From Deltaproteobacteria bacterium (lineage in GTDB: Bacteria > Myxococcota > UBA727 > VGSZ01): a DNA stretch of 54,981 nucleotides. Position numbers and translations under genes: made by a program. Below the pieces are notes generated by a model, which made no database searches, had not been told where the DNA came from, and saw only the letters and a list, made by a program, of their open reading frames with translations. Positions 1 to 54,981 of this stretch are shown piece by piece. Location of the stretch: the NCBI GenBank assembly GCA_016874845.1, contig VGSZ01000007.1, forward strand, positions 1 through 54,981. The letters are read 5' to 3'. Within the stretch, counting starts at the first letter, position 1. Each line of letters opens with the position of its first letter.

Positions 1-60
1 GAGGGCGAGGGCGAGGGTGAAGGCGAGGGCGAGGGCGAAGGCGAGGGCGAAGGCGAGGGT
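1..60. repeat. (GAGGGC/GAAGGC)n hexanucleotide repeat at the window start
   Basis: Direct reading of gagggc/gaaggc/gagggt units. Confidence 0.9.
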
Positions 61-165
61 GAGGAAGAAGAAGAGGACGAGGGCTGCGCCGCCGCCGGCT
101 CGTCGACGGGGGCGATCCTCGCGGGGCTGCTGGCCGCGCTGTCGTTCCGTCGTCGTCGTGCGTGA
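1..165 (+). CDS. C-terminus of a surface/secreted protein: GE-repeat linker followed by a MYXO-CTERM-like anchor (Cys, hydrophobic helix, Arg cluster)
   Basis: Frame 1 is open from base 1 and reads EGEGEG...EEEEEDEGCAAAGSSTGAILAGLLAALSFRRRRA*, with stop TGA at 163-165; the 5' part is outside the window. Confidence 0.75.
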   Translation, partial: EGEGEGEGEGEGEGEGEGEGEEEEEDEGCAAAGSSTGAILAGLLAALSFRRRRA

Positions 166-191
166 CGACGTCGTCTGGTCTGCCGACCACG

Positions 192-220
192 AAAAAGCCC
201 GGCCACCGGCCGGGCTTTTT
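192..220. terminator. Bidirectional Rho-independent terminator between the GE-protein and dnaK
   Basis: aaaaagcccggccaccggccgggcttttt: GC stem with A/T tracts on both sides. Confidence 0.9.
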
Positions 221-246
221 CGTGGGATCGACACGTTGTCCGCGGT

Positions 247-2166
<1,920 letters not shown>

Positions 2167-2376
2167 TGTGTCCTCCGTCGCCCGCGCGGGCGTGGTGTCT
2201 CGTTGTCCGGGTCGGCGAGCCCTCGCCCGCCACCCCTGCCGAAGTCGTTGCCGCGTCTTGATGAGCGTCGTGACGAGCGCACGATAGGCAAGGCCCACCG
2301 ACCGTCAAGGCGACCGTCAAGGTGAGCGTCGTCGGCGACGACGCCTTTTTCGGCGGCGCGTGACCGCGACACAGCG

Positions 2377-2400
2377 AAAAAGCCCGCCGTCGGGCGGGCT
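2377..2400 (-). terminator. Rho-independent terminator downstream of rpsR
   Basis: Stem agcccgcc/ggcgggct followed, on the minus strand, by TTTTT. Confidence 0.8.
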
Positions 2401-2440
2401 CGCAGGGCGAGAGAGCGCACGGCGGCGAACCGCCCGAGGC

Positions 2441-2710
2441 TCACGCGTCGTGGTTCGTGAACGGCAGCAGCCCCACCGCGCGCGCGCGCTTGATGGCGCG
2501 CGTGATCTTGCGCTGGTTCTTCGACGTCAGCCCCGTGCGACGACCCGGCAGCACCTTGCCCTCGGGCGACAGGAACCGGCGGAGCAGATCCTGGTTCTTG
2601 TAGTCGATCTTCACGTCCTTGTTCTGCAGGAAGAAGTCCTGCAGGCGGCGGCGCGATCGGCCCTTCGTAGGGGCGGGAGAGGTCGGGGCGGAAGCAGAGG
2701 TCGTCGTCAT
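2441..2710 (-). CDS. rpsR: 30S ribosomal protein S18 (Cys-free form)
   Basis: [57 protein letters not shown]. Confidence 0.95.
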
Positions 2711-2927
2711 GTCTTGACCCTTGTCGGGGTTCGAGGCCGCGTCCCCGCGGCGCACGTGGAATCGAGGCGATCGCTACCGGAGCGCGCGCGGCCGCGCAAG
2801 TCCGTTGTCGGCGATCCGCCCCGCCCGGGCAGTGTCGCCGTCGCCCCGGTCGTCGACGTCGACGACGGCCTCGACGACGGGCCCCGTTTTCTTGACCCGC
2901 GCCGAGCCACGGCGGTATCCCGACGCC

Positions 2928-3362
2928 ATGCGCGCTTTGTCCCTGCTCGGACTCGCCTTCGCGATCTCGCCGCTGACCACAGGGTGCGGCCCGATTCTCA
3001 CCGTCTGGCTCATTTCGGACGCCGAAGCCAAGCTCGCCGGCGCCCGCGCCGCCCAGGCCGAGCAGAATGCCGTCTACGAGTTCACCGCCGCCGAGGCCTA
3101 CCTGACCAAGGCCCACGAAGAGCTCGGCTACGCCGACTACGGCCCGGCCATCGACTACGCGTTCAAGGCCAACAACCTCGCCGCCCAGGGCGCCGAGCGC
3201 GCGCGCGATCAACGCAGTAAGCACCTCGACCAGCAGGACAGCTCCGGCTCGACGTCACAAGACGCGCCCAGCGCGCCGCCCACGCCACCGAGCGCCCGCG
3301 CGCCGTCCGGCGTGACCATCAAGAAGTCGCCGTCGACGTCCGGCCAAGGAAGCCCGCAATGA
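2928..3362 (+). CDS. Lipoprotein, DUF4398-like
   Basis: MRALSLLGLAFAISPLTTGCGP signal with lipobox; helical Ala-rich body; ATGA overlap with the downstream OmpA gene. Confidence 0.75.
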   Translation: MRALSLLGLAFAISPLTTGCGPILTVWLISDAEAKLAGARAAQAEQNAVYEFTAAEAYLTKAHEELGYADYGPAIDYAFKANNLAAQGAERARDQRSKHLDQQDSSGSTSQDAPSAPPTPPSARAPSGVTIKKSPSTSGQGSPQ

Positions 3363-4819
3363 CCAGCCTGTCCTCGCGCGCCCTCGGGGCCGCGCTCGCC
3401 GCGGCCGCGGTCGTCCTCCTCGCCAGCGCCTGTGTCGGGCCGCGCATTCAGGCGCAGACCGAGGTCGTCCGCGTCGACATCGCCAAGGCCAAGAAGTCCG
3501 GCGCCTACAAGTGCGCGCCCAGAGAGCTCGCTCTGGCCGAGACCCACGTCGACTTCGCCGAGAACGAGCTCGCGCAGGGCGACTTCATCCGCGCGCAGCA
3601 GCACATCGAAGTCGCCGTCGAGAACGCCAACGCCGCCCTCGCCAACTCGCGCGAGTGCGCGCCGCGCCGCGTGGTCATCAAGACCGCCACCGACCGCGAC
3701 GCCGACGGGCTGCTCGACGACGTCGACGCCTGCCCCGACCAGCCGGAGGATCTTGACGAGCACGACGACAAGGACGGCTGCCCCGACCCCGACAACGACG
3801 GCGACACCGTGCTCGACGCCATCGACGGCTGCAAGAACACCCCCGGGCCGGTCGAGAACAACGGCTGCCCCTACGGCGACGGCGACGGCGACGGCATCAA
3901 CGACAAGGCCGACACCTGCCCCGACGCCCCCGAGGACATGGACGGCGATCGCGACGCCGACGGCCGCCCCGACATCGACGACGACGGCGACGGCGTCGAG
4001 GACTGCACCGAGGGCTGCCCGCTGCCGCCGCTCGTCAGCACCGCCGCCGACGGGACGAAGACCGAGCGGCCGGCGCCGTGCGACCTGTGCACGAAGGGCG
4101 CGCCCGACGTGATCAAGGAGGACCTCGACAAGTTCGAGGACAAAGACGGCTGCGCCGACGTCGACAACGACAAGGACGGCATCCTCGACACTGTCGACGC
4201 CTGCCCGATGGACAAGGGCCCCATCGAGACCCGCGGCTGCCCCGACCGGGACGACGACAAGTTCGCCGACATCGAGGACAAGTGCCCCGACGAGAAAGGC
4301 ATCGATCAGAAGGCCACGAACCCCAACCGCCACGGCTGTCCGCGGCCCGACACCGACGGCGACGGCTTCTTCGACGACGAGGACGCGTGTCCGGCGGAGC
4401 CGGGCATCCGCCACGAGCAGGACCCAAAGCAGAACGGCTGCCCCAAGAAGTTCACGCTGATCGTCATCAAGAAGGACAAGATCGAGATCAAGCAGCAGGT
4501 GCAGTTCGACACCGGCAAGGCCACGATTCTGGCCGTCAGCGCCAAGCTGCTGTCCGAGGTCGGCGAGGCGGTCCGCTCGTCCGAGCTCACCAAGGTGACC
4601 GTCGAGGGACACACCGACGACGTCGGCGACGACGATAGCAACCTGAAGCTGTCGCAGGCGCGCGCCAACAGCGTGCGCCAGTGGCTGATCGACAAGGAGC
4701 GCGTGAAGCCTGAGCTGCTCGAGTCCATCGGCTTCGGCGAGACGCGACCCATCGCCAGCAACCGCACCAAGGCCGGCCGCCAGCAGAACCGCCGCGTCGA
4801 GTTCAAGGTCGAGCGCTAG
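3359..4819 (+). CDS. OmpA-family protein with thrombospondin type-3 Ca-binding repeats
   Basis: DRDADGLLDDVDACPDQPED repeats; C-terminal VTVEGHTDDVGDDDSNLKLSQARANSVRQWLI...NRRVEFKVE. Confidence 0.92.
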   Translation: MTSLSSRALGAALAAAAVVLLASACVGPRIQAQTEVVRVDIAKAKKSGAYKCAPRELALAETHVDFAENELAQGDFIRAQQHIEVAVENANAALANSRECAPRRVVIKTATDRDADGLLDDVDACPDQPEDLDEHDDKDGCPDPDNDGDTVLDAIDGCKNTPGPVENNGCPYGDGDGDGINDKADTCPDAPEDMDGDRDADGRPDIDDDGDGVEDCTEGCPLPPLVSTAADGTKTERPAPCDLCTKGAPDVIKEDLDKFEDKDGCADVDNDKDGILDTVDACPMDKGPIETRGCPDRDDDKFADIEDKCPDEKGIDQKATNPNRHGCPRPDTDGDGFFDDEDACPAEPGIRHEQDPKQNGCPKKFTLIVIKKDKIEIKQQVQFDTGKATILAVSAKLLSEVGEAVRSSELTKVTVEGHTDDVGDDDSNLKLSQARANSVRQWLIDKERVKPELLESIGFGETRPIASNRTKAGRQQNRRVEFKVER

Positions 4820-4861
4820 CAGGCTACGGAGAAGACGCCGGCGGCGCGTCACCGATCGGAC

Positions 4862-4991
4862 CGATCGGGTCGAGGCGATCGGGTCGAGGCGTTCGGGTCG
4901 AGGCGATCGGGTCGAGGCGAACGGGTCGAGGCGATCGGGTCGAGGCGGTCAGGCCGACGCGGTCAGGTCGACGCGGTCAGGTCGACGCGGT
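4862..4991. repeat. 14-bp tandem repeat, about 9 copies (cgatcgggtcgagg / cggtcaggtcgacg)
   Basis: Direct reading; the unit length is not a multiple of 3 and the array lies between convergent genes. Confidence 0.9.
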
Positions 4992-6240
4992 GCCCTGAAC
5001 GCGCGGCCGCGGCGCGCTGGCGGCCGCGGCGGCGCGTGCGCGCACGACGAGCCGGCGGGGGTCGCCAAGGACGAGGACGAGAGCGTTCATGACGCGGGGA
5101 TCGACGCGCGGCTCGCCGGCCTCGAGCTTCTGCAGCGCCGCCGGGATGGTCAGCGCCGCGCGGAACGGCCGGTTGCTGGTCAGCGCGTCGAACGTCGAGC
5201 ATGCCTGCACGATGCGCGCGGCGATCATCGTCCGCGGCGTGGACGAGACCGACGTCGGCGCCACCGGCTGGTCGTAGGGGCGCTTGCTCTCGACGGCGGC
5301 GAGCAGGTTGCGCAACGACTCGTGGTGGAGGCCGCGGCGGCGCAGGAACATCCGGGCCGACAAGAGCGGAAGATCCTTGATGAGCTGGCGGTCCTCGGGC
5401 GACAGGTCGCGCCCCGCGCGCTCGAGGTGCTCGCCGTAGGCCGCGACGCCCACCTCGTGCATCAGCGCGACGTTGGCCAGATGCAGCAGGTCACCGCGCG
5501 ACAGCCGCAGCTCGAGGCCGACGAGCACCGCGAGGATCGTGGTGCCGGCGAGGTGCCGGCGCAGGTAGGGGATGCGCTCGTCGCGCAGCAGCGCGGCGCC
5601 GAGCATCGCCTGCGGCGCCGTCTGCCCGCACTCGATGAGCTCGCGCATGACCCGCGACGTCGACAGCACCTTCGTGATCTGACCCGAGCGGGCGCCGTCG
5701 ATGGTGCGGTGCACGACGGTCAGCATCGCACCGTACAGTTCGACGGCACGGTCGCCGGCGTCGCGGCGGGTGATCGACTCGACCTCGGTCTGGTGCAGAT
5801 CGCGCAGCATCGCCTCGATGGGCGCGGCGGCGATGACCTCGAATTCGCCGCCGCGCGGCACGCCGATGGTTCCCGCCAGCAGGGCCGTCGTCAGCGTGCG
5901 CGCCTGCTCGAGGCCGAGGCGGCCGAAGACGCGGAAGCCGCCGACCTGGCGGGCGCGCAGCTCGCAGGCGACCTCGCGCACCATCTCGAGCTGTCCGAGC
6001 TCGGGCACGGCGATGACACCGTTGGTGACGCAGACCGTGCCCGACAGGATGAACTCGCAGGAGCCCGTGGCGTCGAACAGGCGGTTGACCGCCTGGATGA
6101 GCCCCTGCAGCGGCGCGACAATCGCGTCGTTGTTCAGCGCGTGGGTGCGCGCGGTGCGGTGCAGCACCATGAAGGCCTGCAGCGCCTGCTGCGACAGGCT
6201 GCGGACCGCGAGCTGCCTTTCCGGCGTCTGGGTCTTCATC
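4977..6240 (-). CDS. HD-domain (degenerate HD-GYP-like) protein
   Basis: MKTQTPERQLAVRSLSQQALQ...LHLANVALMHEVGVAAYGEHL...ARIVQACSTFDALTSNRPFRAALTIPAALQKL. Confidence 0.65.
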
Positions 6241-6243
6241 GGT

Positions 6244-9180
6244 TCACGCTCCGCCAGTGCGCCCAAGGCGCGCCTTGAGGGCCCCAAGCAGATCCTGCGC
6301 GCGCTTGACCAGCGCGCGCGAGCTCAGGTTCTCGTCCTGCGTGATCGACGCGAGCACGCGGGCGCTGCGGACGTCGGCGTGCTCGCCCAGCACCTCGACC
6401 AGCGCGGCCTTGCGGGTCTCGTCCTTGGCCGAGCCGAGCAGGCCGCGCGTGGGCTCAGCCGCCGCTCGCGTGACCACCGCGTGGGCCGTCGGCGATTCGG
6501 CGGTGAGCAGACCACGCCACAGCGCCGTCAGCTCGCGCGCCTCGAGCTCGGGCTGCTGCAGGCGCTGGGCGAACGTCCGCGCCGACTCGTCGGAGTCGAA
6601 GCGCGCGATGGCACCGATGAGCTCGATCCGCTCATCGATGTCCGCCAAACGGCCGAGGTGCCGCCCCAGCATCTGTGGCGCCGCGGGGTCGTCCATGCAG
6701 CGGACCATGGTCTCCAGAGCCGTCCGCCGCACGAGGCGCGACGTGTTCATCAGCGCGGGCTCGCACAGCATCACGCGGCGCGGGACCTGCAGCGAGCTGA
6801 CGACCCCGAGCAGCTCGAGGGCGAGCCGCTCGTCGGCGTTGCGCATGCGGCGGGCGATGTGCACGGCCTGCTCGGCGCTGGCGTTGGCCAGCACCCGCAG
6901 CACGATGCTGCGCGGCTCGTGGGTCAGCTTGCCGTCGAGGAAGGTCAGCAGCAGCGGCGCGCCCTCGGCCGACAACAGGCGGACCAGCGCGGCGAACTCG
7001 CGCGGCGGCAACGCCGTCTGCGGGTCGTCGAGCAGGGCCCGCAGCTGTGGGATATTCTTCGGCGACGTCAGCGCGCGCACGAAGCCGTTGATGCCCATCT
7101 TCACCGCCGCGTCCTGCACCGGCCCCGCCGGCTGCTGCAAGAGCGCGTGGGCCTGCTCGGCCAGCGCGCCCAGCGTCGCCGCGTCCCGCTCAGCGAGCAT
7201 CGCGATGGCGAGCTGCTCGAAGGCCTCGGCGAAGTACTCCTCGGCCTCAGCAAAGGCCTTCAGCTGCGTGATCTCGAGCAGCGTCTTGGCGACGCCGGCC
7301 AGCACAAGCGTGCGCTCCGCCCGCGTCTGCTCCGCCGACACCGCCCGCTGGTCGTCGGCGAGCACGCCCTGCGCCGCGGCCTGCTGCGCGAAGCTCGACG
7401 CCAGCGCCGTCAGCTCGGCGCCCCACGCCTCGCGCAGCTGGTCGGGCGAGAAGCGCTGCACCGCCTCGGTGAGCGTGCCATCGAGGAAGTCCTGGACCTC
7501 GATGTCGAACTCGTCGTCGTCGAGCTTCAGCTGCGCGACCCAGTGGATGTTGTCGAACCCCTGACGCCACAGGCGCGTCAGCAGATCCTCTTCGTGCGGC
7601 TCGCCGAGGTCGCTTGCGATCAGGGTCCAGAACGCGAGGAATTCCTCCCACACCAGCGCCGGCCGCAGCGACACGAGCCGCACACCGGCGCGGTACAGCG
7701 AGTAGCCAAAGTTGATGTCGTGACCGTCGTCGATGAAGACCTCGACGTCGTTCCAGACGAACGACGACACCTCGACCCGCAGCGAAATCTCGCCGGCGGC
7801 CTGCAGGAAGCGCACGAGCCGCCCGTAGATCGCGAGCAGCTGGTCCTCGCCGTGGTCCTCGATGTGGCTGTAGAGCAGGCGGTTCTTCAACGCCTTGCGC
7901 GTCTCCTTCAGGATCGCGCCGAGCTGCCCGGGGCTGGTGTCGCCCTTCGGGGCGATCCTGGCCGCCGGCTCGACCCCGACGCCCTCGGATGGAGCCGGCG
8001 CAGGCGACCCCGTCGGGGCCGGCGACGGCAGCGCGCCGGACTCCGGCGCCGCCGCCGACGACGACCTCGGCGCCGGGGCGGTGCTCGTCTGGGCGGCGCT
8101 CGCCGGCGCCGCCGGGACCACCGCGAAGGCGCCCGTCGGCGGATGCGACAGAACCGCCGGCGGCGGGACGGGCAAGAGCCCCACCGACGAACGCGGCGAC
8201 GAGGCCGCCCCCGGCGGCGGAGCGGCGGGCACCGGGATGAGCCCGGTGGCCGGCCGCGGCGGCGACGGGGACGCTGCCGCCGGCAACGGCGCAGGCGCCG
8301 CCGCGGTGAACGAGGCACCAAACAGCGAGGCGCCGCTGCCGAGACCCAGCAGCGGCGCCGGGGGCGCGAGGGACGTAGACGGCGACGGCGACAACGGCGT
8401 GAGCAACGCGTCCAGCACCAGCGCCACTGGCGCGGCGGCGGGCGACGACGAGGCGACCGGCGCCACCCCGGGCGGCGCGGCGGCGGGCAACGAGGAGGCG
8501 ACGGGTCCCGACGGCAGCAACAGATCTTCGAGCGCCATCAACGCCGGTGTTGGCCCCGGACCGGACGACGACGGAGCGGACGACGACGGTGCGTGCGCCG
8601 ACGGGGCGGGCAACGGCCCAGTGAGAGTCGGGAACGGAGCGGCGGCGAGCGGCGACGCAGAAGACGACGCAGAAGACGACGCAGAAGACGACGCAGAAGA
8701 CGACGCAGAAGACGACGCAGAAGACGACGCAGAAGACGCGGGCAACAGCGAGTCCGCGACGGACATGGTCGGCGGCGACGGTGCCGCAGTGACCAGCAGG
8801 TCTACAAGGGACATCGTGACTGGCGGGGGCGCAGCCGGAGCCGGAGCCGACGACGACGTCGGGGTCGTTGGCCGAGGCGGCGCGGCAGCGGGGAGGTCGT
8901 CGCGGGCGTACTGCGACCAGATCGGACGCGGAGCGATCGACGGCGACGAGGCCGGGGTCGCTGGCCGCGGCGGCGGCGGCGCGGCAGCGGGGAGGTCGTC
9001 GCGGGCGTACTGCGACCAGATCGGACGCGGAGCGATCGACGGCGACGCGATCGATGGCGACGCGATCGATGGCGACGCGGTCGATGGCGACGCGGGCGAC
9101 GGCGACGCGGGCGACGGCGACGCGGGCGACGGCGACTCGCGAGCGCCGCTAGCGGATGGCTTTTCGTTCTTGTCGGTCAT
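6244..9180 (-). CDS. Large protein with an N-terminal low-complexity Ser/Pro/Ala region and a C-terminal helical (HEAT-like) region
   Basis: 978-aa ORF; C-terminus AALVRLLSAEGAPLLLTFLDGKLTHEPRSIVLRVLANASAEQAVHIARRM...; 4 bp upstream of the HD gene. Confidence 0.8.
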   Translation of the reverse strand: MTDKNEKPSASGARESPSPASPSPASPSPASPSTASPSIASPSIASPSIAPRPIWSQYARDDLPAAAPPPPRPATPASSPSIAPRPIWSQYARDDLPAAAPPRPTTPTSSSAPAPAAPPPVTMSLVDLLVTAAPSPPTMSVADSLLPASSASSSASSSASSSASSSASSSASSSASPLAAAPFPTLTGPLPAPSAHAPSSSAPSSSGPGPTPALMALEDLLLPSGPVASSLPAAAPPGVAPVASSSPAAAPVALVLDALLTPLSPSPSTSLAPPAPLLGLGSGASLFGASFTAAAPAPLPAAASPSPPRPATGLIPVPAAPPPGAASSPRSSVGLLPVPPPAVLSHPPTGAFAVVPAAPASAAQTSTAPAPRSSSAAAPESGALPSPAPTGSPAPAPSEGVGVEPAARIAPKGDTSPGQLGAILKETRKALKNRLLYSHIEDHGEDQLLAIYGRLVRFLQAAGEISLRVEVSSFVWNDVEVFIDDGHDINFGYSLYRAGVRLVSLRPALVWEEFLAFWTLIASDLGEPHEEDLLTRLWRQGFDNIHWVAQLKLDDDEFDIEVQDFLDGTLTEAVQRFSPDQLREAWGAELTALASSFAQQAAAQGVLADDQRAVSAEQTRAERTLVLAGVAKTLLEITQLKAFAEAEEYFAEAFEQLAIAMLAERDAATLGALAEQAHALLQQPAGPVQDAAVKMGINGFVRALTSPKNIPQLRALLDDPQTALPPREFAALVRLLSAEGAPLLLTFLDGKLTHEPRSIVLRVLANASAEQAVHIARRMRNADERLALELLGVVSSLQVPRRVMLCEPALMNTSRLVRRTALETMVRCMDDPAAPQMLGRHLGRLADIDERIELIGAIARFDSDESARTFAQRLQQPELEARELTALWRGLLTAESPTAHAVVTRAAAEPTRGLLGSAKDETRKAALVEVLGEHADVRSARVLASITQDENLSSRALVKRAQDLLGALKARLGRTGGA
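8654..8737. repeat. 12-bp in-frame tandem repeat gacgcagaagac, about 7 copies (encodes SASS repeats on the minus strand)
   Basis: Direct reading. Confidence 0.95.
8879..9047. repeat. Two near-identical copies of about 70 bp, 99 bp apart, encoding (S)PSIAPRPIWSQYARDDLPAAAPP
   Basis: gcggcagcggggaggtcgtcgcgggcgtactgcgaccagatcggacgcggagcgatcgacggcgacg occurs twice. Confidence 0.95.
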
Positions 9181-9252
9181 CGCAACGTCCCTGCCCGGTG
9201 GTCATGCTACCGCGTCCTTGAGGTAGCCGCGCATTTGTGATCCCAAGGACGC

Positions 9253-9294
9253 CGCCGCCGGCGACGACGCCCAGAGGCGTCGTCGCCGGCGGCG
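9253..9294. terminator. Strong hairpin terminator (19-bp perfect stem, 4-nt loop), no U-tract
   Basis: cgccgccggcgacgacgcc-caga-ggcgtcgtcgccggcggcg. Confidence 0.75.
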
Positions 9295-9317
9295 CGCGAG
9301 CGGCCGGGGAGACTTGG

Positions 9318-11059
<1,742 letters not shown>

Positions 11060-11244
11060 GGGGGGCTCCTGTCGAGGGGTCTTGTTGCCGACTCACGGGT
11101 CGTGCCAGCGGGTGAACGCGAGACGGGCGAGAGTTATACGGCATCCGGGTGCGGAACCGTACTTTTGCGCCCTGCCGTCTCAAGGTAGCACTGCGACCGG
11201 CAGATCGCGTCCCAGACCTCGTGGCCCAGCGGGGCGGGCGGTCT

Positions 11245-12963
11245 TCAGCCGGGCGACAGCGACAGCACCATGCGGGTGCCGCCGCCGGCGACGTATTCGA
11301 CCACCAGCGCACCGCCGAGCTCGCGGGCGAGCTGCTGGCTCGTGTAGAGGCCAAGTCCGGTGCCCTCGGCCTTCGTCGTCACGAACGGCTCGAACAGCCG
11401 CCCGCGCACGAGGTCGGACAGGCCGGGGCCGCGGTCGGTCACGCGCAGGCGCAACGGCTCGCCGGCCTTGACGACGGCGTCGACGACGACGCGGGGGCCC
11501 TGGCCGTCTTCCCGGCACGCGGCGGTGGCGGCGAGCGCGTTCTGCACCAAGTTCAGCACGATCTGCAGCACACGATCGGCGTCGACGTCGCCGGCGCGGG
11601 CGAGGCTGTCCTCGTCGAGTTGCACGGCAGTGCGGTCGCTACCGACGACGCGCAGCGCCCGCCGCGCCACCTCGAGGGCCGGCTGCCGCCCGCGCGACCG
11701 CGAGCCGTCGTTGGCGGTGGCCAGCAGCGACTGGGTGAGCGCGCGGCAGCGGCGCGTCTCTTCGACGATCAGGTCGAGGCTCTCGAGCACGTCCCGCCGC
11801 TCGGCGTCGGGCAGCTGCGCGTCGGCGAACACCGAGCGCAGGTCCTTGGCCAGCGTCTGCATCGTCGTCAGCGGTGTGTTCAGCTCGTGGGCGACCCCCT
11901 GCATCGCGCGGCCAATGGTGGCCAGTCGCTCGAGCAGCAGGTGGCGCTGCTCGACGAGCAGCGTCTCGGTGCGGTCGACGGTCAGGAACGCGTGGGCGAC
12001 CCGCGGGTGCGTCGGCCGTAGCGCGATCAGCTCGACGACTCGCTCGCGGGCGCTTTGGGCCCCGGCGTCGTCGATGCGCGCCGGCACCGAGAAGCGCTCG
12101 ATGGTGCGCGCGCTCTGCCCGGTGACGACAGGCTGCTCGTCGAGGCGCGCCTGCGCGCGACCGATGGCGTCGCGTGCGGCGGGCTCGTTGGCGAGGTTGC
12201 CGTCGTTCTGCAGGATCGTGAAGCCGTCGCGGTCCTGCACGTCGACGCCGACCTTCAGCGCCGTCAACATCTCGAGCAAGAGCTGCAGCGCGCGCGCGGC
12301 CTCCTCCTGCTTCTCGGCGGTGCGCTGACGCTCGCGCGCCTGCCGCGTCGCGATCTCGAGGGACAGGTACGCCAGACCGAACAGCAGCATCGCCAGCGAC
12401 AGCGCCCACAACGACACCGGCGGCTCGAGCAGCGGCGGCATCGGCAACCGGCCGAGCGCCTCCAGCCACCACAGCACGGCGACGCCCACGAGGCTCGCCG
12501 CAGCGGCGAACAGGGCGCCGCGCCGGCCGTTCAGCAGCGCGCCGACGACGACGTGGAACGCGTAGGCCACCGACAGCGGGTTCTGCGGTCCGCCCGCCCA
12601 CGCGAGCAGCCACGTCAGCGTCAACAGGTCGGCGGTGGCGTGCAGCAGCAGGTCGTTGCGGCCGACATGCAGGCCGCCGCGCGTGCGCCAAACCAGTACG
12701 CCGTTCACGAGCACGAGCACGGCCAGGCCAGCGACGACGGCGGGGATCGACACGAAGGTCCAGCCGAGGGTCACGCACAACAGCAGCCCGACCATCGCGC
12801 CGGTGATCGCCCACCAGCGCAGCTGCGCCAGCCACCGCAGCCGTCGTCGTCGTTGCTCGACGTCGTCGCCCTCGCCGGCGGTGGTCACTGAGCGCAGCCG
12901 CTCCCGCGGGCGCAAGGCGGCGGGTACGACGGCGGGCGCGGGGTCGGTGGGGGGGGCGGTCAT
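11245..12963 (-). CDS. Membrane sensor histidine kinase (RegB/PrrB-like layout)
   Basis: N-terminal TM helices; GRAMQGVAHELNTPLTTMQTLAKDLR H-box; VLNLVQNALAA N-box; DRGPGL, GTGLGLYTSQQLARELGG G-boxes. Confidence 0.9.
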   Translation of the reverse strand: MTAPPTDPAPAVVPAALRPRERLRSVTTAGEGDDVEQRRRRLRWLAQLRWWAITGAMVGLLLCVTLGWTFVSIPAVVAGLAVLVLVNGVLVWRTRGGLHVGRNDLLLHATADLLTLTWLLAWAGGPQNPLSVAYAFHVVVGALLNGRRGALFAAAASLVGVAVLWWLEALGRLPMPPLLEPPVSLWALSLAMLLFGLAYLSLEIATRQARERQRTAEKQEEAARALQLLLEMLTALKVGVDVQDRDGFTILQNDGNLANEPAARDAIGRAQARLDEQPVVTGQSARTIERFSVPARIDDAGAQSARERVVELIALRPTHPRVAHAFLTVDRTETLLVEQRHLLLERLATIGRAMQGVAHELNTPLTTMQTLAKDLRSVFADAQLPDAERRDVLESLDLIVEETRRCRALTQSLLATANDGSRSRGRQPALEVARRALRVVGSDRTAVQLDEDSLARAGDVDADRVLQIVLNLVQNALAATAACREDGQGPRVVVDAVVKAGEPLRLRVTDRGPGLSDLVRGRLFEPFVTTKAEGTGLGLYTSQQLARELGGALVVEYVAGGGTRMVLSLSPG

Positions 12964-13107
12964 GCCCGTGGCTACCGCGGCCCGTCGTGGTCGTCGATGC
13001 GGGCCCCGGGCGCTGGCCGGCGGTCGACGACCTGCCTTGTCGAAGTCGCTCCCGTCGAACACATGGGCGCGGCGCCGTTTGTGCGCGGCGTCAGGAGCAG
13101 CGCGATC

Positions 13108-14004
13108 ATGAAGAGCATCGACACCGCCGTCGTCGTCGGCGCCGGCACCATGGGCCACGGCATCGCGCAGGTGCTGGCCATGGCCGGCATCGCCACCACC
13201 CTCGTCGACGTCGACGACGCCGTCGTGCAGCGCGGCCTCGCCCGCGTGAAGGAGAACCTCGACAAGGGCGTCGACAAGAAGAAGCTCGAGCCCGCCGCCC
13301 GCGACGCCGCCGGGGCGAGGCTGCGCGGCTCCACGGCGATGGCCGAGGCGCTGGCGACGGCCGACCTGCTCATCGAGGCGATCCCCGAGCGCATGGAGTG
13401 GAAGCGCAAGCTCTTCACCGACGCCGACGCCGTGATGCCGGCGGGGGCCCTGCTCGCGAGCAACACGTCGTCGTTGTCGATCACCGCGATCGCGAGGAGC
13501 ACGAAGCGGCCCGAGGACGTCGTCGGCCTGCACTTCTTCAACCCCGTGCACCTGATGAAGCTGCTCGAGATCGTAAAGGGGACGCTGACGTCGCCGGCGA
13601 CGCTGCAGCGGGCGCAGGACCTCGCGACGCGTCTGGGCAAGACCGCCATCGTCGTGAACGACGCGCCGGGGTTCGCCACGTCGCGCCTTGGCATCTGCCT
13701 GGGCAACGAGGCGATGCGCATGCTCGAAGAGGGCGTGGCGTCGGCGAGCGACATCGACCAGGCGATGAAGCTCGGCTACGGGCACCCGATGGGGCCGCTG
13801 GCGCTGTCGGACCTCGTGGGGCTCGACGTGCGGATGAACATCACCGAAGGGCTGTTCGCTGAGCTCGGCACCGATGGCTTCCGCGCGCCGCGCCTCCTGA
13901 AGCGGCTGGTCACCCTTGGCGACGTCGGCCAAAAGAGCGGCCGCGGCTTCTACGTCTGGGAGAACGGCGAGACCGTGGGCGAGAACCCCGCCACCCGTCG
14001 CTGA
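13108..14004 (+). CDS. 3-hydroxyacyl-CoA (3-hydroxybutyryl-CoA) dehydrogenase
   Basis: MKSIDTAVVVGAGTMGHGIAQVLAMAG...VGLHFFNPVHLMKLLEIVKG...GYGHPMGPLALSDLVGLD. Confidence 0.95.
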   Translation: MKSIDTAVVVGAGTMGHGIAQVLAMAGIATTLVDVDDAVVQRGLARVKENLDKGVDKKKLEPAARDAAGARLRGSTAMAEALATADLLIEAIPERMEWKRKLFTDADAVMPAGALLASNTSSLSITAIARSTKRPEDVVGLHFFNPVHLMKLLEIVKGTLTSPATLQRAQDLATRLGKTAIVVNDAPGFATSRLGICLGNEAMRMLEEGVASASDIDQAMKLGYGHPMGPLALSDLVGLDVRMNITEGLFAELGTDGFRAPRLLKRLVTLGDVGQKSGRGFYVWENGETVGENPATRR

Positions 14005-14083
14005 AGGGTCCAGCGCCGCCCCGCGCGCGGCAGTGGCCTTCCTTCGTTCGCCCGGCAGGGCGAACGCGGACTCTCGTCGGCGC

Positions 14084-15666
14084 GTGTCCTCCCCTGCTCC
14101 GTCGTCCTCGCCGTCGTCATCGTCACCGTCACCGTCGTCGGCCTGGGCGTCGCTGCCATCGCCGTGGGCGGTGCTCGGGACGAGCGTGGGTGTCGAGCTC
14201 GGCGTCGCGGGCGTCTTTTCGGCGCACGGCGCGCTGACCCATGGCGAGCGCCGAGCCGACCGCGTGCCGTACACGCTGGGCGGGTTCCTGGTGTTCACGA
14301 CGCTGGCGACGCCGCTGTTCGCGCGGATCATGCTGCGGCTCGCGCGCCTGCGCCGGGTGCTGCGGGCCGGCACGCCGGCGGGGTCGCTGCCGACGGACGA
14401 CATCGTCGCGGTGCTGCGCCTGCCGGTGCACGTCTTCGCCATCGTGCTCGGCCAGTTCGCGCTGTGCCTGCTCGCAACGCCGCTGGTGCAAGCGCGGTGG
14501 CTGCCCAATCTCCTGGCCGCGAGGGCGCAGCTGTACGTCGGCAGCGTCGCCTTCGGCCTGATCACGGCGACGACCCAGTTCTACGCGCTGACCAATCTGG
14601 TGCGCACGCGCATCGCGCCGGTGCTGCTGGTGGACGGGACGCTGGCCCACCTCGGACCACGGTGGCTCGTCCTCGTCGCCCACCACATGATCCTGCTCGC
14701 CACCACGCTGGGCGTCGCCTGGCCGGCGCTGCTGTACCTGCTGGTCGTCGACGCCGACCGGCCGTCGCTGCTGGAGACCGGGCTGATGATCGTCGTCGGG
14801 CTGTCGCTGTTCTTCTTCCAGGTGGTGAGCGCGCTGCGCACCGTCAGCTTTGGCGTTGGCCATCTGGTCGAGCGCACGCAGGTGGTCAAGAGCGGCGACC
14901 TGACCACGCGCGCCGAGGTGCGCGGGCTCGACACGCTGGGCGAGCTGGCCTCGGGCTTCAACGCGATGGTCCACGGGCTCGTGCAGCGCGAGCATCTGAA
15001 GGAGACCTTCGGGCGCTACGTGACCCAGCAGGTCGCCGACGAGCTCCTCGCCGGCCGCGTGACGCTGGGCGACGAGCTGCGCACCGCGACCATGCTGTTC
15101 TCCGACATCCGCGACTTCACGAAGATGAGCGAGCAGCGCTCACCCGTGGACGTCGTCGCCTTCCTGAACGAGTATCTGGGCGCCATGGTCGACTGCGTGC
15201 TCGAGCACCACGGCGTGCTCGACAAGTTCATCGGCGACGCGGTGATGGCGGTGTTCAGGGCGCCCAGAGCGACGCCGAGAACGCCGTGGCCTGCGCGCTC
15301 GCCATGGGCCGCCGGCTGGACGAGCTCAACGCGCGCCGGGCGACCCGCGGGCAGCCGGCGATCCGCATCGGCATCGGCCTGCACACCGGCGACCTTGTCG
15401 CCGGCAACATCGGCTCGCCGCGGCGCATGGAGTACACGGTGATCGGCGACACCGTGAACACCTGCTCGCGCCTCGAGCAACTCACGAAGGACCACGGCCG
15501 ACGCACGCTGCCGTCATCATCGTCGGCCGATCTCGTCGCCGCGCGCTTCCCTGTCGTGACGATGGGCGTCGTCCCCATCCGCGGACGCAAGGACGCGCTG
15601 GCGATCTACGGCCTCGCCGCCGAAGACAGCCCCGCGTCGGCCACGCCGGCGTCACCGGCCGCCTGA
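14084..15666 (+). CDS. Membrane adenylate/guanylate cyclase with HAMP, frameshifted near 15263
   Basis: [16 protein letters not shown]...[15 protein letters not shown]...[12 protein letters not shown] continues in another frame as [18 protein letters not shown]...[37 protein letters not shown]; start codon uncertain (GTG 14084 proposed). Confidence 0.85.
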
Positions 15667-15690
15667 CCAAAACCTGCTACGTTGGTCGGC

Positions 15691-16575
15691 GTGTCGTCGA
15701 CATTCTCCCTGCTTGAGCCCGTCCACGCCGGCCCCGTGGCTGCGGACCAGGGTGCCGGCGGCCACGGCGACGCCGGGCTGGGCCCGCTCGACGCGCTCGA
15801 CGGCGGGCCGGTGGTCGTCAGCGTGCCCCACGCCGGCCTCGACGTCCCCGAGGACGACGCCGTGGCGCTGGCCTTGTCGGGCCGCGCGCTGCTGAAGGAC
15901 GCCGACCTGCACGTCGACAAGCTCGCCGCCGACATCCCCGCCCTCGGCGTCCCCGTCGTGGTCGGAAACGTCAGCCGCTACGTGCTCGACCTGAACCGCG
16001 CTCCCGACGACGTCGACCTCGACGTCTGCCCCGGCTTCGACTGTCCGGCCCGGCCCTCGGCGCGGGGCCTGTGCTGGCGCACGACCACCGACGGCGCCGC
16101 CGTGCTGCGCCGACCGCTGTCTGTCGACGAGCTGCGCTCGCGCGTGCGGCGCATCCACGTGCCCTACCACAACGCCATCGCCGCCTTGCTGGCCGAGCGG
16201 CGCGCGCGCCACGGCTTCGCAATCCTCATCGACCTGCACTCGATGCCGTCGCGCTTCGAGGCGGCGTCGCGGCGCGTCGACGTCGTGCCCGGCACCCTCG
16301 ACGATCGCTCGTGCTCGCCGGCGCTCCTGCGAGCCGTCGTCGACCACTTCGTTGCTGCCGACTTCTCGGTGCGCCCCAACGACCCGTACAAGGGTCAGTA
16401 CACGACGGCGCGGCACGGCCAGCCGGCGCAGGGGCTGCATGCGCTGCAGCTCGAGCTGAACCGCGACCTGTACATGGACGAGCGCACGTTCGGGCTGCTC
16501 GAGCCCCGGGCCACCCGCCTGCGCGGCGTGCTGGCCGGGCTGGTGGCGCGGCTGCAGCGGCTCACGCTGGCTTGA
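15691..16575 (+). CDS. N-formylglutamate amidohydrolase family protein
   Basis: VVVSVPHAGLDVP...HVDKLAADIPALGVPVVVGNVSRYVLDLNR...HVPYHNAIAALLAERRARHGFAILIDLHSMPS. Confidence 0.9.
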   Translation: MSSTFSLLEPVHAGPVAADQGAGGHGDAGLGPLDALDGGPVVVSVPHAGLDVPEDDAVALALSGRALLKDADLHVDKLAADIPALGVPVVVGNVSRYVLDLNRAPDDVDLDVCPGFDCPARPSARGLCWRTTTDGAAVLRRPLSVDELRSRVRRIHVPYHNAIAALLAERRARHGFAILIDLHSMPSRFEAASRRVDVVPGTLDDRSCSPALLRAVVDHFVAADFSVRPNDPYKGQYTTARHGQPAQGLHALQLELNRDLYMDERTFGLLEPRATRLRGVLAGLVARLQRLTLA

Positions 16576-16585
16576 GCCTCTGGCA

Positions 16586-16711
16586 GGCTGCTGAAAAATG
16601 CCCTCGGCTGGCTTCTTCAGCAGCCGGCGAGAGATTCGCTCTCGTCCTCCACGAGGGCGAGAAACACCGAGCAGGGTGCTGAAGAACGCAAAGCGTTCTT
16701 CAGCACCCTGC
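16586..16711. repeat. REP-like hairpin pair sharing a gctgaa...ttcagc core; the second has a 19-bp perfect stem
   Basis: ggctgctgaa(16586-16595)/ttcagcagcc(16616-16625); gcagggtgctgaagaacgc(16671-16689)-aaa-gcgttcttcagcaccctgc(16693-16711). Confidence 0.85.
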
Positions 16712-16913
16712 CAGGCGAGCGGGCGGCGACGATGACGGGCGGCGGCGGCCGGGCGCTGCCGGGTCTGCGACCGCTTGCCGCACGGCCGGGTCGGGCGACG
16801 TCGACGGCAGCGACGACGGCGGGTTTACGCCCCGGGGGGGATCGGCTAGCGCCACCGGTGTCTATGGTGGTCGGTCGTCCTTGCCGGGCGGCACTTTTCG
16901 ACGGAGCACGGCG

Positions 16914-17798
16914 ATGGCTTCCCTTCGCGACATCCGCAAGCGCATCAAGAGCGTCAAGAACACGCAGAAGATCACGAAGGCCATGAAGATGGTCTCGGCG
17001 GCGAAGCTGCGGCGGGCGACGGAACGCGTGATGGCCGCCCGGCCGTTCGCCGACAAGATCGCCGATACGGCGGCGGCGTTGGCGCGGCGGGCCGAGCTGC
17101 TCGGCGAGGCGCCGCACCCGCTGCTCGCGCACCGGCCCGAGAGCGAGCAGGGCGGCACCCTCGAGATCCTCGCGATCACGTCGGACCGCGGGCTGTGCGG
17201 CGCGTTCAACTCCAACGTGATCCGTCGCTCGCTGCGCACCCGCTTTGACGCCAAAGACGTGCACAAGCAGGTGCGCGTGTCGACGGTGGGCCGCAAGGCC
17301 GCGGAGGCGATGAAGCGCGAGGCGGTGCCGTCGCGCAAGACCTACGAGGGCGTGTGGGACGGCCTGAGTTACCACAAGGCCCAGGCCATCGCGTTCGAGC
17401 TGTCCGAGCTGTTCATCGCCGGCGAGATCGACGCCGTCACCATCGTCTACAACGAGTTCGTCAACGCCGGCACGCAGCGCGTCGTCGTCGACCAGATCCT
17501 GCCCATCGTGGCGGCGAAGTCCGACGAGCAGGACACCGTCGACTTCAAGTACGAGCCTGACCGCGCCGTGCTGCTCGACGCGCTGTTGCCGCGCCAGCTG
17601 GCGACGCGCATCTACCGGGCACTGCTCGAGAGCGCCGCCGCCGAGCACGCGGCGCGGATGCAGGCGATGGAGAACGCCTCAAAGAACGCCAAGGAGATGG
17701 TGGGGTCGCTGACGCTCTACTACAACCGCGCGCGTCAGGCGGCGATCACGAAGGAGCTGATGGAGATCATCGGCGGCGCCGAGGCCCTGAAGGGTTGA
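16914..17798 (+). CDS. atpG: F0F1 ATP synthase gamma subunit
   Basis: MASLRDIRKRIKSVKNTQKITKAMKMVSAAKLRRATERV...TSDRGLCGAFNSNVIRR...MENASKNAKEMVGSLTLYYNRARQAAITKELMEIIGGAEAL. Confidence 0.98.
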   Translation: MASLRDIRKRIKSVKNTQKITKAMKMVSAAKLRRATERVMAARPFADKIADTAAALARRAELLGEAPHPLLAHRPESEQGGTLEILAITSDRGLCGAFNSNVIRRSLRTRFDAKDVHKQVRVSTVGRKAAEAMKREAVPSRKTYEGVWDGLSYHKAQAIAFELSELFIAGEIDAVTIVYNEFVNAGTQRVVVDQILPIVAAKSDEQDTVDFKYEPDRAVLLDALLPRQLATRIYRALLESAAAEHAARMQAMENASKNAKEMVGSLTLYYNRARQAAITKELMEIIGGAEALKG

Positions 17799-17842
17799 CC
17801 CTCGACGACGACGGGCCGTCCACCGCGCACGGTCGACGAGCC

Positions 17843-17884
17843 CCGACACGAAGAGCTGCCCGCGCGGGCAGCTCTTCGTGTCGG
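17843..17884. terminator. Perfect 21+21 bp palindrome (terminator-type cruciform) between convergent atpG and nuoA
   Basis: ccgacacgaagagctgcccgcgcgggcagctcttcgtgtcgg. Confidence 0.75.
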
Positions 17885-17957
17885 TCGTCCGGCCGGTGTG
17901 GTCCTGCGCGTCGTCAGGGGCGCGGTCGTCGAGGACGACCGCGCGTCGGCGCGACGG

Positions 17958-18311
17958 CTATTGCCACTTCAGCGCGCCGCGGCCGCGGGCGTAGATGTAG
18001 CCGACGCCGAGGACGGCGAAGAAGCTGCCCATGCACAGCAGGCCTTGGAACTTGAGCTCGCGGATCTGAACAGCCCACGGATAGAAGAACAGGCCCTCGA
18101 CGTCGAAGACAAGGAACAGCATGGCCACCAGCGCGAAGCGGATGGGCCAGCGCGCCTCGGTGGGCTGCGGCTCGGAGACGCCGCACTCGTAGGACTTCTG
18201 CTTCACCGGCGACGGGCGGCGCGGCGACAGTTGGCCGGCGATCACGACGAGCAGCAGGACGAGGCCGGCGGCGACGGCGGCGTAGAAGGCGAGCATCCCG
18301 GTCGGATTCAT
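17958..18311 (-). CDS. nuoA: NADH-quinone oxidoreductase subunit A
   Basis: KQKSYECGVSEPQPTEARWPIRFALVAMLFLVFDVEGLFFYPWAV. Confidence 0.96.
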   Translation of the reverse strand: MNPTGMLAFYAAVAAGLVLLLVVIAGQLSPRRPSPVKQKSYECGVSEPQPTEARWPIRFALVAMLFLVFDVEGLFFYPWAVQIRELKFQGLLCMGSFFAVLGVGYIYARGRGALKWQ

Positions 18312-18416
18312 GGGGCGGTGGTTAGTGAACGAACCAGCCGCTGTCCAGCCGTGGTCGGACGACACCGTCCCGTGCGCGGTACGGCCATCGCCGTCGACGC
18401 CGGTCGTACCGCGTCC

Positions 18417-19106
18417 TCAACCGGCCGGCGCGGCTGGTCGACGGCGGGCGGGGGGCGGCAGCTCCAGGGCGCGCCACAGAGACCAGACGGCGACGGTGCG
18501 AAACGGTCGCCAGCGCTCGCCCCGGGCCAGCACCTGCTGCGGCGTCGGCAGCGCCTTCGTGCGAAAGACCCGCTGAAATCCCTTCTGTACACCATAGTCC
18601 GTGGCCGGCAGCACGTCGGGGCGGCCAAGTCGGAACATCAAGAACATCTGAACCGTCCACGGGCCGATGCCCCGCACCACCGTCAGCCGGTCGATGACCT
18701 CGTCGTCGGCGAGGCGCCGGCATTCGTCGACGGTCGGCAGCGCTCCGCGTTCATGCTGGTCGGCGAGCTCGAGCAGGGCGCGAGCCTTGCTTGTCGACAA
18801 GCCGGCACCGCGCAGCCGGCTCTCTTGCAGGGCGATCACCTCGGCGGGGGTCGGGAATCCAGTGATGCCAAGGGCGGCGACGCGGGCGTGGATCGTGGCC
18901 GCCGCTTTGGCGGTCAATTGCTGATAGACAATGGCCTCGGCCAGCGCCGCGAACAAAGAGACGGGCGGTCGGACAACCAGGGAATACTTGCCAACGCGAG
19001 CGATGTGTCGTCCGAGCGTCGGGTCGGCGCGGGTCAGGGTCCGTCGCGCGTGAGCGGGCAAGCGGGGCGCGGGACCCGCGACAGGGGCCTTCGTGGACGC
19101 CGTCAT
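18417..19106 (-). CDS. DNA-3-methyladenine glycosylase II (AlkA-like, HhH-GPD)
   Basis: EAIVYQQLTAKAAATIHARV...GLSTSKARALLELADQH...LTVVRGIGPWTVQMFLMFRLGRPDVLPATDYGVQKGF. Confidence 0.95.
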   Translation of the reverse strand: MTASTKAPVAGPAPRLPAHARRTLTRADPTLGRHIARVGKYSLVVRPPVSLFAALAEAIVYQQLTAKAAATIHARVAALGITGFPTPAEVIALQESRLRGAGLSTSKARALLELADQHERGALPTVDECRRLADDEVIDRLTVVRGIGPWTVQMFLMFRLGRPDVLPATDYGVQKGFQRVFRTKALPTPQQVLARGERWRPFRTVAVWSLWRALELPPPARRRPAAPAG

Positions 19107-19279
19107 GGCCCGAGGATCACCGCGAGGAGCCCGCGGGGCAAGGACGCTCCGGTCGGGCGCGTCGGGCGCGTCAGGTCCACGCTCACCGAAAAGGTGCAGG
19201 AATCCCGATTGGAGACCTCGAATCGGCAAAATCAGGACCGCGCTGGTGAAATCCTGCCGGGAACTGCTATACGAATCCC

Positions 19280-19966
19280 ATGAACAACACTCTTCAGGCT
19301 GAATTGCAGAAGCGAATCGAGGCTTTCGCCTCGGACATCACCTCCGTCCTGCAGCGCGCCGTCGCCGACGCCGTCGCTGGTGCGCTAACGGGCGCGCCGG
19401 CGGCGAAGGCGACCTCGACGGCGGCGAGATCGACGAAGACGAAGGCGAAGCCGGCGAAGGCCGAGGCCGGGCGGGCGCATCGCTCGTCGATCTCGGCGGG
19501 CGAGCTGTACGCGATGCTCCTGACCAACGGCAATCGCAACATCGAGAAGATCGCGCAGGGGCTCGGCGTGAAGACCGCGACCATCGCGCCGCTGCTGCGA
19601 ACCCTCGTCGAGCAGGGCAGCGTGCGGCGCACCGGCCAGGCGCGCGGCACGAAGTACACATCGGTGCCCGGCAAGGCGCCGTCGGCCAAGGCGAGCGCTG
19701 CTGCCGTGTCGGCCACGCCGACGAAGCCCGCCGCGAAGACGGCGACGAAGCCCGCCGCGAAGACGGCGACGAAGCCCGCCACGAAGACGGCGACGAAGCC
19801 CGCCGCGAAGAAGGCGACGAAGCCCGCCGCGAAGAAGGCGACGAAGCCCGCCGCGAAGAAGGCGACGAAGCCGGCGACGCCGGCCGAAAAGGCGGTCGAG
19901 AAGCCCGCCGAGAGGCCGGTCGAAAAGGCGGTCGAGAAGCCGTTGGAGCCGACGCCGACGGCCTGA
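19280..19966 (+). CDS. Histone H1-like nucleoid protein: small helix-turn-helix-like core plus Lys/Ala/Pro-rich tail
   Basis: ELYAMLLTNGNRNIEKIAQGLGVKTATIAPLLRTLVEQGSVRRTGQARGTKYTSV followed by (KPAAKKAT)n. Confidence 0.85.
   Translation: MNNTLQAELQKRIEAFASDITSVLQRAVADAVAGALTGAPAAKATSTAARSTKTKAKPAKAEAGRAHRSSISAGELYAMLLTNGNRNIEKIAQGLGVKTATIAPLLRTLVEQGSVRRTGQARGTKYTSVPGKAPSAKASAAAVSATPTKPAAKTATKPAAKTATKPATKTATKPAAKKATKPAAKKATKPAAKKATKPATPAEKAVEKPAERPVEKAVEKPLEPTPTA
19721..19869. repeat. 24-bp in-frame tandem repeat, about 6 copies, encoding KPAAK(K/T)AT
   Basis: acgaagcccgccgcgaaga(a/c)ggcg repeats. Confidence 0.95.
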
Positions 19967-20107
19967 CGGCCTGGTGCTCGCCGGCCCCGACGTCCTGATG
20001 GGCCAACGGCGGTTCGGCGAGCCCGTCGACGGCGCCGAAGACGCCGATTTCCTGCCGCTCAGAGGCCTTGCAAGCACCTGTCAGGGGCCTCTGTGGGGCC
20101 TCTCGCT

Positions 20108-20312
20108 CTCACCCGCGGCTTCGCCGCTGCTCTCTCCCTGCGCCGGGAGAGGGCTCTCCCTCGCGCAGCATGGCGACAGGAAGCGGCGCTGCTGAACACG
20201 AACGTCAACAGCCGTTCCCCCAGAACTCCCAGGGCTGGAGAAGGGGTCAGGGAATGCCAGCGGATGAGGGTCCGGTCCGGCGCAAGCGCTGAACCCGACG
20301 ATGCTCGTCGAG
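20108..20312. repeat. Dispersed intergenic structured element, copy 1
   Basis: Shares ctcacccgcggcttcgccgctgc, atggcgacaggaag and ggatgagggtccggtccggcgcaagcgc with 32282-32453. Confidence 0.85.
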
Positions 20313-20327
20313 CCTTTCAGGGACCCT

Positions 20328-20780
20328 TCAGAGATCGATGACTGCAGAGTCGGCGTCCGCGGGCGGGGCGGCGCCGACGGCGCGGTCGAGGCAGCCATCA
20401 CGGGCACGCACGCCGAAGCCGTGACGCCAGCTGTCGTCGCCGGCCCGGACCTCGACAAGGAAGTAGGGCTCGGCGCCGACCCACGCCGGCTCGACGCGCT
20501 CGACGAGCAGGTCCCCGCGGCGCAGGGCCGGGCGCAGCAGCTCACGGGCGCGGGCCAGGCCGTCATCGCTGGTGTCGCAGAAGCGCGCGAGGACCGCCGC
20601 TTCGTCGCCGCGCGCGAGGGCGGCGAGGGCCGCCGCGAAGACGGCGCGGGCAGCGACGTCGGAGGACACGGCAAGATCGCGGGCATCGCCAACGCTGCGC
20701 GTGCACGCCCCGCCGGCTGCCACCACGACGAAGGCCAGCGCGACGGCCAGAGCGACGACGCGGACGCGAGCAGGGGTCAT
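20328..20780 (-). CDS. Small putative lipoprotein
   Basis: MTPARVRVVALAVALAFVVVAAGGACTRS signal with lipobox; ATGA overlap with the upstream gene. Confidence 0.75.
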   Translation of the reverse strand: MTPARVRVVALAVALAFVVVAAGGACTRSVGDARDLAVSSDVAARAVFAAALAALARGDEAAVLARFCDTSDDGLARARELLRPALRRGDLLVERVEPAWVGAEPYFLVEVRAGDDSWRHGFGVRARDGCLDRAVGAAPPADADSAVIDL

Positions 20781-21640
20781 CCGTCATTCCGCGGCAGCGG
20801 CGAGCGGCGCGGCAGACGGTCGTCGTCCTGGGCGTCGAGCACGTCGGCGCAGGTGGCGTCGTCGGCCAGCCGGGCGTCGACGGACCACGATTGCCGCGGG
20901 TCGGGGTGGGGAGTCCGCTCGGATTCGGTCTTCAGCAGGTCGCTGGTGGCGTCGAGGACGACGCCTTCTTTCTTCACGCGGCTGAGGCCGAGGGACTGGT
21001 CTTCGCTGCGCACGACGCCGGCCTGATCGACGGTCTTGCGCTGGGCGACGTAGATCTGGCCGACGGCGAGCCCAGTGGCCTCGATGGTGGTGCCCGGGTT
21101 CCTGTCGTCGTCCATGTCGTAATAGACGACGCTGGTCTTGTCGGTGGGCAGCGGCTCGTCGTCGGGCAGATCGCGCACCGCCCAATATTCGCGGTAGGTC
21201 TCGCGAGTGAAGCTGCCGCTCTCGTGGTCGACGCGCAGCACGGCGTTGGCCGGCGGAATCGCCACGAGCGTCACCTCGGGGACGATGGTGAGCAGCCCCG
21301 CCGTCTCGAAGTTCTCGACGCCGCAGACGGTGATGTGCTCGTCGTAGACCGCCGGATCGTCGTCGTTGCCGCGCCACGTGCGCACCACCAGCGACGCGGT
21401 GATGCCGCCGGTGTCGATCTTTCCGAACACCGGCACCTCGGCCTGGTCGACGGCGGTGGATTGCAGACCGAAGACGCCCGCCAGACTGCCCGGCTCGACG
21501 GCGACTCCGTCGAGGCCGAGGGCGTCGTCTTCATAGGGCTCGGCGCAGCCCGCGCCGAATCCCGGGACGGCGAGCAGCCCTGCGCCGAGGCCAGCGACGA
21601 CGACGCGAACGAAGGGCCTCGGGCGATTCGTGCCGCTCAT
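20777..21640 (-). CDS. Putative lipoprotein
   Basis: MSGTNRPRPFVRVVVAGLGAGLLAVPGFGAGCAEPYEDD; ATGA overlaps with both neighbours. Confidence 0.8.
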   Translation of the reverse strand: MSGTNRPRPFVRVVVAGLGAGLLAVPGFGAGCAEPYEDDALGLDGVAVEPGSLAGVFGLQSTAVDQAEVPVFGKIDTGGITASLVVRTWRGNDDDPAVYDEHITVCGVENFETAGLLTIVPEVTLVAIPPANAVLRVDHESGSFTRETYREYWAVRDLPDDEPLPTDKTSVVYYDMDDDRNPGTTIEATGLAVGQIYVAQRKTVDQAGVVRSEDQSLGLSRVKKEGVVLDATSDLLKTESERTPHPDPRQSWSVDARLADDATCADVLDAQDDDRLPRRSPLPRNDG

Positions 21641-22305
21641 GCGGTCGCCTCGTGATCGCAGGGGAACGCCGGGCGGTCGCGCGTCTCGGACGACAACAGC
21701 AGGCCGGCGGCGAGGTCGACGAGGTGGTCGCCGACGACGCGCTCGGCGTCGGCGGCGGTGGCGGCGCCGGTGATCACGCGCAGCTCGTCCTCGCCGCAGA
21801 TGGCGTAGCGCGCCACTAGCTGCACCAGCGTCTGCATCGCCAGCCGGGCCCGCAACGGCGGCACGCCCAGCAGCGGGGCCAGGACCTGCTCGGCGTCGGC
21901 GAGCCCCGGACGCAGCAGGGACTCGATGCGCTCCTGCGGCAGGCCGCCGTGGTCGAGCACCATCCGCAGGATGATCCGGTGCGCCACCCGGTGCGCACAC
22001 GCGAATGCCCACGCCCGACGCACCATCCGCGACAGCAATTCGGCCCGGCTCACCCCCGGGGCCGACGACGACAACAGCTCGACCCGCAGCGCCGCCAGCT
22101 CGTCGTCCATCGCCTGCACGCACGCGGCGTACAGGCCGTCCTTGCTGCCGAAGTAGTGCAGCACCGTCGCCAACGACACCCTCGCCCGCGCCGCCACGTC
22201 GCGCACCGTCGTGCCCTCGATGCCCCGCTCGGACACCAGCCCCACCGCCGCCGCCAGGATGCGGGCGCGGGTCGCGTCGGCGTCGGCAGCGACGGGGCGG
22301 GCCAT
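21637..22305 (-). CDS. TetR/AcrR family transcriptional regulator
   Basis: TRARILAAAVGLVSERGIEGTTVRDVAARARVSLATVLHYFGSKDGLYAA. Confidence 0.95.
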   Translation of the reverse strand: MARPVAADADATRARILAAAVGLVSERGIEGTTVRDVAARARVSLATVLHYFGSKDGLYAACVQAMDDELAALRVELLSSSAPGVSRAELLSRMVRRAWAFACAHRVAHRIILRMVLDHGGLPQERIESLLRPGLADAEQVLAPLLGVPPLRARLAMQTLVQLVARYAICGEDELRVITGAATAADAERVVGDHLVDLAAGLLLSSETRDRPAFPCDHEATA

Positions 22306-22396
22306 GCAGCGATGATGAATCAAGCAACTGTTCAATTCAAGCGAGGCGGCGCGAGGGCGGTGGCGAAGGCGCACGCGGCGGGGCAGAAGGGGCGGC

Positions 22397-23158
22397 ATGA
22401 AGGTCGCGCGGTCGAAGGCTTCGTGGGTGCTCGTGATCGGGTTGTCGCTGGCGGCGACGGCGGCGCAGGCCTACCGGCCGTCGACGGCGTACGTGTTGAA
22501 CCGGGCGATGGAGCGCTCGGTGGAGCGGGGCACGAAGACGCTGAAGGTGCAGGCGACGGTGCAGGTCATGGGCGCGCCGGGCGCGGTGCGCGGCGAGTCG
22601 TTCGTCGAGCGGGTGTGGATCGCCGCCCCCGGGCAGCTGCGCCGCGAGACCGATGCCGACGACGGCATGCTGGTCGAGATCCGCGACGCCGGCCGCACGC
22701 TCACGAAGACCCCCGGCCAGCCCGACAAGGCGGGCAAGGGCGGCGTCGACGTGCTGCTCGACACCGTCGCGGTCATCCCGCCGGCGTCGGCGGTGGCCGA
22801 GCAGGTGCTCGCGTCGCTCAAGGCGCTGGGCATCAACACCGAGCTCACGTCGTACGCGCGCTTCGACGGCCGCGTCGCCGTCCTCGTCGGCAGCAAGCCG
22901 TGGGAGACCGACAAGCCGCAGGCCTGGTTCGACAAGGACACGCTGCTGCCCGTGCGCCTCGTGACGTTCGCCAAGGGAGCCGACGGCGCGCCGGTCAAGG
23001 TCGACGTGCGGTACCTCGGCTGGGGCTCGCCCGTCGGCGGCAACTGGTACCCCGCGGCCATCGAGCTCTGGCGCGGCGACAAGCTCGTGCGGCGCAGTGT
23101 CACCCAGTCCGTCGAGCGCAACGTCGCCGTCGACGCCAGCCGCTTTGCCCTGCGCTGA
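22397..23158 (+). CDS. Outer-membrane lipoprotein-sorting-like (LolA-like fold) secreted protein
   Basis: Signal peptide MKVARSKASWVLVIGLSLAATAAQA; body VERVWIAAPGQLRRETD...WFDKDTLLPVRLVTF...RYLGWGSPVGGNWYPAAIELWRGDKLVRR. Confidence 0.65.
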   Translation: MKVARSKASWVLVIGLSLAATAAQAYRPSTAYVLNRAMERSVERGTKTLKVQATVQVMGAPGAVRGESFVERVWIAAPGQLRRETDADDGMLVEIRDAGRTLTKTPGQPDKAGKGGVDVLLDTVAVIPPASAVAEQVLASLKALGINTELTSYARFDGRVAVLVGSKPWETDKPQAWFDKDTLLPVRLVTFAKGADGAPVKVDVRYLGWGSPVGGNWYPAAIELWRGDKLVRRSVTQSVERNVAVDASRFALR

Positions 23159-23354
23159 GCGGCGTCCGGGGGCGCGGGGTGTCCCCGTGTCCCCCGAAAA
23201 GGCCCGCGACGCCTGACACAGGCATGGGCGGGATCCCGCGACGGTTCCGCCTTTCGACCGATAAACGGCGTGGCACACTCAGAGATGCTGTCGTTTGCTC
23301 GTCGCTGGTCGCCGCCCTCGCGCGATCCCGGCGCGGGTGCCTGTCGAGGATCCC

Positions 23355-26033
23355 ATGCGCGCTGTCGTCCGCTCCCTCTCGCTGCTCGTCGTCGTCGCCG
23401 CCGGCCTCGTCGCCGCCGATGGCCGCGCCCAGACCTTCGCCGGCGCCCCCCTCGTGCCGGTGCTCGAGGCACGCGGACCCTTCCAGCACATCGTCGTCGG
23501 CGCGTCGGTGGTGGCGCCGGGCGGCGGGGCCACGCCGCCGTCGATCCTGTCGTCGGCGGGCGGCACGATCACGCTGCCGGCGAACGCGGCGGCGGCCAGC
23601 GGGCTGCTGTTCTGGTTCGGCTCGGGCACCGCGCCGGACACGTCGGTGGTGCTGCGCCTGCCCGACAACCGCGCGCTCACCATCGACGTCGACGCCACCA
23701 CCAACTGCCTGACGATCAACACCGACCCGGCGGCGCCGCCCGACAGCTTCGACTACTGGGAGTGCGTCGCCGACGTCACCGCCGACCTGCAGGCGCTGGG
23801 GACGCTGTCGGGCCAGTACCGCATCGAGTCCCTCGTCGTCGACCAGGGGACGCCGTGGTTCGTGCCCGACGCTGCGTGCGGCACGAGCACGCAGGCCTGC
23901 TCGGTCTACGTCGGCTCCTTCGCCCTCGTCGTGCTCTACGTCGACCCCGCCGATGCGAAGCCGCGGGTCACGCAGATCGCCAACGGCCTGCTGTTCAGCC
24001 AGTTCATCGGCGACGACGCCTCCGACGCGCTCCTGCCGTTCAAGCTGTTTGCCGGCGGCGGCGGGCGCGCCACCATCGTCGCCCTCGAGGGCGATCGCGA
24101 GTTCCCGGCGGCGGGCACCTGCAGCGCGACACGTGACGCCAGCGGCCGCTTCGTCGACGTCGATCGCCTCGACGCCTTCGACCGACCGGTGTGTGACTAC
24201 TTCACGCTCTGCCAGGGCAGCTGCGCCAGCGACCGCAACATCCTGCAGCTGACGCGCGCCGACCTCGACGTGTTCCTCGAGAACACCGCCAACCCCGCCG
24301 GCAACGTGTTCAACGAGACGGTCTCCACCGAGTTCACCGGGCAGGTGGTCGGCGTTGACGGCAACGAGCTGAACTCACTCGACATCGACGACTTCAGCCT
24401 GGCCGGCCGGCTGGCCCCCGGGCGCTACGACAACCTGCGCTTCGGCGTGCAGACCGGCGCCGACGCGGTGCTGCAGGCGCTGGTCGTCGTCAGCGTCGAC
24501 GACGGCGACACCGACGGCGACGGCATCTCGGACATCACCGAGGAGGGCGTGTGCGCCACCGTGGCCGGCGCGCGCGTGTGCCTCGACCCCGAGGACCCCG
24601 ACACCGACGGCGACGGCCTGCAGGACGGCGAAGAATTCTTCGGCGGCAACCCGGCGCTGCCGAACAACAACGTCACCGACCCCCTCGACGTCGACACCGA
24701 CGGCGACGGTCTGTGCGACGGCGGCCGCGGCGCCACCTTCGGCGGCGAGACCTGCGAAAACGGCGAGGACACCAACAGCAACGGCCTGCACGACGCCGCC
24801 GAGACGTCGCCCACCGACCCCGACAGCGACGACGACGGTCTGACCGACGGCGTCGAGGTGACCTCGCGCTACCCCGGCCCCGTCGACACCTTCGCCAGCC
24901 GCGACGGCGCCCAGACCAACCCGCTGAACCCCGACACCGACCGCGACGGCCTGCTCGACGGCAGCGAGGACACGAACCGCAACGGCGTGTTCGAGCCCGG
25001 CGCGCCCGGCGGCCCGCGCGAGACCAACCCCACCGACCCCGACACCGACGACGGCGGCGAGAGCGACGGCAGCGAGGCGCTAAACGGCCGCAACCCCGTC
25101 GACTTCCCCGACGACGACAACGGCCGCCTGGCCGACGATGACGGTGACGGTCTGCCCAACGGGCTCGAGGACGCCCACGACTGCCTCGACCGCAACAACC
25201 CCGACACCGACGGCGACGGTCTGCCCGACGGCGTCGAGGTCAACGGCCGCAACCCCACCGACCCGTGCAGCGGCGACAGCGACGGCGACGAAGTCGCTGA
25301 CGGCGCCGAAGACGCGAACGGCAACGGCGGCGTCGACGTCGGCGAGCTCAATCCTCGCGATCCCGACAGCGACGGCGACGGCCTGCAAGACGGCGTCGAG
25401 GACCGCGACCGCGACGGCGCCTTGGACGCCGGCGAGACCAACGGCGCCGACCCCGACACCGACCGCGACGGCCTGTGCGACGGCAGCGCCACGCTCGCCG
25501 GCGTGTGCGACGGTGGCGAGGACCGCGGCGACGACGGCGTGCGTGATCCCAGCGAGACCGATCCCCTCGACCCCGACAGCGACGACGACGGTCTGACCGA
25601 CGGCGACGAGGTGCGTGGCAGCTACCCCGGTCCCGTCGACGCCGACGCGACCCGCCCGGGCAGCCAGACCGACCCGCTGAACGCCGACAGCGACGGCGAC
25701 GGCGTGCAGGACGGCGTCGAGGATCAAGACCGCGACGGCTCGCAGGACGCCGGCGAGACCGACCCCACCGACCCCGACAGCGACGACGGCAGCGTCGGCG
25801 ACGGCGACGAGCAGCAAGACGGCACCGACCCCCTCGATCCCTCCGACGACGTCCCCGCCGAAGGCGAGGGCGAGGGCGAAGGCGCACCGCTGTCGCCGCC
25901 ACCGCCGCCCGAAGAGCCGCCGCCGCTCGACGTCGCGGGCAGCGCCGCCTACGCGTGCAGCACCGCCGGCGCCGACGCGGGGCTGCCCGTGCTGGGGCTG
26001 GCGCTGCTGCTCGTGCGACGTCGACGTCGCTGA
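23355..26033 (+). CDS. Secreted thrombospondin type-3 repeat protein with GE linker and MYXO-CTERM-like anchor
   Basis: Repeated DPDSDGDGLQDGVEDRDRDG units; C-terminus AEGEGEGEGAPLSPPPPPEEPPPLDVAGSAAYACSTAGADAGLPVLGLALLLVRRRRR. Confidence 0.9.
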   Translation: MRAVVRSLSLLVVVAAGLVAADGRAQTFAGAPLVPVLEARGPFQHIVVGASVVAPGGGATPPSILSSAGGTITLPANAAAASGLLFWFGSGTAPDTSVVLRLPDNRALTIDVDATTNCLTINTDPAAPPDSFDYWECVADVTADLQALGTLSGQYRIESLVVDQGTPWFVPDAACGTSTQACSVYVGSFALVVLYVDPADAKPRVTQIANGLLFSQFIGDDASDALLPFKLFAGGGGRATIVALEGDREFPAAGTCSATRDASGRFVDVDRLDAFDRPVCDYFTLCQGSCASDRNILQLTRADLDVFLENTANPAGNVFNETVSTEFTGQVVGVDGNELNSLDIDDFSLAGRLAPGRYDNLRFGVQTGADAVLQALVVVSVDDGDTDGDGISDITEEGVCATVAGARVCLDPEDPDTDGDGLQDGEEFFGGNPALPNNNVTDPLDVDTDGDGLCDGGRGATFGGETCENGEDTNSNGLHDAAETSPTDPDSDDDGLTDGVEVTSRYPGPVDTFASRDGAQTNPLNPDTDRDGLLDGSEDTNRNGVFEPGAPGGPRETNPTDPDTDDGGESDGSEALNGRNPVDFPDDDNGRLADDDGDGLPNGLEDAHDCLDRNNPDTDGDGLPDGVEVNGRNPTDPCSGDSDGDEVADGAEDANGNGGVDVGELNPRDPDSDGDGLQDGVEDRDRDGALDAGETNGADPDTDRDGLCDGSATLAGVCDGGEDRGDDGVRDPSETDPLDPDSDDDGLTDGDEVRGSYPGPVDADATRPGSQTDPLNADSDGDGVQDGVEDQDRDGSQDAGETDPTDPDSDDGSVGDGDEQQDGTDPLDPSDDVPAEGEGEGEGAPLSPPPPPEEPPPLDVAGSAAYACSTAGADAGLPVLGLALLLVRRRRR

Positions 26034-26299
26034 CGCCGGACGCGTCGCGCGGCTCGCGGGCGCGGTCACGGCTCGGCCCCACAAGCAACGCCGCTGCCTG
26101 CTCTGCGACGCGACGCGAGGTGCGTGGCGACGCTGCGCGCGCGCGCAGCGATGGTCCGGCGTTCGTTCCAACAGGAACATGCGACCTTTGCCTACGTCAT
26201 CGACGATCGCAGCCGGGCGCGGTCAGGCGCGACGACGCGTGGGCACGGCGCGTGAGAGGCGCTCCGTACGGCGACGACCGCCGCACCAGGAGCCCCACG

Positions 26300-26944
26300 A
26301 TGAAGAACCTGCCGCCCCCGCCCTCGCGCCTCGACCGTGTCGCCATCGTCATCCAGCACGCCGAGGTGCTCGCTGACGAGGCCAGCGACGCCCGCCTGTT
26401 CGACATCGCCGACCGCCTGCGCCTGCTGGCCTCGCGGCTGGCCATCTACCTCGAGGAGGCCGAGACGACATCGACCCGCGTCGACGCCGCCCGCGCCCAC
26501 CGCCGCGAGCGCGCGACGCGCCTGCGCCAGGCGTCGACGCGCCTGGGCGTCGAGCTCGAGGAGCGCCTCGCCCCCGAGGACGCCGCCGGCCTCGTCGTCG
26601 GCTTGCGGCTGTCGCCCGACGCGGTGACGCGCTTCCGACTGAAGCGCCTGACCGAGGCGCAGCGCGCGCTGCTCGGCGAAGTCGCCGACGACTGCGAGCG
26701 CGCGCTGCTCGAGCTCGAGGTCGCCGACGACCGTGCCCTGGAGGCCACCGCCCACGCGTTCGTCACCCGCGTGCGCGCCCTCGACCGCGCCCACGCGCTG
26801 CGACGGCAGCTGCAGCGCGACAAGAACACGATCCTCGCCGCGCTGCCCGTCGATTCCGTCGCCGCCGCCCGCGTGCGCCGCTACGTCGTGCGCACGCGCT
26901 CGGCCGAGAGCTTCGGTCGCCGCGTCGAGCTCGACGCGGCGTGA
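26300..26944 (+). CDS. Hypothetical coiled-coil protein
   Basis: Uninterrupted ORF with myxobacterial-type codon usage; long Arg/Ala/Leu helices. Confidence 0.65.
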   Translation: MKNLPPPPSRLDRVAIVIQHAEVLADEASDARLFDIADRLRLLASRLAIYLEEAETTSTRVDAARAHRRERATRLRQASTRLGVELEERLAPEDAAGLVVGLRLSPDAVTRFRLKRLTEAQRALLGEVADDCERALLELEVADDRALEATAHAFVTRVRALDRAHALRRQLQRDKNTILAALPVDSVAAARVRRYVVRTRSAESFGRRVELDAA

Positions 26945-27016
26945 AGCTCCGCGCCCCGCTCAAGTCGACGGCGCGAGCTCGGCGGCGACGAAGGCGCAGC
27001 AGCCCTCGTCGCCGCG

Positions 27017-28480
27017 TCATGGGACCCGGACCACGTGCACCGTGGCCTGCGGCGTCGCCTCGTCGTACATCGGCAGCGTCGTCAGCGTCGCCACGTCGAC
27101 GCCGGCGTGGACGCTCGCTGCGAGGTGCGACGCGGCCTCGCTCGCCCGTCGACGCAGCGCGGGCAGGTCGTCGCCCCAGACGACGAAGAAGCGCTCGGCG
27201 ACGCGGCCATTGTCGAGCACGACAGGGCTGGCGAGCGCGCGCGGCCCGGCCGCAAGGCGGCCTTCGGTGCGCGTGACGTCGTCCTCGGCGACCCAGGTAG
27301 TGACGTCGCCGTCGCCGTCCACGCCGACGACGACCATCGCGCGCCGCGGCAGATCGGTGACGACGAGCTGGAACTGGTCGCGGGCGCGCAGCGGCTCGCC
27401 GTCGCGGCCGGCGCGGGCGCCCCCGTCGGCGGTCTTCACGATGAACGACAGCGAGGCCGTCGGCGCGCTGCCCATGGTGCTCGTGGCGGTGTCGGCGCCG
27501 CGGTCTGGCGGGACTTCGATGGCCTGCACGGCGACGAAGAGCGCAACGCTGGCGGCGGCGGCGGCGGCCACCAGCGGCCCGCTGACGAGGGCGCGCAGCG
27601 TGGCGACGACGCGGGCGAGGCCGGTGGCCTCCTGCGCGCGCAAGCGCTGGAGGCCGACGAGGAGCGCCGCCGGCGGGTGGGTGGCGAGGAACGCGCGGTC
27701 GGCGGCGACGACCTCGGAGTGCACGGCGGCGAGGGTCGCGTCAGCCTCGAGAGCGGCCTGCACGCGGGCTGCGGCGGCGCCCCTCAGCTCGAGCTCGCCG
27801 CAGGCGTAGCGCTCGATGTCGAACAGCGTGACGCCGCCGCGATCGACCAGCCCGTCGTCGCCGGCGTGGTCGAGCCGGGGCAGCGCGATCGTCGGAGCGC
27901 GCGGCGCGCTGGTCTGCGGGTCGTGCAAGGGGACGTCGCGTCTGCGTGAGGCGTCGACGAAGACGACGCCGGGCACATGGGCCTGCAGCTCGGCGCGGCA
28001 CAGCGCAACGAACGCGCGCAGCCGCTCGTGCAGCGTCGACGCCGCGAGGTCCGCCCGGGCGCAGAGCTCCTGCGGCCTCTGCTCGTCGACGAAGGCCCAC
28101 GTGGCGAGCGCGGCGAGCGGCGGGTCGACCGCGGCGCTGCGGGCCAGGCACAGGCGCAACAGCTCGCGGTGCTCGGTGAGCAAGACGGCGCCGTCGGCGT
28201 GGGCGGCGGCGTGGGCGACGGCATCTTGGAGCTGCGCGGGCCCCGGGGCGGGCGCGGCGCGCAGCGCGTCGAGGCAATGCAGCGTGGCGAGGCCCGTCAG
28301 CCACGTCAGCGGGCTCTCGTCGTGCCGGGCGCCGTCGAGCGGTCGGAGCGCCGCGACGAAGACCGCGTGCAGCGCGTCCACGGCCTCCTGCTCGTGGCGC
28401 AGCAGGTACAGGCACCGCGCGTACACGCGACCGCCGTACGTCCGGTACAGGCTCACCAGACGCTGCTCGGCCTCGGGCAT
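27017..28480 (-). CDS. ECF-type sigma factor fused to an anti-sigma-like transmembrane and DUF4384-like C-terminal region
   Basis: Sigma region 2: LYRTYGGRVYARCLYLLRHEQEAVDALHAVFVAALRPLD; region 4-like segment; TM LVAAAAAASVALFVAVQAI; C-terminal FQLVVTDLPRRAMVVVGVDGDGDVTTW...ERFFVVWGDD. Confidence 0.7.
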   Translation of the reverse strand: MPEAEQRLVSLYRTYGGRVYARCLYLLRHEQEAVDALHAVFVAALRPLDGARHDESPLTWLTGLATLHCLDALRAAPAPGPAQLQDAVAHAAAHADGAVLLTEHRELLRLCLARSAAVDPPLAALATWAFVDEQRPQELCARADLAASTLHERLRAFVALCRAELQAHVPGVVFVDASRRRDVPLHDPQTSAPRAPTIALPRLDHAGDDGLVDRGGVTLFDIERYACGELELRGAAAARVQAALEADATLAAVHSEVVAADRAFLATHPPAALLVGLQRLRAQEATGLARVVATLRALVSGPLVAAAAAASVALFVAVQAIEVPPDRGADTATSTMGSAPTASLSFIVKTADGGARAGRDGEPLRARDQFQLVVTDLPRRAMVVVGVDGDGDVTTWVAEDDVTRTEGRLAAGPRALASPVVLDNGRVAERFFVVWGDDLPALRRRASEAASHLAASVHAGVDVATLTTLPMYDEATPQATVHVVRVP

Positions 28481-28730
28481 CTTCAGGTTCGACACCGCAG
28501 GGAGCCTCGCACGGAAGAAGACGACGGCGGGATCCGCCGGCCAGGCGCCTTCGCCGACGTCGTCACTGCCGGCGCGGAGCGCCGCACCAGCGCGTCGGGT
28601 GCGGCCACAAAAAAGCAGCGGCGCGACGGTCGAAGATCTGGTCGAAAACTTGGAGAACGGCGCCGCCGGACGCATGGTGTCTCCGCGTGGAGACTGCCGG
28701 AGCCAGCCGGTGCCACGCGAAAGGACGCCA

Positions 28731-30392
28731 ATGCACCACGCCCGCCTCGCCGAACGCGCCCCCTTCGAGCGTCAGGTCGACCTCGTCCCCGCCACCGGCG
28801 ACCGCGCCCTGCGCGAGTGGGCCAGCGACGTCAGCGAGACCGGCATGTCCATCGTGACGCGTCAGCCCTTCGCCATCGGCGACACCGTGACCGTGCGCTT
28901 CGACCACGGCTACGACGAGGTGCACATCCGCGCCGCCGAGGTCGTCTGGGTGCGCCGCGAAGGCGCCCTCGACGGCCGTCCGCCCGGCATCGGCGTGCGC
29001 TTCCTGTCGGTCGACCCGGCAGTCCGCGCGACGCTGCGTCGTCTCGTGGTGCCGGTGCGCTCGCAGCCGCCGTCGACGTCGCGGTCACCCACGGCGCCCG
29101 CGCCGCACGGCCGCGTCGAGATCACCGAGGACCTGCTGCGCCCCGCCTCCGCCGGCCCGCCCTTGCCCGGCGGGCTCGGCGCGAGCGGCGTGCCGACGCC
29201 CGTCGCCGTGTCGGTGCCGCCCGACGAGCCGGCGCCGTCGCCCGCGGCGCGCGTCTTTGACGCCACCCCGTGCGTGCCGCGCGCCGTCACGCTGGGGCCG
29301 CGCAGCCGCTCGACGCCGCCGGCGGCGTCGATGCTGCCCGCGGCGACGCGCACGCAGACCGTGGCGCGCGCCGACGCCGACCCCTTCGCCGGCTGGACGT
29401 TCCGCCGCGCCGACGACATCACGAGCCCGCACGCCGGGGTCGGGATCGACATCGACCTCGACCTGGACCTTCGGGCGACGCCGGCGGCGCTGCGCGAGCG
29501 CTTCGACGACGACGGTCCAGCGCGGGCGCGCGGACGCACGAGCGACAGCGTCATCGAGAACCCCACGATCCTGCAGAGCACCACGATCCCGCCGGTGCCC
29601 GCCGACCACGACGGCTTCGCGCTCGGTGCGCTGCCCGAGGCCACCGAGCGCGGGTTCATCGACGGCGCGCTGTCGATCCGCCACCTGCCCATCGGCCAGG
29701 AGCGCATGGCCCGCCCCGGGGCCGCCCCGGCGCGCCTGTCGCTGGGCGCCGCCACGGCGTTCCTCGTCGCTGGCTGCTGCGCCGGCGCCGTCGTCGGCCT
29801 GCTACAGCGCGAGCCCGCCCCGGTCATCCCCCCCGTCGTCTCCGACGCCGCCGGCACCAACGACGACGACGCCCCCCCGCTGCCCACCGTCGCCGTCGTC
29901 GAGCAGGCCCTGCCACCGCCGGCGGCGGCCGACGCCGCCGAGGCCGACGACGAGGCCGCGCCGCCGACGACCGCGACGACGACGCCCTCGACGACGACGC
30001 CCTCGACGACTGCGCCCTCGACGACGGCGCCCTCGACGACGGCGCCCTCGGCGGCGGCGCCCCCGCCAGCCGCCGTGACGTCGGCGATGACGAAGGCCGT
30101 GGCGCGGGCGGCGGCGACGGTGAAGGGGGGCCGCCTCGAGGTGCCGCTGCCGCGCGGCGGCCGGGTGAAGAAGGCGTTCGCGTTGTCGTCGCCAGCGCGG
30201 GTGGTGGTGGACGTGAAGGGCGCGGCGCTGCCTGGTCACCTGCCCGACGTCGCTGGCGCGCGCGAGGTGCGCGTAGGGCGCCCTGAGAAGGGCGTCGAGC
30301 GCGTCGTGATCGTGCTCGAGGGCGACGCCAAGCCCGAGCTCGCGCGGGCGAAGATCGCCGGGGATCGGCTCGTCGTCCGCTGGCGGCGTTGA
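28731..30392 (+). CDS. PilZ-domain protein with TM segment and C-terminal AMIN-like domain
   Basis: ERAPFERQVDLVPATGDRALREWASDVSETGMSIVTRQPFAIGDTVTVRF; C-terminal LEVPLPRGGRVKKAFALSSPARVVVDVKGAALPG. Confidence 0.75.
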   Translation: MHHARLAERAPFERQVDLVPATGDRALREWASDVSETGMSIVTRQPFAIGDTVTVRFDHGYDEVHIRAAEVVWVRREGALDGRPPGIGVRFLSVDPAVRATLRRLVVPVRSQPPSTSRSPTAPAPHGRVEITEDLLRPASAGPPLPGGLGASGVPTPVAVSVPPDEPAPSPAARVFDATPCVPRAVTLGPRSRSTPPAASMLPAATRTQTVARADADPFAGWTFRRADDITSPHAGVGIDIDLDLDLRATPAALRERFDDDGPARARGRTSDSVIENPTILQSTTIPPVPADHDGFALGALPEATERGFIDGALSIRHLPIGQERMARPGAAPARLSLGAATAFLVAGCCAGAVVGLLQREPAPVIPPVVSDAAGTNDDDAPPLPTVAVVEQALPPPAAADAAEADDEAAPPTTATTTPSTTTPSTTAPSTTAPSTTAPSAAAPPPAAVTSAMTKAVARAAATVKGGRLEVPLPRGGRVKKAFALSSPARVVVDVKGAALPGHLPDVAGAREVRVGRPEKGVERVVIVLEGDAKPELARAKIAGDRLVVRWRR

Positions 30393-30466
30393 GGGCCGAC
30401 GGGGTCGCCGACGCTTCCGGCGATCACCCGATCGACGCCGGGCCGAAGCCGCGGCATCGAACCGCC

Positions 30467-31651
<1,185 letters not shown>

Positions 31652-31681
31652 CCCGCGCGCGAGGCCACGACCGCGCGCCGA

Positions 31682-32062
31682 TCACCTGACCGACGCGTCG
31701 CCCCCCACGCACGCCGCCTGCAACGCGGCGTGGGTGTCGGCCACCACTCCGACCAGCGCGTCGACGTCCTCGCGCCGCCAGTTGCCGTCGCGCGCCGCGT
31801 GGTCGAGCTGCTGGGCGAGGGCCCCGAGGCGGCGCGCGCCCACCTGCAGGGCCGCGCCCTTCAACGTGTGGGCGGCGTGGGCGAGGCGACCCGGGTCGCC
31901 GGCGGCGGCCGCGGCCCGGATGTCCTGCAGGTACGTCGTCGACGTCACCGCGAACAGACGAACGAACCCCGCGAAGCTCAGGTCGTCGGTACTGGCGCCG
32001 GCGGTCAACGCCTGCAACGTCGCCACCTGGGCGGGATCGAGCAGGCAGCCTTCGTCGGTCAC
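31682..32062 (-). CDS. Stand-alone HPt (histidine phosphotransfer) protein
   Basis: DIRAAAAAGDPGRLAHAAHTLKGAALQVGARRLGALAQQLDHAARDG; GTG start at 32062 proposed. Confidence 0.85.
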   Translation of the reverse strand: MTDEGCLLDPAQVATLQALTAGASTDDLSFAGFVRLFAVTSTTYLQDIRAAAAAGDPGRLAHAAHTLKGAALQVGARRLGALAQQLDHAARDGNWRREDVDALVGVVADTHAALQAACVGGDASVR

Positions 32063-32281
32063 GGCGCGACGTTGCAGGCCTGAGGACGACAATGCAACCG
32101 CCGAGGACGGCGAGGACCCCCTGGCGGCCTGGGCTGAAAATGGCCGAAGACCGCATTCGCCGGGGGCTGCGTCTCCTGCGTCTCGGGTGGGGGGCCCCGT
32201 CGAGCTTCGCTCGACGGGGGGCGGGTCTGGAACCTCATCGTTGAGCACATCGCCAAGCGCGCCGTCGCGATGACAACGACC

Positions 32282-32453
32282 CTCACCCGCGGCTTCGCCG
32301 CTGCCCATACCCAATGCTGGGTATGGGCTTTCTCTCCCTCGATATGGCGACAGGAAGTGGCGCCGCTGAACTCGAACGGCAGGTTTGGGGGAAGGGGCCA
32401 GGGGGATGAGGGTCCGGTCCGGCGCAAGCGCCGAGTCCGGCGAGGATCGTCGA
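32282..32453. repeat. Dispersed intergenic structured element, copy 2
   Basis: Same conserved blocks as 20108-20312. Confidence 0.85.
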
Positions 32454-32506
32454 GGAGGCGAGTTGTCTTGGAGCCTGAGGTCTGGGACAGACCTGCCAGA
32501 GGGAGA

Positions 32507-32550
32507 GCAGGCTGTGGTGCAACGCCGCCGGCGTATTCACCACAGCCTGC
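32507..32550 (-). terminator. 13-bp perfect inverted repeat just 3' of the hybrid histidine kinase
   Basis: gcaggctgtggtg(32507-32519)/caccacagcctgc(32538-32550). Confidence 0.6.
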
Positions 32551-32564
32551 GAGACGACGAAGAG

Positions 32565-34937
32565 TCACTGGGCGGCAACGGTGAGGAGCCCAGCGGGGCG
32601 GCGGGCGGCGGCGACGACGGCGCATAGCGTGGCGGGCGCCACCGGCTTCTCGAGCACGGGGCGTCCGGCGCGATCGACGAACGACTTGAGGTCGTGCGAC
32701 GAGATGCCCGCGGTCATGAACACGACGCGCTCGACGAGCCGCGGGTCCTGTCGCTGCAAGCCGCGGACGACGGCCTCGCCGCCGCCGTCGGGCATGATCA
32801 GGTCGCAGAGCACGCAGTCGAAGTCGAAGCGCCGCGCGGCCTCGAGCGCCTCGGCGACGCCGCTGGCCACCGTGACGTCGGCGGCGCCGAGCATCAGGCG
32901 CAGCACGCGGGCGACGAGCGGGTCATCGTCGACGATCAGCACCCGCACGCTGGCGATGTCGCCGGCGACGGTGTCGACAGCGCCGGCGACACCCGGCTGC
33001 GTGGTGACGTGGGCCGGCGGCGAGGTCGTGGCCCCGCGGGCGGCGGGAAGTCGGATGCGGAAGGCGGTGCCGCGGCCGGGCTCGCTCTCGACGTCGAGCG
33101 TGCCGCCCATCGACAGCACCAGCTCGCGCGAGACCGACAGGCCGAGCCCCGAGCCACCCTGCCCGGTGCGGGTCGTGAAGAAGTGCGCGAACACGTGGGG
33201 CAGCACGTCGGCGGCGATGCCGTTACCGTTGTCGATCACGTCGATGGCGACGATCAGTCCGTCGTCGACGACGGCGGCGCGCAGCGTGATCACGTTGTCG
33301 ACTTCGTCGCGGTCGGCGGGCATCGCGTGCAGCGCGTTGGTCAGCATGTTGACGATCACCTGCGTGAGCCGGCCCTCCTCGCCGCGCACCGGCGGCAGCG
33401 ACGGGGCGAGCTCCTTGACGACGCGAGCCCGGCCCTTGAGCGCGTGGCTCGCCAGCTGCACTCCGGCGTCAAGCTCGGCCCGCACGGCGACCGCCGTCTG
33501 GTCAGCGCGGCGGCCGGTACGGTCGTCGCGCGCTGCGCGCGTGAACACGTGCAGCTCGCCCACGATCCGCTTCATCCGCGCCGCTCCGTCGCGCGCGTCG
33601 TCGACGAGCGCCCGCAACGACGCCGCACTCGAGGCCGCGCTCGACGCGGGCCCGACGCCGACGCCGCTGCGCAGGGCCGCGTCGAGCAGGTCGAGGTTGC
33701 CCGACACGTAGCTGAGCGGGTTGTTCAGCTCGTGGCCGACGCCCGCGGCGAGGGTACCCAGCGCCGCGAGGCGCTCCTGCATCACCATCGCGTCGCGCAT
33801 GCGCGTGGCCTCGAGCGCGCGCCGCAGGTCGCGGAACAGCGCCAGCGTGCCGACGCCGGTCAGCGCGCGGACATGGAACTCCACCGGGATGCGCACACCG
33901 TCGGGCGCGCTGGCCTCGCCGCGCCCCTCGCGGCGCCCCTCGCCCGGTCCCCCGCCGGCGCCCTTCGACCGGCCGCCCCCAGGAGCCTCGTCGGCGCCGG
34001 TGTCGACGAGGGTCTCCAGCGTCAGGCCGCGCAGCTGTTCGACGCTGCGGCCGAACAGCTGGACGGCGGCGTGGTTGGCGTCCTGCACGAGGCCGTGGTC
34101 GTCGCAGAGCACGACGGCGTCGTCGGCCTCGTCGAAGAGCGTGCGGTAGCGCTCCTCGCTCTGGCGGTTGCGGTCGCGCGTCTCGGCAAGGCGCGCGGCC
34201 ATGTCGTCGATGGCAGTGGCGATGGCGCCAAATTCGTCGTCGGCAGACGCGCCGACGCGGGCGTCGAAGTTGCCCTGGGCGATGTCGCGGGCGACGCGCA
34301 GGAGGATGGCGGAGCGTCGACGCAGCAGCCACCGCAGCGCCGTTCCGGCGGCGATGGCCATGGCGAAGATCAGGACGAAGAAGATCGCGAGCGCCAGCAT
34401 CGACGCGCCGTACACCTCGTCAAGGCCGCGGCTGACGTCGTACTCCAGCGCCAGCACGTGCGGCGCGGCGGCGCCGGCGCGCGCGCCGGCGGGCCAGACG
34501 GCGTGCACGACGAAGATGCGCCGCTGGTCGCGATCGACGAGGCTCTGCACGAACCCGGTCTGCACAGCGCGCCGTCGCAGCTCGGCGGCTCTTCCTGGCG
34601 GCCACGCCACCGTCGCCGCCGTCCACGACGACGGCGGCGCCCCGGGCCCCCACGCGTCGAGGACGCGATCGTCGGGGCCGACGATCACGGCGTTCGTGAC
34701 CCAGATGTTGTCCTGGTACGCGGCCATCAGGCCGCGCAGCTCGTGGCTGGGCCGCTGGGCGAGGTAGGTGCTGGCGAGCACGCCGGCCTGACGGAGGAAC
34801 AGCCGCGCTTCGCCCTCGGTGGCGTCGTAGGTCGAGGCCACGCCGATGGCGACGCTCATCGGTGTCGAGAAGCACACCGCGATGGTCGCGATGGCGACGG
34901 CGGTCAGCGGGATCGTGGTGCGCAGCGGCAGGCTCAT
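32565..34937 (-). CDS. Hybrid sensor histidine kinase (HAMP, PAS, HisKA, HATPase, REC)
   Basis: GVGHELNNPLSYVSGNLDLLD; VIVNMLTNALHAM; GQGGSGLGLSVSRELVLSMGG; C-terminal REC VRVLIVDDDPLVARVLRLML...FDCVLCDLIMPDGGG. Confidence 0.95.
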   Translation of the reverse strand: MSLPLRTTIPLTAVAIATIAVCFSTPMSVAIGVASTYDATEGEARLFLRQAGVLASTYLAQRPSHELRGLMAAYQDNIWVTNAVIVGPDDRVLDAWGPGAPPSSWTAATVAWPPGRAAELRRRAVQTGFVQSLVDRDQRRIFVVHAVWPAGARAGAAAPHVLALEYDVSRGLDEVYGASMLALAIFFVLIFAMAIAAGTALRWLLRRRSAILLRVARDIAQGNFDARVGASADDEFGAIATAIDDMAARLAETRDRNRQSEERYRTLFDEADDAVVLCDDHGLVQDANHAAVQLFGRSVEQLRGLTLETLVDTGADEAPGGGRSKGAGGGPGEGRREGRGEASAPDGVRIPVEFHVRALTGVGTLALFRDLRRALEATRMRDAMVMQERLAALGTLAAGVGHELNNPLSYVSGNLDLLDAALRSGVGVGPASSAASSAASLRALVDDARDGAARMKRIVGELHVFTRAARDDRTGRRADQTAVAVRAELDAGVQLASHALKGRARVVKELAPSLPPVRGEEGRLTQVIVNMLTNALHAMPADRDEVDNVITLRAAVVDDGLIVAIDVIDNGNGIAADVLPHVFAHFFTTRTGQGGSGLGLSVSRELVLSMGGTLDVESEPGRGTAFRIRLPAARGATTSPPAHVTTQPGVAGAVDTVAGDIASVRVLIVDDDPLVARVLRLMLGAADVTVASGVAEALEAARRFDFDCVLCDLIMPDGGGEAVVRGLQRQDPRLVERVVFMTAGISSHDLKSFVDRAGRPVLEKPVAPATLCAVVAAARRPAGLLTVAAQ

Positions 34938-35019
34938 CGGCGGCCCCCGCGCAGCCCGCGCCACGCCGTGCTGCGTCCGCTGCCCTCTGTCCCGACACCG
35001 CCCATGTCCGCCCCCTGGT

Positions 35020-36309
35020 TCACAGTCGTCCCGACAGGTGCACCGTGAGCTCCTGCCGCGGCGCCGATGGCGTCTGCAAGAGTCCGGTGTTTATACCATA
35101 TTGAAGCTGTATCCGCGACGAAAAAAGAAACACCGTGGTCATGCGCAGTCCTGCCGCCGAGACGACGTCGTCGGTGCGGACAACATGCCCCTTGAGCTCG
35201 TGCTCGCGGTCGAGGATGGCCACGGAGGCGAAGGGCCCCCAATAAAAGAAGAAGATCGGCTCGTGACGATATTCAAGCGACCCGATCAGATGGCGGGTCG
35301 TCGGGTATTCGTCGATGCTGGCGCCGGGCAGCAGGGGCACGTCCTGAGCGAAGGTCTCGTCCCGTGGGGGGCCGCCGCCCACGGCGAAGGCGGTGAAGCG
35401 ATCGAGGCCCAGGCCGAAGGCGCCGTGCAGCGAGTAGAGCAGGCGGTGCTGCTCGGGCAGCGGGCCGACGGGGGCAACGCCGACGAGCCAGGCGTTCCCC
35501 CGCTGCCACATCGTCGACGGGGCGTGATCGCCGCTCCACGGGGTGACGCCGGCGCGCACGCCGGCGGTGGCGCGGACGCCGAAGGCGACGCCGGCGTGGT
35601 TGCTGCCAAACAGGTTGCGGGTCAGCCCGTCGAAGCGGAGCGCGCCGTGGACCTGCAACGCGCGGTGGCTCGCCGGGGCGACGAAGTCGGGGGCGGCGCG
35701 TTCGCCGGGAAAGAACCAGCGGAACACGGGCTCGACGGTGACGTTGGCCTCCCACATGTTGTCGACGTCGGCCTGCTCGCCGGGCGCCACGGCGGCGCGG
35801 CCCCGCGCGCCGAGCCCAAGACCGGCGCGCAGCTCGCCGGACAGCAGCTCCTGCCGGGGTCGATCGACGTCATCGACGCGGGGGGCGAGGGCCACCGGCG
35901 GGGCCAGCATCGACGCCGACAGCAGCCACTCGGCGGGCGCGCCCTTGTGCCAAGGGCGGGTCAGCAGCACCTCGTTGCTGACGACAGCGACGACGGCGCG
36001 CAGCAGCTGCTCGTCGGTGCGGTGGAACAGGTACAGCGCGAGCAGCGGCAGCACGTCGACGCCCTGGGGCGTGGTCGACGTCGCGACGCCGAGGTCCCAC
36101 GACGTGATGTGTCCGCGGTCGTAGGCAGGCAGCGCCACCGGGGTGTCGGCGACGGTGGTGTGGAACGCGCGGCCGGCGCGGGGTGTCGCGCGCGGGCCAT
36201 CGGTGTCGCCGGGCGCGGCGGCGGTTGCCGGCGCAGCGCCGAGGGCCACGGCGAAGACGGCGAAGACAAAAGAGGAAAAGGCGACGCGCGCCCTGCAGAG
36301 CGAGCGCAC
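35020..36309 (-). CDS. Putative outer-membrane beta-barrel protein
   Basis: Signal peptide RARVAFSSFVFAVFAVALGAAPATAA; alternating hydrophobic C-terminal strands. ORF-track start 36339 (GTG) also possible. Confidence 0.65.
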   Translation of the reverse strand: MRSLCRARVAFSSFVFAVFAVALGAAPATAAAPGDTDGPRATPRAGRAFHTTVADTPVALPAYDRGHITSWDLGVATSTTPQGVDVLPLLALYLFHRTDEQLLRAVVAVVSNEVLLTRPWHKGAPAEWLLSASMLAPPVALAPRVDDVDRPRQELLSGELRAGLGLGARGRAAVAPGEQADVDNMWEANVTVEPVFRWFFPGERAAPDFVAPASHRALQVHGALRFDGLTRNLFGSNHAGVAFGVRATAGVRAGVTPWSGDHAPSTMWQRGNAWLVGVAPVGPLPEQHRLLYSLHGAFGLGLDRFTAFAVGGGPPRDETFAQDVPLLPGASIDEYPTTRHLIGSLEYRHEPIFFFYWGPFASVAILDREHELKGHVVRTDDVVSAAGLRMTTVFLFSSRIQLQYGINTGLLQTPSAPRQELTVHLSGRL

Positions 36310-36654
36310 GTCGGAACGTGTGGTCTGCCCCCAGAACACAGCGGGTCGCGTAGCGCAGCCGGGGCGGCCTGTCAGCCCCAGATGTCGCGCTGCGTTATCG
36401 CCGGTGTGTCGTCGCGGCGCGGCACTCGGTGGCCCGCGCCGCCGGGTCGGGAACGGGGACAGAAGGCAGGTTCACGCGCGGACTCCGATGGACGAGCCGA
36501 ACACGACACCCCGCGACACGGCGAAGCGTGCCACGAGACGCCGACACAGCGGTCGCGCTCGGTCCGGCAACGGACTAGGACCGAGGGATGCATGTGCCGG
36601 TGGGGTTGGCGGCCGACACCACCCACGCCGGTCACTGCTTCGCCGGGGACTGAC

Positions 36655-37101
36655 GGATCGGTTGCGCTCGTCTGGGTCGCAAACGGCCTGTGGTGCAAGG
36701 TGCTCGGCGGCGTCCCCGCCACCCCGCCATCGTCGCCCGCGTCGTCGGCGACGCCCTTTGCGCGCGCGAGCGCGGCGCGCTTGCGCCCTGTCCCACGGCG
36801 ACGGACGTCGCGCCGCTGCTCACGATCGTGATCGGTCGCGCCGAGCTCGTCATGGCCGCGAGTGCTGAGCGGTCGTCGCCAATACCTCTGCACCGCGACG
36901 CCGATCGCGGTCGTCATGGCGATGAACGTCATCGAGCAGGCGCTCGCCGCCGACCTGCTGCTCTGGGGCCGCTTCAACCCGTTGTGGGCCACGCTGTTCT
37001 GCGTCGTCGTCGGTGTCCGCGCCCTCGGCGACCGCGACGGCGAAGGCGCACCCGACGCCCCGCCCCGCACGGAGACACCGGTAGCCTGCACGACCGCCTG
37101 A
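36655..37101 (+). pseudogene. DoxX-like membrane protein, frame-disrupted
   Basis: LVWVANGLWCKVLGGVP / RHPAIVARVVGDA..LLTIVIGRAELVMAA / VLSGRRQYLCTATPIAVVMAMNVIEQALAADLLLWGRFNPLWATLF lie in successive different frames. Confidence 0.6.
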
Positions 37102-37847
37102 AGAACCACCCCTTCGCCGTCGACGCCCACTTCGACTTCTCGCTCGTGCTCACCTACGCGCTGCCGTGAACGGCGGTGGCTTTGCTCGTGCCAGAAGCCC
37201 TCCACCTGCGACGCCGTGGCGACCGACGACGCCATCGGCGTCCCCGTCGGCTTCATGACCGTCGCGATGATGCAGACCCGTGGCCTGCGCCCCGCCCGCC
37301 TGCCGCGCGTCGTCAGCCGCGACTTCTTCCTCGTCGGCACCCGCGTCTTCGTCCGCTTCAGCACGCGCGACGGTCGCACGCTGCGCGGCCTTTACAGCCT
37401 GCGCTCGCAGACCGACTCGCGCGCGATGCAACACCTCGGTGAAATCTTCACCCGCTACCGCTACGAACACCTCGACGTCGCCGTCGAACAGACACCCGAC
37501 CGCATCGCGGTGCGCGCCGGCGCGTTCGTCGCCGACTTCGACACCGCCGCCGCCGGCGACGCAGCGCCGCCGTTGCCTGCGGGTTCACCGTTTTCGACCT
37601 GGAAGGACGCACGTCGGTTCGCCGGGACGATGCCGCACACGTGCTCGATGCTCGACCACGGCTGCGTGCTCGTCGTCGAAGGCGTGCACCAGAACTGGAA
37701 GCCACGCCCGGTGCGCGTGCTCGCGGCCCACGTCCCCTCTTCGCCGAACGCACGCTGCAAGACCCCGTGCTCGCCAGTGCGGTTGTCATCGAGGACGTGC
37801 CCTACCACTGGAACGCCGGGCGCCGCGAAGCAGACCCCGACCAATGA
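37101..37847 (+). pseudogene. DUF2071-family protein, disrupted by an in-frame TGA and two frame shifts
   Basis: LKNHPFAVDAHFDFSLVLTYALP* / LLVPEALHL / DAIGVPVGFMTVAMMQTRGLRPARLPRVVSRDFFLVGTRVFVRF... / LFAERTLQDPVLASAVVIEDVPYHWNAGRREADPDQ*. Confidence 0.6.
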
Positions 37848-38714
37848 CGAAGACACCCGCTGGCCGCGCGCCGCTGCATGGCGTCACCGGCATCGTGCGC
37901 TTCAACGCGCCCGTCTCCGCGCTGGCGATCTTCGTCGTCGTCTTTGGCGTCGTCGTCTTAGGCGTCGCGCCGCGCGGGGCGCCTTGGGGGATCCGGAGGG
38001 CTCGTCGCGTCGTCCCTGGCGTTCGCGCTGACGGCGGGGTCGCTCGTCGCGTCGTACCTGACCGATGACCGCTCGGAGCTCTACGCGTGGCGCTGGTTCG
38101 ACCGCTTCGTTCCACTGCCGTCGTCGATGACGACGGCCACGATGACGGCCACGACGACGGCCACGACGACGGCCACGGCGACGGCCACGGCGGCAGTCAC
38201 GACCACACCGACGATCGTGCACGCGCACACCGGTCTGGACGAGAGCTTCGCCGTCCTGCGCGCGCGCTACCCGCACGCCCGCGTCGTCGTCATCGACGCC
38301 AACGACACGCGCGTCCAGACCGAGCCGTCGATTGAGCGCGCGCGCGCGATCGTGCCGCTGCACGAAGACACCGTCGCCGTGGGGCGTGGCGCCCTGCCGG
38401 TGAAGGACGTCGACGTCATCGTGCTGCCGATGGCCGCCCACGAGGTCCGCGACGACGATGTCCGCGCGCGCTGGTTCGGGACCCTCGCGCGCAGCCTGCG
38501 TGCAGACGGCCGAAGCGTCGTCCTCGAGCACCAGCGCGACGTATGCAACGCGCTCGCGTTTTATGTCGGCGTGCTGCACTTCCTGTCGCGCAGGACGTGG
38601 CACGACGCCTTCGCGCGCGCGGGGCTCGTGCTTGTCGAAGAGTCGACGGTGCCGCCGCTGCTGGCGCTGTTCGTGCTGACCCGCGCTGACGACGCCGACG
38701 GAGACGCCCGATGA
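37844..38714 (+). pseudogene. Class I SAM-dependent methyltransferase with N-terminal TM segments, frame-disrupted near 37986-37990
   Basis: APVSALAIFVVVFGVVVLGVAPRGAPWG / GLVASSLAFALTAGSLVASYLTDDRSELYAWRWFDRFVPLPSS...IVHAHTGLDESFAVLRARYPHARVVVIDAND...MAAHEVRDDDVRARWFGTLARSLRADGRSVVLEHQRD. Confidence 0.6.
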
Positions 38715-38934
38715 ACCCGCTCGATCCGCTGCTGCACCTGAGTGCCGTCGGCGTCGTCTTCGTCGTCCTCGCCTTCGTCTACGCCGTCTTTCCCCGCTAC
38801 TTCGACTGGCGGCGCGAGCTGGCGTCGTTGTCGGTCATCAACCGGCAGTTGATGGAGGTGCACACGTTTTCATCGCGTTGGTCGTGCTGTGGATGGGCGT
38901 CTTGTGCCTCGTCGACGCCGAGGCGCTGGCGTGA
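38711..38934 (+). pseudogene. Short integral membrane protein, frame-disrupted at a T-run and apparently truncated
   Basis: MNPLDPLLHLSAVGVVFVVLAFVYAVFPRYFDWRRELASLSVINRQLMEVHTF / IALVVLWMGVLCLVDAEALA*. Confidence 0.5.
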
Positions 38935-39530
38935 ACGCCGCTGGGACGGCACGTCGCCCATCGGGACCGGCGCGCGGCGCGGCGCTGCAGGAGAAGGCGC
39001 ACGCGATCCCCGTCGGCGACAGCCCGGTGCTCGGCAACAAGCAGGTGCGGGTCAACCTCGTCGTGTTCTCCGATCTGCAGTGCCCGTTCTGCGCGCGCTC
39101 GCACGCGCTCTTGAAGGAGGTCGTCGAAGACCCCGCGCTGAAGAAGCGGGTCAACGTCGTCTACAAGTACTTTCCGCTGTCGTTCCACGAGGACGCGAAG
39201 CCGGCGGCGCTGTTCGCGATGGCGGTGCGCGAGCTCGGCGGCGACGACGCGTTCTGGAGCTTCGTCGATCGCGTGTACCAGCAGCAGCGCGACATGGAGA
39301 GCGCTGCGCTGAAGGACGTCGCGAACGCCATCGGCGTCGACGGCGAACGGGCTGCGGCCCTCGCCTACGCGAAGGAGTCGACGTACACGGCCGTCCTCGA
39401 CGCCGACCAGAAGCTCGCCAGCAGCATCGGTGTCCGCGGCACGCCGACCTTCTTCGTGGGCGGATGGCAGCTGGGCGACCGCAGCGTCGACAGCGTCAAG
39501 GCCCTACTGAAGAAAAAGAACCTGCCCTGA
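38931..39530 (+). CDS. DsbA-family thioredoxin-fold protein without a recognisable signal peptide
   Basis: VNLVVFSDLQCPFCARSHALLKEVVEDP...VYKYFPLSFHEDAKPAALFAMA...IGVRGTPTFFVGGWQLGD. Confidence 0.88.
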   Translation: MNAAGTARRPSGPARGAALQEKAHAIPVGDSPVLGNKQVRVNLVVFSDLQCPFCARSHALLKEVVEDPALKKRVNVVYKYFPLSFHEDAKPAALFAMAVRELGGDDAFWSFVDRVYQQQRDMESAALKDVANAIGVDGERAAALAYAKESTYTAVLDADQKLASSIGVRGTPTFFVGGWQLGDRSVDSVKALLKKKNLP

Positions 39531-39670
39531 AGACGGCCACGTTGGAATTCTTCCGTCGCCCTCAACGAGCGGGTCGAGCCGCGCCGCCTTCACCGCGCGC
39601 CGCCCGGCGCGCGCGTGCGTAAGCACGTCGACGGTGAAGGCGTCGGACTGCGGCTCGGCGCCGTGGACAG

Positions 39671-39700
39671 AAAAAGGGCGCCCTCGCGGGCGCCCTTCTT
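39671..39700. terminator. Bidirectional terminator between the DsbA-like gene and groL
   Basis: aaaaagggcgccctcgcgggcgcccttctt, 10-bp stem. Confidence 0.85.
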
Positions 39701-39720
39701 CGTCTCCAGAGCGCGTGGAC

Positions 39721-41373
<1,653 letters not shown>

Positions 41374-41418
41374 CGAGGACTCCTAAATAAAAGAAAAATC
41401 AGAATCGAAGAGTTTCGT

Positions 41419-41706
41419 TCACTCAAAAATTGCGAGGATCTCGTCCTCGCGCAGCACGACGTGCTCGACGCCCTCGAGCGTCAGCTCGTTGCCGGCGTAC
41501 TTGCGGAAGAACACGCGGTCGCCGGCCTTGACGTCGAGCGCCTTGACCTTGCCGTTCTCGAGGTGCTTGCCCTCGCCGGCGGCGACGACGACGCCCTCCT
41601 GCGGCTTCTCCTTGGCGTTCTCGGGGATGTACAGGCCACCGGCCGTCTTCGTCTCGGTCTCGGTGCGCTTCACCAGCACGCGGTCGTTCAAGGGACGGAA
41701 CTTCAT
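41419..41706 (-). CDS. groS: Co-chaperonin GroES
   Basis: [47 protein letters not shown]. Confidence 0.99.
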
Positions 41707-41753
41707 GGTCGCTCCAGAAGTCCGACGGCGCGGCCGTCGGACGGGTCGAAGAT

Positions 41754-41780
41754 TTGGCACTCAGGGTGCCTGAGTGCCAA
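41754..41780. promoter_or_regulatory. CIRCE element (HrcA operator) upstream of groES-groEL
   Basis: TTGGCACTC-AGGGTGCCT-GAGTGCCAA, a 9-9-9 inverted repeat matching TTAGCACTC-N9-GAGTGCTAA with one symmetric change per arm. Confidence 0.95.
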
Positions 41781-41921
41781 CGCGCTTATAGCCCTGCCCG
41801 AAGGCCCGACAAGGGCAGCGCGGAAATCACGCCGGATCCGCCCCCGGCGTCGTCTTCGTCGCGGCGCGCGCGGCCCGCGCCCCCAGCCGGTCCGCCTTCG
41901 TTCCGCCGTCGGTCCGCCAAG

Positions 41922-41945
41922 AAAAAACCCCGGTCGCCCGGGGTT
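41922..41945 (-). terminator. Rho-independent terminator downstream of tRNA-Ala
   Basis: aaccccgg/ccggggtt stem followed on the minus strand by TTTTTT. Confidence 0.85.
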
Positions 41946-41957
41946 CGTCTCGCTTCG

Positions 41958-42033
41958 TGGTGGAGCCAGACGGGATCGAACCGTCGACCTCATGAATGCC
42001 ATTCATGCGCTCTCCCAGCTGAGCTATGACCCC
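41958..42033 (-). tRNA. tRNA-Ala(GGC), CCA encoded
   Basis: GGGGTCATAGCTCAGCTGGGAGAGCGCATGAATGGCATTCATGAGGTCGACGGTTCGATCCCGTCTGGCTCCACCA; anticodon loop ATGGCAT. Confidence 0.97.
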
Positions 42034-42223
42034 GCGGGACGAGACGGGGACGATCCCTACGGGGCCGGCTCGATCTTTTCAAGGCCTTTCTTCACGACCC
42101 GCGCGGGCGAGGTCGACCGCCCTCGGTCGGGCCGACCGCCGGCGACGCCGGCCCTCGCCGCTCCGGCGACGTCGTCGACGCGCTGGCCGCCGCGCGCCGC
42201 GCGACCTATCGTTGCCGGCGACG

Positions 42224-43744
42224 ATGCGCACCACCGAGCGGGTCCGGGCCCACGGCGAGGTCTTTACCAGCCCGCGCGAGGTCGAGGCGATGCTCGACCT
42301 CGTCGCTGACCTCGCCGCCGACCCCGACGCCCGCTGCTTCGAGCCCGCCTGCGGCGACGGCAACTTCCTGGTCGCGCTGCTGCGTCGTCGGCTGGCAGCG
42401 GCGAAGACGCGGCCGGGTGCCGAGCTCGGCGACGTCGCGCGCCGCGCGCTGGCCAGCCTGCACGGCATCGACCTGCTGAGCGACAACGTGCTCGCCTGTC
42501 GCGCGCGGCTCCTCGCTGTCGTGCAGGACACGGGGGTCGTCGATCCAGCGAGCCTCTCGACGATCGCAGCGCTGCTTCAGGACCGCGTCGTGCAAGGCGA
42601 CGCGCTGGCGCTGCTTGGCGACCCGGCGCACCCGTGGCGCCGGCAGCCCGTCGACGTCGTGATCGGCAACCCGCCCTACCAGCGCGAGGACGGCGGCCAC
42701 GGCCGCAGCGCGCGGCCGCTGTTCCCGGCGTTCGTGCGCCTCGCCAAGGCGCTGGCGCCCCGCCACGTCGTCATGATCGTGCCGTCGCGCTGGTTCGCCG
42801 GCGGCAAGGGCCTGCGCGGCTTTCGCGACGAGATGCTCGCCGACCAGCGGCTGCGCGTGCTCGTCGACTTCGAGGACGCCACCGCCTGCTTCCCCGGCGT
42901 CGACGTCGCCGGCGGCGTCGCCTACTTCCGCTGGGACCGCGACGACCCCGGGCCGTGCGCCATCACGAACGTCACCGGCGACGACCGCTCGACATCCACC
43001 CGCGCGCTCGATGCGCTGCCCGTGCTCGTGCGCCACGCCACCGCCGCCGCCATCGTGCAGAAGGTCCGCGCCCGCGGCGAGCCGTCGCTGTCGACACAGG
43101 TCTCGCCCCGAAAGCCCTTCGGCCTCGACACCCGCGCCCGCCCCGGCCACCACGGCGACGACGGCGACGTGCGGCTGCGCTGGCAACACGGCGAGGGACC
43201 GTTCTTCCGCCGCGACCTGAAGGCCGGCCTCCCGTACGTCGACCGCTTCAAGGTCTGCACGTCGTACGTCGCCTTCGACCACGCCGGCCGCCCCGGCAAG
43301 GATGGCCGCCGCCGCGTGTTCTCGCGCCTGCTCGTGCTGCCCCCCGGCGTCGTCTGCAACGAGACCTACGTCGTCGTCGGCGCCTTCGACACCGACACCG
43401 AGGCGCGCCACCTGCTGTCGTTCCTGCAGACGCGCCTGTGCCGGTTCCTCGTCGCGCAGGCGATGGTCTCGCACCACATCACCCGCGACGCCTACGTCTT
43501 CGTCCCCCGCGTCGACGTCACCCGGCCGTGGACCGACGCCGACCTCGCCGCCCGCTATGGCCTGTCCGAAGACGAGGCCGCCTTCGTCGCCGCGCGCATC
43601 CGCCCGCTCCCCACCGAGCCGGCCGCCGGCGCCGTCGTCAGCGCTCCGGCGGCGACGACGGCGCCGCTGTCGTCGTCGACGCAGGCGGCGCGAGGGCGAC
43701 GAAGCGGAAGCCGCCGCCCCCCGTCCAGCCCTCGGCAGCGGTGA
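42224..43744 (+). CDS. Eco57I-like N6-adenine DNA methyltransferase
   Basis: ERVRAHGEVFTSPREVEAMLDLV; FEPACGDGNFLVALLRRRL; DVVIGNPPYQRE. Confidence 0.88.
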   Translation: MRTTERVRAHGEVFTSPREVEAMLDLVADLAADPDARCFEPACGDGNFLVALLRRRLAAAKTRPGAELGDVARRALASLHGIDLLSDNVLACRARLLAVVQDTGVVDPASLSTIAALLQDRVVQGDALALLGDPAHPWRRQPVDVVIGNPPYQREDGGHGRSARPLFPAFVRLAKALAPRHVVMIVPSRWFAGGKGLRGFRDEMLADQRLRVLVDFEDATACFPGVDVAGGVAYFRWDRDDPGPCAITNVTGDDRSTSTRALDALPVLVRHATAAAIVQKVRARGEPSLSTQVSPRKPFGLDTRARPGHHGDDGDVRLRWQHGEGPFFRRDLKAGLPYVDRFKVCTSYVAFDHAGRPGKDGRRRVFSRLLVLPPGVVCNETYVVVGAFDTDTEARHLLSFLQTRLCRFLVAQAMVSHHITRDAYVFVPRVDVTRPWTDADLAARYGLSEDEAAFVAARIRPLPTEPAAGAVVSAPAATTAPLSSSTQAARGRRSGSRRPPSSPRQR

Positions 43745-45038
43745 CGCCGGTGGGGTCGTTGCCGAGGACGACGCGCCGCAGGCGCGGCTGCGCCAGCGTG
43801 GCGCAGTGCGCGCCAGCCTCGACGACGACCCAGCGGCGCCGCATCTTGTGGGCGACGGCGGCGGTGGTGCCCGCGCCGCCAAACGGGTCGAGCACGACGT
43901 CGCCGGGTCGCGTGAACAGGCGCAGCAGACGACGCAGCAGGCGCTCGGGCTTCTTGCTGCTCTTGAACGCCACGCCGCCCTCGAGGTCGACGTTGCCCAT
44001 GTCGAGGTGGAAGCCGTCCCACCAGTCGCCGAGGATGTTCGTGAGCGCCCGCCGGTCGGGGCCGCCGGTCTGGTCGACGTGGCGCAGCTTCAGCGACAGC
44101 GAGATCAGCTGGTCGACGCCGCTGCGCGTGCGCCGCAGCCGGTACGTCGTGCCCGCGAAGGTGCGAGCCTGCACGGCGTCTTCGGCGGCGCCCGCGAGCA
44201 GCGTGCCCGCCGCGAGCGCCCGCACGGCGGGGGCCGGCGCGGTGTGGGTGCGGCAGATGCGCTCGGCGTGGGTCAAGACGAAGGCGCGAAAGTCGGCGCT
44301 TCGTTCGTACAGCGAAGCGAGGCTGCGACCGGCGTGGGGCAGCCCGAGCCGACGCAACAGCGTGGCGACTTCGTCTTTGTCGATGAGCGGGGAGAATGTG
44401 GCGAGGTCGGGCGACAGCAGCAACGAATAATGGTCGTCGTAGGCCAGGGTCTCTTCGTAGGCCTTTTCGTGCAAGGTCAGGCGGCGCGCGTAGACGTGGA
44501 CGTGCTCGACGTTCTTCACCAGCGTGCGGTCGGTGTGTTCGATCTTGAAGCCCGACGTCGCCGACATCCGCACCGCAAGGGTGGTCACGTAGGCCTTGCG
44601 GCCAAAGACCTCGTCAAGGAGCACCTTCAGGTACGCCGCCTCGGTACGGTCGGTCTGGGCGACGACAACGCCGTCTTCGGCGAGCAGCGGGCGCAGCGCC
44701 ACGAGCAGGTCGTGCATGCGCGCCAGCCAGGCGCCGTGCTCGTGGTCGTCGTCGTAGTGGGCGAAGCGCTGGCCGGTGTTGTAGGGCGGGTCGAGGTAGA
44801 CGCAGGCCACGCGGCCCTGCAGCGACGGTGCCAGCGCTGCCAGCGCGGCGCGGTTGTCGCCGTGCACGAGCAGGTTGTCGGTGGTCGGCGCCGGGTCCCC
44901 GGCGCGGGCGTCGGGGGCCGGGGGCGCCAGCACCGACAGCGCCTCGTCCTCGCGCAGCGCGCACGGCGGCGCGGGCGGCGCCGGGGGCTGGTCGCGCCCC
45001 GGCCACAGCAATGTGATGGGCCCGCGCGCCGTCGTCAT
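43638..45038 (-). CDS. Beta-class DNA methyltransferase (type III Mod-like)
   Basis: NLLVHGDNRAALAALAPSLQGRVACVYLDPPYNTG; VLDPFGGAGTTAAVAHKM. Confidence 0.92.
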   Translation of the reverse strand: MTTARGPITLLWPGRDQPPAPPAPPCALREDEALSVLAPPAPDARAGDPAPTTDNLLVHGDNRAALAALAPSLQGRVACVYLDPPYNTGQRFAHYDDDHEHGAWLARMHDLLVALRPLLAEDGVVVAQTDRTEAAYLKVLLDEVFGRKAYVTTLAVRMSATSGFKIEHTDRTLVKNVEHVHVYARRLTLHEKAYEETLAYDDHYSLLLSPDLATFSPLIDKDEVATLLRRLGLPHAGRSLASLYERSADFRAFVLTHAERICRTHTAPAPAVRALAAGTLLAGAAEDAVQARTFAGTTYRLRRTRSGVDQLISLSLKLRHVDQTGGPDRRALTNILGDWWDGFHLDMGNVDLEGGVAFKSSKKPERLLRRLLRLFTRPGDVVLDPFGGAGTTAAVAHKMRRRWVVVEAGAHCATLAQPRLRRVVLGNDPTGVTAAEGWTGGGGFRFVALAPPASTTTAAPSSPPER

Positions 45039-46109
45039 GGGCCCGGCCCGGCGCCGGTGCGGCGGCGGCCAGCGACCCACGCCTGCAGCACGAGCCACGC
45101 GAGGCGGAAGTCGTCGTCGTCCCACAGGTCGGTGGTGGCGTCGGGCGGACGCGCGGCGGCGCGGCGCTGCAGGCGGTCGACGAGGCCGTCGACGAAGGCG
45201 GTGACGACGCGGTCGTCGACGACGACGCGGTCGACGTCGAGCACGTAGGGCGCGCGGCCGGTGGCGTCATCGACGACGGCGAGCACGCGGGCGCGGTCGA
45301 CGGCGGCGCCCTGCCCCCACAGCCGCTCGAAGGGCACGACGTCGACACGCTGGGCGGAGGCGGTGGGCAGCTGTGCCTGCAGCGACGGGCGGGTGGCGGC
45401 CAGCGCCGCGAGGCGCTCGCGCTGCGTTGGCGAGGCGAGGGCGAGGGTCTGGCCGAGGGCGTGCTCCAGCGGCGCCCGCGCGTCGGCGGGCAGCGCCGCC
45501 CACGTCGACGGCTGCAGCGCGGCGTCGAGGAACGCCGCCGGCGGCAGCAGGTACAGGTAGCGCCGGGCGATGAACGCGCCGCGCAGCGACGGGTCGCGCT
45601 GCACCAGGGCCCACAGCGCGGCGGCGTCGTCGGGGGCCACCTGCAGGCGGCCTTGCTGCAGCGTCGCGGCAAAATCGGTGGCGCCCCGCTGCCACACCGG
45701 CCCGCCGACGGTGGCCTGAAGGACGCGGGCGCGCTCGGCGTCGAAGAAGCCCCGCGCGCGCACGAGGGCCTCGCCGTCGGCGAGGCCGTGGCGGCGCTCG
45801 CCGCGCAGGAAGGCGGGCCAGGGGCCCTCGCCGGTCTGCAGCTCGGGCACCGCCGTGGTCGTCGGCGGCGGCGATGGATCGGGCGCGAAGCGGGCGACGA
45901 GCTGCAAGCGATCGCCAAGGCGGGCGGCGAAGGCGCCCTCGGGGGGTTGGGGCGAGAACAGCGCACGCAGCAGATGATCGACGCCGGTGACGAGCCACGT
46001 GCCGGCGCCGGCGTCGACGCCCGTGGGCCAGCGCCCGGCGACGCGGGCGAGGAAGTCGAGGCGGAGCACGCCGCCGTACAGCGCGCGCAGCGGCAGGCCG
46101 GCGAGCTTC
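45035..46109 (-). CDS. Protein of unknown function encoded between helicase and methyltransferase
   Basis: 358-aa ORF; GTGA overlap with the upstream helicase stop and ATGA overlap with the downstream methyltransferase start; no family recognised. Confidence 0.75.
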
Positions 46110-49100
46110 ACCGCGCACCTCCGCCGCGCCCGCGCGGCACGCAGAACACCGCCACCAGCGGGTCGTCGACGCGCACGGGGGCACCCTTCGACGGCGCGAG
46201 CAGGTGGCCGTAGACGCGGGCCTGCCGCTCGCCGGCGGCCTGCTGGGCCGCCGGGGCGCCGAAGGCAGTCTTGTACTCGACGACGGACAGCGCGCGGGCG
46301 GCGGTGACGACGAGACCGTCGAGCACGCCGCGCACCAGCCGCGGGCCGTGGGCGGCGTCGTCGTCCCCGGGCGCGAGGACGACGTCGCCCCTGGGGTCTC
46401 GCGGCGGCGAGGGCGGGGCGAAGGAGCCGTCGTCGACGCCCCAGATCGGGACCTCGGGCAGCACCGCGCGCGCGTCGGCGAAGGCGGCGAGCACCGCGGC
46501 GACGGCGACGGCGTTGTCGTCGTGCTGCAGCACGACCACGGCCTGCTCGCCGCGCCAGCCGCGGCCGCGCGACCACGCGAGGGCCCGCGTCGTCGCGTCA
46601 GGGAGGGCGCGCACCCAGGCGAGGCGCTCGAGCAGCTGGTGCAGCCCCGAGCCCACCTGCATGCGTCGCCACGCCGCCTCGTGGTCGTAGGGCCGCGCGG
46701 GCGAAGACGACGACGAAGGCGACGACGACGACGACGAAGGCGGCGACGACGCAGGGCCGGCGTGGGCGTCGTCGTTGCCAGCCAGCGTGCGCACGCTGAC
46801 GAACGGCAGCGACGGGCGCAGCCGCGCGACGGCGGCGACGGCGGCGTGGCGCAGCGGCGCGCCGAACGCCGACGAGCGCGCTGCGGCGGGCGAGAACGGG
46901 CAGCGCGGCGCGGGCAGCGCGGCGTCAATGGGCAGGTCGCCGTCGCCGAGGTGCACGAGCAGCAGGTGATCGCGGGTGCGCGTCACCGCGACGTAGAACA
47001 GGTTGCGCTTTTCGTGCAGCAGCCGGCGCTCGACGGCGGTGTACTGCGTTCCGAGGATCGAGTGGGTCAACGACGGATCGGTGGCGCGCCCGATCTTCAG
47101 CCCCGTCGAGCCGAGCCACGGAAAGCACCGCGGCTGCAGCGCGGGCTCCAGCTCGAGCTGCCGACCAAAGTCGAACGACGAGAGGCCCGCCGCCGCCTCG
47201 CCGTCGCCGCCCCGCGCCGTGTGCGTGAGCTTCGCCGGGAAGAACTCGGCGGCCAGGTCGCCGACCACGGCGACGCGGTCGTACTCGAAGCCCTTGGACG
47301 AGTGCACCGTCGTCACCTCGAGCACGCGCCCGCCCCGAGCGGCCTTGCCCGGCCCGGGGAACCAGTCGAAGGGCAGCGTCTCGCCCTCGAAGTCGACGAC
47401 GACGGGCGACGGCTCGGGCTGCTGCCGCGCGCGCTCCTCGCGCGCCGCCAACGTCGACGCCAGCGCCCACAGCCGACGGCGGCTGCGCGCCTGCTGCTTT
47501 CCGTCGTCGCCGGTGCCGAGCAGGCGCCACAGCCCGAAGCGGTCGACGAGCCGCAACAGGCCGATGCCCTTGCCGGCGTCGCAAAGCGGCGCCGCCGCCG
47601 CCCGCGCCGCCTGCCACAGCGCGCGCGGGTGCACCTCGCCGTACGGGCCCGTCGCGGGCAGCTGCGGCACCAGCGCCTGAAGAGCCGGCAGGCACGACGG
47701 CGCGCACAACAACGTCAGCGCGTGGCCCACCGGGGCGTCGCCGCCGTCGAGCAGCGCGCCGCAGGCGTGCAGCAGCGTGACGTCGGGCAGCGGCCCGTGC
47801 GCCCAGACGGCGGCGTCGCCGCACGCCTCGGCGGTGAAGTCGACGACGTCGGCGATGCGGTAGCGCACCGGCCGCCCGGCCAGGTAGTCGCGCAGCCCGC
47901 TCTTCCACAGCGCCGAGCGCGAGCGCACGAGCACGCCGCAGTGGCCGTCGGCGAAGAACGCGTCGAGGTCGGGCCAGGCGCTCGGGCCGAGCACGTGCTT
48001 CGGCGCCGCGGCGTCGCGCCGCCAGTACTCGAGGGCCGGCGGCGTCGACGACAGCGCCTTGCCGGGCGGCGCGGCGAGGTCGTCGCGGGCGGGGTCGTAC
48101 TCCCACGCGCCGCCGCGCGAGTAGGGCTGCTGCGCCGCGGCGTTCACGAGGCCGTTCAGCGCCGCGAGGCCGGCGTGGCTCTGCACGCGGTACGAGTGGT
48201 GCAGCCGGTGCGCGCGGTGGCCGCTCGCGGCGCGGGCGTCGGGAGCGGCGTGGGCCTCGTCGTGGAAGGCGCGGAACTGCGCGGGCACCGCGCCGCGCCA
48301 CGAGTACAGCGACTGCTTCAGGTCGCCGACGATGGTGGTGCGCACCGGGCAGGCGTTGTCGCCGGCGAAGAAGGTGACGAACAGGTTCTGCAGGACGTCG
48401 GTGTCCTGCGCCTCGTCGAAGAAGAGCGCGGCGATGGGCTGCTCCTCGTCGCGCAGCCGCTGCAGGAACGCCTCGCTGCCGATGCGCTTCAAGAAGCGCA
48501 GCACGAGGAACACCAGCGCGTCGAAGTCGAACACGCCGCTGGACACCATCGACGGCAGGTAGCGCTCGCGCCCGAGCACCGACAGCAGCTGCTGCAGCAC
48601 GACGGTCGCCGACGACAGCGCCCCCTCGAGCAGCGCCACGTCGGCCGCGTGGTCGCGCAGCAGCTTGCCGAGCTCGTCGTCGGTCTTCGTCTGCGGCAGC
48701 TGCGCGAGCAGGTCGAGGTGGCGGGCGCGGACGTCGTCGTAGTCGGGGCGGTCCACCAGCGCGCGCAGCGCCGCGCCCGGCGGGCCGGCGGCCTGCAGAT
48801 CGAAGCCGAGCTCGGCGAGGAAGAACAGCTTCTGGCCCTCGGCGCGGGCGAAGCGCGCGAGCCCCTTGTGGTCGACCACCGAGTGCAGCCAGCCCGCGGC
48901 GCGGTCGGCGGCGACGTCGTCGAAGCCCGCCTGCTGCGCGAGCGCCGCGCGCACGCGGGCGATGCTCCACAGGCTCGCCCAGTGGTCGTCGACGCACTGC
49001 TGCCACAGGTCGGCGTCGCGGGCGTCGGTGGCGAAGGACACCGCGGCGGGCAGGCCGAGCTCGTAGCGAAACAGCCGCGACAGCTCGAGGCAGAAGGCGT

Positions 49101-49384
49101 GCAGCGTCGTCGCGCGCAGCGGCACGCTGGTGGCCGACAGCGTCGTCGCCGTCGTCGACATCGACGACGACGGCGCGCCGCGCGGGGCGCGCGTCAGGTC
49201 GGCCCACAGGCGGGCGCGCAGCTCCTCGACGGCGGCGTTGCTGAAGCTGAGGAACACCGTCTCGCCGAGCCGGCGCGCGGCGTCGTCGAACGAGCGGGTG
49301 GGGTTGCCGGCGGCGTCGTAGGCGAAGACGTCGTTCAGGATCGAGTACGTCTTGCCGGTGCCGGCGGACGCGCTGGTGACCTTC

Positions 49385-49392
<8 letters not shown>
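46108..49392 (-). CDS. UvrD/AddA-like superfamily 1 helicase with C-terminal nuclease-like region
   Basis: VTSASAGTGKTYSIL Walker A; ALFFDEAQDTD; TIVGDLKQSLYSWRGA; VTTVHSSKGFEYDRVAV; LFYVAVTRTRDHLLLV; C-terminal LSVVEYKTAFG. Confidence 0.93.
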
Positions 49393-52627
<3,235 letters not shown>

Positions 52628-52688
52628 GCGGGCTCTCCGGGCTGCCACCACGGCGAGCGCGGCCGTGCGCGGGGGTCAGGGCGAGGCG

Positions 52689-53828
52689 TCATTCGTCGGT
52701 GCCCGCGAACCACGCGGCCAGCGCGGCGTGGGCGGCGCGCAGCCGACGGTGGACGAGGGGAAAGCGGCCGAGCGGGACGGCGGCGCGCTCGTTGGCGGTG
52801 AACTGGTGCTGTTGTCGGCGGGCCTGCACGGTGCGCAGCACGCGGTCGGCGAAGTCGACGGCGCCGTCGTGGGCGTGCTGCAGGCCGGCCTCGGCGCAGG
52901 CGAAGGCCTCGACGAGGGCCGCGATGTCGCCGAGGACGCTGGTGGCGTCGGTGAGGAAGCGGCAGCCGGCGACGCGCTCGCGCCACGCCTGCGGGTCGGG
53001 GGCGTCGGCGCGGCGCTCCTGCAGCCACGACAGGAACGCGGCGCCGCGGTCACGGCCGATGGTGCCCATGACGAGGTCGGCGAACAGGCCCCACGCGGCG
53101 GGGTCGTCGCGCCAGGGGCGCTGTCCGTCTTCGCGGGGGCGGGCGTCGAGGGTCTTCAGGTAGTCGGAGACGCGCTCCCAGCCGCGCGGCGTGGCGACCT
53201 GGTCGAGGTTCTTCTGGAAGCCGCCCAGATCCAGCAGCACGTCGAGGTCGCGGTGCCCCTCGATGTGGTCGACGACCTCGGTGGCGACGCCGGCGGCCTT
53301 CGCCCAGCGCAGCCACTGGTCGCGGGCGTCGCTGGTGTCGAACTCGACCTGGATCATGCGGGTCTTCACCGCCGACGACAGCTCCTCGACGTAGGTGCCG
53401 TCCTCCTCGCCGAGGTTGCCGGCGGCGACGATGATGGTCTCGGGGGGCAGCGTCGCGCGCGCGCCGTCGCCCTTCTTCTCGAGGATCACGTCGAGGGCGG
53501 CGTTCAGCACCTGCGGCAGCGCGGTGTTCAGCTCGTCGAAGAAGATCACGATCTTCTTCTTTGTCGTCTTCTGGAACAGGTTGATCGGCAGGAATTCGGT
53601 GTATTCGACGCCGTCGCCGGTGCGCGGGATGCCCGACCAGTCGGTGGTGTCCATGCGCGACAGGTGCTTGACGCGCAGGTCGTAGCCGCGGTCTTCGGCG
53701 AAGCGCTTCAGCACCGTCGTCTTGCCGATGCCCGGCGGGCCATACACCATCAGCGCCGGCGGGTTCGGCATCTGGTCGAGCAGCGCGAGCATCTCGGCGA
53801 CGCGCTGCAGGCTGACGCGGGGTCTCAT
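52689..53828 (-). CDS. MoxR-type AAA+ ATPase
   Basis: LMVYGPPGIGKTTVLKRFAED; IVIFFDELNTALPQVLNAALDVILEKK; TIIVAAGNLGEEDGTYVEELSSAVKTRM. Confidence 0.92.
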   Translation of the reverse strand: MRPRVSLQRVAEMLALLDQMPNPPALMVYGPPGIGKTTVLKRFAEDRGYDLRVKHLSRMDTTDWSGIPRTGDGVEYTEFLPINLFQKTTKKKIVIFFDELNTALPQVLNAALDVILEKKGDGARATLPPETIIVAAGNLGEEDGTYVEELSSAVKTRMIQVEFDTSDARDQWLRWAKAAGVATEVVDHIEGHRDLDVLLDLGGFQKNLDQVATPRGWERVSDYLKTLDARPREDGQRPWRDDPAAWGLFADLVMGTIGRDRGAAFLSWLQERRADAPDPQAWRERVAGCRFLTDATSVLGDIAALVEAFACAEAGLQHAHDGAVDFADRVLRTVQARRQQHQFTANERAAVPLGRFPLVHRRLRAAHAALAAWFAGTDE

Positions 53829-53986
53829 CGCGGTCCCTTCGCGGGCGCGGGGCCCGCCGTCGTCCCGCGTAAAATTGCGGGGTTCATCGTCTCTCTTTTT
53901 CGTCGATCGTGACGAGCTTTCTTTGTCGCCGTCGTCTTCGTCGTGGTCCCAGTCGTGGTCCCAGTCGTGGTCGCAGTCGTGCTCAT
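53825..53986 (-). CDS. Candidate 53-aa basic protein between VWA and MoxR genes
   Basis: MSTTATTTGTTTGTTTKTTATKKARHDRRKRETMNPAILRGTTAGPAPAKGPR; ATGA overlaps at both ends. Confidence 0.45.
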   Translation of the reverse strand: MSTTATTTGTTTGTTTKTTATKKARHDRRKRETMNPAILRGTTAGPAPAKGPR

Positions 53987-54981
53987 CGGCGCCTCGCCCC
54001 CCAGTCGTCGGGGCGCAGGGCGACGACCTCGCCGCGGCAGGGCTTCACGTCGACGGTGCAGCCATGCTTCCAGACGAGCCAGACGAGGCAGTCGTCGAGG
54101 GCGCGGTACTTCGGGTCGGCGAGGTACGTGTTCACGTCGTGGTCGAGGTCGGTGACGAACAGGACGAGGTCGGGGCGGGGCTGGCGCCGGCGCGCGGTGG
54201 CGGCGCGCTCGACGACGACGCCGGGCGCCTCGGTGGGCGGGTCGTTCCAGCGCAGGAGCACGTCGAGGGCGGCGCCGTAGTGGGTGGCGCCGCCGCAGGG
54301 CAGCCGCAGGCCCGTGAGCTCCTCGACGGTGCGGATCTCGCGCAGCAGCGTGTGCTCGGCGGCGACGCTGCCCACCGCCAGGCCGCTCGGGTTGCCGTAG
54401 ACGCGGGCCAGCCGCTGCAGGGCGGCGTAGATGGCGCCGAGCGTCGCGGGGAACTGCCCGTCGAGGAACGGCTCCATGCTGCCCGAGACGTCGACGAGGA
54501 CGACGACGTCGCCGGGGCGCTTCTGCCGGATCGCGCCGGGGCGCAGGCCGGGCAGCTTGCGGCCGACCTTCTTCCACGTCGAGCGCTTCTGCGCCGGGCT
54601 CAGGCGCTTCACGTAGCGGCGCAGGATCGGAAACAGCGCGAAGTTGCGCCCGTCGCCCACGCGCCGCAGCGCCCAGCCCGGCGAGCCGGTCCCGCCGGCG
54701 GCGGCCAGGGGCCGATCGCGGTGGCGGGCCGCGCGCTCCTTCGCCTTGCGGATCGCGTCGGCAAAGAGGTCGTCGAGGGGATCGCGGGCGCCTTTGCCGT
54801 CGTCGTCGCCTTCGCCGTCGCCGTCGTCGCCTTCGTCGTCCTCGCCTTCGCCGTCGCCGTCGCCCTCGCCGTCGCCCTCGCCGTCGCCGTCGTCCTCGCC
54901 GTGACCCTCTCCTTCGCCCTCTCCTTCGCCCTCTCCTTCGCCCTCTCCTTCGCCCTCTCCTTCGCCCTCTCCTTCGCCCTC
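53983..54981 (-). CDS. VWA-like (DUF2201/CoxE-type) protein, C-terminal part; upstream region is a GE/GD-rich linker running off the window
   Basis: DVVVLVDVSGSMEPFLDGQFPATLGAIYAALQRL...LPCGGATHYGAALDVLLRW...PDLVLFVTDLDHD; minus-strand frame stays open to 54981. Confidence 0.88.
   Translation of the reverse strand, partial: EGEGEGEGEGEGEGEGEGEGEGEGEGHGEDDGDGEGDGEGDGDGEGEDDEGDDGDGEGDDDGKGARDPLDDLFADAIRKAKERAARHRDRPLAAAGGTGSPGWALRRVGDGRNFALFPILRRYVKRLSPAQKRSTWKKVGRKLPGLRPGAIRQKRPGDVVVLVDVSGSMEPFLDGQFPATLGAIYAALQRLARVYGNPSGLAVGSVAAEHTLLREIRTVEELTGLRLPCGGATHYGAALDVLLRWNDPPTEAPGVVVERAATARRRQPRPDLVLFVTDLDHDVNTYLADPKYRALDDCLVWLVWKHGCTVDVKPCRGEVVALRPDDWGARRR
54891..54981. repeat. (GAGGGCGAAGGA)n tract at the window end, minus-strand sense
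   Basis: ccctctccttcg repeats to the last base. Confidence 0.9.

Follow-up and report, generated by a model that had tools for sequence, protein, structure and literature searches.

In bacteria, pseudogene clusters have been described in which frameshifts, nonsense codons, and deletions are found in all genes, intact orthologues exist, and a residual codon bias is retained. The operon analyzed here encodes a DoxX_3 protein, a DUF2071 protein, a SAM methyltransferase, and a small membrane protein, in this order. DUF2071 has been related to an acetoacetate-decarboxylase-like fold without the Schiff-base lysine (PMC4520260). The closest intact operon, with the same gene order and the same overlaps, is located on the MAG contig CAJBHN010000187 ("uncultured Myxococcales bacterium"). 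Its identity to the copy studied here is 52–70% for the DUF2071 pieces and about 62–63% for the main methyltransferase piece and the membrane-protein pieces. In contrast to that operon, the present copy has lesions that break each of its four genes, and its end is cut short.

The window, i.e., the whole analyzed stretch of 54,981 nt, is the entire contig 7 of a Myxococcota genome bin of 5.6 Mb in 532 contigs. The GC content is 72%, and the GC content at third codon positions (GC3) is about 93%, so that reading frames are easily visible. The frames of the window were checked by three-frame translation and by tblastn with the proteins of intact relatives. As an independent frame-break caller, a codon-usage HMM was trained on the genome itself, and its background rate at a lenient setting was determined with further contigs of this genome (334 kb in total). 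Both contig ends (54789–54981 and 1–64) consist of tandem repeats of 6 to 18 bp, which is probably the point where the assembly broke. Elsewhere in this genome (L027:461-988; G000:C13:20461-20988), HMM calls of frame breaks and stops are also densely clustered, which may indicate another decayed gene or a non-coding stretch.

With the open piece of DUF2071 as query, 58 related genomes were searched, and an uninterrupted frame was found in one genus mate (G001) and in one distant Myxococcota genome (G049). A contig scan with the window fragment as query found nothing, whereas the same type of scan with an alignment as query did yield matches, but no further genome of the same species was found. 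In G001, the operon consists of four overlapping, uninterrupted frames for a DoxX_3 protein of 149 aa, a DUF2071 protein of 274 aa, a methyltransferase that carries a membrane segment at its N-terminus, and a membrane protein of 141 aa. In G049, the last three genes are intact. When the G001 and G049 proteins were aligned to the window with tblastn, collinear pieces were obtained, and the frame changed between them. Intact orthologues, each a single uninterrupted frame, were found in G001, in G049, and in other phyla. The comparison of orthologous loci that had been proposed together with the original prediction thus revealed that the genus mate and distant bacteria have kept the frames intact. 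The predicted gene identities were also borne out by Pfam matches of the intact copies. For DUF2071 (PF09844, gathering score 27), the G001 and G049 proteins reached 41.4 and 57.1 bits, while the window fragment remained below the threshold with 21.4 bits. For DoxX_3 (PF13781, gathering score 25), the G001 copy reached 34.4 bits, and the only window ORF that was scanned (36690–37166) gave no match. The features of the locus are summarized in Table 1.

Table 1. Features of the broken operon and of the adjoining gene (positions refer to the window)
Feature	Position	Strand	Evidence
DoxX_3-like membrane protein pseudogene	36631..37101	+	tblastn and alignment to the 149-aa DoxX_3 protein of G001
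DUF2071 pseudogene	37092..37846	+	three collinear tblastn pieces to the intact 274-aa G001 protein; Pfam DUF2071
Membrane-anchored SAM methyltransferase-like pseudogene	37844..38714	+	alignment to G001, G049, and other relatives
12-bp tandem repeat, in-frame insertion of about 24 codons	38129..38203	+	repeat detection and alignment
Small membrane protein pseudogene	38711..38955	+	tblastn pieces to residues 6–84 of the 141-aa G001 protein
Joint between the membrane-protein gene and the DsbA-like gene (inferred deletion, or misassembly)	38955..38975	.	homology switch
DsbA-like thioredoxin-fold gene, N-terminal lipoprotein signal absent	38931..39530	+	Pfam Thioredoxin_4/DSBA

Translation and tblastn confirmed that the lesions of the original prediction are truly present in the assembly at the predicted coordinates. 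In the DoxX_3 pseudogene, the frame changes near 36715, at a C4 run (36714–36717), and near 36866 (predicted near 36861), and the alignment has a GTC where the relative has its start codon. The DUF2071 pseudogene contains an in-frame TGA (37167–37169) and frame changes near 37208 (predicted as an extra base near 37209) and near 37735, at a C4 run (37734–37737). The methyltransferase and membrane-protein pseudogenes begin at ATGA junctions, at 37844 and 38711, respectively, both of which had been predicted. Their frames change near 37987, at a G5 run (37986–37990), and near 38869, at a T4 run (38867–38870). The membrane-protein pseudogene also carries a TGA at 38932–38934 and lacks its final 57 or so codons. 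This TGA had been read as the natural end of the gene, but the relatives continue past it (LVSTPLGRHV versus LA*TPLGRHV in the window). In addition, the methyltransferase pseudogene contains the 12-bp repeat directly upstream of the SAM-binding motif region, which is absent from all aligned relatives. Repeats that resemble this GACGACGGCCAC-type repeat occur at dozens of other sites in the same genome.

The collinearity of the pieces with intact proteins could also be due to programmed recoding, in which ribosomal frameshifting and TGA readthrough join the frames. However, the interruptions are not conserved: the frames of the relatives encode the same proteins without interruption, and therefore, no recoding is needed there. 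At the position of the first TGA, the relatives have mostly Thr, Glu, or Ala, and at the second they have Ser. Furthermore, the last gene has lost about 40% of its length, which is beyond what recoding could restore. Recoding was thus rejected as extremely improbable. The use of TGA as a sense codon was likewise rejected, as neither Trp nor Cys occurs at these positions in the relatives.

The homology to the membrane protein stops at residue 84 of 141 (38955), and within about 20 bp the homology to the linker of a DsbA-like protein begins. A genome-wide search for the missing end of the membrane-protein gene retrieved only the two pieces from the window and one insignificant match. The DsbA-like frame is otherwise open, but the HMM assigned no start codon to it, and the nearest candidate is a GTG at 38931, which overlaps the second TGA. 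The N-termini of DsbA-like proteins from four relatives (L036, L038, L040, and L044; L037, L039, L041, L042, and L043 were excluded from this comparison) comprise a lipoprotein-type signal followed by a charged, coiled-coil-like stretch, and neither is present in the window. The DsbA-like gene is well conserved across the order, and within the window genome, no other copy with a comparable similarity was noticed. A DsbA-groEL synteny was not seen in the 3-kb loci of the relatives. A single deletion would explain the truncation of both genes. The alternative is a chimeric joint, and it is true that misassembly could cut a gene that is conserved in the order.

In total, the operon carries six frameshifts, two TGAs, and one truncation, and each of the four genes was broken independently. 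The HMM called frame breaks at 37076, 37739, 38000, and 38871, i.e., four in 2.3 kb. With a background of 1.65 calls per 10 kb, only about 0.4 calls would be expected in the operon. Several of the other calls in the window coincide, in our reading, with tandem repeats or gene overlaps. The predicted "hot spot" was thus corroborated with regard to lesion density, but relaxed selection on one operon probably describes it better than a mutational hot spot.

Four of the six frameshifts are located at runs of 4–5 nt. This would be in agreement with a local assembly or sequencing error, i.e., an operon that is intact in the organism, a poor contig, and a chimeric joint at about 38955. However, the two nonsense codons, the radical changes at conserved sites (see below), and the repeat insertion of 24 codons are not homopolymer errors. 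Moreover, the window has 25 homopolymers of 6–8 nt, and for 23 of them the HMM called no frame break at a distance of up to 80 bp, although such runs should be the first to fail. The neighboring DsbA frame is open, as are many long ORFs with lengths of up to about 1100 aa, and the fragmentation into 532 contigs suggests short reads, which are rarely the source of such indels. The short runs could also point to a phase-variable contingency operon that is switched by homopolymer slippage. Usual phase variation needs runs longer than 4–5 nt, and longer runs without breaks exist elsewhere in the window. In addition, six breaks together with stop codons and a deletion are not jointly reversible, which makes a switch of this kind very improbable.

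Next, the constraint on the residual frames was analyzed. Their GC3 was slightly lowered, at 0.89 compared with 0.92 in 191 intact genes, which corresponds to the 17th percentile. Several radical changes at near-invariant residues are private to the window, e.g., FAGPMPYTF to FAGTMPHTC in DUF2071 and EHLRD to EHQRD in the methyltransferase. Near-invariant DUF2071 sites were changed in 23 cases in the window versus 15 in G001, and 11 versus 3 of the changes were private to one genome, which is a modest excess. The relative rates did not differ for three of the genes. For DUF2071, the window and G001 each shared 112 identities with G049, the numbers for the methyltransferase were 80 versus 75 and were taken as equal, and for the membrane protein (31 versus 30) the window also matched the intact copy. 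Only the DoxX rate was slightly raised in the window, with 29 identities to a Streptomyces protein versus 38 for the intact copy. Equal rates fit very recent decay, but they also fit working genes with sequence errors, and to this extent they favor the error explanation. Nevertheless, a locally poor consensus, one of the two options of the original prediction, is unlikely in view of the nonsense codons, the fusion joint, and the radical changes at near-invariant residues. The other option, recent decay of the operon, is favored by the intact relatives, the mixture of lesion types (frameshifts inside and outside short runs, two TGAs, and the fusion joint), and the longer homopolymers, which are rarely broken.

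Taken together, the locus is probably a recently decayed accessory operon, i.e., a pseudogene cluster that originated from the loss of a dispensable unit. The decay would be recent because the residual GC3 is high and the rates of the DUF2071, methyltransferase, and membrane-protein genes match those of the intact copy. The broken frames, the truncated junction, and the intact copies of the relatives were observed directly. We infer that the lesions are mutations of the genome and not assembly errors, that the deletion took place inside the cell, and in which order these events occurred. The operon would have become dispensable in the lineage of the window genome, and would then have accumulated frameshifts of the slippage type in short runs, together with two nonsense codons and the expansion of the tandem repeat. 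A deletion would have removed the end of the membrane-protein gene together with the secretion signal of the adjoining DsbA-like gene.

The distribution of the operon is patchy. Of 195 phylum genomes, 3 contain DUF2071 of the window type, and another genus mate lacks it. Similar cassettes were encountered on a Streptomyces plasmid and in MAGs whose titles name Verrucomicrobiales, Deinococcales, Acidobacteria, or Chloroflexi. The Streptomyces cassette was traced through one of the matches from a search of plasmid DNA, all of which were short. This distribution probably reflects a dispensable, transferred unit. The order of the DUF2071, methyltransferase, membrane-protein, and DoxX_3-like genes varies between loci from several phyla (L048:2564-6027, L051, L052, L053, L054, L055, and L056). 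DUF2071 and the methyltransferase are adjacent on the Streptomyces plasmid NZ_CP098484 and in the Acidobacteria, Chloroflexi, and Verrucomicrobiales cassettes, most of which also have the membrane protein and a DoxX-like gene. Unlike the window, the cassettes with a BtaA-like gene have another gene order and this additional DUF3419/BtaA-like gene, which was found in the Streptomyces and Acidobacteria loci and, with weaker matches, in the Chloroflexi and Verrucomicrobiales loci. At E 0.001, neither the window genome nor its family yielded a BtaA-like gene. BtaA, after which these genes are named, makes betaine lipids. It is conceivable, though doubtful, that the intact cassette encodes an undescribed pathway scattered by horizontal transfer, whose product may be a betaine-lipid-related aminolipid, and that the window records how this pathway was recently lost from a Myxococcota lineage free of BtaA-like genes. 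The aminolipid role is only a guess, and the cassette is a lead as to what this domain of unknown function may do.

In summary, a cluster of frame lesions in a MAG can reflect genuine operon decay, and the present case may be regarded as settled. Intact relatives, mixed lesion types, the behavior of longer homopolymers, and residue-level constraint are the tests that separate decay from error. The operon loss would be of an ordinary kind. Like the bacterial pseudogene clusters mentioned at the outset, the window combines several kinds of lesions across all genes with intact orthologues and residual codon bias, and nothing substantive differs, with the addition that its deletion would also have taken the secretion signal of the neighboring DsbA-like gene.
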